DNA of 64,000 nt from Nitrosospira lacus (GTDB lineage: Bacteria > Pseudomonadota > Gammaproteobacteria > Burkholderiales > Nitrosomonadaceae). Shown here piece by piece: positions 1-64,000 of this stretch (positions within the stretch are counted from its first letter, which is position 1; each line of letters begins with the position of its first letter). The DNA is taken from assembly GCF_000355765.4 (NCBI RefSeq), contig NZ_CP021106.3:1149137-1213136 (forward strand). The letters are read 5' to 3'. The position numbers and the translations under genes were made by a program. Under the pieces are notes generated by a model. That model made no database searches. It was not told the origin of the DNA and saw only the letters and a list, made by a program, of their open reading frames with translations.

Positions 1-2
1 AA

Positions 3-44
3 ATAAAACTCATCATAGACAGCTGGAATCCGGGCAATCAATGA
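3..44 (+). CDS. lolB: 3' end of probable lolB (outer-membrane lipoprotein insertion protein), truncated by window edge
   Basis: The first bases are open in one frame and read IKLIIDSWNPGNQ before a TGA at 42-44. A hydrophobic strand ending in a basic or aspartate residue and tryptophan is what the C-terminus of LolB looks like, and LolB commonly precedes ispE in beta- and gammaproteobacteria. Only 13 residues are visible, so the call rests on synteny plus this short tail. A second frame stays open to a TGA at 59-61 overlapping the ispE start but looks less protein-like. Confidence 0.5.
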   Translation: MKLIIDSWNPGNQ

Positions 45-60
45 AGCCAACTCTGAACTG

Positions 61-909
61 ATGACCAAGCTCGCTTGCCTCGCCCCAGCCAAACTCAATC
101 TGTTCCTGCATGTCGTCGGGCGTAGAGAAGATGGCTATCATTTATTGCAAACGGTTTTTCGCTTCGTGGATTTTTCGGACCGGTTAAATTTTACTTTGCG
201 CGAAGACGGGGCGATCAAACTTCATACGCCCACTGCTGGCGTGCCCGAAGATCAAGATCTTTGTGTACGTGCAGCAAAACTGCTGCAGCGGGAAAGCGGC
301 ACTTCCCTGGGTGTCGATATTCTGCTGGAAAAGCGCATCCCGATGGGTGGCGGGTTGGGGGGCGGCAGTTCCGATGCGGCGACGACACTGCTGGCACTCA
401 ACCGTTTATGGGAACTGGGCTGGAAAAGAAACCGGCTATTGGCACTTGGGCTCGAATTGGGCGCGGATGTACCCGTATTCATTTTCGGTGAAAATGCTTT
501 TGCGGAAGGGGTAGGCGAAAAGCTTTCATCCATCCTGCTGCCGCCTGCGTGGTATCTCATCCTGATGCCACCCGTGCACGTGTCCACCCCGCAGGTTTTT
601 GCCAGTAAAGAATTGACACGAAACACGATTCCAATCAAAATACCGCCCTTTTCCGTCGAGCATGGGCATAACGATCTGGAGCCGGTGGTATGCCGGACTT
701 ATCCAGAGGTGGCGCGTCATCTGCAGTGGCTCGGGCGGCTCGATAACACCCGGAAGGTGGCGATGACGGGCTCGGGTGCTTGTGTATTTGCCGAGTTCGC
801 CACGGAGCCGGCGGCACAAATCGCGCTCGCGCAGGTTCCAGGCGATATGACTGGTTTTATGGTGCAAGGATTGGATCGCCATCCCATGCATGATTTTGCA
901 GAGCAGTAA
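61..909 (+). CDS. ispE: 4-diphosphocytidyl-2-C-methyl-D-erythritol kinase
   Basis: This GHMP kinase phosphorylates the 2-hydroxyl of CDP-methylerythritol in the non-mevalonate isoprenoid pathway, in the cytosol. The 282 residues match the family length. Lys11 near the N-terminus fits the catalytic lysine (AKLNLFL), and the glycine-rich ATP loop PMGGGLGGGSSDAA lies at about residues 94-107. ELGADVPVF around residue 136 supplies the conserved aspartate, and a third GHMP motif, MTGSGACVF, lies near the C-terminus. The ATG at 61 gives the normal N-terminus. The tRNA-Gln gene starts 4 bp after the stop codon, so the two probably share a transcript. Confidence 0.95.
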   Translation: MTKLACLAPAKLNLFLHVVGRREDGYHLLQTVFRFVDFSDRLNFTLREDGAIKLHTPTAGVPEDQDLCVRAAKLLQRESGTSLGVDILLEKRIPMGGGLGGGSSDAATTLLALNRLWELGWKRNRLLALGLELGADVPVFIFGENAFAEGVGEKLSSILLPPAWYLILMPPVHVSTPQVFASKELTRNTIPIKIPPFSVEHGHNDLEPVVCRTYPEVARHLQWLGRLDNTRKVAMTGSGACVFAEFATEPAAQIALAQVPGDMTGFMVQGLDRHPMHDFAEQ

Positions 910-912
910 ATT

Positions 913-987
913 TGGGGAGTCGCCAAGTGGTAAGGCACCGGATTTTGATTCCGGCATTCGTAGGTTCGATCCCTACCTCCCCAGCCA
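913..987 (+). tRNA. tRNA-Gln (anticodon TTG)
   Basis: The acceptor stem TGGGGAG (913-919) pairs with CTCCCCA (977-983), followed by discriminator G and an encoded CCA (985-987). The anticodon stem CCGGA/TCCGG encloses the loop TTTTGAT, whose central triplet TTG at 945-947 reads CAA (Gln). The T arm contains GGTTCGATCC. The gene lies between ispE and prs, a usual position for this tRNA in betaproteobacteria. Confidence 0.97.
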
Positions 988-1089
988 GGTTTTGAAGTGT
1001 CAGGTCAGTTATACAAGATGCGCGAGATGCCGCTTGTATCTCTTTTGTCTTTCAGCGTCGGTTAAGAATCTCAAATAATCACTTGCCCC

Positions 1090-2040
1090 ATGGCCTACGA
1101 TAGCTTGATGGTTTTCACCGGCAATGCCAATCCGAAGCTGGCGCAGGATGTGGTGCGTCATCTCAACATCCACGTGGGACGCGCGACGGTGGGCCGTTTC
1201 AGCGATGGCGAGGTGATGGTGGAGATCCTCGAGAATGTCCGCGGCAAGGACGTATTTGTTTTGCAATCCACCTGTATGCCCACTAACGACACGTTGATGG
1301 AATTACTGGTACTGGTGGATGCGTTGAAGCGGGCATCAGCGGGACGTATTACCGCGGCAATGCCTTATTTCGGCTATGCCCGTCAGGACAGAAGGCCGCG
1401 TTCGGTGCGGGTGCCCATCACCGCCAAAGTGGTGGCGAACATGCTGACCACCGTCGGGATAGACCGGTTGCTGACCATGGATTTGCATTCGGACCAGATT
1501 CAGGGATTTTTCGATATTCCGGTGGATAATATCTACAGCATGCCGATCCTGCTGGGAGACGTATGGAAAAGCGATTATCAGAACCTGGTGGTGGTTTCGC
1601 CCGATGTGGGCGGCGTGGTGCGCGCGCGGCAGATGGCGAAGCGCCTGGAATGCGATCTGGCGATCATCGACAAGCGCCGTCCCAAATTCAACGTTGCCAA
1701 GGTGATGAACATCATTGGCGAGGTGGATGGACGCACCTGCGTCATCATGGATGACATGGTGGATACCGCCAATACTTTGTGTGAAGCGGCCCGCGCCTTA
1801 AAGGAAGAGGGTGCCGAAAGTGTACTGGCCTATTGCACTCACGCAGTATTGTCGGGCAAAGCGGTGGAGCGGATTGAGAATTCCTCGCTCGACAAGCTCG
1901 TCGTCACCGATACCATTCCGCTGCGTGAGGATGCCAAAGCCTGCGTTCGCATTCAACAGTTGAGCGTGGCGAGCCTGCTGGCGGAAACGATGTTAAGGAT
2001 CAGTAACGAGGATTCGGTAAGTTCATTGTTCATGGAGTAA
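1090..2040 (+). CDS. prs: Ribose-phosphate pyrophosphokinase (PRPP synthetase)
   Basis: Makes PRPP from ribose 5-phosphate and ATP, feeding purine, pyrimidine, NAD, histidine and tryptophan synthesis. The 316-residue protein is the class I length. It starts [18 protein letters not shown], has the [13 protein letters not shown] segment and, at about residue 220, the PRPP-binding loop [13 protein letters not shown]. The start is fixed by the conserved N-terminus; there is no good Shine-Dalgarno sequence just upstream (the bases before ATG are tcacttgcccc), so initiation may be modest or use another signal. It follows tRNA-Gln and precedes rplY, the classical order. Confidence 0.96.
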
Positions 2041-2097
2041 GCGTTTTTTAATCGGAGCCATCTGGTCGCGGATGCTCCCTATTCTGGAGAAAGCACG

Positions 2098-2784
2098 ATG
2101 CAAATTGAAATCAGCGCCAACAAGCGCACGTTACAGGGCAAAGGTGCGAGCCGCCGCCTGCGTGGTTCCGGCAAGGTGCCGGGCATTATTTATGGCGGAG
2201 AGAATCCGGCGCAAGCGATTGAGCTGGATCATAATGGTCTTTATCACAAGCTCAAACAGGAGGCTTTTCATGCTTCCATCCTGTCCATGGATCTGGATGG
2301 GGAAAAAGAGCAGGTGCTGTTGCGTGATATACAAATGCACCCGTTCAAATTGCAAGTGCTGCACATCGACTTCCAGCGTGTGGACAAGAACAAGAAAATA
2401 CACATGAAAGTGCCATTGCACTTCATCAACGCGGAGAACGCGCCCGGGGTGAAATTGTCGGGCGGTCTCGTCAGCCATGTGCTCACTGAACTGGATATTT
2501 CCTGCTTGCCGAAAGATCTGCCTGAATTTATCACGGTTGATCTGACCGATCTTGCCGCTGGCAATACCTTGCACTTGAGCGACCTCAAGCTGCCGGAAGG
2601 CGTGGAGATTCCCACGCTTGGCAGAGGCGAGAATTTGCCGGTGGCGACTATCGTCATTCCGCGTGCCGTGGCCGCCGAGGAAGCGGCTGCCCAAGTGGCT
2701 GCGGCGGATATCCCGACGACCGTACAGAAGAAAGAGGGTGCTGCAAAAGAGGGTGAGAAAAAAGACGCCGGGAAGAAGAAATAA
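2098..2784 (+). CDS. rplY: 50S ribosomal protein L25 / general stress protein Ctc
   Basis: 5S rRNA-binding ribosomal protein of the long (Ctc) form, 228 residues. The N-terminal L25 domain ([31 protein letters not shown]) is followed by the TL5/Ctc C-terminal beta domain ([26 protein letters not shown]). A low-complexity, lysine/glutamate-rich tail (about residues 208-228) follows, a common feature of betaproteobacterial Ctc proteins. GGAG sits 8 bp before the ATG. A rho-independent terminator follows the gene. Confidence 0.95.
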
Positions 2785-2804
2785 TCCCCGCGGTTTTTCA
2801 ATAT

Positions 2805-2844
2805 AGCCCGCTGGAGTATATAGCTTCCGGCGGGCTTTTCTTTT
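2805..2844 (+). terminator. Rho-independent terminator after rplY
   Basis: AGCCCGCTGGA (2805-2815) pairs with TCCGGCGGGCT (2826-2836) as an 11-bp stem with one G-T pair and a 10-nt loop, followed directly by TTTCTTTT. It separates rplY from pth, so pth may need its own promoter or rely on readthrough. Confidence 0.85.
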
Positions 2845-2872
2845 AGCATGTAAGACTATTCTGTTTCGTTCG

Positions 2873-3469
2873 ATGAAACTCATCGTCGGTCTCGGCAATC
2901 CGGGCAGGGAATATGCCGCCACGCGTCACAATGCCGGGGCCTGGTGGATATTCCGCCTGGCGGACGAGTTGCGCATGACGCTGAAAGCCGAAGCGAGATT
3001 TCATGGTTTGTGCGCGTGTACCGGTCAAGGCGATGCAGAGTTGTGGCTGCTCAATCCGCAGACCTACATGAATGCCAGCGGGAAAGCCGTTGCGGCATTA
3101 TGCCGTTATTACAAAATTCAGCCTGAGCAGGTTCTCGTGGTTCATGACGAACTGGATTTGCCGCCGGGCGTTTCCAGACTGAAACTGGGCGGCGGGCTGG
3201 GCGGGCATAATGGTTTGAAGGATATCGCCGCCCACCTTGCCACCAAGGATTTCTGGCGCCTGCGCATTGGCATTGGCCATCCCGGCGACAGAAATGCCGT
3301 GGTAAGTTATGTGCTGCAGCCGCCGCGCAAGGAAGAAGTGCCGCTGATAGACGAAGCGATCCATCGCAGCCTGGAGGTCTGGCCGCTTATCGCGGAAGGC
3401 AATTGCCAGGCGGCCATGCTGAAGCTGCATACAAAAGTAATCAAGGATGATCCTAAGTCCGGTGGTTGA
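2873..3469 (+). CDS. pth: Peptidyl-tRNA hydrolase
   Basis: Recycles peptidyl-tRNA released from stalled ribosomes by cleaving the ester bond. The 198-residue protein has the diagnostic N-terminus [10 protein letters not shown] with Asn9, and TRHNAGAW with the catalytic His19. [12 protein letters not shown] carries the substrate-binding asparagine and [11 protein letters not shown] the catalytic aspartate. No clear ribosome-binding site is seen before ATG 2873, but the start is conserved. It sits between rplY and ychF as in many betaproteobacteria. Confidence 0.95.
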
Positions 3470-3757
3470 AAGGGGTGAAGTGTATGGTTTTGGGGGTGCA
3501 GGGCAAGGCGCAACGACGCGGAATGGTCGTTCGTTCCATTCCAAGAAGTTGCAACGCAGCCATGTGCCGCAAAAACTGTGCAATTCATCACGTAGCGGTC
3601 TCACTCAGAAGGTGAGAGCCAAATAATAGGAAATATTATTTTTTATCATAACACTGGTCTATTAAATGAGCGGTCAACTACCGGATTTAGGATGAAATGA
3701 AGGAAGGTGTCCATCTCATTTTTCATCTCGTGCCATTTGTGGCCCGGATCTGCTATT
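3470..3757. other. Intergenic region pth-ychF with three small hairpins
   Basis: No credible gene. GGAATGG (3520-3526) pairs with CCATTCC (3536-3542). CTCAC and GTGAG form a small hairpin near 3601-3617. The A/T-only stem AATAATA/TATTATT (3622-3640) is followed by four T and could act as a weak terminator after pth. Confidence 0.5.
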
Positions 3758-3763
3758 TATAAT
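3758..3763 (+). promoter_or_regulatory. Candidate -10 element for ychF
   Basis: A perfect TATAAT lies 17 bp before the ychF ATG. No good -35 is present at standard spacing (TTTGTG is the nearest). If it is used, transcription would start around 3770, giving a leader of only about 10 nt and leaving no room for a Shine-Dalgarno sequence; none is visible. Confidence 0.35.
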
Positions 3764-3779
3764 CCACTAAAATAATCTT

Positions 3780-4871
3780 ATGAGCCTGAAATGCGGTATC
3801 GTGGGTCTGCCCAATGTAGGAAAATCCACACTGTTCAATGCGCTGACCAGGGCAGGCATCTCGGCAGAAAACTACCCCTTCTGCACCATCGAGCCGAATA
3901 TCGGCATCGTTGAAGTGCCCGATCAGCGCTTGGCCAGACTCAGCGCGATCGTCAACCCGCAAAAGGTGCAGTCCGCCATCGTCGAGTTCGTGGATATCGC
4001 CGGTCTTGTCGCGGGTGCATCCAAGGGCGAAGGGCTGGGTAACAAATTTCTCGCCACCATCCGTGAAACCGATGGCATCGTCAACATGGTGCGCTGCTTC
4101 GTTAATGACAATGTCGTGCATGTCAGCGGCAATGTGGACCCGGTCTCTGATATCGAGACCATACAGACCGAGCTGGCCCTGGCCGATCTTGCGACGGTGG
4201 AAAAGGCGCTGCAACGCGAAACCAAGCTGGCCAAGTCCGGCAACAAGGACGCGATCAAGCTGGTGGCGCTGCTGGAAATGACAAGGGCTCATCTCGATCA
4301 GGGCAAGCCTGCTCGAAGCCTGGGGCTGGACAAGGAGCAACAGCAATTGCTCAAGCCGCTCTGCCTGCTCACCGCGAAACCCGCCATCTATGTCGCCAAC
4401 GTTGACGAAAAGGGTTTCACCGGAAATCCTCTGCTGGCACGCGTGCAGGAATACGCCGCGAAAGAGGGTGCGCCGGTGGTGGCAATTTGCGCAGCCCTGG
4501 AAGCGGAAATCGCGGAAATGCCGGATGAGGATAAACAGGTCTTTCTGGCCGACATGAATCTGGAAGAGCCGGGGCTTAATCGGCTGGTTCGCGCTGCCTA
4601 CCAGCTACTCGGACTGCAAACCTACTTCACCGCCGGCGTGAAGGAAGTGCGCGCCTGGACCATATCCAAGGGGGATACCGCTCCGCAGGCAGCCGCCGTG
4701 ATTCATACCGATTTCGAAAAAGGTTTCATCCGCGCGGAAGTCATCGCTTATGATGATTTCATCGCCTGCAACGGTGAACAGGGTGCGAAGGAGGCGGGCA
4801 AGATGCGGCTGGAAGGCAAGGAGTATGTGGTCAAGGATGGGGATGTGATGCATTTTCGGTTTAATGTCTAA
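3780..4871 (+). CDS. ychF: Redox-regulated ATPase/GTPase YchF (Obg family)
   Basis: Translation-associated P-loop NTPase that binds ribosomes and prefers ATP over GTP in characterised homologues. The 363 residues match the family. G1 is GLPNVGKST (residues 9-17), G3 is DIAGL, and the fourth motif is NVDE, the NxxE variant that explains ATP preference. A C-terminal TGS domain runs to MHFRFNV. The last 13 coding bases and stop context recur near 16.95 kb at the far end of the restriction island (see the repeat entries). Confidence 0.95.
4857..4869 (+). repeat. 13-bp direct repeat at the 3' end of ychF (possible attL-like copy)
   Basis: CGGTTTAATGTCT at the very end of ychF recurs exactly at 16943-16955, with TTTT just upstream of both. 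The two copies bracket the restriction/GTPase island, which lacks housekeeping genes. Target-site duplication at a gene 3' end is typical of integrated islands, but no integrase remains in between and 13 bp could match by chance. Confidence 0.35.
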
Positions 4872-5073
4872 ACAGGGTTTCGGATTCCGGTGCACCTATC
4901 AACGACTCAAAGCCGAGTATGCCGCTTTCGCCAACACCTCAGGGGCGGGCATGGCCGAACGGCTTACGGCTGGATAAGTTGGGCCTTGATCCGCTTGATG
5001 ACCGGGGCGGGTATGGCTGAATCTGTTTCGCAAAAATGGAGTGTCGGCACGTCACCGACAAGCCTGGCGTGGA
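4872..5073. other. Island-proximal non-coding stretch with short repeats
   Basis: No credible gene. The words GGGGCGGGCATGGCCGAA (from 4943) and GGGGCGGGTATGGCTGAA (from 5005) are near-identical direct repeats about 62 bp apart. GTGTCGGC (5041-5048) is perfectly complementary to GCCGACAC (5078-5085), whose end lies over the stop codon of the minus-strand gene at 5074. This arm pair could serve as a hairpin at the end of the hsd operon, though no T run follows. Confidence 0.4.
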
Positions 5074-5538
5074 TTAAGCCGACACCATCGGCGCAAGCGT
5101 TCCGTCTTCGTACTCCATCACGATGGTCGAAATGCATAGAGGTGCTTCCGGCAACTCCAGCCTGAATTTCTGGTACTCGCCGTTTACGCTGCGGGCCTGC
5201 TCGGGGATCGACTGCGCCAGCTTTTCGATCAGCGGGCCGAATAGGCGTTCGTGGTAATGCTGCTCGTTGATCATGGATGCGTGTGCCGCCCCCTTCATCT
5301 CACCAAAATCGGTGTGCTGGATCGTAAAGTTCGCCGGCACCTTGTGCCAGGAGGCGGAGAGAAAGTCGGTTGCAGCGAGACGGCGAAGTAGTGCCAACTT
5401 CTCGGCATCTGTTCCCTGCATAACGTAGGTCTTACCAGCTAGGCGCAGAATGGTGCCGTCTTCGCCTGAATAGGCCCAGAGATTGATGACCACTTCGGGA
5501 TTTTCCAGCGGCTGTGCGGCGGCGTGGCGATATTTCAT
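5074..5538 (-). CDS. Hypothetical protein at the 3' end of the hsd operon
   Basis: I do not recognise this 154-residue protein. It is soluble, with no signal peptide or membrane segment; it begins MKYRHAAAQPLENPEVVINLWAY and has an acidic, moderately charged composition. A strong ribosome-binding site (AGGAG, 7 bp before the ATG) supports a real gene. It follows hsdR by 93 bp on the same strand and is the last gene of the restriction operon, so a restriction-associated or accessory role is possible, but nothing in the sequence shows one. Confidence 0.75.
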   Translation of the reverse strand: MKYRHAAAQPLENPEVVINLWAYSGEDGTILRLAGKTYVMQGTDAEKLALLRRLAATDFLSASWHKVPANFTIQHTDFGEMKGAAHASMINEQHYHERLFGPLIEKLAQSIPEQARSVNGEYQKFRLELPEAPLCISTIVMEYEDGTLAPMVSA

Positions 5539-5631
5539 TTGATACTCCTGATTGCAATTCGATTCCTCGCCGCTGATTGCGGCCGACGATTGGTAATAGT
5601 CGGTACTGGCGGCACGGTGGATTGGCGCACA

Positions 5632-8600
5632 TCATGCATACACCCCCGCGTTTCGCTCCGGGTAGCTCTCATACACATGCTCGAACACCGCCGAGCATTT
5701 CTGACTGTAAAGTTCAGGCGTGTAGGCACGCGGCAATCCAGCGTCGAGGGTGTCTTCGATGGTTAGCTTCAACTGTGATCGCGCCGCAGCCTTCTGCCGC
5801 CAATTCAGTACCAGCAGCGCCTTTAACCGCGCCAGCAATTCGCGGGCAGCCTTCTTTACCTCAGCCCGTTCCTCCGCCGACAACTCCGGCGCCGGCCGCG
5901 TGAGGATGTCAAAAATGACCAACTCCTCCTCGCTCATGTTCTCACGCACATGCCGTTCCTGTTCTTCGTTCATGCTGTTTGACAGCCTCATCAGTTCCTC
6001 GAACAGTTCTTCGATGCTGCGGCTGCCGGCGTTGTAGCTTTCGATCAGCGTCTCGAACTTCTCGGCGAAGTCGGCGCGGGTGCGGTTCAACTGGATCATC
6101 TTTCCCAGTTGGGCACGGATCGCCGCCTTGAGCACTTCGAGGTCGGTGTTCTTGTGCCTAGATTTCTCGAAGCGTTTGGCCAATGCCTCGAAGTTGATCT
6201 TCGACAGGTTGAGCGCTGGCGGTCCTGACTGGCGGATTTCGTGGCCGGTGATCGACTCGTCGAGCAGGCTGTTGATCTGCCCCATCACCTGGGAAATATC
6301 CGGCTGGTTCGGGTTCAGCTTGGCGCGAATGGTGTCAACGAGCGCGGAGAGGCAGGCGACTTTGCCCGCAAATTCCAGCGCTGAAGAATCGGGCTTCGCG
6401 GCCCGGTAGAGCGTGCTCACCAACCGCTCATGGGCAAAGAAGTCGCGACGCAACGGGTCCGGTGAGATCAGCGCGTTCATGCCGTCCTCGATGTGCGACA
6501 GACGCTCTATGCTGCCGGTCGCCGTAGCCTCGATCTCGGCCAGCATCACGCCGTGCGCGGTGCAGAAGGCCGTGGCATCCGCCACCGACTTGCGCAGTTC
6601 CTCCACCAGTTGCTGCTTGTCCTTGACCGGGCTTTTCCCGTCCTTTCCTGTCCCGTAGATCGCCAGCGCCTTTTCCAGTGAGGCGAAGACATTGGCGTAA
6701 TCGACGATCACGCCGCTGTGCTTGCCGGGGAAGACGCGGTTGGCGCGGGCGATGGTCTGCATCAGCGTATGGTTGCGCATTGGCTTGTCGAGATACACCG
6801 TCGAGCAACTCGGTGCGTCGAAGCCGGTCAGCCACATGGCGCAGACAAAGACTAGGCACAGCTTGTCATCCGTGTCCTTGAACTTCTCGTCCAGCCCCGG
6901 TTGCGATTCGTTCATGCGCTTACGGTGCGGCTCGATATCGAGACCCAAGTTCTGCATCTGCTGGATTTCGTTCTGCCCCGGCGAGACAATCACCGCCATG
7001 TCGGTACTGGTCAGCACTTCCAGGCGGGCCTTCAGCTCCGCCATACGCAGATCGCGCCGTGCCTGCTCAGGCGTCATGCTGGATCCGCCTGGAGGGGGCC
7101 GGTAATGCAATTCGCCCAGTTCCTTCTGTACCCGCTCGGTTTCCGCCGCCCAATGCACCTTCACCTTGTCATGCATGCGCAATGCCGTGGCCTTGTCGAT
7201 GGAAACCATCATCGCCTTGCCCAGGAAGCCACGCCCCAGGAAGTGCCGCACGATGTCCTGCGCCACCGTTTCCAGCCGGTCATCGCGGGTAATCAGGTGG
7301 TATTGCCGCCCCAGCACCTTCTCCAGCTTGGCTTCCTGCTCGGCGTCGAGTTCGGCATCCTCGATCAGACGGTAGATGTTTTCGTTCAGGTCGGGATTGA
7401 CGAGCTGCAACTCCGGCGTGCGGTTCTCGTAGAACAGCGGCACGGTGGCGCCGTCTTCGATGGACTGCTGGAAGTCGTAGATCGAGACATAGTCGCCGAA
7501 CACTTCCTTGGTGCGCTCTTCGCCTGCAATCAGCGGTGTGCCGGTAAAGGCGAGGAACATCGCCTTGGGCAGCGCGGCGCGCATGTTGAGCGCCAGGGTG
7601 TCGTACTGGCTGCGGTGTGCTTCGTCGGTCAGCACGATCACGTCGGAACGGTCACAAAGCAGCTCCGGCGTCTGGAACTTGTGTACCAGGGTAAAAACGT
7701 AGCGGTGATTGCCGCGCAGCAACTCCCGCAGGTGGGCGCCGCTGGCGGCATGGCATTCGTCGCCCTCGGCCTCCGACACCGCACCGGTGGTCTTGAAGGT
7801 CTTGGCGATCTGCTCGTCCAGTTCCACGCGGTCGGTGACGACCACAAACGTCCAGTTGCCGGCAAGCTTGCGCAGTACTTTTTGCGCGAAGAAGACCATA
7901 GAAAAACTCTTGCCGCTCCCCTGCGTCTGCCAGAACACGCCGCCGCGCCCGTGACCGAGCTTGCGCGCTTCGAGCATCGAGGCGATGGCATTATTGACGC
8001 CGAGGAACTGGTGGTTCTGGCCGAGAATCTTGACCAGCCCGGCCTTGTGCTCGGAAAACAGCGAGAAGTTCTCCACAAGATCGAGCAGGTGGGTGCGGTC
8101 GCAGGTGCCGCGCAGCATCACTTCCAGTGACACGCGGCGCACTTCGTCCTCGCGCTCGATGCGCTTCCACTCCACCCAACGGCCCCAGTCGGCGGTGAGC
8201 GAGCCGACGCGGCTGTCGGTGCCGTTGCTGGCGATTAGCAGGGCATTACTCCAGAACAGCGCCGGAACCTGCTGCTTGTAATGGGTCAGGTTTTCGTCGA
8301 AGGCGGCGCGTGCCGACACGCCGGGTTTCTTGAGTTCGATCACCACCCAAGGCAGGCCATTGACGAAGCCGACCAGATCGGGCCGGCAGGTATAGAGACT
8401 GCCGACAACGCTGAACTGGCTGACCAGCAGGAAGTTGTTATTCTCGGTGTGTTCCCAATCCACCACGCGCAGGCGTTCGGTCTTCTGGCCACCGTGCTCG
8501 CGGTCGGGCACTGATATCGTAATTCCTTCCTTCAGTAGCCGATAGACCTCGCGGTTGGCGGCCTCTGGGCTCATGGCCGAACGGTCGCGGGTCAGATCAT

Positions 8601-8826
8601 CGACGGCATTGCTGATCGCATCTAGCGGCAGCGCTGGGTTGAATTTGCAAAGAGCGGCGCGCAGCCGTTCCACCAGTATCACCTCGCCGTTGGTCTCGCG
8701 CCCCAGCGTGCCACCCGCACCAAAGGTTTCTTCCTGCGCCGACACCGTTTGCCAGCCGAGCGTGGCAAACAGGCTGATGGCGGGCTGCTCGACGAGTTGC
8801 TCTTCGCTGTAGGCGTGGGTGCTCAT
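5632..8826 (-). CDS. hsdR: Type I restriction enzyme R subunit (translocase/endonuclease)
   Basis: Motor and nuclease subunit of a type I R-M complex (R2M2S): translocates DNA using ATP and cuts at a distance when the site is unmethylated. The 1064-residue protein has a PD-(D/E)xK nuclease near residues 149-166 ([20 protein letters not shown]), Walker A TQGSGKS at about 301-307, and a DEAH box at 401-404 ([10 protein letters not shown]). It also has helicase motif III, LAFTGTP, and a C-terminal region of helical bundles. The gene starts 3 bp after the hsdS stop. All catalytic motifs are intact. Confidence 0.95.
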
Positions 8827-8829
8827 GGA

Positions 8830-10083
8830 TCAAGTGGCCTCGATCTCGATCTGGCCGGAAAGCAGGCGCAGCAGCAGTAGGTCGCGGGTGTGGCGGAGGT
8901 TTTCTATTCGTTCCAGAAGTGTTTCGATATGCCGATGCATCGGTGCAACATGCTTGACGAAGTCAGCCATCAAGTTCTTCGACGCAAGAGCAAAGGCGAA
9001 ATTGAGCACACCCTCTTTCGGAAGCCCCAATACCGTTGTGCCAATCGCATACCCCTTTGCGAAGCCGCGGAAGTCATCTTCGAGGAGCAAGTGATAAATG
9101 AACGACGCCGGCAAACCTTCGGGAAGTCGCACGGCAAACAGGTGGTGAGAAATAAGTATCGGACGATCATCTGCAAAACGTGGAATCAGTGCCGCGCTGG
9201 CCACAACGTTGCCGGCCTGTGTGAGATCGGTATTCGCCAAGATGATGTCGCCAGGCTTCACAGTATGCCGAGGCTTGAAGTCACCGGAATAGGGCTTCGT
9301 GGCGTCTCGACGGAATCCTCCTCCAGTGAGAATGTTCTTGAGATTGACCATAGGATTGCCATCCTTGGTCAAGCCGGCACCGTTATATGAAACCCCTTTG
9401 TCTATGCTGATTAAGTCACCTAGCTTCTTCACCTCCCACCCCTGTGGAATATCGCCGAGGGGGGAAGCGACGCGAGGGTGGTCTTCGTGGCCGGGGAAAC
9501 GGAAATGGACGAACCACTCGCGGTAGAGGGCGCGGGCCATCGACTCCAGAATCTTGATGCGCCGCTGGCTGTTCTCGATGAGTTCGTCATAGGCCGAGAG
9601 GATGCCGGCGATGCGTTGCTGGATGGGAAGCGGGGGAATATCAATTTCGACCTTTGCCAGCTTTTCTCCCGGCAAATGTTTGATGGTCGCGCCTGTAAAG
9701 TACTGATCGAAACCTTTCGAGTGGCCGATATGCAGGAAACTGTAGAAGAGGAAGCGGTAGTCCAGAAACTTCTTTGGCCTGATTCTGTGTAGAGCTTTCT
9801 GGATCATCATTCCAGGAATCTGAGCTTTCCATATCGCACAACGTCCAGGCTCACCACCCTCGCACATGACAATATCGCCGAACTTAAGCCCGTAGCGATC
9901 CATTTCTTTAGGCTCAAAGCGCATGGTTCGAAGGTTGTCCAGCGCAAATTCGCCCCAACGGACGTTTACGTTTGCAAGATAGGAAAGCGGTTCCCCACGA
10001 TTCTTGTTCTGGTCAAGCATCTTGCCCAGACAGAGATTTGTCACTGCTCCCAAGGGCATACGCTCCCACTTAACCGTTTTCAT
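8830..10083 (-). CDS. hsdS: Type I restriction-modification specificity subunit
   Basis: Recognises the two half-sites and anchors HsdM and HsdR. The ATG at 10083 overlaps the hsdM stop (ATGA) and gives 417 residues starting [16 protein letters not shown]; the longer open frame upstream is the hsdM coding region read in another frame. There are two target-recognition halves. The central conserved helix region ([31 protein letters not shown]) ends TRD1, and a C-terminal copy ends in [18 protein letters not shown]. The two halves look intact, so the predicted target is bipartite; the actual bases cannot be read from sequence. Confidence 0.93.
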
Positions 10084-11699
10084 TCGCTCAAAATCCTCGC
10101 TACATTCGCGGCGATGGTCTGCTCCAGTTCCCGCGCCTGGGCGTTGAGCGATTCCAGTTCTTCGTTCAGTGTTTCGAGCTGCTCCTTGAAGTCTTCGTCG
10201 CTGACGTCCTCGCCTGGCGCGACGCCGACGTAGCGGCCGGGGTTGAGCGACCAGCCCTGAGCTTCGATCTCGGCGAACGTCGCCGCCTTGCATAGGCCGG
10301 GCACGTCGGCATAGGCGGGCGTGTCACCAAAGACTTCCTTGAGCTTGGCCATCGTCTCGCCAGTGCCGACTCTTGTGTCGAGCGCCTCGCCGCGATAGAG
10401 GCGCACCAGGTTGGCGATGAACCCGATCTGCGTCGGCGTCCAGTCGCGGTGGGCGCGATCGACCTGCCGGTAAATGTGGCGGACGTCGATAAACAGCACG
10501 GTATCGGCACGCGGGGTCTTGGCCTTGCCCTTGTCGAAAAACCACAGGGTGCAGGGCAGGGTAACCGTGTAGAACATGTTGGGGCCAACGGCGACCATGA
10601 CATCCACCGCCCGCGCTTCGATCAGCTTCTGCCGCAGTTCCTGCTCGGAGGAACGGGCGTCGGAGGCCGAGTTGGCCATGACAAAGCCGGCGCGGCCTTG
10701 GCTGTTCAACGCCGAGTAGAAGAGCTGAATCCACAGGTAGTTGGCGTTGTCGGTGCGCGGCAGGCCGAAGGGAAAACGGCGACCGGCGCCGACCATGTCC
10801 TTGAGCCGCTCCTTGTCCACCGCATTGACGTTGAAGGGCGGATTGGCGAGCACGAAGTCGAACGATCCGGTGGCAGTGTGCGGGTCGTCGTAGTAGCTGT
10901 TGATGTTGCCGCCGTGTTTGATGTCGCCTTCCAGCCCATGCACGGCTAGGTTGAGACGGCACAGGCGGCCGGTTTCGTCGGTCTTTTCGACGCCGCAGAT
11001 GGCGAGTTCGGCGGCGGGGTTCTTCTGGTGCTCGGCGACGAAGCGCGCCGACTGCACGAACATGCCGCCGGAGCCGCAGGCGGGGTCGAGGATGCGGCCG
11101 TGGAAGGGTTCAATAATTTCGGCCAACAGCTTGACAATGCTGGAGGGCGTGTAGAACTCGCCGCCACCCTGGCCCTCGGTCATGGCGAAGGCGCCGAGGA
11201 AGTATTCGTAAATGCGGCCGAAGGCGTCGTAATCGAGCGTGGCCGGAATCTCGGATACCTTCTTTAGCAGTTCCTTGAGCAGAGTACTGGTGAAGAGGTT
11301 GTAAGTCTTGGGCAGCACGCCGGCGAGTTGCGGATTGTGCTTCTCGATCTCGCGCATCGCGGCATTGACCTTGGCGCCGATGTCGGCGACCTCGGCCAGC
11401 GTCAACAGGTAGTCGAAGCGCGCCTCTGGACTGAGATAGAGGATGCCTTCGGCGTGGTAGGCGGCGGGCTCATCGACCCGGCTGCCTCGGCGGGATGAGG
11501 CGCTGGCGCCTTCGAGCTTGCTGCGCTGGATGGCAAAGCGGACTTCGGCAAAGCGCAGGAAAATCAGGCCAAGGATAGGTCCGGAGTATTCCTGCGCCTT
11601 TAGGCCAGAATTGGCTCGGAACTGGTCGGCGGCATCCCACAGGCGCTTTTCGAGCGAGGTGGAAGCGGCGTTTTTTTCGGAAGGGGCTATCCAATGCAT
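10080..11699 (-). CDS. hsdM: Type I restriction-modification DNA methyltransferase subunit
   Basis: N6-adenine methyltransferase subunit of the type I system. The 539-residue protein has an N-terminal HsdM helical domain. SAM-binding motif I is [12 protein letters not shown] at about 204-215 and catalytic motif IV is NPPF at 286-289. A C-terminal coiled coil ([26 protein letters not shown]) is the part expected to contact HsdS. It starts 2 bp after the stop of the upstream DUF262 gene and overlaps hsdS by 4 bp, so the genes are tightly coupled. Confidence 0.95.
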
Positions 11700-11701
11700 G
11701 G

Positions 11702-13654
11702 TTAATCTGGCTCAATGAGTTCGAGGCCACTGTCGTGGGCCATTGATGTGGGGATGTCATCGCCTTCTTCGGCGGCTTCAGCGGTTGTCGGCGCCGCATG
11801 ACCGGTGATACGCGAGACTAGTTCCATGAGCAGCTTCTGGCGCGTTTTCATGAAACCGTCGAAGTCGTTGGCGTATAGCTCCGGCACCGGAATGCAGTGG
11901 GTTTGCAGATAGCTGGCGAGCGCGGCCTTGTCAATGGGTGGCTCGATGATCTGGCCGTTGGGGCCGGCTCTGCCCTCTTCCAGTTTCTTTAGATAGCTGG
12001 AGGGCGCGACACCGCCGATGATGCGGTTGGTCCGGTAGCCGAGCGGGGTCTTGTTAACCACGGAATCGAAGAGCGAGGCCGGCAGTTTCTGGTCTTCGCA
12101 CCATTTCTTCGGGAAGATGTGGTGAATGTCGACGCCTTCGTCGAAGAACACGGTCTGGTCGAAGGCTTGGCCGCTGCGGAAGTCGATGGCTCCTTGCCGC
12201 AATAGCAGTGCCTGCAAGCCTTTGTAGGCGGCAGAGAGGCGCGAGCGCATGGTTAGCAGCCGGTCGGTGCGCAGCACGCCATCGGTGACGGTGGAGGGTT
12301 CCGAGCCGCCGTCGAGCCAAGCCGGCACTTCGAGGATGTCCTTGGCGAAGCGGCTTTCAACCGCCGAACCGTACAGCTCGCCAAATACGCCGCACCAGTA
12401 CCAGCGGGCAATTTTGTCGTTGTTGGTGGCGTAGTCGGCCTTGTCACCGATTTCGGCAAAAATGGCGGCGAGCGGAACGAGTTGGGTCTGGTAGGGCAGA
12501 TCGACCACACGGTGAATCTGCTGCTGGCGCAGGAATTTGGCGGCGCGCTCGAAGCCGGCCCGTACCGCGTTGCAATGTTTCTTGTAGGCGGGCAGCGGTA
12601 GATCGAGCAGCGATTGGCGGGTGGCCCGGACGGCGGGCCAGTCGCTTTCCTTTTTCGATGGATCAGCGATCGCTGTGAGGCGCAGCTCCTTGGTGTGTAG
12701 CAGGGCAATGGCTTGCAGAAAGTCGGTCGAGGCCACGTTGGCAAGTACGCCTTGAGCTTGGCCGGCGGCGCGCCCGAAGTTGGCGAGACGTTTCTGGATG
12801 CCGAGCTTGAGATCGGGGCTGTCGGACCTCTCGTCGCCCAGCCAATCGTCGCGCAGCTTGTGACCTTGGGCGGCATACATGGCGGTGAGCAACTCGAAGG
12901 CATCCAGCGCCTTGCCGCCGGTGTTGACTTTCTCGAAGACGAGGCAGACGGCTTCGTGGGAGGTGTCGGCACCGAGGGCGATGACTGGCACCTGGTATTC
13001 GGCGAAGTTCTTGAGCACGTCATTCTTGAACTGCTTGAAGACGTCGCGCATCTCGGGTTTGCCCTTGGTGATCCAGTAGTCGCCGAACTCCTCCTGCCAG
13101 CTGTCCCAGTTGAACGCCTGGTTGAGCGGGTACATCAGGTTCTCGTATTCGAGCTGTGGCGAGGACAGGTTGAGAACAATGTCCTTGTCGAAATTCTCCT
13201 TGATCTTGCGGTCTTCCGGCGCGGCAAAGATTGCTGAGTCGCGGTCGGCCTCGGAATTGAGCGCCTTGCGAATGTCGATGTAGAACCACCGCTTGACCAG
13301 CCGTTTCTTGGCGGTAATGGTGGAAACGACCTGGCGGCGCATGCAGCTCTGGTACAGCGAGGTCATTCGCTGTTGACCATCGAGCAGCAGTTGTTCGGGT
13401 TTCCTCTGCGCCTCAACCGGAACGCCCTCGATCGGGCGGTAGGCGAAGACCACACCCGTGTCGATCTTCGACTTGAGCGACATAAGCGCTCCCATTGGAA
13501 AACCCCGCGAGACTGAGGCGATGAGACTCATGATTCGCTCTTCCTCCCAAACCCAGCTCCGCTGGAAATCCGGCAGCTGCAGCTTGCCGTCCTCGCAGGT
13601 CTTGAGCAGCGTCTGGAGCAACACTGGATTGGTGTCGAAGGTGGTCTTGGCCAT
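11702..13654 (-). CDS. GmrSD-like DUF262/DUF1524 protein, first gene of the hsd operon
   Basis: About 650 residues when started at the ATG at 13654, which has GGGAG some 10 bp upstream; an open frame further upstream has no support. The N-terminal DUF262 (ParB-like NTPase/nuclease fold) is marked by [10 protein letters not shown] near residue 28 and [12 protein letters not shown] near 90-100. The C-terminal DUF1524 His-Me nuclease motif [11 protein letters not shown] lies near 508-518, followed by the conserved asparagine and arginine in [14 protein letters not shown]. This domain pair is that of GmrSD type IV restriction enzymes, which attack modified phage DNA, and of related single-chain proteins such as BrxU. 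Here it is 2 bp from hsdM, forming one operon with a type I system. Confidence 0.88.
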
Positions 13655-14136
13655 CAGTGAGGCACTCCCTTTGTATTCTTGTTGGGCAACTTGGCTATAT
13701 TGGGGCGTTCGGAGCTGCCAACAAACAAACATCCGAGGAAAGCCGCTATTGTCCGACAATCTCCAGCCAAGAACAAACGAGTTATGCAAGTTCGATGATG
13801 GGGCGCGCAAACGGCTTTTCGGAGCGAATGGGTTGATGCAACTGTCGATCCCGATAGCGAAGCGCTAACGGAGTGCAGCAACACCCTTGCGCCATGCAGT
13901 GAAGGCGCGGACGCGCTGAATAGCAGGGCGAGCGGCGAAGGGACGCAAGACATAACACCTTGTGCAGCGCGCCATTGCCGCCATACGCACATAGTTGCGC
14001 GAGAACGTGCCGAGCCTGTTCCGGCACATGCGCAATTGGACCAACTTCCTAATACGGGGAAACTGGTCAGGAAACCGTTAACCGCCGGTTATCCGATTTT
14101 AAATATGAGTAGGGAGAGTAGGTGTGTGGTATATAT
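13655..14136. other. Divergent intergenic region of the island
   Basis: No gene is supported between the divergent DUF262 and HTH-GTPase genes. A long imperfect hairpin is present at 13995-14035: TTGCGC/GCGCAA on the outside and GTGCCG/CGGCAC inside, with a 9-nt loop. The operator and promoter of the HTH-GTPase gene follow from 14137. No convincing minus-strand promoter for the hsd operon was found. Confidence 0.5.
13995..14035. repeat. Two-tier inverted repeat in the island divergent region
   Basis: TTGCGC (13995-14000) pairs with GCGCAA (14030-14035). Inside it, GTGCCG (14007-14012) pairs with CGGCAC (14022-14027). No T run follows, so an operator or RNA structure is more likely than a terminator. 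Confidence 0.5.
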
Positions 14137-14176
14137 CATATATGCAATTTATTTATTGTATTTTATTGCATATATG
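14137..14176. promoter_or_regulatory. Perfect 12-bp inverted repeat, probable operator of the HTH-GTPase gene
   Basis: CATATATGCAAT (14137-14148) is the exact reverse complement of ATTGCATATATG (14165-14176), with a 16-bp A/T-rich spacer. Each arm itself contains the 8-bp palindrome CATATATG, and the two are 32 bp apart, about three helical turns. The right arm covers the -35 box of the downstream promoter. Such a layout is typical of autorepression by an XRE-type HTH protein, which the downstream gene encodes. Confidence 0.7.
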
Positions 14177-14194
14177 ACGATTATTCCATATACT
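14166..14194 (+). promoter_or_regulatory. Sigma70-type promoter of the HTH-GTPase gene
   Basis: -35 TTGCAT (14166-14171), a 17-bp spacer, and -10 TATACT (14189-14194). The expected start is near 14201, giving a leader of about 36 nt that includes the ribosome-binding site. The -35 lies within the right arm of the inverted repeat at 14165-14176. Confidence 0.65.
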
Positions 14195-14236
14195 CCTTGA
14201 ACGGCTACATTGAGCCGAGGAGACAGGAGTGAAGAG

Positions 14237-16417
14237 ATGGAATTGATTAAATTAGTGCCGGTCACTGTTGGGCGGGACATCGCGCGGTTTCGTGCTGAAT
14301 TCGGCGCCACCCAGAGCCAGCTAGCTGCGAAATCGGGCGTCGACCAAAGCCGGATTTCACGAATCGAGAATGGGGAAGCAGGTACTGATGATGAGCTAGA
14401 ACGCATTCTCGTCGCGCTAAAATCCTTGGGATCGAAGGATGCTGATGACTACAGAGCCTTCCTTGTCAAAGACTGGCAGCATGTCGAGCGACCCGATTTC
14501 TCTAATCCCCAGCGAAACATCCTTGAACTTGCCGAGGAGGGGCTTCGGCAGATTGCAGAGTTCCTTGCCGAGGAAAGGCCCTGGCCGCTCAAACGGCAGC
14601 TCGAGCGGCAGCGGGCTGGCATCGAGGCCTCGGCTGCATACCTTGGTAAGGCAAGTCACCAGATCGCGTTTATTGGGGAAGTAGGTGTCGGCAAATCCAC
14701 CGCAATCAGTTTCCTTTACGGACTGCTGGACCCAGTATCATCGGCGAGCGATCTCCGTGAGCGCGTTGTCCTTGAAACTGGTGGTGGCCATACCACGCTG
14801 TGCGAAGTTAATATCCGGCGCGGCCCTGGATTTGGGATCGTGGTCCAGGCTCAGTCAGACGAGGAAATGCGAAAACTCATCGGTGATTTCTGCGCGGCCA
14901 CTTGGCTGCGCTGCACGGTCAGCGATGGACAGAAGAACGACAGCGTTAATGTAAGCGAGGAGGTCCAGCGCGCTCTGCGCAATATATCGGGCCTTACGGT
15001 CAAACGTGAACGTGATATGCAAGGAAAGACTACTTCACGCGATCAGGCACTCGAACTCGCCAGCCACTGTGCCACAGAGGAAGAGTTTCGAGCGCGAGTC
15101 ATCGAGTCCATGAATCTCGAGCAGCGGACGCGTCGAGAAATATGGATTGAGGATGCTGGTGGAAAGACTGCCATGCAGCAGCTACGCAAGCTGTTTCGCG
15201 ATATCAACAATGGCCGTCTCTCCGATGTACCACTCCCCGCATCGATCGACCTACTTATTCCTGGGTTCGGATTGGAATTGCCCGGAATGACGATTTCGGT
15301 TGTGGATACTAAGGGGCTTGACGAGGTTGCGGTACGCGCCGACCTCGACGCCCGGCTGAAGGACTCGCGGACCCATGTGGTCCTGTGCTCAACCTTTAAT
15401 CAGGCCCCAAGTACCTCTGTTCAGCTCCTGCTCAACCATCTTCGCAATGCACATGGGATTCATGTGGGCGGCGGAAAGGTGTCGGTGCTAGCCCTCCCAC
15501 GCGATAATGAGGCGATGGCAGTGAAGGACGACACTGGCGAGCCTCCGATTGATGATAAGGACGGCTATGATTTGAAGCGCGATCAGATCACTCGGACGCT
15601 AGTCGGCGCTGACGGGGCGTTGAGCGAAGTTCCAATCCTTTTTTTCAACGCGAAGAAGGACGACGCAGCCCGGGTTCGGGAACAGTTACTCGAACAGATC
15701 GTCTGGTTGCGCAAATCTTACGAAGAGCGGCTGCTCGACGAATGTGCGGCAGCCGACGAGGTGGTCCGTAACCATGAAACTCAAGCCTTCTCGGCAGCGG
15801 TGCAGGAGGTCGCCGCTCGCCTTGCCCACTTTCTAGATGCCCATACATCCTTACCGCCTCGTATCCGACAACCCTCCCAGGAGCTCATCGATGCCATGAG
15901 CAAAATCCGCTATGCTTCGACGATCTGGGCGATGACCCGTCGTAATGGTGAGTATTACAATTTCAGCGTTAGCCACCAGGTCGGTGCCGGGGGCGCCAGG
16001 GACGCGCTCCTCCGCAGCAAGACCTGGTTCGACAAACTGCAGGGCGTCCTCGACACTTTGAAGCAGGATTCCGACCTCATGCTGGCACAAAAGACGATCC
16101 AGCAAGTCGAGGCCAGCGCAGACGGTTGGCGGCGGACCTTTGCTGAGTCCGCGCGCACGGCGGCGGTTGAGATTTATCGTGGGCCGCTCGAGGCGGACGA
16201 GGAACTCTGGTCCAAATGCGCCAACCAGTGGGGTGGAGGACCTGGCTTCAAAGATCGCGTCGCACGCATCATCCGCGACTGGTTTGACGCGCGGATCGAA
16301 CTGAACCAGAAGCTCGAAGGCGTTATGGCGGCCCTATGGGAGGAAGCCGTTGTTCGACCAGTTGGGCGGTTATCGGATGAAAGCGCAGGTGATCTACCCA
16401 AAAATAGTGGTGAGTGA
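14237..16417 (+). CDS. XRE-type HTH fused to a dynamin-like GTPase, candidate defence protein
   Basis: I do not know a named family for this 726-residue protein. The ATG at 14237 is preceded by AGGAG; the open frame extends 9 codons further. Residues about 10-65 form a Cro/XRE helix-turn-helix (TQSQLAAKSGVDQSRISRIENGE). A P-loop GEVGVGKST lies at about 147-154, a G2-like threonine segment GGGHTTLCEV follows, and G3 is DTKG at about 357-360, with helical regions around and after it. This is the layout of large dynamin-like GTPases, with no membrane segment. A clear G4 motif is not visible. It faces away from the restriction operon, has its own autoregulatory-looking operator, and lies in a defence-type island, so an anti-phage role is plausible but unproven. 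Confidence 0.85.
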   Translation: MELIKLVPVTVGRDIARFRAEFGATQSQLAAKSGVDQSRISRIENGEAGTDDELERILVALKSLGSKDADDYRAFLVKDWQHVERPDFSNPQRNILELAEEGLRQIAEFLAEERPWPLKRQLERQRAGIEASAAYLGKASHQIAFIGEVGVGKSTAISFLYGLLDPVSSASDLRERVVLETGGGHTTLCEVNIRRGPGFGIVVQAQSDEEMRKLIGDFCAATWLRCTVSDGQKNDSVNVSEEVQRALRNISGLTVKRERDMQGKTTSRDQALELASHCATEEEFRARVIESMNLEQRTRREIWIEDAGGKTAMQQLRKLFRDINNGRLSDVPLPASIDLLIPGFGLELPGMTISVVDTKGLDEVAVRADLDARLKDSRTHVVLCSTFNQAPSTSVQLLLNHLRNAHGIHVGGGKVSVLALPRDNEAMAVKDDTGEPPIDDKDGYDLKRDQITRTLVGADGALSEVPILFFNAKKDDAARVREQLLEQIVWLRKSYEERLLDECAAADEVVRNHETQAFSAAVQEVAARLAHFLDAHTSLPPRIRQPSQELIDAMSKIRYASTIWAMTRRNGEYYNFSVSHQVGAGGARDALLRSKTWFDKLQGVLDTLKQDSDLMLAQKTIQQVEASADGWRRTFAESARTAAVEIYRGPLEADEELWSKCANQWGGGPGFKDRVARIIRDWFDARIELNQKLEGVMAALWEEAVVRPVGRLSDESAGDLPKNSGE

Positions 16418-16942
16418 ACTTTTTGCGTTTCCTACCAGATTTGTCTCGTAGCGTGAAATACGGTCCTGCCATCTCACTGCATTCGACAAACTCGAATGCC
16501 GGTGGCGCAAACCATTCACCGATTCCCCAGCTGGCCTGATCATTGTCTGTAACCAACGTAACTCAAGCGTTGTGTTCTAGGTTGTGCCTAACTCCTAATT
16601 AGACGCGTAGCGACGTAAAAATCGTGGTAAGAAGCGTGGTAACAAAAGAAATTGGAGGGTAAGTTTGCTATACACAGAGCAGATATCAGGCTCAAATGCG
16701 AAGGACACCCTCGCAGGTTTAGCGAAAGCCAGATTATGGATATTGTAGGCAGTGGAAACAGGCCGAGGTGAAGGATCTTTGCTAGGCGCAAGGCACGCGG
16801 ATACCACACACCACTAGTGGAAGTCAAAAACATCGGGTTAGGAAAGCCCGCACAGACGGCCATAAGGAATTTCAAAACCGGGTACGAAATAGAGGTGCAA
16901 TTAATAAGTCCTAGTAAAGAAGCGGTTCCTGGCCAACTTTTC

Positions 16943-16955
16943 CGGTTTAATGTCT
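16943..16955 (+). repeat. 13-bp direct repeat matching the 3' end of ychF (possible attR-like copy)
   Basis: CGGTTTAATGTCT, identical to 4857-4869. Read in the same frame it again encodes FRFNV, the YchF C-terminus, but without the stop codon. No longer YchF-like stretch precedes it. Confidence 0.35.
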
Positions 16956-17011
16956 GTGTTTTCTATGCCTCTTCCTTAGCCGGGGAATATTCAAGCCCAG
17001 AACATCCGTTA

Positions 17012-17040
17012 TACGGGAGTGCTGCAAGCGCACTCGCGTA
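17012..17040. repeat. Hairpin upstream of fmdB
   Basis: TACGGGAGTGC pairs with GCACTCGCGTA with one internal G/G mismatch and a short loop. It could be a terminator or boundary structure on the island side; no T run follows. Confidence 0.45.
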
Positions 17041-17184
17041 AACGGTAGGGCGACAATAAGCGAAGCGCATTACGCCGGATGACGCCTTTCCCTCGTATCT
17101 ATATTTTGATGGGCCATCGTAGCCATATTTCCCCTTGTAATCTCAATTGCAGTCCATATATCCGGTAAAACCAAGTGGTTGAGG

Positions 17185-17190
17185 TATAAT
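17185..17190 (+). promoter_or_regulatory. Candidate -10 element for the fmdB-DUF502-aspS operon
   Basis: A perfect TATAAT lies 43 bp before the fmdB start. No good -35 is at standard spacing; TTGCAG at 17147-17152 is too far away. The site is the first chromosomal promoter candidate after the island. Confidence 0.35.
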
Positions 17191-17227
17191 CCTGTTTCTT
17201 TCAAATTCCGCTTTGCTGGAGGTTGTC

Positions 17228-17521
17228 ATGCCGATTTATGAATATCGCTGTGGGTCTTGTGGGTTTGAAAAAGAATATCTGCAAAAAGTAAATGACGCGC
17301 CGGTTGCGGCTTGTCCCGCATGCGGCAGCAATGCTTACACGAAACTTATTTCCGCTGCAGGTTTTCAGTTGAAGGGCAGTGGCTGGTACGCGACCGATTT
17401 CAAGAATGGCGCGAAGCCGAAACCCAGTCCGGATACCGCAGCCGCGGCTACAAAGAGCGAGGCTGCCGGTACAGCGACACCCGCCGCCGACTCTGCGTGC
17501 CCGGCTTGCGCCGCTGACTGA
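17228..17521 (+). CDS. FmdB family zinc-ribbon regulatory protein
   Basis: Small (97 aa) protein with an N-terminal zinc ribbon: CGSCG at about residues 8-12 and CPAC at about 29-32 (MPIYEYRCGSCGFEKEYLQ...AACPACGS). It ends in an alanine/proline-rich tail with a further CPAC near the C-terminus. The FmdB family takes its name from a methanotroph regulator of an amide porin, but most members have no proven role. GGAGG 5 bp before the ATG sets the start. It precedes DUF502 and aspS, a conserved betaproteobacterial cluster. Confidence 0.88.
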   Translation: MPIYEYRCGSCGFEKEYLQKVNDAPVAACPACGSNAYTKLISAAGFQLKGSGWYATDFKNGAKPKPSPDTAAAATKSEAAGTATPAADSACPACAAD

Positions 17522-17547
17522 CTCCCCGGCGCGGTTATCTTCCAACA

Positions 17548-18228
17548 ATGAAACGTTACTTCATCACCGGGCTTCTTATCTGGGTACCTCTCGGCATCAC
17601 CGCGTGGGCATTGAAGTTTCTGATTGGAACCATGGACCAATCACTATTGCTATTGCCGGCCAGGCTTCATCCTGAAGCCTTGGTGGGTTTTCATGTCCCC
17701 GGTGTCGGCACCGTGCTGACATTGCTGGTGGTGTTCATCACCGGCTTGTTGACGACCAATATTATCGGCCAGCGGCTGGTGTTATTCTGGGAAGGCGTGT
17801 TATGGCGCATCCCGGTGGTAAAGTCGATTTATTACGGCGTCAAGCAAGTCAGCGATACGTTATTCTCCAGTCAGGGTGAGGCTTTCCGAAAGGCGCTGCT
17901 GGTGCAATATCCGCGCAAGGGTTCATGGACTATCGCGTTCATGACCGGATACCCCGGCGGGGATGTGGTTAACCATCTTCAGGGAGAGTATGTGAGCGTG
18001 TATGTGCCCACCACGCCCAACCCCACTTCCGGATTTTTCCTGATGATGCCGAAAAGCGATGTGATAGAACTCGATATGAGCGTGGATGCGGCGCTCAAGT
18101 ACATTATTTCCATGGGTGTCGTAACACCCAGTAATGGAAAAAAGAATCCCGTTCAGTCACAAGCGGCATTGCTGCACGGCAACAGCTCCGCCAGTTCCGC
18201 CAGCTCTTCACCAAGCGACAAATCCTGA
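17548..18228 (+). CDS. DUF502 family membrane protein
   Basis: 226-residue inner-membrane protein with two N-terminal membrane segments ([20 protein letters not shown] and [20 protein letters not shown]) and a conserved cytosolic part ([42 protein letters not shown]) characteristic of DUF502. The function is unknown. It lies 26 bp after fmdB and 31 bp before aspS on the same strand and probably shares their transcript. Confidence 0.88.
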
Positions 18229-18259
18229 TTCCTATTTTTCCCTGATTTTCCGACACGCC

Positions 18260-20041
18260 ATGCGCACCAACTACTGCGGCCTCATTGATGCTAAATATCT
18301 GAACCAGACAGTCACTCTTTACGGCTGGGTGCATCGTCGCCGCGATCACGGCGGCGTTATTTTTATTGATATGCGCGACCGCGAGGGTCTGGTGCAAGTG
18401 GTGTGTGACCCGGACAATGTGACGGCTTTCCAAAGTGCGGAAAAGATTCGTAATGAGTTCGTGCTGGAAATTATGGGCACAGTGCGGCATCGTCCCGCCG
18501 GCACGGCTAATCCCAATCTCGTCAGCGGTGAAATTGAGGTGCTGGTACAGTCTATCGAGATCCTCAACGCCTCGCTGACGCCACCGTTTCTGATGGATGA
18601 CGAAAACCTGAGTGAGGCCGTGCGTCTGGAACACCGCTATCTCGATTTACGGCGTCCGCAGATGCAGGCAAACTTGCGTTTGCGCTACAAGGTGGCAATG
18701 GCGGTTCGCGTATTTCTCGATCAGCACGGCTTTATCGATATCGAAACGCCGATGCTGACAAAATCGACACCGGAGGGCGCGCGCGACTATCTGGTACCCT
18801 CGCGCGTCAATATCGGGCATTTCTTTGCATTGCCGCAGTCGCCGCAGTTATTCAAACAATTACTGATGATTGCAGGGTTCGACCGCTATTATCAGATCAC
18901 CAAATGTTTTCGTGACGAAGATTTGCGCGCGGACCGCCAGCCCGAATTCACCCAGATTGATATCGAGACGTCTTTCCTGAACGAAGCTCAGATCATGGCA
19001 CTGATGGAAGAGATGATTTGCGGTTTGTTCAGAAGCGTAATGAATATCGATCTTCCGACCCCTTTCCCGCGCTTGACATACGCTGAAGCCATGTCCCGGT
19101 ATGGTTCCGACAAGCCCGATTTGCGCGTGCCGCTGGTTTTGACGGAGCTTACCGACGTGATGAAGGAGGTGGAATTCAAGGTTTTCCGCGAGGCGGCACA
19201 GAAACCGGGCGGGCGTGTGGCGGCGCTGCGGGTTCCGGCGGGCGGGGAATTATCGCGCAAGGAGATCGACGACTACACCAGTTTTGTGGCGATATACGGC
19301 GCGAAAGGGCTTGCCTACATTAAAGTGAATGCGCTGGAAAAAGGTCTTGAGGGCTTGCAGTCGCCGATACTCAAATTCCTGCCGGAGGCGGTGGTAAACG
19401 TCATCCTGGCGCGTACCGGGGCAAAAGATGGCGATCTCATATTCTTTGGCGCGGACAAGGCACATGTGGTGAATGAGGCGCTGGGAGCGCTGCGTGCCAG
19501 GGCCGGACATGACCGGGGGCTTGCGGAATCCGGATGGAAGCCCTTGTGGGTGATCGATTTTCCCATGTTTGAGCATGATGATGAGGAAAATCGCTGGAAA
19601 GCCTTGCACCATCCCTTTACTTCGCCCGCCGATGGTCACGAAGACCTCCTGGAAACCGATCCCGGAAGAGCCTTATCCAAGGCGTACGACATGGTACTGA
19701 ACGGATCGGAGATCGGCGGCGGTTCGGTGCGTATTCATCGCCAGGACGTGCAGTCAAAAGTATTCCGTGCCTTGAATATCGGGGCCGAAGAGGCACATGA
19801 AAAATTCGGTTTTCTGCTGGAAGCGCTGCAATATGGCGCACCGCCTCACGGCGGCATCGCGTTCGGTCTGGACCGCGTAGTTACCATGATGACGGGTGAA
19901 GAATCGATCCGTGATGTGATAGCCTTTCCCAAGACTCAACGCGCCCAATGTCTGTTGACTCACGCGCCCAGTGCGGTGGGTGAAAAGCAGTTGCGGGAAC
20001 TGCATATCAAGTTGCGGCACGTGGAAGCGCTAAAAGGCTAG
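18260..20041 (+). CDS. aspS: Aspartyl-tRNA synthetase
   Basis: Class II synthetase of bacterial type, 593 residues from ATG 18260 ([32 protein letters not shown]). The open frame runs further upstream but overlaps DUF502 and lacks the family N-terminus. It has an OB-fold anticodon domain (about 1-110), motif 2 [18 protein letters not shown], a GAD insertion domain, and motif 3 with GLDR near the C-terminus. Betaproteobacterial AspRS is often non-discriminating (Asp/Asn); the sequence alone does not settle this here. Confidence 0.95.
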
Positions 20042-20129
20042 GAGTTAAGGGTTAAAGGTTGAACTGCTGGAATCCGGACGGTAGGAACCATTTGCCGGCT
20101 TAACTTGAATCTCTGCATCCGGGGTGAAA

Positions 20130-20585
20130 ATGTATAAAATCCCGATTTCCGTTCTGGTAGTGATCCATACGTCCGATATGCAGGTGCTTCTGCTGGAGCG
20201 AACCGATCATCCCGGATATTGGCAGTCGGTGACGGGTAGCCAGAATCCGGGTGAAACACTTGTGCAAACGGCTGTGCGGGAAGTGGCCGAAGAAACGGGA
20301 CTGGATGCAACCCGCTACCCGCTAAGCGATTGCAACATTCAGAACGAATATGAAATTTATAAGGAGTGGCGCTGGCGCTACGCGCCGGAAGTGACGCGCA
20401 ATACCGAGCATGTTTTCACCTTGCTATTGCCCGAACCCGTTCCCGTCTCGGTGGCTGCACGAGAGCATTTGAATTTTGTGTGGCTGCCTTGGCGAGAAGC
20501 GGCGGAAAAGGTATTTTCTCCCAGTAATGCGGAGGCGATACGGAAGCTGGCGGCGGATGGATGGACGGGAGAGGGCAGGGGATGA
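20130..20585 (+). CDS. nudB: Dihydroneopterin triphosphate pyrophosphatase (Nudix)
   Basis: Removes pyrophosphate from dihydroneopterin triphosphate in folate synthesis. The Nudix box is complete: GSQNPGETLVQTAVREVAEETGLD fits GX5EX7REUXEEXGU. About 151 residues, as usual for NudB, which often follows aspS in proteobacteria. I start at ATG 20130; a GTG two codons upstream is also possible because the GGGG before it could serve as Shine-Dalgarno for either. Confidence 0.88.
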   Translation: MYKIPISVLVVIHTSDMQVLLLERTDHPGYWQSVTGSQNPGETLVQTAVREVAEETGLDATRYPLSDCNIQNEYEIYKEWRWRYAPEVTRNTEHVFTLLLPEPVPVSVAAREHLNFVWLPWREAAEKVFSPSNAEAIRKLAADGWTGEGRG

Positions 20586-20685
20586 ATAAAGGGAAAACAG
20601 GAATCCGATAGAACCGATAGCCGGTGTGCCGGTCTTATAGGGTTCGATGTATTTTCCGATGGGCAAGGAATAAACGGGAGTAGCC

Positions 20686-21783
20686 ATGCAAGCAGAAGCC
20701 ATTGCTTTTGAACGTTATGACACTTTACAGGACGATGATTGCGAGCAACGCATCATTGAGGCCAAAGCCGCGCTGGGTAAGCGGTCAGTCATACTTGCGC
20801 ATCACTATCAGCGGGCGGATGTGTACAAGCATGCCGATCTCACCGGTGATTCCCTGAAGCTCTCACGTCTCGCTGCCGCGACGGAAGCGGACTATCTTGT
20901 ATTTTGCGGCGTGCATTTCATGGCTGAGGTAGCCGATATTCTATCCAAGCCGGAGCAGATCGCCATCCTGCCCGACCTGGCCGCCGGCTGCTCAATGGCT
21001 GACATGGCCAGCCTTTCCAAGGTGGAGCGAGCGTGGCGCGAACTGGCGGAAGTGCTTGAGCCCGACGAGACGATCACGCCCGTGACGTATATCAATTCCG
21101 CCGCCGACCTGAAAGCCTTTTGTGGTGAGCATGGCGGTATCGTTTGTACTTCCAGCAATGCGGTCAAGATCTTGCAGTGGTCTTTTTCCCGGCGTGAGAA
21201 GGTGTTATTTTTCCCCGACCAGCATCTGGGGCGCTGGAGCGGTCACAAGATGGGAATCCCGCTGGATGAAATGCTGGTATGGGATTTTGATGAGCCGATG
21301 GGTGGGCTGACGCCGGAACAAATCAGGAAAGCCAAAATTTTATTATGGAAGGGACATTGTTCCGTCCACCAGATGTTCCAGCCGCAGCATATCCTGCGCT
21401 TCCGCAACCAGTACCCCGATGGAAAGGTGATTTCACATCCGGAATGCAGTTTCGAGGTATGCAAGAATTCCGATTTCGTCGGCTCCACCGAATATATTAT
21501 TAATACCATTCGTGATGCGGAAAAAGGAACCCGTTGGCTGGTGGGTACAGAATTGAATCTGGTTGGCCGCATCGCCGAGGAATTCAAGCCGGAAGGGAAA
21601 ATAGTACAGTTCATGGCGCCGACGATATGCATGTGCTCCACCATGGCCCGCATCGATCCACAGCATCTGGCCTGGACGCTGGAAAATCTTGTGGCGGGAA
21701 AGGTGGTGAATCAGATCAAGGTGCCGGTGGCCGAGGCGGTGCTTGCGAAGCTTGCACTGGAACGGATGCTGGAGGCTTCATAG
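20686..21783 (+). CDS. nadA: Quinolinate synthase A
   Basis: Makes quinolinate from iminoaspartate and dihydroxyacetone phosphate with a [4Fe-4S] cluster, the second step of de novo NAD synthesis. The 365-residue protein has the three cluster cysteines in VFCGVHFMAE, IVCTSSNA and CMCSTMARI, plus the substrate-binding HHYQ (ILAHHYQRADV). GGGAG 6 bp before the ATG. The gap before it (20586-20685) holds an imperfect hairpin built on GCCGGTGTGCCGGT. Confidence 0.93.
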   Translation: MQAEAIAFERYDTLQDDDCEQRIIEAKAALGKRSVILAHHYQRADVYKHADLTGDSLKLSRLAAATEADYLVFCGVHFMAEVADILSKPEQIAILPDLAAGCSMADMASLSKVERAWRELAEVLEPDETITPVTYINSAADLKAFCGEHGGIVCTSSNAVKILQWSFSRREKVLFFPDQHLGRWSGHKMGIPLDEMLVWDFDEPMGGLTPEQIRKAKILLWKGHCSVHQMFQPQHILRFRNQYPDGKVISHPECSFEVCKNSDFVGSTEYIINTIRDAEKGTRWLVGTELNLVGRIAEEFKPEGKIVQFMAPTICMCSTMARIDPQHLAWTLENLVAGKVVNQIKVPVAEAVLAKLALERMLEAS

Positions 21784-22052
21784 TCATGAACCCAGATAAT
21801 CCATTCGACGGCTCTTCCATCCTACCCGAGCCCTGTCGGCCGGGTTGCGGCCATTCTCGCCGCTTGCCCTATGGATTTCTTCCCACCGCCAAAGCTGCCA
21901 GGCAACCTGCCTTGCCATCATCTCGCATCCTGATGGATTATCCGGGATGAAAAGGCACCATTCTTCGAGGATTGAATGGAAACAGGTGTTTCCGCGCGAC
22001 ATTGATACCAAACCTCCGGGCAATCTTCCTGGCCAAGCCCGACGCCCATCAC

Positions 22053-22805
22053 ATGCCCGATAAGCTGCATATTGCCACCTATAATATTCATAAAGGTTTT
22101 TCGCATTTCAAGCGGCACATGACGGTGCACCAGCTGCGCGAAAATTTGCGGGCCCTCGACGCCGATATCATCTTTCTGCAGGAAGTGGTCGGACAGCATA
22201 CCGGGCATGCGGCCCGCTTCGAAAATTGGCCACGCGGTCCGCAGCATGAATTTCTGGCCGATTCGGTGTGGTCAGATTTTGCCTACGGAAAAAACGCGAT
22301 ATACGACGAAGGGCATCATGGCAATGCGATTCTAAGCCGTTACCCGATAATGCACTGGAATAACCTGGACGTTTCCGCGCATCGTTTCGAGAGCCGCGGT
22401 TTGCTTCATTGCGAAATTGGTATTCCGGGCTGGCCGGAGAATCTGCATTGCATATGTGTTCACCTGGGCTTATTCAAACGGGGGCAATCAAAACAATTGC
22501 AGGCCCTGGAACAGCATATCGAGCAACTGGTACCGCAGAATGCGCCGCTTGTCATCGCCGGGGACTTCAATGATTGGCGTGAGATGGCCAGCCGCATTCT
22601 GGTTAAGCGGCTACACCTGACCGAGGCATTCGAGTTGACGGGAGGGAGGGTTGCGCGCACCTTTCCCGCCGTTTTGCCGTTATTCCGCCTTGATCGCATT
22701 TATGTGCGCGGCTTCCACGTACAAAACGCGCAGGTGCACCAGGGCCGCCCCTGGTCCAAAATTTCCGATCACGCAGTCCTGTCGGCACGGATGATCCGCA
22801 GATGA
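22053..22805 (+). CDS. Endonuclease/exonuclease/phosphatase (EEP) family protein
   Basis: 250 residues from ATG 22053. Metal-dependent EEP fold: TYNIHKG near residue 10, FLQEVVG with the catalytic glutamate, GNAILSRYP, GDFNDWR with the catalytic Asp/Asn pair, and a C-terminal SDH (ISDHAVLSA). The substrate is unknown; homologues act on DNA, RNA or phospholipids. No signal peptide, and no clear ribosome-binding site. The stop overlaps the start of the next gene (ATGA). The 269 bp between nadA and this gene hold nothing I can support. Confidence 0.85.
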   Translation: MPDKLHIATYNIHKGFSHFKRHMTVHQLRENLRALDADIIFLQEVVGQHTGHAARFENWPRGPQHEFLADSVWSDFAYGKNAIYDEGHHGNAILSRYPIMHWNNLDVSAHRFESRGLLHCEIGIPGWPENLHCICVHLGLFKRGQSKQLQALEQHIEQLVPQNAPLVIAGDFNDWREMASRILVKRLHLTEAFELTGGRVARTFPAVLPLFRLDRIYVRGFHVQNAQVHQGRPWSKISDHAVLSARMIRR

Positions 22806-23860
22806 CGCCGAACGACGATGATCAGATTGTTGCCGCCGCTGCCCTGCTCAGGGCTGGCGGGATAGTGGCTTTCCCGACGGAAACGGTTTATGGGCTTGGA
22901 GCGGAGGTTTCCAATTTTTCCGCAGTCCGGCGGGTTTTTGAAATCAAAAAAAGGCCTGTGGATCATCCGCTAATTGTTCATTTTGCAGATTCATCCCGAT
23001 TGCATCACTGGGCGCGAGAGATACCGGAGCAGGCTTGGCGGCTGGCTGAATCCTTCTGGCCAGGACCCCTGACTATGATATTGCCGCGTAGCCGCCATGT
23101 GCCTGAAAATGTAACAGGGGGCCAGGACACTGTCGGACTCCGGGTGCCGGATCATCCGGTTGCGCTTGCCCTGTTGAAAGCGCTGGGACCGGAGGGAGCC
23201 CTTGCCGCCCCTTCGGCCAACAGGTTCGGGCGGTTAAGTCCTACCACGGCAGCCCATGTGCGCGAGGAATTGGGCGACGCCGTAGACATGGTTCTGGATG
23301 GCGGGGCTTGCAAGGTTGGCCTGGAAAGTACAATTGTCGGCTTTAACGATCAAGCCGCTCTCGTATTACGGCCCGGCGGCATTCCCCTGGAAGCGCTGGC
23401 GGAGGTGCTGGGTGGCAAAGTCATCGTGCCCGGGAAGAAGAATCAAGCTGTGCGCGTGCCGGGCTCCCTTGCCTCCCACTACGCGCCGTTAACGCCGCTG
23501 GAGCTCTGGCCCACGGAGTCCTTGTGGCGGCGCGCGCTCGAGTTGGAGGCGGAAGGAATGCGCATGGGAATAATGACGTGGTCAGGTCAGAATCCCAACC
23601 TTCCGGAAAGGAAAAATTTGCTCCACTTTGCCATGCCTGCGGAACCCAAAATCTACGGCAGCCGGTTGTATGCAACCTTGCGCCGATTGGATCACGATCG
23701 CTTCGACCGCTTATTGATCGAAGCGCCTCCCGATGACCACGCCTGGATGGCAATAGCGGATCGCTTGCAGCGTGCGAGCTGCGCCCCGGGTTTCAAGGTT
23801 AAAATTGATGATTGCGACGCGTCGCAAGAGGATAGGAATATTACAAATGAAGTCGTATAG
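22802..23860 (+). CDS. L-threonylcarbamoyladenylate synthase (Sua5/YwlC long form)
   Basis: Makes threonylcarbamoyl-AMP for the t6A modification of ANN-decoding tRNAs. The N-terminal YrdC domain (GGIVAFPTETVYGLGA, KKRPVDHPLIVH, PSANRFGRLSPT, LESTIVG) spans about residues 1-200. It is followed by the linker PGSLASHYAPLTP and a C-terminal Sua5 domain, giving 352 residues. The start overlaps the previous stop by 4 bp, which implies translational coupling. Confidence 0.93.
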   Translation: MTPNDDDQIVAAAALLRAGGIVAFPTETVYGLGAEVSNFSAVRRVFEIKKRPVDHPLIVHFADSSRLHHWAREIPEQAWRLAESFWPGPLTMILPRSRHVPENVTGGQDTVGLRVPDHPVALALLKALGPEGALAAPSANRFGRLSPTTAAHVREELGDAVDMVLDGGACKVGLESTIVGFNDQAALVLRPGGIPLEALAEVLGGKVIVPGKKNQAVRVPGSLASHYAPLTPLELWPTESLWRRALELEAEGMRMGIMTWSGQNPNLPERKNLLHFAMPAEPKIYGSRLYATLRRLDHDRFDRLLIEAPPDDHAWMAIADRLQRASCAPGFKVKIDDCDASQEDRNITNEVV

Positions 23861-24641
23861 AGATAACTCCGTCCGCGCGGTACTGTTTGACGTTGATGGC
23901 ACGCTGGCTGATACCGAGCGGGATGGCCATCGCCTCGCTTTCAATGCCGCGTTTAAGGAACTCGGTCTTGACTGGGAATGGGATGTCGAGCTTTATGGAG
24001 AGTTGTTGGCCATCACTGGCGGCAAAGAGCGTATCCGTCATTACATGGAAAAATATGCGCCAGCTGAATTGAACAGAGCTGAACTGGATAGCTGGATCGC
24101 CGGTTTGCACAAGGCCAAAACGAGACACTATGTGGCCCTGCTTGAACGCGGGGAAACACCATTGCGCCCAGGTGTCGCCCGTTTGATACACCAGTTGCGC
24201 GAAGCTAAAATAAAAATTGCCATTGCAACCACGACTACGCCGGAAAATGTAACGTCCTTGTTAAAATCCACCTTGGGTGAAGATTCACCTAGCTGGTTTG
24301 ACGTCATCGGCGCGGGTGATATCGTTGCGGGGAAAAAACCCGAGCCGGATATTTACCACTGGGTGCTGGAACAACTGGGTTTGCCGGCGGAGCAATGCAT
24401 CGCGGTGGAGGATTCGGAAAACGGACTGAGGGCATCACTTGCCGCGGGCCTCGATACCGTGATTACGGTCAACGAGTACACTCGCCCGCAGGATTTCACG
24501 GGTGCAGCGGTAGTGTTGTCGGATCTGGGCGAGCCAACGCAGCCATTTATAGTATTCGAGGGGGATACCGGTGGCGGCGGATGGGTGGATACGGAACTGC
24601 TGGCAAGGCTGAAAGCTCAGCGTGAAATATTCACGGACTAA
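23847..24641 (+). CDS. CbbY-like HAD-superfamily hydrolase
   Basis: 264 residues from ATG 23847, overlapping the end of the sua5 gene by 14 bp; AGAGGA lies upstream. HAD motif I DVDGTLADTE near residue 16, motif II TTTTPEN, motif III KKPEPDIY and motif IV VEDSENG are all present, with a helical cap. It resembles CbbY, which degrades xylulose-1,5-bisphosphate, an inhibitor of Rubisco. An autotrophic ammonia oxidiser would need this activity, but no Rubisco genes are in the window, so the exact substrate is inferred. Confidence 0.85.
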   Translation: MKSYRDNSVRAVLFDVDGTLADTERDGHRLAFNAAFKELGLDWEWDVELYGELLAITGGKERIRHYMEKYAPAELNRAELDSWIAGLHKAKTRHYVALLERGETPLRPGVARLIHQLREAKIKIAIATTTTPENVTSLLKSTLGEDSPSWFDVIGAGDIVAGKKPEPDIYHWVLEQLGLPAEQCIAVEDSENGLRASLAAGLDTVITVNEYTRPQDFTGAAVVLSDLGEPTQPFIVFEGDTGGGGWVDTELLARLKAQREIFTD

Positions 24642-24689
24642 ATAAACTCAGACAATTCGTCAGCTTCAAGCCGAAATTGGAATTGTCAT

Positions 24690-25187
24690 ATGGAAAAGGT
24701 AGTATTGTCATTTTCTTATCCTGACAGTCTCCGCCAAGAAAATATGCTGCATCCTCGTACCGCTACCTATTCCCGCCGAACCCTGTACTTCTTTGAAGGC
24801 GCCGGGCTGGTCGTTATCGCGCTTGCCACGATATATGCGGGTTACCAGGAAACCATGTTGATGATCAACAACGCCAGAGTCAGTCTGGCGGATTTGTTGC
24901 TGATGTTTCTTTATCTGGAAATCCTGACCATGGTGGGCTTATATTTCGAGTCAGGCAAACTGCCGGTGCGATTTCCCCTTTATATTGCAATGGTGGCCAT
25001 GGCGCGCTATGTGATTGTGGACATCAAGGAAATGGATAATATCCGGTTGCTGGGCGTATCCGGCTCGATAGTGCTTGTCGCGGTGGCGGTGCTGGTTATT
25101 CGCTATGGGCATGTGCGTTATCCCTACCTCGAGGATCTGGAGGATCTGGCGGACGCCGCCCCCAAAAAGAACAATCTGCGTGACTGA
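24690..25187 (+). CDS. PsiE-family membrane protein
   Basis: 165-residue protein with four predicted membrane segments (about residues 31-50, 65-85, 93-110 and 118-138) and a short acidic C-terminus. It belongs to the phosphate-starvation-inducible PsiE family, whose function is unknown. The start could instead be the ATG at 24744, which removes an 18-residue N-terminal extension. No Pho box was noticed. Confidence 0.8.
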   Translation: MEKVVLSFSYPDSLRQENMLHPRTATYSRRTLYFFEGAGLVVIALATIYAGYQETMLMINNARVSLADLLLMFLYLEILTMVGLYFESGKLPVRFPLYIAMVAMARYVIVDIKEMDNIRLLGVSGSIVLVAVAVLVIRYGHVRYPYLEDLEDLADAAPKKNNLRD

Positions 25188-25204
25188 TTACTGAAAGGTA
25201 CTAA

Positions 25205-25696
25205 ATGAAAAAACCCCTGGTTGGCGTTATCATGGGTAGCAATAGCGACTGGGAAGTGATGAAGCATGCGGCGGGTATATTAAAGGATTTTGATGTGCCT
25301 TACGAAGCCGAGGTGGTTTCCGCCCATCGCACACCGGACCGCATGTTCGAATATGCTGAAACCGCGGTCGAGCGCGGCCTGAAATGCATTATCGCCGGTG
25401 CGGGTGGCGCGGCGCATCTTCCCGGAATGATTGCCGCCAAAACTGTTCTGCCGGTGCTCGGCGTGCCGATTACGTCCAAACAGCTTCTGGGAATGGATTC
25501 GCTTCTTTCCATCGTGCAGATGCCTAGAGGCATTCCCGTTGCTACCTTCGCCATCGGTGAGGCGGGAGCATTCAACGCAGGCCTGTTCGCGGCGGCGCTG
25601 TTAGCGGTGGAGGATATAAGTCTCGCCACGCTTCTTGCGGAGTTCCGTAAAACCCAGGCAGAAAGGGTGGCGGCCATGACGTTGCCCAAGTTATGA
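25205..25696 (+). CDS. purE: N5-carboxyaminoimidazole ribonucleotide mutase
   Basis: Class I PurE converts N5-CAIR to CAIR in purine synthesis. The 163-residue protein has the phosphate-binding [10 protein letters not shown] near the N-terminus, SAHRTPDRM, and [16 protein letters not shown], the mobile catalytic loop. GAAAGG before ATG is a fair ribosome-binding site. First gene of a purE-purK-purC operon with 4-bp overlaps. Confidence 0.95.
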
Positions 25697-26859
25697 GTAT
25701 CATGCCTGGCGCGATGCTGGGGCTCCTGGGTGGCGGCCAGCTCGGGCGCATGTTCATCATGGCCGCGCACAGCATGGGTTACCGCGTCACTGTACTGGAT
25801 CCTGCCAAAGACAGCCCGTCAAGCACCATAGCTGACCGGCATTTGCGTGCCGATTACCTCGACAGCGATACCCTCTATAAGCTGGGATCCACCTGCGCGG
25901 GTGTTACCACGGAATTCGAAAACGTTCCGGCCGAATCCATCAGGACCCTGGCTGAACATGGCGTGGTAAGTCCCGCCGCAAGCAGTATAGCCGTTGCCCA
26001 GAATCGCATTCTCGAAAAGAAATTTATCGTGAACAATGGCTTTGAGGCTGTGCCGTATGCGGTAATTCAGAATTCGCACAACTCGAACGAAGCGTTGTTG
26101 CAAGCGCATCCGGAATTGTTCCCCGGGCTTCTCAAAGTGAGCCGTTTCGGTTATGACGGTAAAGGCCAGATTCGAGTCAATAGCGCGGCGGAGCTTGATG
26201 GCGCATTCAACGGCTTTAACCGTGAGCCATGCGTGCTGGAACAATTGTTGCCATTAGAGAGTGAAGTGTCAGTCATTGTGGCGCGTGGATTCGATGGCGA
26301 GGTGGCTACGTTCCCCGTGTCCGAGAATCAGCACCGCAATGGTATCCTGGATGTCAGTATTGTTCCTGCCAGAATATCACCGGAGATTATTCATCGCGCG
26401 AAAGAGATCGCGGTCGATATAGCGGAGAAGCTTGATCATCGAGGTGTGTTGTGCGTGGAGTTTTTTGTGGTCGCCGATGGCTCCCATCGCAAATTGCTGG
26501 TCAATGAAATTGCGCCGCGACCCCATAACAGCGGCCACTACACCATTGATGCCTGTATCACCTCCCAATTCGAGCAACAATTGCGAATCCTTTGCGGCAT
26601 ACCGCTTGGGAGTACCGCCATGCACGGTGCGGCGGTGATGGTGAATCTATTGGGCGATCTATGGCAGCGGGGGGAGCCGAAATGGGAGGAGGTGCTGCGG
26701 CATCCCTCGGTCAAGCTTCATTTATACGGTAAGCTTGCCGCCCGGCCCGGGCGGAAAATGGGCCACTATACCGTGCTGGCCGATACCACCGAAGCGGCGT
26801 TGCAGCTTGCGCTGGAAATCAAGCAGGCGCTGGCTGGCATGGATCTCCAGAAATCATGA
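25693..26859 (+). CDS. purK: N5-carboxyaminoimidazole ribonucleotide synthase
   Basis: ATP-grasp enzyme making N5-CAIR from AIR, bicarbonate and ATP, the substrate of PurE. 388 residues: nucleotide-binding [12 protein letters not shown] at the N-terminus, ATP-grasp [12 protein letters not shown], and the catalytic [21 protein letters not shown] equivalent near 275-295. The ATG overlaps the purE stop (ATGA) and its own stop overlaps the purC start in the same way. Confidence 0.95.
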
Positions 26860-27746
26860 CTGATCAAACCGCACTGTTTGAAACAAGCATACAAAGCCTG
26901 TCTCTGCTGCATCGGGGCAAGGTGCGCGATATTTATGCGGTGAATAACGACAAACTGTTGATTGTTCAGACAGACAGGCTTTCCGCGTTCGACGTCATTC
27001 TGCCAACCCCGGTACCAGGCAAGGGAAGGTTGCTGACCGCATTATCCAGTTTCTGGTTTGAAAAGCTCGGTCATATTATTCCCAATCACCTCACCGGTAT
27101 CGTCTCCGAATCGGTGGTAACAGAGGCGGAACGCGAGCAGGTGGCCGGTCGTGCATTTGTGGTCAAGCGGCTGAAATCGTTGCCGATAGAAGCCATCGTA
27201 CGCGGGTATGTCGCGGGTTCTGGGTGGAAAGATTATCAGAGAACCGGCGCAATCTGCGGTATCGCGCTTCCATCCGGCTTGCAGGAAGCCGCAAGATTGC
27301 CCTGCGGAGCGATTTTTACCCCATCCACCAAGGCTGCGGCGGGTGAGCATGACGAAAATATTTCCTTTTCAGAAATGGAGAAACTATTGGGCCGGGATCT
27401 GGCGGTGCAAGTGCGCGATAAAGCCATCGCCCTTTACACCGAGGCGGCGGATTATGCGATAACAAAAGGCATTATTATCGCGGATACCAAGTTCGAATTC
27501 GGCCAGGATGACGCAGGCAAGCTTTATCTCATAGACGAGGCGCTTACTCCCGATTCATCCCGTTTCTGGCCAGCGGATCAGTATGCACCGGGAAAAAACC
27601 CGCCCAGCTATGACAAGCAGTTCGTGCGCGATTGGCTGGAAACCCAGGACTGGAACAAAAGATCGCCCGCTCCCCCATTGCCCCCGGATATTCTCGCCAA
27701 GACCGCGGAGAAATATCAGGAAGCCCTTCGTCGACTGAGCGGTTGA
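26856..27746 (+). CDS. purC: Phosphoribosylaminoimidazole-succinocarboxamide synthase
   Basis: Couples CAIR with aspartate to give SAICAR. 296 residues of the longer (yeast-like) form seen in many betaproteobacteria, with [11 protein letters not shown] and DRLSAFDV at the N-terminus, [18 protein letters not shown], and [16 protein letters not shown]. Third gene of the purEKC operon. A weak hairpin (GAGCG/CGCTC) just beyond the stop may separate it from the convergent gene 32 bp away. Confidence 0.95.
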
Positions 27747-27778
27747 GTGTCTGAGCGCTTGTCAAGCCGTGTGCACGC

Positions 27779-28579
27779 TCATTCAAACAATCCGATCAGC
27801 ATTTTTGTTCCCAGCAGATAAAGCAGTACCACAAAAATTTTCTTGAGCGTGGCGGTCTGCACAACGTGAGTCGTTTTCGCACCCAACGGTGCGGTCAATG
27901 TACTGGCCAGTACTATCCACCCCAATGCCGGCAAATAAACATACCCCAGGCTGTATTCCGGCAGCGGCTGGGATTGCGCCATGCCATTGGCAATGTAGCC
28001 GATGGCTCCCGCCACCGCAATGGGAAAGCCTACCGCGGCGGCGGTGCCGATGGCATGCTGCAACCTGACGTTGCAGTATGAAAGAAATGGCACCGTCAGC
28101 AACCCTCCCCCGATCGCGACAAAGCTGGAAATCGCACCGATAATACTGCCGGCTCCGAACATTCCCAGCGTGCCGGGAAGCGTGCGGCTGGGCTTGGGAG
28201 TAATTCTCAGCAGCATCTGGGTAGCCGCGTAATAAATGAATGCGACAAAAATAATGCTCAGAAGCTGGCTGGAAAGCATGCTGACCAGTGTTGACCCCGC
28301 CAGTGTGCCGACAATGATTCCCGGCGTAATATATCTCACGACTTGCCAGTTTACGGCGCCGTGAGCATGATGAGTGCGCAAGCTGGAAACGGAAGTGAAT
28401 ACGATCGCTGCCATGGTAGTGCCGAGGGCAAGGTGCAGGATGCGATCAGGAGGAAAATGCTGGGCGCCGAAAATGAAAGTAAGCACCGGCACCATGATTA
28501 ATCCGCCGCCGATGCCCAGCAATCCGGCGAAGAAGCCGACAATCGTGCCCAACAGCAAATACGCTGGCCACCACTCCAC
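27779..28579 (-). CDS. TauE/SafE family anion exporter-like membrane protein
   Basis: 266 residues, almost entirely hydrophobic, with about eight predicted membrane segments and the internal duplication typical of the family (GFFAGLLGIGGGLIMVPVL and GAISSFVAIGGGLLTVPFL). Family members move sulfite, sulfoacetate or other organic anions out of the cell; the substrate here is unknown. It is convergent with purC and 42 bp downstream of the EVE gene on the same strand. Confidence 0.88.
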   Translation of the reverse strand: MEWWPAYLLLGTIVGFFAGLLGIGGGLIMVPVLTFIFGAQHFPPDRILHLALGTTMAAIVFTSVSSLRTHHAHGAVNWQVVRYITPGIIVGTLAGSTLVSMLSSQLLSIIFVAFIYYAATQMLLRITPKPSRTLPGTLGMFGAGSIIGAISSFVAIGGGLLTVPFLSYCNVRLQHAIGTAAAVGFPIAVAGAIGYIANGMAQSQPLPEYSLGYVYLPALGWIVLASTLTAPLGAKTTHVVQTATLKKIFVVLLYLLGTKMLIGLFE

Positions 28580-28621
28580 GTCAAATTGTGCTGTACGGTT
28601 TCAGTAGCTGAAAGCAGGTCA

Positions 28622-29077
28622 TCACAAAATTCCCATAATGAATTTCCATTCTGCAGGGTCTACCGGCGTGATGGAAAGGCGGCTGCCTTTTTGCAGGATG
28701 CGCAGGCTGGCCAGTTCGGGGTAGCTCCGTAATTCCTTGATGCCGACCAGGCGGGTTTTTTTGACAAACTGCACATCCACATTGAACCAGCGTGGAGTTT
28801 CCGGCGTTGCCTTTGGATCGAAATATTTGCTGGCAGGATCGAACTGGGTGGCGTCGGGATACGCACGCTTGCAGACCTCGGCGATCCCCACGATTCCCGG
28901 TTGTTCGCAGCTAGAATGATAGAAGAAAACCTGATCGCCGACGCGCATCTGGTCGCGCATGAAGTTGCGTGCCTGATAATTGCGTACGCCATACCACGCG
29001 ACGGTCTGCTTGGGCATCGACGCAAGGTCGTCGATGCTTACATCGGAAGGCTCCGATTTCATTAGCCAGTAACGCAT
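28622..29077 (-). CDS. EVE domain protein
   Basis: The 151-residue protein is one EVE domain (PUA-like fold), starting RYWLMKSEPSDVSIDDL. EVE domains bind modified bases in DNA or RNA; the stand-alone form (thymocyte nuclear protein 1-like) is common in proteobacteria, and some have been tied to modified-DNA restriction. The aromatic cage segment WYGVRNYQARNFMRDQMRVGDQVFFYHS is present. In betaproteobacteria this gene is often near zapA and 6S RNA, as here at 4 kb distance. Confidence 0.88.
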   Translation of the reverse strand: MRYWLMKSEPSDVSIDDLASMPKQTVAWYGVRNYQARNFMRDQMRVGDQVFFYHSSCEQPGIVGIAEVCKRAYPDATQFDPASKYFDPKATPETPRWFNVDVQFVKKTRLVGIKELRSYPELASLRILQKGSRLSITPVDPAEWKFIMGIL

Positions 29078-29345
29078 AAATTATTCACCTAAGGTCACAT
29101 CGCCACTCATTCCAGTGTCACGCCTGAGATAGTATAACGGAACCGCCACGGCACGGCGGCGCGACTTCGAGAACGTGAGTTCGCTAGAGCGCGGTGAGGA
29201 GGGTGCGTCGTCCATCAAAGCTGGATCATGTCATTCTCGGTGGGGTCGCATTGCATTTTCAACTAACACGTCAATAACACGCTGCCACAAATGATAGCTG
29301 TCGATTTAAAAAGGAAAATTTCTCGAAGAATCACGGATTATGAAG

Positions 29346-29774
29346 TTATCGTCTCTCCCACTCGCTGATTTCCCCTGGGTTGATTTGAAACAATGGATGA
29401 GGTTCCGGAATGATGATGCTGCGAAACTGCTGGTGGAGAATTGGTGCGCGCTTTTGCAACTTTTCTTTCAAGTGAATCCATTCGAAGAGTAGCTGCCCTT
29501 CCGTTTCTTCAATAGGGCTTGCAACCCCCGGTTTTAAAATCTTTGTGGTATCGAAATGGTAGCCGCGACGTTCGGCTTCCTCCCCGAGGCCCGACAAGAA
29601 TGCTCCTGCTGCCTGGAGCGGGTGAGGATGCGAACGGAACCGGATAAGTTGCGGATGATGCCGGTAGCCGGTAGTTAATCCCGATAACACTTTTTGAGCC
29701 AGCAGCGCCTCTCTCCATGCGGCAACGAGGCCTTTGGCGTCAAGATAGCGGGGGTGGAGGGTCCAGAGGCGCAT
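29346..29774 (-). CDS. Pyrimidine-dimer DNA glycosylase family protein
   Basis: 142 residues from ATG 29774 (MRLWTLHPRYLDAKGLVAAWREALLAQ); the open frame goes 8 codons further to a TTG with no family support. The HHPQLIRFRSHP segment is conserved in the Pyr_excise family. The family name comes from T4 endonuclease V, whose catalytic residue is Thr2 after Met removal; here residue 2 is Arg, which would not expose a Thr, so activity on dimers is uncertain. It diverges from the capA-type gene with 93 bp between the starts. Confidence 0.78.
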   Translation of the reverse strand: MRLWTLHPRYLDAKGLVAAWREALLAQKVLSGLTTGYRHHPQLIRFRSHPHPLQAAGAFLSGLGEEAERRGYHFDTTKILKPGVASPIEETEGQLLFEWIHLKEKLQKRAPILHQQFRSIIIPEPHPLFQINPGEISEWERR

Positions 29775-29867
29775 AGCAAGGAAGCATATCCCAATCAAAG
29801 GCCAAAGCCAAATCTTCGCGGATATCGAACTTGTTCTGGTTTATCGTCTAACATAAAGATCACAGTC

Positions 29868-31187
29868 ATGCGATTGTTGATTACTGTCATGAGAACACCC
29901 AAAAAAGCTCCAACTGGCCGACGACTGGAGCGTCGCGAATTTCTCCTTTCTACACTTGTTACAGGATTCGCCATGATGGCTCGTCCGATTGAAGCCCAGA
30001 CGATTATGATCCACAGCATGACCGCCAGCACCGGTGAAGCCGGAATCGACGCGGAGGATCGCGAGCATGATGCTGCAGGCATCATGCTATTTCTATGCGG
30101 CGACGTCATGACAGGCAGGGGGATTGACCAGATCCTGCCCCATCCCGGCAACCCTCTTCTTTACGAGCGGTACATGAAAAGCGCCAATGGCTACGTGGAG
30201 CTTGCAGAAGAGGTGAACGGCCCAATTCCCAAGCCGGTGGATTTTTCCTATATCTGGGGAGACGCCCTTGCCGAATTGGAGCGAAGGAAGCCCGACCTGC
30301 GCCTCATTAATCTCGAAACCGCGGTCACCCGCAGCGATGACGTGGAGAAAAAGGCAGTCAATTACCGGATGCATCCGGACAATATTCCTTGTATTACCGC
30401 GGCAGGTATCGATTGCTGCACGCTTGCAAACAATCATGTTCTGGATTGGGGATATTCGGGCCTTGCCGAGACACTGAAAACCTTAAAAATGGCTGGCATC
30501 AAAATGGCGGGAGCAGGCTTGAATGTTCAGGAGGCGCGGGCTCCCGTGGTGTCAGCCGTGTGTGGGAAGGGAAGGGTGCTTGTATTCTCGTTCGGTTCTG
30601 AAACCAGCGGCATACCCTGGAGCTGGGCCGCTTCGCCGGAAAGACCAGGAGTCAATTTGTTGCGCGACTTTTCTTCCAAAACGGTTCGGGGCATTCACGA
30701 TAGCATCGGATCCGTGAAGCTCGCTGGCGACATTGTGGTTGCTTCGATTCACTGGGGCAACAACTGGGGTTACGAGGTTCCGCATGAGCAACAGGAATTT
30801 GCTTATCAATTGATTGATGAAGCCGGTGTGGATGTCGTTTACGGTCATTCATCCCATCACGTGAAAGGGATCGAAATTTATAAGAAAAAATTGATACTTT
30901 ATGGTTGCGGCGACTTCTTGAATGACTATGAAGGGATTTCGGGGCATGAGGCATACCGGGGAGATTTGTCTCTGATGTATTTTGCAAGGACGGAGTCCTC
31001 GACCGGTAATCTGATCAGCTTGCATATGACGCCCATGCGGATTAAGAAGTTCAGGCTAAATCGCGCATCTGCGAATGATGCCGCCTGGCTGAGGGATATC
31101 CTCAACAGGGAAGGCAAAAAATTTGGAACCTCGGTGGAGCTTAACGCCGATAATTCTTTGATGCTGCGATGGGTGGCATCAAATTAA
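29868..31187 (+). CDS. TAT-exported CapA-family (poly-gamma-glutamate synthesis-type) metallophosphoesterase
   Basis: 439 residues from ATG 29868; ATG 29889 is an equally possible start. The N-terminus has a twin-arginine signal (RRLERREFLLSTLVTGFAMMA). The mature part begins IMLFLCGDVMTGRG and contains NLETAVT, TLANNHVLDWG, ASIHWGNNW and VVYGHSSHHVKG, the residue pattern of the CapA/PgsA calcineurin-like fold. CapA supports poly-glutamate capsule export in bacilli, but single copies in proteobacteria have no proven role and no capBC is nearby. Export folded through TAT fits a metal enzyme. Confidence 0.88.
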   Translation: MRLLITVMRTPKKAPTGRRLERREFLLSTLVTGFAMMARPIEAQTIMIHSMTASTGEAGIDAEDREHDAAGIMLFLCGDVMTGRGIDQILPHPGNPLLYERYMKSANGYVELAEEVNGPIPKPVDFSYIWGDALAELERRKPDLRLINLETAVTRSDDVEKKAVNYRMHPDNIPCITAAGIDCCTLANNHVLDWGYSGLAETLKTLKMAGIKMAGAGLNVQEARAPVVSAVCGKGRVLVFSFGSETSGIPWSWAASPERPGVNLLRDFSSKTVRGIHDSIGSVKLAGDIVVASIHWGNNWGYEVPHEQQEFAYQLIDEAGVDVVYGHSSHHVKGIEIYKKKLILYGCGDFLNDYEGISGHEAYRGDLSLMYFARTESSTGNLISLHMTPMRIKKFRLNRASANDAAWLRDILNREGKKFGTSVELNADNSLMLRWVASN

Positions 31188-31269
31188 CGCACATTGAGAG
31201 GGTTTCGAATAAATCTGCGCAGATGTGAGGGCGGTTTTAAGGGATGTACAGATGGCTAACATCACTTCT

Positions 31270-31299
31270 CCGTCATTCCCGCTTGCGCGGGAATGACGG
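31270..31299. repeat. REP-like hairpin between convergent genes
   Basis: CCGTCATTCCCGC (31270-31282) and GCGGGAATGACGG (31287-31299) form a perfect 13-bp inverted repeat with a 4-nt loop. The ATTCCC...GGGAAT core resembles the dispersed repeats of Neisseria (dRS3) and other betaproteobacteria. It lies between the 3' ends of the CapA and amidohydrolase genes, where it could act as a two-way transcription stop. Confidence 0.7.
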
Positions 31300-31372
31300 T
31301 GGTAGAGAGGGTGGACGGATAGTTGATGGAGACCGGTACTCCATGGAGAACTCTGTGCAATTCATTGATGGA

Positions 31373-32860
31373 TCAGGGTTGTCCGGCTCCGGGTAATCTA
31401 AGAAACTCCCGCCGCGTCTTGGGTCCATAGGTGAGAAAGTGCGGCTCGGGATGCTCAAGGTAGGCAAGCCGCTCGCGCGCGATTCGGTCGCGCTGGGTAT
31501 ACCGTTTCACTTCCTCCGGGCTGATCGAATATACCCTCGCTGCACTGAGTCCAAAGATCTTGGCGCGTAGCTGGGGCGTAATTTCAGGATAACCGTGCCT
31601 GGCTCGTAGTTCGGGCGCAATCTGGAATGCCCGGAACGCCTGGATCTGGTCCTGTGGGGAGCCATACCATATGGAGTCGGTGCCCCAGAGGACGTTATTC
31701 TCGCCGCAGTACTTCAGGAGCTTGCCCAGCGCATGCGCCGCAGCGTCCGGGTCGCGCATCAGGTAGCGCCAGGTGCTGCCGAGCTCGGCGTAAACATTGC
31801 TATTGGGTGCGACCCCGTTCTCGATGAGCGAGCGGATCAGGGTGTCGATGCCGTCATCCCCGCCCCTGCCCTCGAAGGCACGCTCGGGGACGCTGGTGAC
31901 GAAACCCGAGTGGTAGATCAGGAAAGCAACGTCGGGGAAGCGTTTGGCGACAACGCCGACGTCGCCGCATTGACTGTGTTCGTAGGATTGCTGGCCGAAG
32001 GGCAGCCCCTTGTGGATACAGATGACCTTGACTCCGAGTTTGCGTGCCTTCTCGATGAACCGGGTGCCGATATCATCCGACAGGAAGTAGCCCTTGCCGG
32101 CCGGACCGAATTGGGTATAGGTTTTCCACGCGGACACACCCCAGCGCTCTTTCAGTTCATCCATTGCGTCGAGATCGCCCATCTGGTTGGGGTTGACGCG
32201 TCCATGGAGCAGCAGGCGATGCATGCCTTCCATCCGGTCGACGATCTTGCGCACCGCGTCTGCCGTCTGAATGGTGAGCGGTTCGGCATCGGGTTTCGAG
32301 GGGACGAAGGAGAGCACCATCATGTCGGTATCGGAATCGAGGAATACGTCCTTGATGAATTCCTCGGGCCCGAGGCAGCGCAGGTAGCTGCGCGAGCCGG
32401 GTTCCGCCGCGAGCGCACAGCCTGCCTTGGGCATCTGGCTTAACGGATTGCTGCCGGCGGGGAGTTTTCGCAGCCATGTGCCGCTCGGGTCCACGAAGTG
32501 GCCTTGCACGTCAAAGATGAATTCTTCCTTGCCGCCGCCGATAGACGCTTGCGCGAGCGCCGGCTCAAGCGCAGCTTCAGGCGGCAGATCGAAAAATCCG
32601 CCTGACTTGCCAGCCGCAGCGTTTGCCGCATTGAAGGCAAGAAGCGTGGAGGCCGCGCCGCACGCGGAGATGAGGAAATCTCTTCGTGAAACAGCCAAAC
32701 GCTTCGCGTTGAAAGCCGCCGCTTCGTGGGCGAGGTGATTTGCGGCATTATTCACGGGCGATAACGGCACCGGTTCGAACTCTCCGTTCGAAGTCGTGTC
32801 GAGTTTGATAGGAAGACGGGTGCCGTCGGGATCAATGTGGGAGTCGGACGAATTCATCAT
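31373..32860 (-). CDS. TAT-exported amidohydrolase (TIM-barrel metal hydrolase)
   Basis: 495 residues. An N-terminal region of about 55 residues is followed by a twin-arginine signal (VSRRDFLISACGAASTLLAF, about residues 57-76) that ends near AANAAAG. The mature domain is of the amidohydrolase-2 type: IFDVQGHFVDP, CIHKGLPFG, IYHSGF and WGTDSIWYG give the metal-binding pattern. The substrate is unknown; relatives are decarboxylases and lactonases. The pre-signal extension is unusually long, so the true start may be further in, but no later start with a good ribosome-binding site was seen. The adjacent convergent gene also has a TAT signal. Confidence 0.85.
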   Translation of the reverse strand: MMNSSDSHIDPDGTRLPIKLDTTSNGEFEPVPLSPVNNAANHLAHEAAAFNAKRLAVSRRDFLISACGAASTLLAFNAANAAAGKSGGFFDLPPEAALEPALAQASIGGGKEEFIFDVQGHFVDPSGTWLRKLPAGSNPLSQMPKAGCALAAEPGSRSYLRCLGPEEFIKDVFLDSDTDMMVLSFVPSKPDAEPLTIQTADAVRKIVDRMEGMHRLLLHGRVNPNQMGDLDAMDELKERWGVSAWKTYTQFGPAGKGYFLSDDIGTRFIEKARKLGVKVICIHKGLPFGQQSYEHSQCGDVGVVAKRFPDVAFLIYHSGFVTSVPERAFEGRGGDDGIDTLIRSLIENGVAPNSNVYAELGSTWRYLMRDPDAAAHALGKLLKYCGENNVLWGTDSIWYGSPQDQIQAFRAFQIAPELRARHGYPEITPQLRAKIFGLSAARVYSISPEEVKRYTQRDRIARERLAYLEHPEPHFLTYGPKTRREFLRLPGAGQP

Positions 32861-32978
32861 ATAGGCAGATCTTTTTCTATATGGAACAGGGCGAAGAGAT
32901 TTCTCTTCACTTTACGGCCGGATCATGCATTTCGTCGCATATGGCTGCGTGGCTGGAGCAGCGAAGCAGATGGAAGAC

Positions 32979-33002
32979 AAAAAAAGCGGCAAGGCCGCTT
33001 CT
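32979..33002 (-). terminator. Rho-independent terminator after 6S RNA
   Basis: On the minus strand AAGCGGC, loop CTT, GCCGCTT, then a run of T. It lies about 20 bp beyond the predicted 3' end of 6S RNA and 120 bp before the amidohydrolase start. Confidence 0.75.
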
Positions 33003-33017
33003 TTTGTTTTCCGAAAT

Positions 33018-33198
33018 AAAGTCCCCGCAGATGCCGTCAGACCATTTATCTTGAACCTTAAGGTCCAAGGTGGTCACTAGCCGGACGCATCAGGCGCTTC
33101 CAATTAGGATGCGCACAACAGCGTCACTCTGGTTCGTAACCGATTCTTAAAAAAGTTGGTTCAAAGAATATAGGTCTAAACGAACACCGCAGGGAACA
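33018..33198 (-). ncRNA. ssrS: 6S RNA (regulator of sigma70 RNA polymerase)
   Basis: Read on the minus strand, the region folds like 6S RNA. The 5' arm CCCTGCGGTGTTCG resembles the 5' arm of the E. coli molecule. The 3' part contains CACCTTGGACC followed by a short loop and GGTTCAAG, then GACGGCATCTGCGGGGA, close to the E. coli order CACCTTGAACC, GGTTCAAGG, GCGGCATCTCGGAGA. The outer arms TCCCTGCGG/TGCGGGGA and AGACC/GGTCT pair to close the long helix. The gene follows zapA, its usual neighbour. Ends are approximate. Confidence 0.85.
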
Positions 33199-33305
33199 AC
33201 TCTTACCCGTTCTCGCCTCAGACAGAATAATCCGTTAACCGCATTTCCGCCTTGAGCGCAAACTGGAAACCCAACCCGGCTGACTTGAGAGCCTCGCAAT
33301 ACGGA

Positions 33306-33614
33306 TTAAAACAGCTTGTCTTGCTCCGGCATTACGGCATCAAGCGCCACCTGCATGTGAACGATTCTACGCTTAAATTCTTCCATGTCAAAGCCCCCTC
33401 TTTTTCTTGTGGCGAGCAATTCATGGGCGATGTTGAGTGCCGCCATGATGGCGACGCGCTCGGAACCCAGCACCTTCCCGCTATCCCTGATTTCGCGCAT
33501 CTTTTTATCAAGATAAGCAACCGCCTGCAGCAGGTCCTCACGTTCCTCGTCAGGGCAGGTGACGCGGAATTCGCGCCCCATGATCGTGACGTCCATGGTA
33601 GTGGCGGTTTTCAT
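33306..33614 (-). CDS. zapA: Cell division protein ZapA
   Basis: 102 residues; FtsZ-ring-stabilising protein. The N-terminal part (VTIMGREFRVTCPDEEREDLLQAVAYLDKKMREI) and following coiled coil (VAIMAALNIAHELLA) match ZapA. The ATG at 33614 overlaps the upstream gene stop by 4 bp (ATGA), which supports this start over the ATG six codons later. 6S RNA follows about 100 bp downstream on the same strand. Confidence 0.92.
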   Translation of the reverse strand: MKTATTMDVTIMGREFRVTCPDEEREDLLQAVAYLDKKMREIRDSGKVLGSERVAIMAALNIAHELLATRKRGGFDMEEFKRRIVHMQVALDAVMPEQDKLF

Positions 33615-33811
33615 TCTTCGTTTCCAGGAAGTTGCGTCAGGAGGGCTTCCAGACGGCCGGCTGCGGCGTTTATTTTTTCCGACAGGTGCTTATTTTCGCT
33701 GGCCGCGCTCGCCAGTTGCTGGCGTAACTGGATATTTTCAGATCGCAACTGCTGGCACAATCGCACAAATTGATTAATTTTCTCTTCCAGGGAATTGAGC
33801 TCGGATTCCAT
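33611..33811 (-). CDS. Small coiled-coil protein (ZapB-like, TIGR02449 type)
   Basis: 66 residues when started at MESELNSLEEKINQFVRLCQ; a continuous coiled coil (LRSENIQLRQQLASAASENKHLSEKI). Members of this family sit just upstream of zapA in many proteobacteria and resemble ZapB, which binds ZapA. An open frame of 28 more codons extends upstream to 33895 with a start at MDAANLEI; the shorter form fits the family better. The stop overlaps the zapA start. Confidence 0.75.
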   Translation of the reverse strand: MESELNSLEEKINQFVRLCQQLRSENIQLRQQLASAASENKHLSEKINAAAGRLEALLTQLPGNEE

Positions 33812-33949
33812 CGGCCCACTATAGTTCGGGAATCCTTGTTGAGTCAACTGGTAAGGGAGCTGTTCAAATGTTATTTCCAGGTTCGCCGCGTCCATCTCAC
33901 TTGCCGGCCCTGCATGATGAAAATGCTATTCGAATGATTCAGCCTGGGC
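33812..33949. other. Divergent intergenic region zapB-like / btuB leader
   Basis: No supported gene. It carries the 5' side of the zapAB-like operon and the promoter of the cobalamin-riboswitch transcript (33950-33977). No minus-strand promoter was identified with confidence. Confidence 0.4.
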
Positions 33950-33977
33950 TTGGCAGTTATAGCGAGCTCAGTAAAAT
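33950..33977 (+). promoter_or_regulatory. Sigma70-type promoter of the btuB leader
   Basis: -35 TTGGCA (33950-33955), 16-bp spacer, -10 TAAAAT (33972-33977), about 70 bp before the cobalamin riboswitch. The predicted start is near 33984. Confidence 0.55.
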
Positions 33978-34091
33978 AAAGCGGTTAACTGATGGATTCA
34001 GGTTGAGTCGAGGCGGTCTGATTCTGGTAGAATTCCTGCCACGTTCAAGGTGCTTTGGCCGCTGTGCGGCCGAGTTAAACGGGAACCAGGT

Positions 34092-34149
34092 AAGGGAACC
34101 TTTGAATAAGTCCTTCACGATTTACGGATGACTTATTCAGAGATCCCTT
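34092..34149. repeat. Palindromic repeat element, copy 1 (inside the cobalamin riboswitch)
   Basis: Imperfect inverted repeat of about 20 bp per arm: AAGGGAACCTTTGAATAAG at the left and its near-complement CTTATTCAGAGATCCCTT at the right, with a loop of about 17 nt. It sits between the two halves of the CCAGG/CCTGG stem of the riboswitch, where a short loop is expected. Confidence 0.8.
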
Positions 34150-34197
34150 GATGCCTGGGCTGCCCCCGCAACGGTAAGCAAGTGCGGGCGTATCAAT

Positions 34198-34243
34198 CAG
34201 GGAACGTTTGAATAAGTCCTTCATTTATTCAGGGATCCCCTGG
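34198..34243. repeat. Palindromic repeat element, copy 2 (inside the cobalamin riboswitch)
   Basis: CAGGGAACGTTTGAATAAG at the left shares 13 consecutive bases with copy 1 (TTTGAATAAGTCC plus CTTC), and the right arm TTTATTCAGGGATCCCCTGG is its near-complement. It sits in the arm between GCGGG and GCCACTG. Confidence 0.75.
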
Positions 34244-34312
34244 TGCCACTGTGAATTCTCCAGTTCATGGGAAGGCGATACGTCAAATCTTGCGAGCCCG
34301 GATACCGGCCTC

Positions 34313-34615
34313 GAACGTATACGGTATGGGGAACTATCGCGTGGGGCGGTATCCTGATCGATTTTTTCGCTCAAGACTTCTGCGCGGCAATTCCTCGTTT
34401 ATCAAAACAGTGGACGGGGCGTCTGCTTAACACCAAATTATGTTTCATTTCAGATAAGCGGCTGCTTTTTGTCATCCGTACGTTCCGGTTGGGATTATGC
34501 ATCGATAAACGCGAGCGTGCCAACGGTAAAGGCGCTCCCCGGACGATGCCCCATGTCGAAATACGCGTCCTGATTTGATGTAATAGGCATATTTAATATC
34601 CGCAAGGAGTGATGA
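34313..34615. other. Long untranslated leader between riboswitch and btuB
   Basis: About 300 nt with no supported gene; a 103-codon open frame across it has no family resemblance. A Shine-Dalgarno AAGGAG at 34604-34609 precedes the btuB start. No strong terminator or anti-terminator was found by eye. Confidence 0.5.
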
Positions 34616-36412
34616 ATGAAATCAGGCCGCCTGCTGGTCCTGGGGTTGATATTGAATCAGGCTGGATTGGCTCTGGCAAACGACGTTCCCAAGACGGTCC
34701 TTCCGGAACTGACCATTTATGGCGGGAACCGGATTCCCATGACCCGGGAACTGACCAATCTGCGGATTAACACAGTGAAATTGAAGGTCGAAGATAACGA
34801 CTGGAAAACCGTGCTGCAAGAACAGGTACAGGTAAATGAGAGCGGTCCGGGGGGGCCGGTGTCTCTTTTCATGCGGGGTTCCAACTCGAACCAGGCGTTG
34901 TTCCTGATAGACGGCGTCAAAATGTATTCCGCCACCGCCGGAATGGCAAATTTTGCCGCAATCGCGCCGGGCTTGTTGTCGTCCGTTGATGTCATTCAAG
35001 GCGGAACGTCAGCAGCGTTCGGATCGAACGCGGTCGGGGGTGTAATCAGGGGAAACATCGACATACCGAAAGGGGTGATGTTTTCGGCTGGCGGCGGGTC
35101 GAGATTCTCCGAGAGAGCCGCCAGCAGCCTCGGGATAAGGGGAGATTCGTACTACGCGGGCGTGCGCGTGGTGCAGGATATCATCCGTCAGGGCTCGGCA
35201 ACGAACAGCAGCAACACGTTCGCCTTCAATCCGGATAACGACCCCCGGAAACGAGTGGGAATCGTGGCCAAGGCGGGCGGCTGGATAACACCGGATTTTC
35301 AGGTGGAAGCCACCGCCTTGGGCTCCGAAGTCAAGACCTCATTTGACGCTTCGCCGACAACTGCCGATATGAACATACAATCGATCGCCATGGCCAACGT
35401 CAGGGGTATCTATTCGCTTCCCCGTGATTTCAGCGTGATGGCCACATATGGCGGATCCGTCGACAGATCAACGGTGCGAGGCGCTTTTCCCGCCGTATTC
35501 AATAGCCATTCCCTGCAGGCGTCGGTGCAGTTGGAAAAGAAACTCAATATTGGCCGGATCTTTACGGGAATGGATCATGAGATTCAGGGCGTAGACAGCA
35601 CAACGAAATTTACTTCCACAAGCAGGAGCAATGTAGCGGCATTTGTGGGAGCGCAACTGGATACTGGCCGGCATGTGGCGGAGGGCATGTTTCGCCATGA
35701 CGAGAACAGCCAGTTCGGGCACTACAACACTTATTCAATTTCCCTGTCGCGGAAATTGGGTGATTCCTGGCGGGTGGGAGCGCTGACTTCGTCGTCATTC
35801 AAGGCGCCGACGTTCAACGATCTTTATTTTCCCACCCTATTCGGATTCGGCGGTAATCCTAATCTCAAGCCTGAACGCGGCCGGATGCATGAAGCGTTTG
35901 TGTCATATGACGGGAGTAGTGGTGCAAGCTATCGATTGGGCTATTTTATGAATACCATCAAGGATGCCATAGTGATTAACAGTATATTTTCGCAAGTCGA
36001 GAATATCTCCCAGGCCCGCATCGATGGATTTGAAGTGAGTGGAACCCAGCCTATTGACAAAAACTGGACGATACGGACAAACATGACTTTCCAGGATCCG
36101 CGTAATCAGCAGCTCAATACGATTCTTCCACGCAGATCCAGGATGTTCGGCACTGTGGCGATGAGATATGCAATGGGAAATTTCACGGTGGAGGGCATAG
36201 CGAGAGGCGAGGGTGCGAGATATGACGACAATGAAAATCTCCACAAACTGCCGGCGATGATCATCGTGGGTTTCAGCGCATCCTACAAGCTTCAGCAAGG
36301 CCCCACCCTGCGAGTCCAGATCGATAATTTTCTCGATAAGAAATACCAGCCGGCAGTCGGGTTTAACGGGATTCCGCGGACGGTCTGGGCAAGCATTTCT
36401 CATACATTCTGA
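34616..36412 (+). CDS. btuB: TonB-dependent outer-membrane receptor, BtuB-like (cobalamin uptake)
   Basis: 598 residues. Signal peptide MKSGRLLVLGLILNQAGLALA, then a TonB-box-like stretch (KTVLPELTIYG) and a plug domain with SLFMRGSNSNQALFLIDGVKM and VDVIQGGTSAAFGSNAVGGVI. A 22-strand-type barrel ends in aromatic SISHTF. The size is close to E. coli BtuB (614) and the gene lies behind a cobalamin riboswitch, which makes vitamin B12 the likely cargo. AAGGAG sits 6 bp before the start; a second ATG at 34612 is out of frame. Confidence 0.88.
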   Translation: MKSGRLLVLGLILNQAGLALANDVPKTVLPELTIYGGNRIPMTRELTNLRINTVKLKVEDNDWKTVLQEQVQVNESGPGGPVSLFMRGSNSNQALFLIDGVKMYSATAGMANFAAIAPGLLSSVDVIQGGTSAAFGSNAVGGVIRGNIDIPKGVMFSAGGGSRFSERAASSLGIRGDSYYAGVRVVQDIIRQGSATNSSNTFAFNPDNDPRKRVGIVAKAGGWITPDFQVEATALGSEVKTSFDASPTTADMNIQSIAMANVRGIYSLPRDFSVMATYGGSVDRSTVRGAFPAVFNSHSLQASVQLEKKLNIGRIFTGMDHEIQGVDSTTKFTSTSRSNVAAFVGAQLDTGRHVAEGMFRHDENSQFGHYNTYSISLSRKLGDSWRVGALTSSSFKAPTFNDLYFPTLFGFGGNPNLKPERGRMHEAFVSYDGSSGASYRLGYFMNTIKDAIVINSIFSQVENISQARIDGFEVSGTQPIDKNWTIRTNMTFQDPRNQQLNTILPRRSRMFGTVAMRYAMGNFTVEGIARGEGARYDDNENLHKLPAMIIVGFSASYKLQQGPTLRVQIDNFLDKKYQPAVGFNGIPRTVWASISHTF

Positions 36413-36458
36413 TAGCTGTATTTGCCATTGATGGGAGGCTCCAATTGAGGTGATAGCC

Positions 36459-36468
36459 GCGGTACCGC
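36459..36468. repeat. Short palindrome after btuB
   Basis: GCGGTACCGC is a perfect 10-bp palindrome 46 bp after the btuB stop; flanking bases extend the stem slightly. No T run follows, so its role is unclear. Confidence 0.35.
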
Positions 36469-36562
36469 CTCGCCCAAATTGCCACATCCCGAAGCCCGCA
36501 CATTGCCTAGTAACGCTCACGCTGCTAAAGTCCGCTGGTTTCCGTCTCTTGTCCTTCCATTC

Positions 36563-38335
36563 ATGCAAGATCCCTACGCCATGAACAGCCGCCGGTTGTA
36601 CGCGCGCCTGATGAAATATATCGTGCCCTATTGGGAGGTGCTCGCGTTTTCGCTGATGGGTATGATTGCGATGGCGGTAACCGCGCCGATGATCGCCGCA
36701 TTGACAGTGCCGATGCTGGACGGCGCTTTTGTCAACAAGGACGTGGAATCGATGCAACTGGTTCTGCTGGCAATCGTTGTGTTGTTTGCGGCGCGCGGTG
36801 TGGCAGGCTATATCAGCATCTATGCCATCAATTGGGTAAGCAGCAAGCTGGCGGTGGATCTGCGCGCGGAGATGTTCGATAAATTATTGATCCTGCCTGA
36901 TTGCTATTATTCCGGCCAGCCCGGCGGCGGCCTTGTTGCCATACTCACGTCCGATATAACCCAGCTCGCTCGCGCCGCCGTCGACGTAATCACCGTGATG
37001 GTGAGGGACACGTTGACGGTTACTGGATTGCTGGTATGGATGCTTTATCTCAACTGGAAGCTTTCAGTACCGGTCTTATTGATGGTGTCTGTGCTCATGC
37101 TGATCATACAGTCCGCGGGCGAGCGGCTGCAAGGCGCGGAGCGGGAAGCGCGGCAAACAGCGGATAACATCACTCAGGTATTAAAGGAATCCATTGAAAA
37201 CCACAGAGTGGTCAGACTTTACGGGGGCCAGCAATATGAAACCCATCGTATGGGAGAGGAGGCAAGCCGCGTGCGCGACTTTACCCTGAAACAGGTGGCC
37301 ATTGCGGCTTTAAGCGTTCCGCTGGTGCAACTCATGACCTCCGTTGTGATAGTAGTCACATTATATCTTGCAATGCAGCAGGCCTTCGCCAATGAGACCA
37401 CGGTGGGCGGTTTTGTATCCATTGTCGTGGCCATGCTGATGCTGAGTGCGCCGCTGAAGCGTATTGCCAGTTTGAAAGAGTCTTGGCAGCAGGGGTCTAC
37501 TGCCGCCGAAAGCGTATTCTCACTGCTGGACCAGGGGGTTGAACCGAATACGGGGGGGGGTACGGGAACAATTGCCATCGACCGGGCGCGCGGGGAACTG
37601 CGATTCGAGCAGGTCAGTTTCTGCCGCGACCCCGTAAATTCCGGGACAAGCCCCGGGGCAGGCGAGATAGTGGATATTACGCTGACCATACAACCAGGGG
37701 AGACCGTGGCGCTGGTAGGCCTCTCCGAGCGCGACAAGGCCACCCTTGTGAATCTGGTGCCGCGTTTCATTCGCCCCACAGCAGGAAGGGTTCTGCTTGA
37801 TGGTCATGATCTGGCGAGCTTCAGGTTAACCAGTCTACGTGACAATATTGCGCTGGTTTCCGAAGGCATGACACTATTCAATGATACGGTGGCAGCCAAC
37901 ATCGCTTATGGCGCCATGGGTCGTGAAACAGAATCCAGGATCACCGCAGCGGCGCAGGCCGCTCATGCAATGGAATTCATTCGGGAAATGCCGCAGGGAT
38001 TGCAAACCATAGTAGGGGAACGAGGCATTAGACTTTCCAGCGGACAACGGCTGCGTGTCGCCATTGCCCGGGCACTGCTGAGAAATTCACCTGTTCTGAT
38101 CGTGGACGAGACATTTCAGACGCCGGACTTCGAAACCAGCCATCATGTGAAGGCAGCATTGGAAGCCCTGATGCAAGGACGTACCACACTCGTCATAGCG
38201 CATCGCCTATCCACCGTGGAAAGAGCAGATCGCATTGTGGTGCTGCAAAAGGGACGCATCACCGATATTGGCAATCACCAGGAATTACTTGCAAAGGAAG
38301 GCGCTTACGCCCGGCTTGTCCGGACTTTTGTTTGA
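36563..38335 (+). CDS. MsbA-like ABC exporter with a degenerate ATPase domain
   Basis: 590 residues from ATG 36563; ATG 36581 (MNSRRLYARL) is the other possible start. An N-terminal six-helix exporter domain (about 1-320) is followed by an ABC domain like that of lipid A flippase MsbA, but the nucleotide motifs are altered. Walker A reads GLSERDKAT (386-394) in place of G-x4-GK[ST], the Q-loop Gln is Glu434, the signature is LSSGQRLR (491-498), and the D-loop reads QTPD where family members have SALD. Walker B Asp/Glu (VLIVDE) and the H-loop His547 remain. It may be a non-hydrolysing partner, a decaying paralogue, or a variant with altered chemistry. Neighbours make surface polysaccharide. 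Confidence 0.82.
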   Translation: MQDPYAMNSRRLYARLMKYIVPYWEVLAFSLMGMIAMAVTAPMIAALTVPMLDGAFVNKDVESMQLVLLAIVVLFAARGVAGYISIYAINWVSSKLAVDLRAEMFDKLLILPDCYYSGQPGGGLVAILTSDITQLARAAVDVITVMVRDTLTVTGLLVWMLYLNWKLSVPVLLMVSVLMLIIQSAGERLQGAEREARQTADNITQVLKESIENHRVVRLYGGQQYETHRMGEEASRVRDFTLKQVAIAALSVPLVQLMTSVVIVVTLYLAMQQAFANETTVGGFVSIVVAMLMLSAPLKRIASLKESWQQGSTAAESVFSLLDQGVEPNTGGGTGTIAIDRARGELRFEQVSFCRDPVNSGTSPGAGEIVDITLTIQPGETVALVGLSERDKATLVNLVPRFIRPTAGRVLLDGHDLASFRLTSLRDNIALVSEGMTLFNDTVAANIAYGAMGRETESRITAAAQAAHAMEFIREMPQGLQTIVGERGIRLSSGQRLRVAIARALLRNSPVLIVDETFQTPDFETSHHVKAALEALMQGRTTLVIAHRLSTVERADRIVVLQKGRITDIGNHQELLAKEGAYARLVRTFV

Positions 38336-38344
38336 ACCCCATCA

Positions 38345-40300
38345 TCATTGGTTGCTCAGCGGCGCGATTTCCTGTTTGTATTCCGGCACCCATCTTGTCA
38401 ATCCTTCCTTGACTTCCTCGTCGCTCAGTACCGGATGCTCTTTCATCCATGCCACGAGATGTGCCAGCCATTGTGCGTCTACCTGGCGAGCCTGGGCTAT
38501 GCGCAGCTTGGAGTGCGGTGTAGGCAAAGTATTTTCATCGTCCGCCAATAATTCTTCGTGGAGTTTTTCCCCTGGGCGCAGTCCATTGTAGACAATCTTG
38601 ATATCCCCCTCGCTCAGGCCTGATAGGCGAATCATGTCTTTTGCGAGATCGGCAATTTTGATGGGCTCGCCCATATCCAGCACAAAAATCTCTCCCCCAC
38701 CTTCCTTTCCTCCCATCAGGCCGGCTTGCAGCACCAGTTGTGCGGCTTCGGGTATGGACATGAAGTAGCGCGTAACCTCGGAATGGGTAACGGTAATCGG
38801 CCCCCCTTTTGCAATCTGTTCGCGGAACTTTGGAATCACGCTGCCCGTGCTGCCGAGCACGTTGCCAAAACGCACCATGACAAAACCTGTTTTCCGCACC
38901 GTATCACCCGGATTCTTTTTCTCCGGCCGGCAAACGGTTTGCTGCAATGCTTGACAAACCATCTCCGCCAGCCGTTTGCTGGCACCCATGACATTGGTCG
39001 GATTGACGGCCTTGTCGGTCGAGATCAGTACGAACTTTTCCACTCCGTGCTTGATTGCCATCCGCGCCAGGACGTAAGTTCCCCATACATTATTCAGGAC
39101 GGCTTGCCAGGCATTCTCCTGCTCCATCAGCGGGACATGCTTGTAAGCCGCCGCATGAAAAACAACAGCGGGCCGGAATTGCGAAAATACCTGGGACAGC
39201 CGGGCCTGATCCTTGATATCGCCTATCATGAATACCATCGGCATTTCCGGAAAACTGATCCTGAGTTCCTGTTCAATGTTGTAAAGCGCGAATTCATTCA
39301 ATTCGAACAGGACCAGGCGACGCGGTTCAAACTTGGCAATCTGCCGGCATAGTTCCGATCCGATTGAACCGCCTGCTCCGGTAACCAGCACGGTTTTTCC
39401 CGCCAGCAAGTCCTGCAGCCTGTCATTATCCAGCACTACCGGATCCCGTCCCAGCAAATCATCCAGTTCGACATTGCGGATTTGCGATACAGTGATTTTG
39501 CCGCTTATTAAATCGTCATAAGAAGGCACGATCAGAGCCTTCACGCCAGCGGTTGAACACATTTCCAGCGCACGCCTGCGGTCGCGGTGAAGGCGGTCGG
39601 GATGACGGCGGTCGAGTTGAGGACGGAGGGCATTTCGGCGATCGATAGCGGTGGGCGTCATGGCGATAATGGCATGAGCCACACCCAGTTTTTCCGCTAC
39701 GACAGGAAGTTCATTGATTCGGCCCAGTACCTTGAAACCATGCAGCATCATTCCACGTTTTGCGGGATCGTCATCCAGCAATCCCACTACTCGCCATTGC
39801 GCGCTGCGAGCGAGTTCTTTCACCAGACCGATTGCACCGTCGCCCGCGCCCAATACCAGGACGAGATTACCCTCGATTTTACTCAGTCCATAGAGTCGAT
39901 GCTCCTTCCATAAGCGGTAAGCCAGGCGGCTGCCTCCCATGATAAACAGAAGCAGAATGGGGGCCAGCAGCAGCACGGTGCGCGGTGTGCCGGCAAGTAT
40001 CTGTAACATGAATAACACCAGCGGCACCGTCGCTGCCGCTGTCAACACTGCAAGCAGAATACGTCGCAAGTCGGGTAAGCTTGCGTAATGCCAGAGTCCG
40101 CGATACAGGCCAAACCATAAAAATGACGCCGCATGAATCGGAATGACCCAGGGCAGGATTTCTTTTAACGATTCCAGGTACAGGGAAGGTATTTCAAAAT
40201 TGAAGCGGAAAGAATAAGCGAGTCCCCATGCCATGACCGTTGCGGCAATGTCATGAACAAAAGCGATTACCGTGCGTATGTTGAGTTTGGGTAAGGACAT
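38345..40300 (-). CDS. Membrane-bound nucleotide-sugar epimerase/dehydratase (WbpM/FlaA1/CapD family)
   Basis: 651 residues. Four N-terminal membrane helices (about 10-125) and a first Rossmann-type domain (LVLVLGAGDGAIG at about 147) precede the catalytic SDR domain with TGAGGSIG at 307-314 and the M-x3-K pair (NVMGASK) that replaces Tyr-x3-Lys. It makes UDP-sugar intermediates for O-antigen or exopolysaccharide. An unusual Arg/Asp-rich stretch (about 220-243) repeats DRR three times and looks like an in-frame expansion before SDDLISGK-type sequence (SYDDLISGK). It starts 4 bp after the stop of the upstream glycosyltransferase gene. Confidence 0.9.
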   Translation of the reverse strand: MSLPKLNIRTVIAFVHDIAATVMAWGLAYSFRFNFEIPSLYLESLKEILPWVIPIHAASFLWFGLYRGLWHYASLPDLRRILLAVLTAAATVPLVLFMLQILAGTPRTVLLLAPILLLFIMGGSRLAYRLWKEHRLYGLSKIEGNLVLVLGAGDGAIGLVKELARSAQWRVVGLLDDDPAKRGMMLHGFKVLGRINELPVVAEKLGVAHAIIAMTPTAIDRRNALRPQLDRRHPDRLHRDRRRALEMCSTAGVKALIVPSYDDLISGKITVSQIRNVELDDLLGRDPVVLDNDRLQDLLAGKTVLVTGAGGSIGSELCRQIAKFEPRRLVLFELNEFALYNIEQELRISFPEMPMVFMIGDIKDQARLSQVFSQFRPAVVFHAAAYKHVPLMEQENAWQAVLNNVWGTYVLARMAIKHGVEKFVLISTDKAVNPTNVMGASKRLAEMVCQALQQTVCRPEKKNPGDTVRKTGFVMVRFGNVLGSTGSVIPKFREQIAKGGPITVTHSEVTRYFMSIPEAAQLVLQAGLMGGKEGGGEIFVLDMGEPIKIADLAKDMIRLSGLSEGDIKIVYNGLRPGEKLHEELLADDENTLPTPHSKLRIAQARQVDAQWLAHLVAWMKEHPVLSDEEVKEGLTRWVPEYKQEIAPLSNQ

Positions 40301-40304
40301 TCTG

Positions 40305-41294
40305 TCAGTCGCCGGGACAGCGCTCCAGGTATCGTTCGGACACGATCATCATACTCAAGTAGATTCCGCCCCAGACTATGCCGACTCCAAGCTGGACAGC
40401 AATATCCTCATGCGCTGCCCACATTGCGCTGACCCCGGCGCTCACCATTAGAATATAACCCAGCAGTGCCGTATTGCGATGACCCAGACCGCTACGCACC
40501 ATACGCTGGTAATAGTGAGCCCGATGTGCCTGCCAGAATTTTTCGCCGCTCAGACAACGTTTTGCGAGCGTAACAGAAGCATCGGCGATAAATGGAGAAA
40601 AAACCAGCACCGGCAGCCACGGTGGCCACAAACCTTTCGTCCAGCCAATCATACCCAGTGACGCGGCCAGGAATCCCAGGGGAATCGCGCCGGCATCTCC
40701 CATGAAAATACGCGCGGGATAAAAGTTGAATATCAGAAAAGCCGCCGCGGCGGCGGCAATACAAAAGTTTATCACGGCAAATGACTCATTCCCCGCTAGC
40801 AATGCAGTCAGACCGTAGCAAGTGAAACCAATCAGTGTCATGCCGCCCGCCAATCCATCCGAGCCGTCCATGAAATTATAAAGATTGATCATCCAGACGA
40901 CCGAAATGGTGATTATTGTAGCGACCATCCATCCACGTGCTTCGGATAACAGTGCGACCGAGAACCAGATAGCCACCGCGCCATGCATCAATAGCCGCCC
41001 GAGCACAGGCAGGCCGAAAATGTCGTCGGCAAAAGATACCAGCACCAGGAGCGCAACACCCAGTGATACAGAAATTGGCAGGGCCGCGGGGATAGATGCC
41101 CATGAAATCGCTACGCCCAGCATCATGCCGAGCCCGCCGGTGCGGCGAACGGCCCTGGTATGGAGGGAACGGGGGTTGGGATGATCCAGTACCTTAAGGA
41201 CGTTGTTTTTTATCAACCATCCAGTCAGGATAAGCGTCACCGTAAACGCTATTAACGGTGGGGTGAGAAGGGAAAAAGAGAGACCGTCAATCAT
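40305..41294 (-). CDS. WecA/WbpL-type undecaprenyl-phosphate sugar-1-phosphate transferase
   Basis: 329-residue polytopic enzyme of the MraY/WecA family that starts lipid-linked O-antigen or polysaccharide synthesis. It has SFADDIFG (two catalytic aspartates), NLYNFMDGSDGLAG with the conserved Asp cluster, and IFMGDAGAIPLGFL, plus HRAHYYQR in the last loop as in WbpL-type members that feed WbpM-family products. About ten membrane segments. It lies immediately upstream of the dehydratase gene and is probably co-transcribed. Confidence 0.9.
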   Translation of the reverse strand: MIDGLSFSLLTPPLIAFTVTLILTGWLIKNNVLKVLDHPNPRSLHTRAVRRTGGLGMMLGVAISWASIPAALPISVSLGVALLVLVSFADDIFGLPVLGRLLMHGAVAIWFSVALLSEARGWMVATIITISVVWMINLYNFMDGSDGLAGGMTLIGFTCYGLTALLAGNESFAVINFCIAAAAAAFLIFNFYPARIFMGDAGAIPLGFLAASLGMIGWTKGLWPPWLPVLVFSPFIADASVTLAKRCLSGEKFWQAHRAHYYQRMVRSGLGHRNTALLGYILMVSAGVSAMWAAHEDIAVQLGVGIVWGGIYLSMMIVSERYLERCPGD

Positions 41295-41641
41295 ACTGAA
41301 ATATAACTGTCCAGGACATTATGCGGCGGTTTCCGCAAGGACAATGTTAACAGCATGTGTTTGCTCATTGGAGACTATGCATGGCAAGCAATGAGCGGGC
41401 TGTCCTTTATAAAAAGAACCGTGGATTTGTCCCGGTTAATCAGATTCTCCGCCAGGGCAGGTATCCCTCTGCTTCTTTGGATCAGGAAATCTGGTATCGT
41501 TATCCTGCGGACCTGTAAGAACCTGTAAGGTACTTAGGTACTTCAAGCATTCCGTATCAAATATTCGTAGTTGATCCCGTTGCAAACAGTATTCTTTCGA
41601 GTAGTTCGCCAAAAATTGTATTTCATAAACAGAATCAGCTG
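41295..41641. other. Divergent intergenic region wbpL-like / symporter with nested inverted repeats
   Basis: No supported gene. GCTCATTG (41363-41370) is complementary to CAATGAGC (41389-41396), and outside it AAGGACA (41337-41343) pairs with TGTCCTT (41401-41407). Short direct repeats ACCTGTAAG and GGTACTT occur in the last third (about 41510-41545). Confidence 0.45.
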
Positions 41642-42898
41642 GTGAAAAAAACATCGCTTAACACGCAGATTTTATTCGGTGTGCTGGCTGGAATCTTGCT
41701 GGGTTGGGGAATTTCCGGACTTGGACAAGAATCGGCCGTCGCGCAAACCGGGCTATATATCGCCGGACTGATCGGCACATTGTTTATTGACTTGTTGAAA
41801 ATGGTGCTGATTCCGCTGGTATTCACCTCCATCGCGGTTGGGGTTGCCAACTTGCGTGCGCACCGCCAGATGCATAAGGTATGGAAAGCCACACTGGGTT
41901 TCTTTATATTTTCCATGGCGCTTGCGGTGATGCTGGGATTGACCGCTGCCAATCTTTTTCGGCCTGGCGAGGGACTTCAGCTTGCAATGTTTCAGGATGC
42001 CATGCGGGGTTTTGAGGCCAGACAGATGTCTCTGCCGGAGTTCTTTGCCCATTTTCTACATTCACTATTTCAAAATCCCATCACGGCGTTAGCTCAGGGT
42101 GATGTGCTCGCGGTAGTGGTTTTCGCACTTTTGCTGGGGATTGCGTTGGTGGTGGGTGGGGAGCGCTACGCCAATATTATTGTTTTGCTGCAGGAATTTC
42201 TGGAACTGATACTGATGCTGGTGGGCTGGATTATGCGGCTGGCACCGCTGGGCATCATGGCGCTGCTGGTGCAACTGGTCGCCACCCAGGATACTGCCCT
42301 GCTTGCGACGCTGATAAAATTTATCGTGGTGGTGGTGGGTACCACGCTACTGCATGGCGTGGTGGTGCTGCCGCTGATACTTTATCTGGTAACCGGCATG
42401 GCGCCGCTCAAATTCTGGCGCGGCGCGCGCGAGGCGCTGGTAACTGCTTTTGCCACCAGTTCCAGTTCGGCCACTTTGCCTGTCACCTTGCGTTGTGTGG
42501 AACAGCATCTCCATGTCAAACGCGATATTGCGGGCTTCGTCGTACCGCTCGGCGCCACGCTTAACATGGATGGGACCGCATTATACGAGGCCGCTGCAGC
42601 ACTGTTTGTCGCCAATCTGGTGGGTATTGAACTTAATCTCATGCAGCAGATGATCGTGTTTTTCACCGCCATGGTCGGCGCAATGGGTGCGCCTGGCATT
42701 CCCAGCGCCGGCATGGTAACCATGGTGCTGGTGTTGCAATCGGTTGGTCTGCCCGCGGAGGCTATCGCTATTCTACTTCCGATTGATCGCTTGCTGGATG
42801 CATTCCGCACGGCTGTTAACGTTGAAGGGGATATGGTGGGCAGTCTGGTGGTGCAAGAGTGGGTCAAAAGTACGCATCATGATAAAAGTGGCGTTTAG
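41642..42898 (+). CDS. Dicarboxylate/amino acid:cation symporter (DAACS family)
   Basis: 418 residues, starting with GTG at 41642 (MKKTSLNTQILFGVLAGILLGWG); no ATG nearby fits the family N-terminus. DAACS hallmarks: TAFATSSSSATLPVTL, the re-entrant NMDGTALYEA, and PSAGMVTMVLVLQSVGLPAEAIAI. About eight membrane helices. The substrate could be glutamate, aspartate or C4-dicarboxylates; motif details do not separate them. It stands alone, with no obvious ribosome-binding site. Confidence 0.9.
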   Translation: MKKTSLNTQILFGVLAGILLGWGISGLGQESAVAQTGLYIAGLIGTLFIDLLKMVLIPLVFTSIAVGVANLRAHRQMHKVWKATLGFFIFSMALAVMLGLTAANLFRPGEGLQLAMFQDAMRGFEARQMSLPEFFAHFLHSLFQNPITALAQGDVLAVVVFALLLGIALVVGGERYANIIVLLQEFLELILMLVGWIMRLAPLGIMALLVQLVATQDTALLATLIKFIVVVVGTTLLHGVVVLPLILYLVTGMAPLKFWRGAREALVTAFATSSSSATLPVTLRCVEQHLHVKRDIAGFVVPLGATLNMDGTALYEAAAALFVANLVGIELNLMQQMIVFFTAMVGAMGAPGIPSAGMVTMVLVLQSVGLPAEAIAILLPIDRLLDAFRTAVNVEGDMVGSLVVQEWVKSTHHDKSGV

Positions 42899-43184
42899 CG
42901 ATTATGCTCACGGATAAATGGATTGCGCCGTTGTGTTTAAAACGGATAAGCAGATCAGTTAAAGACCAGCTCTCGTGTTTTTTACGTGACGGGTGTTTTT
43001 TATCAACTCCATCACATCACTATTGATATAACTCACCTCACATACGTTCTTGTACTGGCCGCAACGAAAGTCTTGTCCTGAGGAATTGCCATCCGCCAGT
43101 GAAATACCGGTCAGATCCTTCCCTACGCCTTATCGGCAAGATTCTATGGCTGAAGAGCCGTTTTCTCCGAAGCATGTAAAGCGG
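42899..43184. other. Intergenic region before the RIO kinase
   Basis: 460 bp in total between the symporter and the RIO kinase have no supported gene. Two copies of GTGTTTTTTA lie near 42975-43000. A perfect 32-bp palindrome is at 43185-43216 (separate entry). Confidence 0.4.
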
Positions 43185-43216
43185 TGTGACATATTGCCGC
43201 GCGGCAATATGTCACA
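43185..43216. repeat. Perfect 32-bp loopless palindrome
   Basis: TGTGACATATTGCCGC (43185-43200) followed directly by its exact reverse complement GCGGCAATATGTCACA (43201-43216). No spacer and no mismatch. It lies 142 bp before the RIO kinase ATG. Without a T run it is a poor terminator; a dimeric regulator site or cruciform is more likely. Confidence 0.75.
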
Positions 43217-43358
43217 TTCCCAAGCTGATTTCTCCTCTCTACAATCCAACCTGAATCTGGAGTTATTGCCAGTAACAGCGCGGGAAAATTCCGTTTAATT
43301 CAATTTGACAAGGAGATGAGCAGCTAGTGGCAAGTATTGCGCGCTCGCAAAAGCATCC

Positions 43359-44210
43359 ATGAAAATCCCGAAAAGAATTGAACCGCTCGTCGAGGAGGGT
43401 CTCGTCGATGAAGTCATCTGCCAGCTCATGAGCGGCAAGGAAGCCATGGTCTACGTGGTCCGCTGCGGAGAAGCGATACGTTGCGCGAAGGTATACAAGG
43501 AAGCCAACGCACGCAGCTTCCGCCAGAGCGTGGATTACACCGAAGGCCGCAGAGTGAAGAACAGCCGGCGCGCCCGCGCCATGGAGAAGGGCACCCGCTA
43601 TGGACGCAAGGCGCAGGAAGATGCGTGGCGCAGCGTGGAAGTGGATTCCCTGTGCCGTCTTGCCGCCGCCGGCGTGCGTGTGCCGCAGCCCTATAATTTC
43701 TTCGAGGGTGTGCTGCTGATGGAACTGGTGACGGGCGTCAATGGCGCGGCCGCCCCCCGGCTCAATGATCTGGCGCTCACGGCGGAAGAGGCGCGCGCGC
43801 ATCACCTCACCCTTGTCAGGGAGGTGGTGCGCATGCTTTGCGCCGGGATCGTCCATGGCGATTTGTCCGAATACAATGTGCTTGCCGGCAGCGACGGACT
43901 GGTCATCATCGACCTGCCCCAGGCCATTGACGCGGCGGCCAACAACAACGCCCGCAGCATGCTGGTCCGCGACATGGATAACCTTGCTGCCTACTTTGGC
44001 CGCTTTGCGCCCGAATTGCCCGCCACTGACTATGGCAGGGAAATATGGTCACTCTACCAAAGCGGCAAGCTGCATCCGGATATTGCGCTGACCGGACGGA
44101 TTGAACACAGCAAGAAGCCCGTTGATATAGCCGGCGTCATGCGGGTGGTTAACATTGTGCTAAAGAAAGAAGCGGCATGGCAACGGCATAAACTGGAAAT
44201 GAGAGGATAG
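43359..44210 (+). CDS. RIO-family serine/threonine protein kinase
   Basis: 283 residues. MSGKEAMVYVV (about 24-34) is the P-loop-like RIO segment, Lys44 the ATP-site lysine, HGDLSEYN (166-173) the catalytic loop, and IIDLPQA (183-189) the metal-binding loop, all in the RIO1 pattern. Such kinases are widespread but poorly studied in proteobacteria. No ribosome-binding site is evident at ATG 43359. Palindromes lie on both sides of the gene (43185-43216 and 44299-44321). Confidence 0.9.
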   Translation: MKIPKRIEPLVEEGLVDEVICQLMSGKEAMVYVVRCGEAIRCAKVYKEANARSFRQSVDYTEGRRVKNSRRARAMEKGTRYGRKAQEDAWRSVEVDSLCRLAAAGVRVPQPYNFFEGVLLMELVTGVNGAAAPRLNDLALTAEEARAHHLTLVREVVRMLCAGIVHGDLSEYNVLAGSDGLVIIDLPQAIDAAANNNARSMLVRDMDNLAAYFGRFAPELPATDYGREIWSLYQSGKLHPDIALTGRIEHSKKPVDIAGVMRVVNIVLKKEAAWQRHKLEMRG

Positions 44211-44298
44211 GATGTTTTATTGTCGCCTGCTCGCAGTGGCCAGCAAAGATCAATAACCGCGTCCGCGCCAACCGAACTCAAGCAGATAAACATGGCAT

Positions 44299-44321
44299 GA
44301 ATGCGACAATTTGTCGCATTC
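44299..44321. repeat. 10-bp inverted repeat downstream of the RIO kinase
   Basis: GAATGCGACA (44299-44308), spacer ATT, TGTCGCATTC (44312-44321), perfect. It lies 58 bp before the start of the exported sialidase-fold gene and could be its operator. It shares a TGYGACA-type core with the 32-bp palindrome upstream of the kinase. Confidence 0.6.
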
Positions 44322-44378
44322 TCATGCTTCCCGAAATGGATTATCCTCACAACCCGGTACAGTTTATGGGAGGAAGTC

Positions 44379-45641
44379 ATGCGGCGGCAACAGATCTATC
44401 ATATTGCAGCCATGCTCTTGCTGAGCACTTCAGCCGCCATACACGCGAGCCACCCGGATCCGGCCTCGGAAGATCAAGCGCATGCGAAACCCCGGCCTCC
44501 CAAGACGACATTGGGCGTGGGCGTAACATTGGATGAAAGCGGCCGGTTATGGTTGGCAAAAGTGGAGAATCAACAGCTGCTGGTTGCGCGCTCGGATGAT
44601 GAAGGAAAAAGTTTTTCCAATCCGGTTGTTGTTACCTCTGAGCCGGAAAATATATCGGCTGACGGAGAGAATCGTCCCAAGATTGCCGTTGCACGCGATG
44701 GTACCGTCCTTTTGACCTGGATCCAGTCACTACCGCAGAAATATTCAGGCAATGTTCGTTTCGCACGCTCGACAGATTCAGGCCGGACCTTCTCGAAACC
44801 TGTCACCCTGAATGATGACGGCCGCATTACCAGCCATCGTTTTGATTCACTGGCTATTGATGGCGCGGGCAGGGTCGTTGTGGCATGGCTTGATGCACGT
44901 GACCGGGATGCGGCAAGGGAACAAGGCGGAGAGTTTGCCGGAGTGTCGGTTTATATCGCGCAATCCAATGATAATGGTGCCAGCTTCGGTGCGAATCGAA
45001 GATTCCAAGCGCATACTTGCGAGTGCTGCCGGATTGCGCTCGCCTGGACGCAGGAGGGTCCCGTAGTCTTCTGGCGGAATATTTTTGGTGTCAACACGCG
45101 TGATTTCGCCATTGCAAATCTGGATAAAGGCGGCATGCGGCGCGCCACGGATGATGAATGGCGCATTGATGCATGTCCCCATAATGGGGGCGGCATTGCG
45201 ACCGATCGCCAAGGCCAGTTGCATCTGGTCTGGTTTACCAACGGCGCGGTCCGCCAGGGACTATTCTACAAACGTCTCGGTGGCGATTGGGAGTCACAAC
45301 CACTGCCCATCGGCGATCCTGCAGCTCAGGCAAATCATGCATCGGTAGCTGCGGAGGGTAAAACGGTTCTCCTCACCTGGCGCGAATTTGATGGTAGTTC
45401 TTATTCCGCACAAATGATGTATTCGAATGATAGCGGTGTGTCCTGGAGTGGGCCGCAGCGTTTGATGGAATCCGCCGGAGCGACGGATTATCCCATACCA
45501 TTGATTGATGGAAACAAAGTGCTGTTAGTGTGGAATACAGCAATGGAAGGCTTGCGTGTTCTGCCGTTTGACCGCCTCACCGCCGGGAAGCCTTCGGATA
45601 AATCCTCCGCGAAACATGCTGCGGACAAAACTGGGGGATGA
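44379..45641 (+). CDS. Exported sialidase-fold (BNR/Asp-box) protein with a CxCC motif
   Basis: 420 residues from ATG 44379, with GGGAGGA just upstream. Signal peptide RRQQIYHIAAMLLLSTSAAIHAS. Four Asp boxes of the type S-x-D-x-G-x-[ST]-[FW] (SDDEGKSF, STDSGRTF, SNDNGASF, SNDSGVSW) indicate a six-bladed propeller. The catalytic arginines and Tyr/Glu of true sialidases are not obvious. A compact HTCECCRIAL segment is unusual for a propeller and could bind metal or form a disulfide. A large TonB receptor gene follows on the same strand, so the pair may act on one substrate at the cell surface; that is inference. Confidence 0.8.
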   Translation: MRRQQIYHIAAMLLLSTSAAIHASHPDPASEDQAHAKPRPPKTTLGVGVTLDESGRLWLAKVENQQLLVARSDDEGKSFSNPVVVTSEPENISADGENRPKIAVARDGTVLLTWIQSLPQKYSGNVRFARSTDSGRTFSKPVTLNDDGRITSHRFDSLAIDGAGRVVVAWLDARDRDAAREQGGEFAGVSVYIAQSNDNGASFGANRRFQAHTCECCRIALAWTQEGPVVFWRNIFGVNTRDFAIANLDKGGMRRATDDEWRIDACPHNGGGIATDRQGQLHLVWFTNGAVRQGLFYKRLGGDWESQPLPIGDPAAQANHASVAAEGKTVLLTWREFDGSSYSAQMMYSNDSGVSWSGPQRLMESAGATDYPIPLIDGNKVLLVWNTAMEGLRVLPFDRLTAGKPSDKSSAKHAADKTGG

Positions 45642-46005
45642 TATAAGCCGCGTCGCAAAGGCGGTAGACGTCATAACCCGGTAGGCAGCCAATTTTGCAA
45701 TAACCCCTGAGGGAACGAACAGTGATTTACCGGAGCCTGCTTTGTCAGGCTCCGGCGAAGGTAAGCGATCATTCGTGCCATCGCCGCTATCAAAGTATCT
45801 TGTCCCGCAAGGCCGCTGGTGCCTCCCTGCGGGCAGATCTGGGAGCTTGCTCGGAGGTTTCCCAGATACAGTCTGATCCGATGCCATAAATTACTCCGTT
45901 GTAGGGGAAAAACTGAAAAGTTGATAAAGTAATATTTGAAATGCGTAATAGAAACAGCGGCTATAAGCTGGTTGTTATAAGAAAACAGGCGAAGAAAAAA
46001 TCAAT
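45642..46005 (+). other. 364-bp leader region with three successive hairpins before a TonB receptor
   Basis: No supported gene. CCGGAGCCTG/CAGGCTCCGG (45730-45755), CCCGCA/TGCGGG (45804-45833) and ATCTGGGA/TCCCAGAT (45837-45867) are consecutive perfect inverted repeats. None has a T run. They may form a structured RNA leader or a terminator array for the sialidase-fold gene. No known riboswitch motif was recognised. Confidence 0.5.
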
Positions 46006-48693
46006 ATGAAACCTATCTTTATCGCCTTGGCGAGTGTGCTTTTCGTCTCTTCCGTCTGGGCCGAAGATTCGGAGCAACTAAAAAATACTCTGTCGCAAAA
46101 TACCGTAAGGGGTTCCCGTGAAAGCAGACCGTCCGCTGAAATATTTCAGTCGACTGGCGGCATCAATGGGCTAATCGTGCAGCCGAATAAAACGACCCCG
46201 CTGGTGCAAAATTTGGGCCAGGTTGCGCAGAGTGCGGTTCCGTTTCCTGGTGCTGCCGAAAAAGAGGCGGTAAGCGAAGCACCTGACAAGGACGAAGGGA
46301 AGAATAAGGGTAAGGATAAAGCCAACGAAAAAGGCAGGGACAAGCCGGCGCCCGATAACCAGAAGGAAACGGTATTCAAGGAGATGGTGGTGACGGGCGA
46401 GGTCGAACGTGATTCGCATTACACCTCGCCTTCCACCCGCGTCACACGAACGCAGATCGAGCGTCAGAACGCGCAAACAACGGAAGAAGTGCTCAAGTAC
46501 CAACCCAGTTTACAGATACGCCAGCGTTATGTCGGCGATCCAAACGGTGTGCTGGGTATCCGTGGTGCGGATATGTTCTCGACAGCACGCAATATGGTTT
46601 ATGCCGATGGCCTGCCGATACATAACTTTTTGCAGGCTTCTTTCAATGGTGCTCCGCGTTGGTCAATGGTGGGTCCTAATGAAATAGACGCCGTTGATAT
46701 CGTGTATGGTCCTTTCTCGGCGGAATACAGTGGCAACTCGATTGGTGGCGTGGTGAATATTAGAACGCGCATGCCACGCAAGCAGGAGTTCTATGTCGAG
46801 ACCAGTCTTTTTATTCAACCGTACAAGCTTTACGGCCCAGATAAAGGAACCTTCATTGGCGACCGGCAATACGTATCCTATGGCAACCGGTTTCAAGACA
46901 AACTGTCGGTATTCCTGGCCTACAATCGCCTGGAAGCCCAGAGTCACCCGCAATCCTATTTTATTGACAACACCGGATTGGGCCAAGCCCCCGCTTTTAC
47001 TGCGCCTCAGCCTCCTTCCGGGACGCCTATTCCCCCACTCACGGACGTTACTGGCGGTATTCGTACACCTGACACGCGCGGCACGCCGAGTATCATCTAT
47101 GGCGATACAGGGCCGGAGAAAGTGAATACTCAACTGTTCAAAGGCAAATTGGGTTATGACATTAATTCCGAACTTCAGGCTATTTTTACAGTCGCCTACG
47201 AGGATCGCACACGCAACCAGAACCATCCACGTAATTATTTGCAGGATACTTCAGGGCAAACATTCTTTGGCGGGCCTCAGAATGCGTCTCAACCCCTGAT
47301 CCTGCCTAATGCCGCTCTGGATGGTACATCTTTCGATGTGTTAAACAGAGGGTTTGGGTTCAGTTCGGATAAGCGTGAGACGTTGAACCTCGGTCTGCAG
47401 CTTCGCGGCGCACTGACCGAGAATTGGCATATCGATACAACAATCAGCAATTTTGACGTTCTCAAGGATACGCGCGCCACCGCTTTCTTCAATCCGAACG
47501 ATCCCAATGGGAATCCTACAGGCCAGATTCAGGATTTCAAGAAATTCAGCTGGCTGAATTACGATCTCAAGCTGAGCACTCCTGCGGTGCTCGGTAATCA
47601 GAAATTATCGTTCCTGACGGGATATCATTTTGATCAATATAATTTAAACTTCCGACAGTACTCGTTGACGGACTACGCGACCCTTACGCGTGGCCCCTTG
47701 CAAGCCGGCAGAAACAACGATGGGCAAACCTCAACCCATGCGATGTTTGCCCAATCCGCATATCGTTTCTTACCGGGTTGGGACGTTACAGTGGGGGCAC
47801 GACAGGAATGGTGGGCGGCCAGCAAGGGCATTGTCGGAAGTACCCCGGTTCCCGATCGTACCGAGTCCGCGCTTTCACCCAAGGTTTCTCTGGGTTATGA
47901 GCCAGGACCGTGGAAACTTCGTTACTCATTCGGAAGGGCGCATCGGTTCCCGGTTATTGCAGAGCTTTATCAATCACTTAGCGACCCGCGTTTTATTGTT
48001 CAAGCCAATGCTCACCTCAGGCCCGAGAATGGGGTGCACCACAACTTCATGATTGAATATGGACTGCCGAGGGGCTATGTCCGCTTGAATGTTTTCCGCG
48101 ACGACATCAAGGATGCCATCCAGCAAGTGCAAACGGTCTCCGGCATAGTCACAACAAGCGCATTTCAAAATATCGATCAGACCAGCACTACCGGCGTTGA
48201 ACTGATCTTGGATCAACGTAGAATCATGGGGTCGAAGTTTGACTTCATGTTCAATGGCACGTGGATGAATGCGAAAGTAGACAAAGGCCCTTTCATCAAC
48301 TTTACGGCGCCGAATCATCCATTACCACCCCAAGGTCAACCGGGACCAGACAGTTTTGATCTTACTGGCAAGCAGCGCATACGTTTACCCCATTGGCGGG
48401 CAAATTTCTTTACCACCTACAATGCCACCGAGGCTTGGGATATCTCACTCTCGGGCCGTTATACCAGTGATTCGTTCAATGATCTCGATAACCGGGATCA
48501 TATAAACAACGTGTTCGGGGCCCAGAGTGATTTCTTCTTCATGGATTTCAAAACCAGCTACCGATTCAAATTACAGAATGGTTTGAAAAGCAGGGTTTCA
48601 TTTGGTATTACCAACCTGAATGATGATAAGGCATTTGTTTTTCATCCCTACCCGCGACGCACCTATCTTGTCGAGGCCGCATTCAGCTATTAA
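46006..48693 (+). CDS. Large TonB-dependent outer-membrane receptor
   Basis: 895 residues. Signal peptide MKPIFIALASVLFVSSVWA, then about 100 residues that include a highly charged Lys/Glu/Asp stretch (about 85-125). A plug follows (RTQIERQNAQTTEEVLKYQPSLQIRQRYVG, LGIRGADMFSTARNMVYADGLPI, VDIVYGPFSAEYSGNSIGGVVNI), and then a barrel ending in aromatic VEAAFSY. The cargo is unknown; no siderophore or B12 genes are adjacent. The charged linker before the plug is unusual. The ribosome-binding site is weak (GAAGAAAAAA). Confidence 0.88.
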   Translation: MKPIFIALASVLFVSSVWAEDSEQLKNTLSQNTVRGSRESRPSAEIFQSTGGINGLIVQPNKTTPLVQNLGQVAQSAVPFPGAAEKEAVSEAPDKDEGKNKGKDKANEKGRDKPAPDNQKETVFKEMVVTGEVERDSHYTSPSTRVTRTQIERQNAQTTEEVLKYQPSLQIRQRYVGDPNGVLGIRGADMFSTARNMVYADGLPIHNFLQASFNGAPRWSMVGPNEIDAVDIVYGPFSAEYSGNSIGGVVNIRTRMPRKQEFYVETSLFIQPYKLYGPDKGTFIGDRQYVSYGNRFQDKLSVFLAYNRLEAQSHPQSYFIDNTGLGQAPAFTAPQPPSGTPIPPLTDVTGGIRTPDTRGTPSIIYGDTGPEKVNTQLFKGKLGYDINSELQAIFTVAYEDRTRNQNHPRNYLQDTSGQTFFGGPQNASQPLILPNAALDGTSFDVLNRGFGFSSDKRETLNLGLQLRGALTENWHIDTTISNFDVLKDTRATAFFNPNDPNGNPTGQIQDFKKFSWLNYDLKLSTPAVLGNQKLSFLTGYHFDQYNLNFRQYSLTDYATLTRGPLQAGRNNDGQTSTHAMFAQSAYRFLPGWDVTVGARQEWWAASKGIVGSTPVPDRTESALSPKVSLGYEPGPWKLRYSFGRAHRFPVIAELYQSLSDPRFIVQANAHLRPENGVHHNFMIEYGLPRGYVRLNVFRDDIKDAIQQVQTVSGIVTTSAFQNIDQTSTTGVELILDQRRIMGSKFDFMFNGTWMNAKVDKGPFINFTAPNHPLPPQGQPGPDSFDLTGKQRIRLPHWRANFFTTYNATEAWDISLSGRYTSDSFNDLDNRDHINNVFGAQSDFFFMDFKTSYRFKLQNGLKSRVSFGITNLNDDKAFVFHPYPRRTYLVEAAFSY

Positions 48694-48753
48694 GGAATCT
48701 CTGAATGAATCTGTTAGCATCTCTGCCGGCAAATGGTACTCCATTCAGAGGCC
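48693..48753. repeat. Palindromic repeat element, copy 3 (after the TonB receptor)
   Basis: GGAATCTCTGAATG at the left and CATTCAGAGGCC at the right form an imperfect inverted repeat about 60 bp long, starting at the receptor stop codon. The CTCTGAATRA core matches the right arms of the two elements inside the cobalamin riboswitch. Confidence 0.6.
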
Positions 48754-48826
48754 ATCTGCCGCTGCCTGCTACGGGGATCTGGATGTGAATTCGGTTTGCA
48801 TAAGAGTCGAGACCAAGCGGCGAAGA

Positions 48827-49657
48827 TTAGCCAAACAAATTAACCACTCCGTCGAGGCCGACATGATTGATCGCATAAGTCGCCTTTTCCTGCACGATGG
48901 GCTTGGCATGATAAGCAATACTCACGCCAGCTTCCTCCAGCATCCTAAGATCGTTGGCGCCATCACCGATGGCGATCACTTGCTCCCGCTTCAATCCCAA
49001 CTCCTCGCGCACGCGTTTGAGCACGTCGGCTTTTCCCTGCGAGCCAATAATCTCACCCAGTACCTTGCCAGTAAGTTTTCCATTCACAATTTCAAGTGTA
49101 TTGGCGGCCGTATAATCGAATCCCAATTTTGTTTTTATTCTATCGGTAAAAAATGTGAATCCCCCGGAAATGACCATCGTTTTGAGGCCCGCCGACTTCA
49201 TGTGTTGCAGCATCTTTTCCGCGCCGGGACTTAATTGCACGCGCTCGTCGTAAACTCGTTGCAACGCATCCTGGTCCAGTCCTTGCAGCAATGCGGTGCG
49301 TTGTCTCAAGCTCTCGGCAAAGACGATTTCGCCCCGCATGGTTCTCAGGGTAATTTCGGATACTTGTGGCTTCACACCATGCATATCGGCTACTTCGTCG
49401 ATGGATTCGATCGCAAGCAACGTGGAGTCCATATCCATCGCCACCAGGCCAAAATCCCCGAGAGGCGCCGTTTGCTCAACGAAAGCGAAGTCCAGTTCGG
49501 CGCCAGCACAGTATTCGGCGATGTGCTCCCGTTGGCTCGCATTTTTTAGCCGGAATGCTTCGCCGGTGATGCGCTCGATCTGGTTAGCGCCAGCAAGCTT
49601 TGCCAATTCTCTTAAATCATGGTTAGCTATGTCAGAGCCCTGGATAATGAGGTTCAT
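48827..49657 (-). CDS. serB: Phosphoserine phosphatase
   Basis: 276 residues from ATG 49657; the frame extends four codons to a TTG. HAD motif I is AMDMDSTLLAIE, motif II VISGGFTFF, motif III the lysine in KADVLKRV, and motif IV IGDGANDLRML. It removes phosphate from phosphoserine in the last step of serine synthesis. The N-terminal ACT-like part is short compared with E. coli SerB (322 residues), as in other betaproteobacteria. Confidence 0.93.
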   Translation of the reverse strand: MNLIIQGSDIANHDLRELAKLAGANQIERITGEAFRLKNASQREHIAEYCAGAELDFAFVEQTAPLGDFGLVAMDMDSTLLAIESIDEVADMHGVKPQVSEITLRTMRGEIVFAESLRQRTALLQGLDQDALQRVYDERVQLSPGAEKMLQHMKSAGLKTMVISGGFTFFTDRIKTKLGFDYTAANTLEIVNGKLTGKVLGEIIGSQGKADVLKRVREELGLKREQVIAIGDGANDLRMLEEAGVSIAYHAKPIVQEKATYAINHVGLDGVVNLFG

Positions 49658-50061
49658 AGAAGATATCAATTATTATCAAAAAAGTTTTTTGTACGATGGA
49701 TGGACTCAAACCCGTTGCTCAACGGCGGGCCTGTTTTGTTATTGTCATAAGGAGATCTCACTACTTACGAGCGGTATGGGTGTAAGCGGATTACCCATGC
49801 AGCAATCCTCCCCGAAATGTGGAGGGTGGTTTTGAACACTGATGTTTTTTAACAGCCCGTATTTTGCCAGCAATCGCAGCTTACTTCCATACCAGGTTTC
49901 CAGTAAGCTGAGAATGCCACGCGCGTCAATTGTTTAACCCAACTGTTGACGATGCCCCTAAGATACCCCTGTGCCATGAGATAGCCGTGCGCCATGAGAA
50001 TGGTGATAGGGATATATTTATGTTCTACCCTTCATAACGAAAATGTTCAAACAGGTGAATC
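49658..50061. other. Divergent intergenic region serB / purT
   Basis: 404 bp without a supported gene. A split inverted repeat (GTCAA..GTT and AAC..TTGAC, 49925-49950) lies 112 bp before purT. CCTCC and GGAGG near 49807-49825 form a small hairpin. GCCATGAGA is repeated near 49975-49998. No purine operator of the E. coli type was recognised. Confidence 0.4.
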
Positions 50062-51279
50062 ATGACTAAACCGCTTATTATCGGTACCCCGCTGAGTCCC
50101 GCTGCTACAAAGGTGATGTTGTTGGGCAGTGGTGAGCTCGGCAAGGAGGTCATTATTGCATTGCAACGCCTTGGCATAGAAACCATCGCCGTTGATCGCT
50201 ATGTGAATGCGCCCGGCCATCAGGTGGCGCACCGCGCGCATGTAGTCAATATGGCGGATGGCGCCGGGCTGCGTAAACTGATAGAACAGGAGCAGCCGCA
50301 ATTTATCGTACCCGAAATCGAGGCGATCGACACCGGCATGCTGGTAGAAATCGAACGGATGGGCATAGCACGCGTCATTCCGACAGCACGCGCCGCGCAA
50401 CTCACCATGCATCGTGAAGGAATCCGCCGTCTTGCGGTTGAAACGCTGGGCTTGCCAGCGTCATCGTATGCCTTTGCCAGCAGCCTGAAAGAATTGCGCG
50501 CGGCGATTGAAAAAGGCATCGGTTATCCTTGCATAGTGAAACCGGTGATGTCTTCTTCCGGCAAGGGTCAATCGAAAATTGATAGTACAGAAGAAGTAGA
50601 GACCGCGTGGAACTACGCCGCCAGTGGCAGCAGAGTTGATCAGGGACGGGTAATTGTCGAGAGTTTCATCGATTTCGATTACGAAATAACACAGCTTACC
50701 GTACGTGCGATGAATGCGAATGGTGACATCGAGACACATTTTTGTGAGCCTATTGGTCATATTCAGATTCACGGCGATTATGTGGAAAGCTGGCAACCGC
50801 AGACAATGTCGCTGCTTGCGCTGCAACGTGCGCGTTACATTGCCGAAAAGATCACTGATAACCTCGGAGGTCTGGGTATTTTTGGTGTAGAACTATTTGT
50901 TAAAGGCGACGATGTCTGGTTCAGCGAGGTCAGCCCGCGCCCGCATGATACCGGCATGGTAACGATGTGCAGTCAGTTTCAGAACGAATTCGAGCTTCAT
51001 GCCCGTGCCATACTTGGTCTTCCAGTGAATACCGATTTGCGCGCGCCGGGTGCGAGTGCCGTGATTTACGGGCAGTTGGATCAGAAGGCTATCGCGTTTA
51101 GTGGCGTGGACGAAGCATTGCGTGTACCGCAAAGTGACTTGCGTCTATTCGGTAAGCCGGAATCGTTCATCAATCGTCGCATGGGCGTGGCGCTGGCGAA
51201 TGGTGTCGATACTGTCGAGGCAAGATTCCGTGCAAAACTTGCGGCCAGCCGGGTGATGGCGGTAAAAAATACCGCTTAA
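50062..51279 (+). CDS. purT: Formate-dependent phosphoribosylglycinamide formyltransferase
   Basis: ATP-grasp enzyme that formylates GAR directly with formate and ATP, an alternative to PurN. 405 residues: [12 protein letters not shown] near residue 22, [11 protein letters not shown]-grasp loop [12 protein letters not shown], and the catalytic [14 protein letters not shown] segment. AGGTG precedes the ATG. It stands apart from the purEKC operon and probably has its own promoter. Confidence 0.95.
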
Positions 51280-51434
51280 AAACGCGCGGTTAAGGTAAAG
51301 TCCGGGCATATTGTACCGTTATTGTAAATAGTCCATTAGCGTACTGATGCCTATCACATAAAGCTGAGCTGCGAAATGAGAACTGCGCGATAATACATTG
51401 TGTATTTTAGGTATTGGAACCGGGAGATAAGGAA

Positions 51435-52289
51435 GTGAAAGGATTTTCGATACAGATGGGCAGGCTATGCTGGTTGCCACAGATTGGAGCAAGGCGGGTG
51501 CTGGGCTGGATAATTCTGCTGGTGCTGGGTTTGAACATGATTGGATGCAGTATCCTTCTGAAATCGCAGCCGGAGCCGCCGCCTGTCGCCCCCCCGGAGT
51601 CCGGCTTGAAGGAACATCAGGAAATTGAACGCATGCAAAAGCTGCTGATGGAAAAGGAGGCAGAAAAAGAAGTGCAGCAACAGGAAATCGAACGCCTGCA
51701 AAAGATAGTGGCGGAGAAAGAGGCGCAGCTCCGCGTTCAACAAGCCCGGCAGCAGGATCAGGCCAAGACTTTGCAGGAGACAAGCAGTCAGGCTGTTCAT
51801 GCCCAGGTGAAGCTTCGGCGGTTGGCCACACGGCCCGCCGCCGCCTCGACAATTGCGGAGGCCGAGGTCGCCATGGAAAACTTGAAGTCATCCCAATTCA
51901 CAGAGTCCGAGCAGGTGGTGCAGAGCCAGGCACAGCGTCTCTTGAACACCGCCGCCGCGTCCTATGCGGAAGATAATTATGTCGTGGCCATGGAGTATGC
52001 CGCATATGCCCGCGGATTTATCGATATGATAAAGAATAATCGTGCTATCAAGATGTCGGATTCGCGCCGTGTGATAACGCCGTTTGAGGTACCCATCCCG
52101 TTGCGTGCCGCGACCAATAGCAATCTGCGTCAGAATCCGGCGCTCAGCGCGGCGGTGCTGGGTGTTGTGAAGAAAGATTCCCCGATAATCGCAGAGGCGT
52201 ATCAGGGTGACTGGCTGCGAATTCAGACAGCCGATCGGCTGTCGGGATGGGTGCTGAATACATTGGTCGAGGCGCAAGTAGGCAAGTAA
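51435..52289 (+). CDS. Predicted lipoprotein with coiled coil and bacterial SH3 domain
   Basis: About 284 residues from GTG 51435, with GGGAG upstream; ATG 51456 is an alternative. A hydrophobic segment ends in a lipobox-like NMIGC. A long coiled coil (HQEIERMQKLLMEKEAEKEVQQQEIERLQ) spans about 60-130. A helical region resembling the DUF4398/TPR-like repeat of envelope proteins follows, then an SH3b domain (NLRQNPALSAAVLG...YQGDWLRIQTADRLSGWVLNTLVEA). Probably an outer-membrane or periplasmic cell-wall-binding protein; its role is unknown. Confidence 0.8.
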   Translation: MKGFSIQMGRLCWLPQIGARRVLGWIILLVLGLNMIGCSILLKSQPEPPPVAPPESGLKEHQEIERMQKLLMEKEAEKEVQQQEIERLQKIVAEKEAQLRVQQARQQDQAKTLQETSSQAVHAQVKLRRLATRPAAASTIAEAEVAMENLKSSQFTESEQVVQSQAQRLLNTAAASYAEDNYVVAMEYAAYARGFIDMIKNNRAIKMSDSRRVITPFEVPIPLRAATNSNLRQNPALSAAVLGVVKKDSPIIAEAYQGDWLRIQTADRLSGWVLNTLVEAQVGK

Positions 52290-52367
52290 TATGCTTCAAG
52301 GTCGTACCAAATCTTCGAACCGAGACACTACTTTCCGCTTCAATTTCCTGAGCCCGGCAGGAGGCCG

Positions 52368-54017
52368 TCAGGAGACACAGAAAGCTCGATTACGGCCAGC
52401 GTGCTTTGCCTCATAGAGCGCGCTATCGGCGCGAGCGAATACTGCTGTAGGTGTCATGTCGCCGGACTGGCACTGCACGACGCCGATACTTACCGTTACG
52501 GCAATTATCGAATCATTGGCACTATAACGCATGTTTTCCACCTGAGAGCGGATGCGCTCCGCTGTTTTCAGCGCCTGGTCCGTCGAGGTTTCCACCAGAA
52601 TAATAATGAATTCATCGCCGCCATAGCGTGCCGCATAGTCGATACTGCGGATCGACTGAATGAGTATTCGGGCTACCGCTGTCAGGATCTCATCGCCAGT
52701 AATGTGGCCATATGTATCGTTGAGCGTTTTAAAGTAGTCGATATCCATCATTAATAACGTAAATTCTCGATGGGTGCGTTTGAAACGCGCGAGCTCATCG
52801 CTGAGGATCGCATCAAGTTTGCTGCGGTTGTACAAACCGGTAAGGCTATCCGTTATGGAGAGCGTTTCCAGCACCTGATTCTGCTGCTGCATGGCTTGAT
52901 TGGCTGCCATAATCTCGGCGTGACTGTGGCGCAGCCTATCCGCCATTTGATTGAATACCTGCGTGAGATGCCCCAGCTCGTCGTTTCGCGTCGCAGTCAG
53001 CCGCACCTCAAGATCACCGCCGGCAATCCTGTCAGCCGCGCCGATCAGCCGTTGCAGTGGCCCAACAATCGAACGTCCCAATTGAAAGGCCACCGCTGCC
53101 ACCACTATGACCAACGCGCCCACAAGCGCCAGAAACATATCGCGCAGCTCTACCCAGGTGCTATACACTTCTGCGCGATCACGTTCCGCAACTATGGTGA
53201 CCGGCAGATTTTCGGGCACGTCGGCGAGTCCGATAACCTCCCGATGCGTCATTCCCTGGAAGACCAGGGACTCGCCGGGCTGCGCCTGCAAGCGTCGTAG
53301 CACCGGACCATCCAGTTGCTTCAGTTTATCCGCATCAATCTGGCTGCTGACAAGAATTCTTCCCTCCTGATCCAGCAGGAGCACCTCGCCGGGTGGCGAT
53401 TTCATGGGGCTTTTCAGATGAGGCTGTAACGTGCGCAGGTCCAGCACAGCGACCAATGCACCCATTAGCAGATTGTCGTATGATAAAACCGGCACCGCGA
53501 TGCTGAGCGTCGCGGTGGTGTATCGTTCATCCCAATGAGGAGGTATGATCACGAGGCCTTCCGTAAGGGAGTTTGGCGGCCACTCGTTTGGAAGCGTTAC
53601 GGTGGCGGCCGTTACCCCACTGCTGGCGACAACCTGCCCGTTGGCATCCACTACCGTGAGTTCCCGCAGCGTGTCAAGCTTTGCCTGGACTGAACGCAGA
53701 TAGTGCGCCAGGGCCTGCGGATTTTTAGTGGCCGAGTTCGCGCGGATTTTCGTTTGTGGGCGGGCAATCGCCGATAAGCCGTCGATGACCGCACTGGACG
53801 TGGACGATACGCGTACCTCATGGGCGCGTTTATCGATCCAGAGTTCTACTTCGCGGCTGGCATCGCTTGTCAGTGTACGGAGTTCACGAGTGACATTATC
53901 GCTGATTTGCGCCTCATTCTGCCGAAACGACAGCAATCCCAGTCCCAACGAGGGAATAAGCGTGGCGATGATGGCGAAGACCATTATTTTGCTTTTTATA
54001 CTTTTAAACCACACCAT
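52368..54017 (-). CDS. Membrane-anchored diguanylate cyclase with Cache, HAMP and GGDEF domains
   Basis: 549 residues from ATG 54017 (MVWFKSIKSKIMVFAIIATL); another ATG lies 45 bp upstream. An N-terminal membrane helix, a large periplasmic sensor (dCache-like, about 30-280), a second helix (FLALVGALVIVVAAVAFQL), HAMP, and GGDEF follow in order. The active site is intact (RYGGDEFIIIL) and the inhibitory I-site RSID lies five residues before it, so the enzyme should be active and product-inhibited. It is convergent with the SH3 lipoprotein gene. Confidence 0.9.
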   Translation of the reverse strand: MVWFKSIKSKIMVFAIIATLIPSLGLGLLSFRQNEAQISDNVTRELRTLTSDASREVELWIDKRAHEVRVSSTSSAVIDGLSAIARPQTKIRANSATKNPQALAHYLRSVQAKLDTLRELTVVDANGQVVASSGVTAATVTLPNEWPPNSLTEGLVIIPPHWDERYTTATLSIAVPVLSYDNLLMGALVAVLDLRTLQPHLKSPMKSPPGEVLLLDQEGRILVSSQIDADKLKQLDGPVLRRLQAQPGESLVFQGMTHREVIGLADVPENLPVTIVAERDRAEVYSTWVELRDMFLALVGALVIVVAAVAFQLGRSIVGPLQRLIGAADRIAGGDLEVRLTATRNDELGHLTQVFNQMADRLRHSHAEIMAANQAMQQQNQVLETLSITDSLTGLYNRSKLDAILSDELARFKRTHREFTLLMMDIDYFKTLNDTYGHITGDEILTAVARILIQSIRSIDYAARYGGDEFIIILVETSTDQALKTAERIRSQVENMRYSANDSIIAVTVSIGVVQCQSGDMTPTAVFARADSALYEAKHAGRNRAFCVS

Positions 54018-54211
54018 GTGAATAAATATTTCTAAAATATCAAAATAGACGGGGGATGCCATACTCCGCAGGATAGTTTTTCCTGAAAGCGGCGATTGAG
54101 GGCTTGAAATTCTTCACTGAAAACAATCTTATAACGACTCTCAATGAAATATGCGCCGGTATTGAACGGGGAGGCGATGCGGGTTTTATGTATATTCATT
54201 TTACTGGATTT

Positions 54212-57200
54212 TCATTTACTTAATTCGACGATCAAGTTCTTTATTCGCCTTACCCGGTCCGCCACCCCCGCAATCTTTGCCTTTATTTTTAAGCGATCGG
54301 GGCCTGAAAGTTCATATTCGCGGCTGCGTTGAATAAGCGCGATGATTCTGGTGACGTCCACCGGTGGATCGGGGATAAACTGTACCTGGATATACTCAAC
54401 GCCTGCCTCTATCCGGCTGATCCCCAATGGCTTGGCGGCGATGCGCAGGCGGTGGCAGTCCAGTAATGCTCTGACGGGATCCGGCAAAAGGCCGAAGCGG
54501 TCTATCAATTCACCCTGCATGTCATCCAGTTGTTCATCGTTTGCGCAATTGGCCAAGCGTTTGTACAGTACCAGGCGCTCATGCACATCGCTGCAATAGT
54601 CTTCCGGCAGCAGGGCGGGAACATGCAGGTTAATCTCGGTTGCGACCCCCAGCGGATGCTGGATATCGGGTTCTTTCCCTTCTTTCAATGATCGAACGGC
54701 GGCATCCAGCATGGTGGAGTAGAGGCTGAAGCCAATTTCCTGTATTTCGCCGCTTTGGGATTCGCCCAGTACTTCCCCGGCGCCCCGGATTTCCAGGTCG
54801 TGCATCGCGAGGTAAAAGCCCGCTCCCAATTCTTCCATTGTTTGAATGGCTTCAAGACGTTTTCTGGCTTGCGTGCCCAGCGCTTCGTCGTCCGGTACCA
54901 GAAGGTAGGCATAGGCCTGGTGATGTGAGCGGCCCACCCGCCCGCGCAACTGGTGCAATTGGGCGAGGCCAAATCTGTCCGCGCGATTGATGATGATGGT
55001 ATTGGCAGTGGGGATGTCAATACCGGTTTCGATGATGGTCGTGCAAAGCAGCAGATTAAAACGCTGTTGATAGAAATCCTTCATTACGTGTTCCAGCTCG
55101 CGTTCACGCATTTGTCCATGAGCGATCTGTATGCGCGCTTCCGGTAACAATCGGGCAAGCTTGTCATGCATCGGCTGAATAGTGCCTATCTCGTTATGCA
55201 GAAAATATATCTGGCCGCCCCGTTTGAGTTCGCGCAGGCACGCTTCCCGGATGACCCCCTCGGAAAAACGGTTGACAAAAGTCTTGATTGCAAGCCGCCG
55301 CTGTGGCGCGGTGGCAATCACGGAAAAATCACGCAGGCCCTCCAGCGACATCGCAAGGGTGCGGGGAATAGGTGTCGCGGTAAGGGTGAGGACATCAACT
55401 TCAGCGCGCAGATTCTTCAGCTGTTCCTTCTGACGCACGCCAAAGCGATGTTCCTCGTCAATGATGACCAGACCCAGGTTTTTGAATTTTACCCCTTTCT
55501 GGATCAGTTTATGGGTGCCGATGACAATGTCCATTTGTCCGCTGGCCAGCCCGTTCAATGCCTGGGTTTGCTCCTTGACTGAACGGAAACGCGACAGTTC
55601 CGCGATTTTTATTGGCCACTCGTCCGCAATCAAACTGAAGCGATCGGAAAAATTCTGGAAATGTTGCTCGGCCAGTAGCGTGGTAGGCACCAGTACTGCC
55701 ACCTGTTTGCCATCGGCAACAGCGACGAAGGCAGCGCGCAATGCCACTTCGGTCTTGCCAAAACCCACGTCGCCACAGATCAACCGGTCCATCGGTTGCC
55801 CTGAAGTCAGATCCTCGATCACTGCATTTATCGCAGCCGCCTGGTCGGGTGTTTCCTCGAAGCCGAAGCCTTCGACAAAGGCTTCATAGTCATGCCGCCT
55901 GAAGCCAAATGCATGACCCAGGCGAGCGTTACGCTGGGCATACAGATTGAGCAGTTCTGCGGCGGTATCGCGCACCTGCTGCATCGCCTTGCGCTTGGCT
56001 TTGTCCCATTGGCCGCTGCCGAGCTTATGCAGTGGTGCCGCTTCGGGCGCCGCCCCGCTGTATCGCCCGATAAGATGCAGTTGCGAAACCGGTACATAAA
56101 GCCGGTCTCCCCCCTCATATTCAAGCGATAAAAACTCTGTTGCGCCTTCTCCCACATCCATGCTTATCAGTCCAAGATAACGGCCGATACCATGTTGTTC
56201 ATGTACCACTGGATCCCCGGACTTGATTTCGGAGAGATCACGCAGCATTGCATCACCCACCGCTGTGGTTTTGCGCGAATCACGTTCACGGCGGCCATGC
56301 AGATGCCTTGCGTAGAGTTCACTCTCGGTGATGAAGGCCATGCCTTCAGCGGAAAGTATAAATCCGTTATGCAGCGGCGCAACGCTGAGCATAAAAGGCT
56401 GGGTGCTCGTCAGAAATTGTGCATAGCTATCGCAAATATCGGGAGATAACCCATATTGCTTCAGATGATCGAGGATTAGCTCCCGTCTGCCAAGGCTTTC
56501 CGCCAGCAGCAATGTTCGCCCTGCGGGGAATTTGAAGCTGGCGGCGAATTCCGGAATAAATCCAGCAAGTCTTTCCGCGGGATTATCAGCGCGGCGGTCG
56601 ATTTGCAGGGGCGGCAGCGAACGGGTCAAATTCTGGATATTGGGATTCGAGCCTTGAGTCTCGGATGGGATTTCAATACGAGGATAAGGTTTTAGCGCGC
56701 CGAAAAAAGCCTCCGTCGTGACAAACAGTTCTCCCGGTGGCAGGAGCGGCCGGTCATGGTCGCCGCGTAGCAGCTGATAACGGGATTGGGTGTCGTGCCA
56801 AAAATTCTCGACTGCGGGGTAGATATCATGGTGAAGACATAGCGGTGTCATGTGTGGCAAGTAGTCGAACAGTGTCGCAGTATGGGCGAAAAAGAGCGGC
56901 AGGTAATACTCGATACCCGCAGGCGCGGCACCTTTGCTTACATCCTTGTAAATGCGGCTTCTTGATGGATCGCCTTCAAATTTTTCGCGGAAATTGCTTC
57001 GAAAACAAGCGCGGCCCTCTTCGTCGAAAGGGAACTCACGCGCAGGCAATAATCGAATTTCGCTGACGGGATAGACGCTTCTCTGAGTATCCACGTCGAA
57101 TGTGCGGATAGTTTCAATTTCGTTGTCCAGTAAATCAATGCGGTAAGGCAGCGGACTGCCCATCGGAAACAGATCGATCAGGCCACCACGCAAGCTATAT

Positions 57201-57673
57201 TCCCCCGGTGAAAGCACTTGGGTGACATGCGTGTAGCCCGCCAGAGTCATCTGGCTGCGCAGCGCGCTTAAATTGAGCGTTTCTCCCCTCTTGAGAAAAA
57301 AGGTATGTGCGGCGAGATATTCTCGCGGCGGCATACGATATAGCGCAGTGGTGACGGGGACGATCAATATATCGCAAGCGCCGCTCATGAGCTGATAAAG
57401 CGTGGAGAGCCGTTCGGAAATCAGGTCATGGTGGGGTGAGAAAGTATCGTACGGCAGTGTTTCCCAATCCGGCAGCAGATGGATTCTTAGTTCGGGTGAA
57501 AAAAAAGGTATTTCTTCCAGCAATCTCTGTGCGGCCAGTGCGCTCGCCGTAATAATCGCTACCGGTTTTGCCTGCCGTGCCAGTTGGGCGAGAGCGAGCG
57601 CATCGCAAGAACCGTGAAAATGGGGATAGCGAATTGTTGATCTGGGCGCGGGAATCGTCAGCTTGAATGGCAT
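54212..57673 (-). CDS. mfd: Transcription-repair coupling factor
   Basis: 1153 residues, full length. UvrB-homology region at the N-terminus, RNA-polymerase-interaction domain (HEQHGIGRYLGLISMDVGEGATEFLSLEYEGGDRLYVPVSQLH), helicase with Walker A ICGDVGFGKTEVALRAAF, DEEH box (IIDEEHRFGV), and the TRG motif region (QLRGRVGRSHHQAYAYLL). Mfd removes stalled polymerase and recruits UvrA. No damage to motifs was noticed. Confidence 0.96.
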   Translation of the reverse strand: MPFKLTIPAPRSTIRYPHFHGSCDALALAQLARQAKPVAIITASALAAQRLLEEIPFFSPELRIHLLPDWETLPYDTFSPHHDLISERLSTLYQLMSGACDILIVPVTTALYRMPPREYLAAHTFFLKRGETLNLSALRSQMTLAGYTHVTQVLSPGEYSLRGGLIDLFPMGSPLPYRIDLLDNEIETIRTFDVDTQRSVYPVSEIRLLPAREFPFDEEGRACFRSNFREKFEGDPSRSRIYKDVSKGAAPAGIEYYLPLFFAHTATLFDYLPHMTPLCLHHDIYPAVENFWHDTQSRYQLLRGDHDRPLLPPGELFVTTEAFFGALKPYPRIEIPSETQGSNPNIQNLTRSLPPLQIDRRADNPAERLAGFIPEFAASFKFPAGRTLLLAESLGRRELILDHLKQYGLSPDICDSYAQFLTSTQPFMLSVAPLHNGFILSAEGMAFITESELYARHLHGRRERDSRKTTAVGDAMLRDLSEIKSGDPVVHEQHGIGRYLGLISMDVGEGATEFLSLEYEGGDRLYVPVSQLHLIGRYSGAAPEAAPLHKLGSGQWDKAKRKAMQQVRDTAAELLNLYAQRNARLGHAFGFRRHDYEAFVEGFGFEETPDQAAAINAVIEDLTSGQPMDRLICGDVGFGKTEVALRAAFVAVADGKQVAVLVPTTLLAEQHFQNFSDRFSLIADEWPIKIAELSRFRSVKEQTQALNGLASGQMDIVIGTHKLIQKGVKFKNLGLVIIDEEHRFGVRQKEQLKNLRAEVDVLTLTATPIPRTLAMSLEGLRDFSVIATAPQRRLAIKTFVNRFSEGVIREACLRELKRGGQIYFLHNEIGTIQPMHDKLARLLPEARIQIAHGQMRERELEHVMKDFYQQRFNLLLCTTIIETGIDIPTANTIIINRADRFGLAQLHQLRGRVGRSHHQAYAYLLVPDDEALGTQARKRLEAIQTMEELGAGFYLAMHDLEIRGAGEVLGESQSGEIQEIGFSLYSTMLDAAVRSLKEGKEPDIQHPLGVATEINLHVPALLPEDYCSDVHERLVLYKRLANCANDEQLDDMQGELIDRFGLLPDPVRALLDCHRLRIAAKPLGISRIEAGVEYIQVQFIPDPPVDVTRIIALIQRSREYELSGPDRLKIKAKIAGVADRVRRIKNLIVELSK

Positions 57674-57879
57674 CTGCGGATACTATTATCTATTGTCAAC
57701 GGGCAGCGAATGATAAACGCCATCGCTCTACATTGAAAAGAAGTTTATACGTCAGTTATCAGCCTGGTTTCTTCATCACGATACACGGTGGCTGGCTGAC
57801 CGTTGCAGGAAAAGGTGATCAACAGCTGATCAAGATCGAGGGGTGAATGTAAAATGGGCGCGCATCAAGGTTCTTGGCT

Positions 57880-59700
57880 TCAGGAAGCCAATGATAAGGC
57901 TTCAACTTTTGGATCGGATTCAGGGTGAAACCAATGATCCAGAATGAATTGCAGGGCGGAGACGCCGTTGAACTCATTCATTTCCAGCCTGTAAACAGCA
58001 TCTATCGTTTCCGGAAGCGGGGAAGTATGGAAGAATAACATGGCGTCATAGAGAAGACCTGATTTGTTCAATCCCGGCTCTGCGGGTTGCGTTTCCTGTT
58101 TCCTCAGTTTTAGCTTCAGATGCTTCTCCCCCACTATGCGCTGCGTTTCCACCCGGAAGCGGGCAGTAAACGCGGGCTGGGTGAAGCCCTGTCCCCATAC
58201 CTGTTCCGTAAGATGCCGCGCCAGCTCCGGACTCAATTCGGATTCACCCAGGCTGCCATCGGTTTCGATACTAAGCGTGAGATCAGCAGGGGTAAGCAAC
58301 GCCTGTGCGATTTGCTCGAAAGCATCGCGAAATTTTTCAAAATCGCTGGCACGTACCGTCAGTCCCGCCGCCGCCGCGTGACCCCCAAACTTGAGCAGCA
58401 AGCCAGGATAACGCTTGGAGACCAGATCCAGTGAATCCCTCAGATGGAATCCCGTAATGGATCTTCCCGAACCTTTTATTTCACCATTGCTGCCAGGTGC
58501 AAATGCAATAACGGGGCGGTGAAATTTATCCTTCATGCGCGAAGCGAGTATACCGATCACGCCCTGGTGCCAACCGGGATCGAACAGGCTCAAGCTATGA
58601 GTTTTCGGAGTCTTGCCAGGAGCGATTTGCGCCGTATCAGGCGCATCCTGCGCGGAAAGCGCGGTCTCCAGCATGACCAGCGCGCTGTCCTGCATATTCG
58701 CTTCGATTTCCCGGCGTTGACGGTTAAGCGCGTCCAGTTGCAAAGCAATTTGCGAGGCGCGAGATTCGTCATCGGTGATGAGGCACTCAATACCCAGCGC
58801 CATATCGTCGAGCCGTCCCGCGGCATTCAATCTCGGCCCCAGCATGAAACCCAATTCGTAGGCGGAGGCCCGCCGGAAATCACGCCGCGCGACTTGCAGC
58901 AGGGCGTTGATACCCGCGCAGCCAAGTCCATTGCGGATGCGTTGCAGGCCTTGCCGCACCAGAATACGATTGTTCTCATCAAGTTTCACCACATCGGCCA
59001 CGGTACCCAATGCGACAATATCAAGCAGGCTGGCCAGATTAGGTTCTTTTTGTGGAGGCGCAAATATTCCTCTGGCACGCAACGCCGCTCGCAGCGCCAG
59101 CATCAGATAAAATATCACTCCTACCCCGGCAAGGTGCTTACTGGGAAAATCGCAACCGCACTGATTGGGATTTACAATAACGGCGGCATCCGGCAGTTCA
59201 TCCCCGGGCAGATGATGGTCGGTCACAAACACTTGCATGCCGAGGCGATTGGCTTCCGCTACACCTTCCACGCTGGCGATGCCATTATCTACCGTTATGA
59301 GGATGTCCGGGCGGGTCGCGGTGGCGGCGGCAAGCCGTACGATTTCCGGCGTGAGACCATAACCATATTCGAAACGATTGGGAACAAGATAATCCACCGT
59401 TGCGCCAAATTTCCTCAGCGCACGTATGCCAACAGCACAAGCAGTGGCGCCGTCCGAGTCATAATCGGCAACGATCAACAGGCGCTTCCGGGCAAGGATT
59501 GCGTCGGCCAGGCGTGCCGCCATGATGGAAACATTCTTGAGGCGCTCAAATGGAATCAGTCGCGACAGTGCTACGTCGAGTTGATCAGGCTCTTCGATGC
59601 CACGTGCGGCGTAGATGCGAGCCAATACCGGATGTAAGCCGTATCGGAGGAGCGCATCGAAGGCATGCGGCGGATAATTGCGAATGATGATGTTGGGCAT
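57880..59700 (-). CDS. recJ: Single-stranded-DNA-specific exonuclease RecJ
   Basis: 606 residues; 5'-3' exonuclease in recombination and mismatch repair. DHH phosphoesterase motifs: VADYDSDGATACA, DNGIASVEG, TDHHLPGDELP, and DHHA1 GGHAAAAGLTV. A C-terminal OB-like part follows. A PDA/DSA-rich loop near residue 370 (SAQDAPDTAQIAPGK) is an insertion relative to E. coli RecJ. The gap to mfd (206 bp) holds nothing I can support. Confidence 0.95.
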   Translation of the reverse strand: MPNIIIRNYPPHAFDALLRYGLHPVLARIYAARGIEEPDQLDVALSRLIPFERLKNVSIMAARLADAILARKRLLIVADYDSDGATACAVGIRALRKFGATVDYLVPNRFEYGYGLTPEIVRLAAATATRPDILITVDNGIASVEGVAEANRLGMQVFVTDHHLPGDELPDAAVIVNPNQCGCDFPSKHLAGVGVIFYLMLALRAALRARGIFAPPQKEPNLASLLDIVALGTVADVVKLDENNRILVRQGLQRIRNGLGCAGINALLQVARRDFRRASAYELGFMLGPRLNAAGRLDDMALGIECLITDDESRASQIALQLDALNRQRREIEANMQDSALVMLETALSAQDAPDTAQIAPGKTPKTHSLSLFDPGWHQGVIGILASRMKDKFHRPVIAFAPGSNGEIKGSGRSITGFHLRDSLDLVSKRYPGLLLKFGGHAAAAGLTVRASDFEKFRDAFEQIAQALLTPADLTLSIETDGSLGESELSPELARHLTEQVWGQGFTQPAFTARFRVETQRIVGEKHLKLKLRKQETQPAEPGLNKSGLLYDAMLFFHTSPLPETIDAVYRLEMNEFNGVSALQFILDHWFHPESDPKVEALSLAS

Positions 59701-59824
59701 GCGCTAGATGTTGAAACCTTTTTCCAGCATCTAGTATAACGCCTGCCGCTTTATACGTGCCTCTTGCCAGTAACCTGCGACGAGAAAGATTTCCTCGTCC
59801 TTCATTCATCCATATATATTGGAC

Positions 59825-61066
59825 TTAAAAATGGTAGTGCGCTCCGATACCCAGATATTCGACCCTTTCCCTATAAAACTGGCCGGTTGGAGAATTGCCG
59901 TGAAAATATTCCACCAGGAACTGAAGCTTGCGCCCGAATGCCTGGAAATTATCGAACTGGAATCCGGCTCGGGCGGATACGTCGATGTTCCAATTGTTTT
60001 GTTCCCAGTTTTTCATATCGATCGCCAGAATCGGCCGCATTGCCGCAAAATCAATACGCCAAGGACTTCTGAATTCTATTCCATAGTGGATTACCCAAGG
60101 CTTGATTGTCGATGGCTGTTTATGAAAAATACCACCCCCTCCACCGTAAACCCGCACTCCATATGGAAGCTCGTACGAAAGCTTTAGATCAGCCCCCTCA
60201 TAGCTAAGATTTATGCGCTCCAATCTGGTTCGCAGCAGGAACTCATCGCCAAGATGTGAGCTTTGATGGAAGATACGTCCAAAAGCAGAGAATTGACGCG
60301 CGCGAGCGCTCGCATAAACCGATGCAATAAAATCTGTATTGATGAGATCGGATGAGCGTGCATCCAGGTTAAAATCACTGAAGACGCCGGCCTGAAGACC
60401 TGTCTCCCATTGCACGGTGGACTTTCCCAGATTGGCCCGATAAAACGGTATCGTTTCACCGAAACTGACAGCCCCATTGTTATTTCCATCAATATTATTC
60501 CCGATATAGTTGCGATAGGCGGCTGAGAAGTGAGCCCACCGCGGATCAGCCAGTAATGGTTTAAACAAATGACCCGTGGGTAGAAAGCCTGTCGCAAAAA
60601 CTGTTTCCGGTGAACCTTCGGGAGTGCTCCGGATACCAGGCGTTGAAGAATCGGCTATAACCTCCTGATTGGTGCTCGCCAGTCCTTTATCTGCTGCCTG
60701 CGTGATTTGGGGATTTGCGGTCATAACCTGCTTGTCGGTGCCTTCCAGCGCTGTCACACCGGTAACCCCAGGGATTTCCGATAATATCTGCAAAATTTGT
60801 ACCCGGTCTTCAGGCGTTAAATCACCTACGGGTACAGTAATAACGCCATTTCGTACAACAAGGGAAGAGAAATCGAGTTTGAAATCCCGTTTGAGAATCC
60901 CTGCAGCATACCCCGCAATATAGGAATCATCAGGTATTGCGGCGCTGGCAATGGACGGATGAAATAGAACGATTGCAATGATGGGTAAAAACCATGAAGC
61001 ATCCGCCATCTTTTTACCATAGGGCCTGAATAACCCGGAGAGTGCGAGCATTTTTTTTCTTGGCAT
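59825..61066 (-). CDS. Exported BON-like plus DUF1207 outer-membrane protein
   Basis: 413 residues with GGGGTG before ATG 61066. Signal peptide near residues 20-43 (WFLPIIAIVLFHPSIASA). Residues about 60-105 (LVVRNGVITVPVGDLTPEDRVQILQILSEIPGVTGVTAL) look like a BON domain. From about 165 a DUF1207 beta-barrel domain begins (LFKPLLADPRWAHFSAAYR) and runs to the C-terminal aromatic HYHF typical of outer-membrane proteins. The function is unknown; the fusion may tether the barrel to the periplasm. It is separated from recJ by 124 bp. Confidence 0.8.
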   Translation of the reverse strand: MPRKKMLALSGLFRPYGKKMADASWFLPIIAIVLFHPSIASAAIPDDSYIAGYAAGILKRDFKLDFSSLVVRNGVITVPVGDLTPEDRVQILQILSEIPGVTGVTALEGTDKQVMTANPQITQAADKGLASTNQEVIADSSTPGIRSTPEGSPETVFATGFLPTGHLFKPLLADPRWAHFSAAYRNYIGNNIDGNNNGAVSFGETIPFYRANLGKSTVQWETGLQAGVFSDFNLDARSSDLINTDFIASVYASARARQFSAFGRIFHQSSHLGDEFLLRTRLERINLSYEGADLKLSYELPYGVRVYGGGGGIFHKQPSTIKPWVIHYGIEFRSPWRIDFAAMRPILAIDMKNWEQNNWNIDVSARAGFQFDNFQAFGRKLQFLVEYFHGNSPTGQFYRERVEYLGIGAHYHF

Positions 61067-61518
61067 TTTTCACCCCTTGACTTAAGTGATCTGGAAACGG
61101 TTTTTTTGGTTCAAGCGAACCGGTAACTAAAAAATGCTAATGAAAAGATGGGATTTGGTCGGTACGCTGCCACACATGGTTGTATTACCAATAATTAAAA
61201 TTGCCGGCGCCAGGTTTCCTATTCGTGCCGGCCGATAATCCGATTTCGCAGCAGTCTATGATTTGTTTTGTTATGAATCGCGGGATGTTTCTACTCCGCT
61301 CAGCAGGAAGTGCGCAGCTTATGAAAAAGCATTCAGGTGAACAGCGGTCATCGTGTCGCCGAGGAAAGTGGCAGACTTCTTGCGAATTTTTGCTAAATCC
61401 AAGAAACTTGGTGACATGAATTCAATGTGACCTTTGTCCCCCGCTATTGCAAGTCTCTGTTTTGTTGGGGAGGTGATATCGGTTTTTTGGTCGGGGCCCG
61501 TCTGTCAGGAGCTCAGCA
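61067..61518. other. Intergenic region before the SMR transporter
   Basis: 452 bp without a supported gene; a 72-codon frame at 61201-61419 has no good composition. GGTTC/GAACC (61108-61121) forms a small hairpin with a T run on its left. Guanidine riboswitches often precede SMR genes, but none of their motifs was seen. Confidence 0.4.
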
Positions 61519-61851
61519 ATGAAGCAGTGGCTTTTTCTCTCCGTCGCAATCGTCAGTGAGGTGGTGGCGACCTCCGCCTTGAAGGCGAGCAATGGTTTCA
61601 CACGGTTATGGCCCTCGCTTTTGGTGGTGGCGGGTTACGGTATTGCCTTTTTCTTCCTGTCGTTGACCTTGCGCACTATTCCGGTGGGAGTCGCGTACGC
61701 CGTCTGGTCCGGTGCCGGCATCGTACTTATCACGCTCGTTGGCTGGCTGGTTTTTGGACAATCGCTCGATACCCCCGCTATCATTGGGCTGACGCTTATC
61801 ATTGCCGGTGTAGTTGTTTTGCAGGCATTTTCCAAGTCGGCTATACATTAG
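61519..61851 (+). CDS. Small multidrug resistance (SMR) family transporter
   Basis: 110 residues, four membrane helices. Glu14 in SEVVATSAL is the proton/substrate residue, and AYAVWSGAG in helix 3 is the conserved dimer/substrate region. The size and pattern are those of EmrE/Gdx proteins; whether it exports quaternary amines or guanidinium cannot be told. AGGAG 8 bp before the ATG. Confidence 0.92.
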
Positions 61852-62109
61852 CGACCTGACTCAAAGGAATTGGCGGACAAACCGTCTGGTCCCATATTTG
61901 CTGTTTTCCCGGCCATCAACTACCACTGACCTTCAAAGTCCTCAAAGTTTTCCTAACCCCTATCGCGTATTCGCCTGGATTCAAGTCCGGCGGGCTGCAA
62001 GGTGTACCAACGTCCAATTGTGTCCGCAGCTAAAGTTGCTACGATGCAAGCATGCTCAACGCTGGGTTTTAGCGTAAAAGCCTCTAGCATGCATCGGGAT
62101 ATTCATATC

Positions 62110-63172
62110 ATGAACACCGCAAAATTCTTATTGTACTTAGCGGCCTCGCCGGTTGTTTTATTTTCGGCAAACGCCTACGCTGTGCCCATGTTGCGAGCCG
62201 ATGTGGCGGGCGTCGCAGCTGAACATACTTTTTTCCCGAATTACAATGATGGCAGCATGGGTCGCACGGAGCCAGGTAACGTATTATTTCCTGTGAGTCC
62301 TTCCGTATGGAATGAGAATATCGACAGAAATAATCTGTTAGGTAATTTTATCGGACTCGATTTGCTTTATGGCCTCTACTCAGCCTTTGCAACGCCGTTG
62401 CTGAGCTCGCCCGCCGCCGGTTATACAACCTTCGATCTTCCCTTGGGCGAGATTGCCGCAAACGATGAAGATATTGGAGGGAGCGAGGATGAAAATACAA
62501 TTGTTGGCTTTCTTGTCACCCTGAGCCTCGACCCGACGGACTGGAGACCCGTTGTAGAAATGCCGGGAGGCGCTGGCCAGCAGGCCCAATCGCATCACGC
62601 TGACAATCCCTCCCCGGTATTGCAACGGCAGAGAAACGAGTGCCTGCCACGGCATTATGGACGGTCGAAAAGGTTTGGTTTCCGGGAAGATGACCTTTGC
62701 GCCGGAGGGGGTGGTCTGGCTGGTGTGGGTGGCAGAAGGGGCGGCGGAGGGGCTGGCGGTGGTGGACTTGGGGGTGGGGTGCCTGGCGGCGGGGGCGGAT
62801 CTGGAGGGGGAGGGTGGCCTGGGGGGTGGGGTGCCTGGCGGCGGGGGCGGATCTGGAGGGGGAGGGCCCGGAGCCGGCGGTGGACCCGGCGGTGGTGGAC
62901 CGGGAGGGGGTGGCGGACCCGGCAATATTGAGCCCGGAGGAGGTAGCGGGCCTGGCGGTGGTGGACCTGGAGGAGAGGGTGATCCTGGCGGCGGTGATCC
63001 GGGTGTTGTCATTCCCGTCGAAGTGGGCGTAATTCCGGAGCCGGCGACGCTAATGCTTCTCTGCCTCGGCCTCGCGAGCATGTGCGCCGTGCGCAGCCGC
63101 AGGATAATTCACGTGCGCGAAAATCATTCTTCCGGGATTCGTGGCGGAATTGTCCGAGGAATTTCAAAATGA
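62110..63172 (+). pseudogene. PEP-CTERM exported protein, frame broken by a 52-bp tandem duplication
   Basis: From ATG 62110 the protein begins with signal peptide MNTAKFLLYLAASPVVLFSANAYA and then runs through about 200 residues of unrecognised domain into a glycine-rich region. This frame ends at 62931 without a sorting signal. The next frame carries the end of the glycine repeat and a perfect PEP-CTERM signal: VIPEPATLMLLCLGLASM then Arg-rich RSRR, ending at 63172. A 45-bp block is repeated with period 52 (from 62770 and 62822); 52 is not a multiple of 3, and removing one copy joins both frames into one 336-residue protein. The break may be real, phase-variable or a sequence error. Confidence 0.75.
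62770..62873 (+). repeat. 52-bp tandem duplication in the glycine-rich region
   Basis: The block beginning GGGGGTGGGGTGCCTGG at 62770 recurs at 62822; 45 bases are identical and the period is 52 bp. The GTG codon of GGV lies in frame 1 in the first copy and frame 2 in the second, so the duplication itself shifts the reading frame. Confidence 0.85.
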
Positions 63173-63264
63173 ATCATTGCAGACAGCCACCCACAGTTCG
63201 TCTTTCTCGATCCAGCTATTATCTTACTTCGATTCTTCAAGCCCGGCGCGCAGTTAGCAGCACG

Positions 63265-64000
63265 TCACATACTTTTCTTTGCGGGGAGGGCACGTTTTTC
63301 TGATGAAGTGAATGGCATCGGGGTATGCTTGAGTAAGAGTTTCTGGCCGATGAGGAGTCGGTTGGTGCCATTATTCCATCCTTTTATTTGCGCCACGGTG
63401 ACTCCGTAACGCTGGGCGATACCGAATAGCGCATCACCTTTTTTCACGGTATAGACGAGATCACGTTCGAATATTCTTGATGCAGCGGGTTTGTTGTTCA
63501 TGATGGAAATATCCGCACCATCAGCGCGACCGTTAAACGGTACCAACAACGTCTGGCCCGGTATTATCCCGGCGTGTCCGTAAATATCGTTGATTTCTTT
63601 TAGCCGTTGCACGCTGATGCCGTACCGTGCCGAAATTTTTTCGGCGGTTTCTCCTTTTTTTGCCTGGTAAGCCTGCCACGATACCAGAGGCTTGTCATGA
63701 TTCTTCAGATTCTGGGTAAAAGTGTCCACTTTATCCACCGGGAGCAACAGAATGCGGGATCCATTCACATTTATGACAGGCCGATTGTGGGCCGGATTAA
63801 GCGCGTTAAACTCATCCACGGAAATGTCCGCAAGCTTTGCCGCCAGTTTTACATCCATATGGCGAGTTGCGGCGACTTCCTCAAAGTAAGGCTGGTTGGG
63901 AACGGACTCGAGCTCAATACCAAAGATTGCGGGATTGGAGATGATATTTTTAATGGCGATCAATCGGGGAACATAGCTCTGGGTTTCGGGTGGCAGGCTG
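63265..64000 (-). CDS. mltD: Membrane-bound lytic murein transglycosylase D-like protein, 5' end outside the window
   Basis: Partial. The frame stays open to the window edge (SLPPETQSYVPRLIAIKNI), so the start lies beyond position 64000. The visible part is the end of the SLT-type catalytic region (ETQSYVPRLIAIKNIISNP) followed by two LysM domains (about KKGETAEKISARYGISVQRLKEIN and VKKGDALFGIAQRYGVTVAQIKGWN). This order is that of MltD, which cleaves peptidoglycan glycan strands. No lipobox can be seen here. Confidence 0.85.
   Translation of the reverse strand, partial: SLPPETQSYVPRLIAIKNIISNPAIFGIELESVPNQPYFEEVAATRHMDVKLAAKLADISVDEFNALNPAHNRPVINVNGSRILLLPVDKVDTFTQNLKNHDKPLVSWQAYQAKKGETAEKISARYGISVQRLKEINDIYGHAGIIPGQTLLVPFNGRADGADISIMNNKPAASRIFERDLVYTVKKGDALFGIAQRYGVTVAQIKGWNNGTNRLLIGQKLLLKHTPMPFTSSEKRALPAKKSM

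Follow-up and report, generated by a model that had tools for sequence, protein, structure and literature searches.

How defence islands are silenced and how they are switched on is a recognised gap. To our knowledge, the defence-island regulators described so far either have a WYL domain or belong to the small HTH proteins. The C proteins of restriction-modification (R-M) systems are about 80 aa long, have an XRE fold and act at palindromic sites in a two-site promoter arrangement, with their gene directly before the restriction genes. XRE regulators and C proteins bind as dimers and bring about repression or dose control. BrxR is described (PMC9122601) as an autoregulating repressor whose gene stands beside many unrelated defence systems and has inverted-repeat sites upstream; a defence system lies downstream in 164 of the 347 BrxR homologues given there (about 48%). 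RptR, according to PMC12255303, is a small protein that binds TAGCTA direct repeats and uses a conserved site to keep a type I R-M island repressed at its promoter.

BrxR and RptR are the closest in role to the protein reported here, a fusion of an XRE head to a dynamin-like NTPase. The fusion family resembles BrxR in its predicted autoregulation, inverted-repeat sites and varied defence neighbours. However, BrxR senses via a WYL domain, whereas the fusion protein has a dynamin-fold NTPase body and gave no Pfam match to WYL at E≤1. RptR shares with our model for the fusion protein a repressing role at a type I R-M island, but is without an NTPase. C proteins are alike in their XRE head, paired palindromic sites and adjacency to R-M genes; they lack the NTPase body, and the partners of the fusion family include non-R-M systems. 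The absence of WYL and the large size place the fusion family outside both BrxR and C proteins, and its kind would be that of an autoregulated defence-operon regulator. No paper on an XRE/dynamin-like NTPase fusion was found in the literature covered (subscription papers and bioRxiv lay outside the coverage).

The locus lies in a 64,000-nucleotide stretch of Nitrosospira lacus DNA, which was analysed whole and is called the window. Its fusion gene encodes 726 aa, a length that presumes the chosen ATG start, with the following parts:

14237..16417, plus strand: XRE/dynamin-like NTPase fusion protein (Pfam HTH_3; AlphaFold2 model and PDB fold matches; full-length relatives)
14267..14419, plus strand: HTH domain (XRE, Cro/CI-type), residues about 11-61 (Pfam, model helices)
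14651..15664, plus strand: dynamin-fold NTPase domain, residues about 139-476 (invariant residues, fold search)
15665..16381, plus strand: helical stalk-like region, residues 477-715 (secondary structure of the AlphaFold2 model)

Fusion of an XRE domain to a dynamin-like body had been put forward as an uncommon pairing, and we found it in one protein belonging to a rare family of near-full-length members. Pfam recognises the HTH as HTH_3 (residues 15-54, E 4.3e-8; 33.5 bits, above the curated cut-off of 23) and as HTH_31 (residues 12-61; 32.4 bits against a cut-off of 27), and the PADLOC Control_protein model matches the protein at E 0.0085. In the AlphaFold2 model (24-row alignment, mean pLDDT 85.1, pTM 0.68) the helices of this domain span residues 8-22, 26-33, 37-44 and 51-63, and the recognition-helix sequence is DQSRISRIE. 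The NTPase domain carries a P-loop (GEVGVGKST, 147-155), a G2-like GGHTT (183-187) and a G3-like DTKG (357-360), for which the family alignment gives the patterns GxxGxGK[ST]T, GGxTTxCEV and DTKG/DTRG. Residues G147, G152, K153, T155, T187, D357, T358 and G360 are invariant in 38 of 38 family sequences. Beyond residue 470, the top 19-residue Kyte-Doolittle mean of the window protein is 0.80, and a 19-residue scan of five family members detected no membrane-type hydrophobic stretch.

The putative dynamin assignment of the window protein rests on the AlphaFold2 model and its fold matches. The best PDB matches of the model in Foldseek are the bacterial dynamin-like proteins 5oxf, 5owv, 7zw6 and 2j69 (E 6e-9 to 1.4e-7). 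Such proteins head the 38 PDB chains found at E≤0.001, which also include mitofusins and dynamin, and the LeoA structure is matched at E 0.004. Global TM-scores of the dynamin-like matches are low (0.25-0.30), indicating that the domains agree with those of dynamin-like proteins and that their arrangement differs. Pfam dynamin models gave no match to the window protein at E≤1, and a relative, L046, weakly matches Pfam Dynamin_N (E 0.0054); the match of the window protein to the PADLOC LeoBC model (E 7e-4) spans some 85 residues near the P-loop. By model comparison, the NTPase fold, long helical stalk, P-loop and G2-/G3-like motifs are common to the fusion protein and to BDLP, DLP1/2, SynDLP, IniA and LeoA. 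The fusion protein differs from these in sequence (about 9-14% identity), in its added HTH head, in having no membrane-type segment and in the guanine motif NKxD, which was not seen at the expected place. A conserved ALPRxxEA stands where NKxD would follow; in the window protein, the strand 415-420 is followed by PRDNEA. A dynamin-like body, as originally described, is borne out by the model, which gives it a dynamin fold with a stalk, but the label 'GTPase' is unproven because NKxD was not seen.

A tblastn search of plasmid records gave 19 matches, of which 18 were covered to at least 80% with a match start within residues 3-26, and three extra queries from remote members returned the same plasmid set plus one fragment. 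A genome scan queried with five close members gave 23 loci; it selected for DQSR, one of its two search peptides, and the operator site played no part in the selection. IMG/VR supplied three loci, L018 and L019 being full length, and L020 was dropped as its match spans residues 7-47 only. Among 50,697 phage records there was no match to the window protein. In genome tallies, limited to 2-3 scored candidates for each genome and thus liable to overlook members, matches occurred in 2 of 369 genomes of the window's own class (its own included, with no HTH seen in the other), in 4 of 398 genomes of the phylum (three of them without the HTH) and in 2 of 385 genomes of the class of L021 (L021 itself included). 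The window protein shares 82% identity with a protein of a Hyphomicrobiales bin, and in the family tree it falls among alphaproteobacterial rows, which makes horizontal transfer of its gene likely.

Rows that named the same places were dropped (L035, identical to L011; L044, to the window; L048, to L021; and L050, to L025). L049, a new distant member on a short locus, was left out of the counts, as were L003 and L045-L047, in which no XRE head was seen. The counts comprise 38 operator loci against 39 neighbour loci, since L040, a broken copy, was counted only among the neighbours. The L040 gene (7743-11941, Verrucomicrobiae bin) has its N-terminal piece and the rest about 1.85 kb apart, separated by a 507-aa ORF, and gajAB is still downstream. 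L003, from the class to which the window belongs, encodes a remote NTPase relative (1456-3447); a gene of HipA type lies nearby at 1-759 (minus strand), comparable to L012, L014 and L017. The HTH-less relatives L045 (139-3153), L046 (325-3285, minus strand) and L047 (1372-4407) are about 1000 aa long and carry the family's dynamin-like NTPase and stalk joined to an AAA_21 (OLD/AbiEii-type) ATPase at the C terminus. This fusion type is a candidate single-protein defence system, and its composition suggests that the NTPase/stalk body may serve as a sensing or assembly module elsewhere in defence.

The following elements are predicted upstream of the fusion gene:

14136..14148, no strand assigned: predicted operator copy 1 (CATATATGC), left arm (exact 13-bp repeat, family-conserved core)
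14165..14177, no strand assigned: predicted operator copy 2 (TTGCATATATG), right arm, over the predicted -35 (conserved in L022, L023 and L024)
14166..14194, plus strand: predicted promoter TTGCAT-17-TATACT (read by eye; same-place counterparts in relatives)

The original prediction described a perfect 12-bp inverted repeat with its right arm over the promoter -35. The repeat (14137-14148/14165-14176) is exact and even reaches 13 bp per arm, the spacer then being 16 nt. The window has this pattern a single time and none of 100 shuffles had it; on this ground and that of conservation in the family, a chance origin was rejected. From comparison with relatives, its arms are more aptly seen as a conserved palindrome, with consensus ATGCTGCATATATGCAGCAT, present twice; each arm is centred on the self-complementary CATATATG. 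The element TTGCAT (14166-14171) lies inside the right arm and TATACT (14189-14194) follows 17 nt on, both read by eye; a consensus promoter scanner did not report this pair. Relatives have TTGCAT-17-TACATA/T at the same place, and the placement of the -35 within the right arm, as predicted, recurs in L022-L024. In the window's own genome (3.26 Mb, one contig), TGCATATATG occurs six times, two of these being the window operator pair. A regulon elsewhere in this genome was rejected: two of the four other places fall within long reading frames, and a reading by eye of 2 kb around each of the four, with no family search, revealed no defence gene. A 112-aa ORF (13654-13992) upstream of the DUF262 gene, considered as a leader gene, is probably spurious, as judged from reading only.

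Across the family, CATATATG is found within 150 nt upstream of the start in 24 of 27 DQSR members and in 0 of 11 non-DQSR members (n = 38; Fisher P 3e-7, a value that ignores relatedness, the DQSR label needing only two changes on the tree). The association between recognition helix and site reflects shared descent in part. These counts are based on corrected starts of L028, L031 and L042. The three DQSR members in which CATATATG is missing from the 150 nt upstream are L006, L021 and L028, and near matches are present in L028 and L006. With uncorrected starts, GCATATATG or its reverse CATATATGC is present in 21 of 38 target upstream regions (150 nt) vs 2 of 411 control regions, and the two ORFs behind these control hits each lie on an intergenic region in common with a target. 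Shuffling of the targets gave a mean of 0.03 and a maximum of 1 in 200 rounds. The consensus ATGCTGCATATATGCAGCAT comes from an alignment of 23 non-duplicate sites anchored on CATATATG, which fixes the eight core columns; L026 was omitted from the conservation profile as a near copy. In the flanks, columns -6 to -1 and +8 to +13 show conservation and dyad symmetry, and most columns beyond do not. The remote DQSR members L042 and L043, on long separate branches, retain the site. Non-DQSR helices go with other palindromes, for example ATATTGCGAAATTTCGCGATAT in L017, TGAATATATTCA in L008 and likewise another in L012.

The position of the site relative to the promoter varies. In 16 of 24 members it coincides with the -10, at 15-18 nt from an upstream TTGACN; it stands on the TTGCAT -35 in the window, L022, L023 and L024, with TATACT or TACATA/T 17 nt later, indicating that the site is kept while the promoter position shifts. 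Two copies are 32 bp apart in the window, 31 in L004 and L005 and 34 in L033 (from the sequences), and 21-22 in L022-L024 and L041, where one copy is degenerate. All but one of these spacings come close to an integral number of helical turns. Could the conserved sequence be only a strong promoter or UP-type element, and no operator of the fusion protein? CATATA or TATATG is indeed usable as a -10 in the 16 members with an upstream TTGACN, but the palindrome is longer than a -10 (its arms measure 17 bp in L029 and, with a mismatch, up to 20 bp in L038), and in the window clade it falls on the -35. Moreover, the window, L004 and L005 each have two copies at a distance of 31-32 nt, and 409 of 411 control upstream regions have none. 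We regard a promoter element as highly improbable. Self-regulation, suggested originally as repression by the window protein of its own gene, is well supported at the level of sequence by a conserved site that lies on the gene's own promoter and tracks the recognition helix. A role of the site as a phage-borne decoy was discarded, as two viral-collection scans returned one locus each (L059 and L060), with no adjacent family member in ORF listings.

By gene content read by eye, window positions 5632-16417 form a defence island of a betaproteobacterial chromosome, flanked by ychF and DUF502-aspS. Divergent from the fusion gene are:

11702..13654, minus strand: DUF262/GmrSD_N protein, divergent partner (Pfam GmrSD_N, E 1.8e-27)
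10080..11699, minus strand: hsdM, type I methyltransferase subunit (Pfam N6_Mtase, HsdM_N)
8830..10083, minus strand: hsdS, type I specificity subunit (Pfam Methylase_S; start chosen from the reading frame)
5632..8826, minus strand: hsdR, type I restriction subunit (Pfam HSDR_N, SWI2_SNF2; NCBIfam hsdR, E 3e-138)

HsdM, HsdS and HsdR are present together, which identifies the operon as type I R-M, and its back-to-back position and GmrSD-like first gene are as originally described. The DUF262 protein has GmrSD_N in common with GmrSD/BrxU type IV enzymes, but no Pfam match to GmrSD_C at E≤1. By eye, a 10-residue stretch of this protein resembles an HNH-type site. No promoter was located for the divergent hsd operon in the window. 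Given this and the divergent orientation, putative control of the operon by the fusion protein is surmised by analogy with relatives whose partners lie directly downstream.

A recognised defence gene or operon is adjacent to the family gene in 21 of 39 loci (a raw count), mostly co-directional and close. Partner kinds are hsdMSR, Gabija, Septu, BREX, Hachiman, DUF262, HipA and PD-Lambda-5-like. Neighbours were identified by HMM for selected genes, and for others via record annotation or BLAST clusters with tested genes. They are arranged as follows:

hsdMSR directly downstream, same direction: L022, L023, L025, L026
gajA(B) directly downstream, same direction: L028, L031, L036, L040
DUF262 directly downstream, same direction: L004, L005, L033
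ptuAB directly downstream, same direction: L008
DUF262-hsdMSR divergent: window
BREX (BrxB, PglX) divergent or upstream: L038 (identity of the operon's nearest gene unconfirmed)
HamA divergent or upstream: L015
PD-Lambda-5_A-like gene and methyltransferase, divergent or upstream: L011
gajAB divergent or upstream: L016; upstream also in L026
HipA divergent or upstream: L012, L014, L017
HipA convergent: L021

Co-occurrence of fusion homologues with hsd or gmrSD genes, proposed as a check of the prediction, was found and extends to Gabija, Septu, BREX, Hachiman and HipA, but 18 of 39 loci have no recognised adjacent defence gene. Among these 18 are weaker, more distant cases (HNH in L006; DpdB-like in L007 and L037; a cytosine methylase in L019; a TOTE-conflict primase-helicase in L042) and truncated contigs (L018, L024, L029, L039). 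L009, L010, L030, L034, L041 and L043 are clear negatives by the genes examined; L009 sits among metabolic genes and L010 on an IncU plasmid. Integrases adjoin or lie near L021, L029, L034 and L036. A layout like that of C proteins, with adjacent R-M genes and own palindromic sites, is seen in the window, L022, L023, L025 and L026. Near the family gene in L005 (1205-5272) and L021 (3850-7845, minus strand) are related proteins of 1330-1355 aa with an Eco57I-type methylase domain (Pfam match shown for L021). Small genes of unknown kind stand directly downstream of the family gene in L032 (12084-13488), L024 (4606-5442) and L010 (3890-4228); they had no Pfam match where tested and are possible undescribed defence partners.

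The loci with no recognised defence neighbour bear on whether the fusion protein is itself an anti-phage effector of a soluble dynamin-like type, its HTH setting its own dose and its neighbours being ordinary defence-island company. Such loci (18 of 39) would suit an effector, as would the HTH-less relatives, in which NTPase and stalk are joined to an AAA_21 ATPase in the manner of a defence protein that acts alone; the Bacillus dynamin DynA delays phage lysis, according to PMC8844932. Nevertheless, we consider an effector unlikely. Partners are often directly downstream in the same direction, e.g. at 20-29 nt in L004, L005 and L040, a closeness that suits co-regulation; many unrelated partner kinds recur; and the five members scanned had no membrane-type segment.

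HipA neighbours raise the question of whether the fusion protein is a large HipB, an antitoxin-like partner with its HTH on the operator and its body restraining a neighbouring toxin or nuclease. HipB antitoxins have a related HTH: that of the window protein best matches the HipB-type antitoxin model TIGR03070 (E 3.8e-7, below the model's cut-off). HipA is adjacent in four loci (L012, L014, L017, L021) and near the HTH-less L003. However, HipB is small, most partners of the family are not HipA, and they are too varied for a single binding surface. Furthermore, a regulator about 80% identical accompanies unrelated enzymes, and L017 has, in addition, a small HTH gene that is paired with a HipA of its own. 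We hold an antitoxin role to be quite improbable.

Regulators and partners differ in how closely they are related between loci. The regulators of the window and L022 are 82% identical, whereas their HsdM proteins are 28% identical over 298 residues and their HsdR proteins 25% over 444 residues, indicating that partners swap. For the window DUF262 protein, the best four of 58 plasmid records directly follow XRE/NTPase relatives in Sphingomonadaceae (56-57% identity), and other plasmid matches, e.g. Shinella at 55%, had no family member in the tblastn search of plasmid records. As the window DUF262 gene is divergent and its plasmid relatives are downstream, the DUF262 link recurs with both gene orders. 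We favour, as rather probable, a reading of the fusion protein as an autoregulated controller of exchangeable defence operons.

For such a controller we propose the following: 1) the XRE head would bind the palindrome ATGCTGCATATATGCAGCAT on its own promoter and keep that promoter quiet; 2) co-directional defence genes would be held down too, as they share the regulator's promoter, and divergent ones would share the intergenic control region; 3) in the window, two sites 32 bp apart, about three helical turns, could seat two dimers on one face of the DNA; 4) the dynamin-like NTPase and stalk, with no membrane-type segment, would be the part for sensing and oligomerisation; and 5) self-assembly would respond to an infection signal or to a switch in nucleotide state, so that the operator becomes free and expression rises. 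The sequence itself shows the fusion, the conserved site with its place on the promoter and its link to the recognition helix, and the defence neighbours; binding, repression, trigger and NTP switch are our inference, as are the invasion sensing and GTP-driven release of the original prediction. More tentatively, and with somewhat less than even confidence, we suggest that a dynamin-superfamily NTPase may have turned transcription factor, repressing exchangeable defence operons and releasing them when its nucleotide or assembly state reports infection.

One regulator lineage occurs with Gabija, type I R-M, Septu, BREX and DUF262 enzymes, which suggests that the regulatory part may travel as a module, and the conserved 20-bp site is a marker for finding further members. 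A dynamin-type NTPase on a DNA-binding head would bring a mechanochemical, self-assembling sensor to defence regulation. If true, defence islands would have a third type of master switch in addition to the WYL regulators and the small C-type proteins, and one passed between systems as a module.
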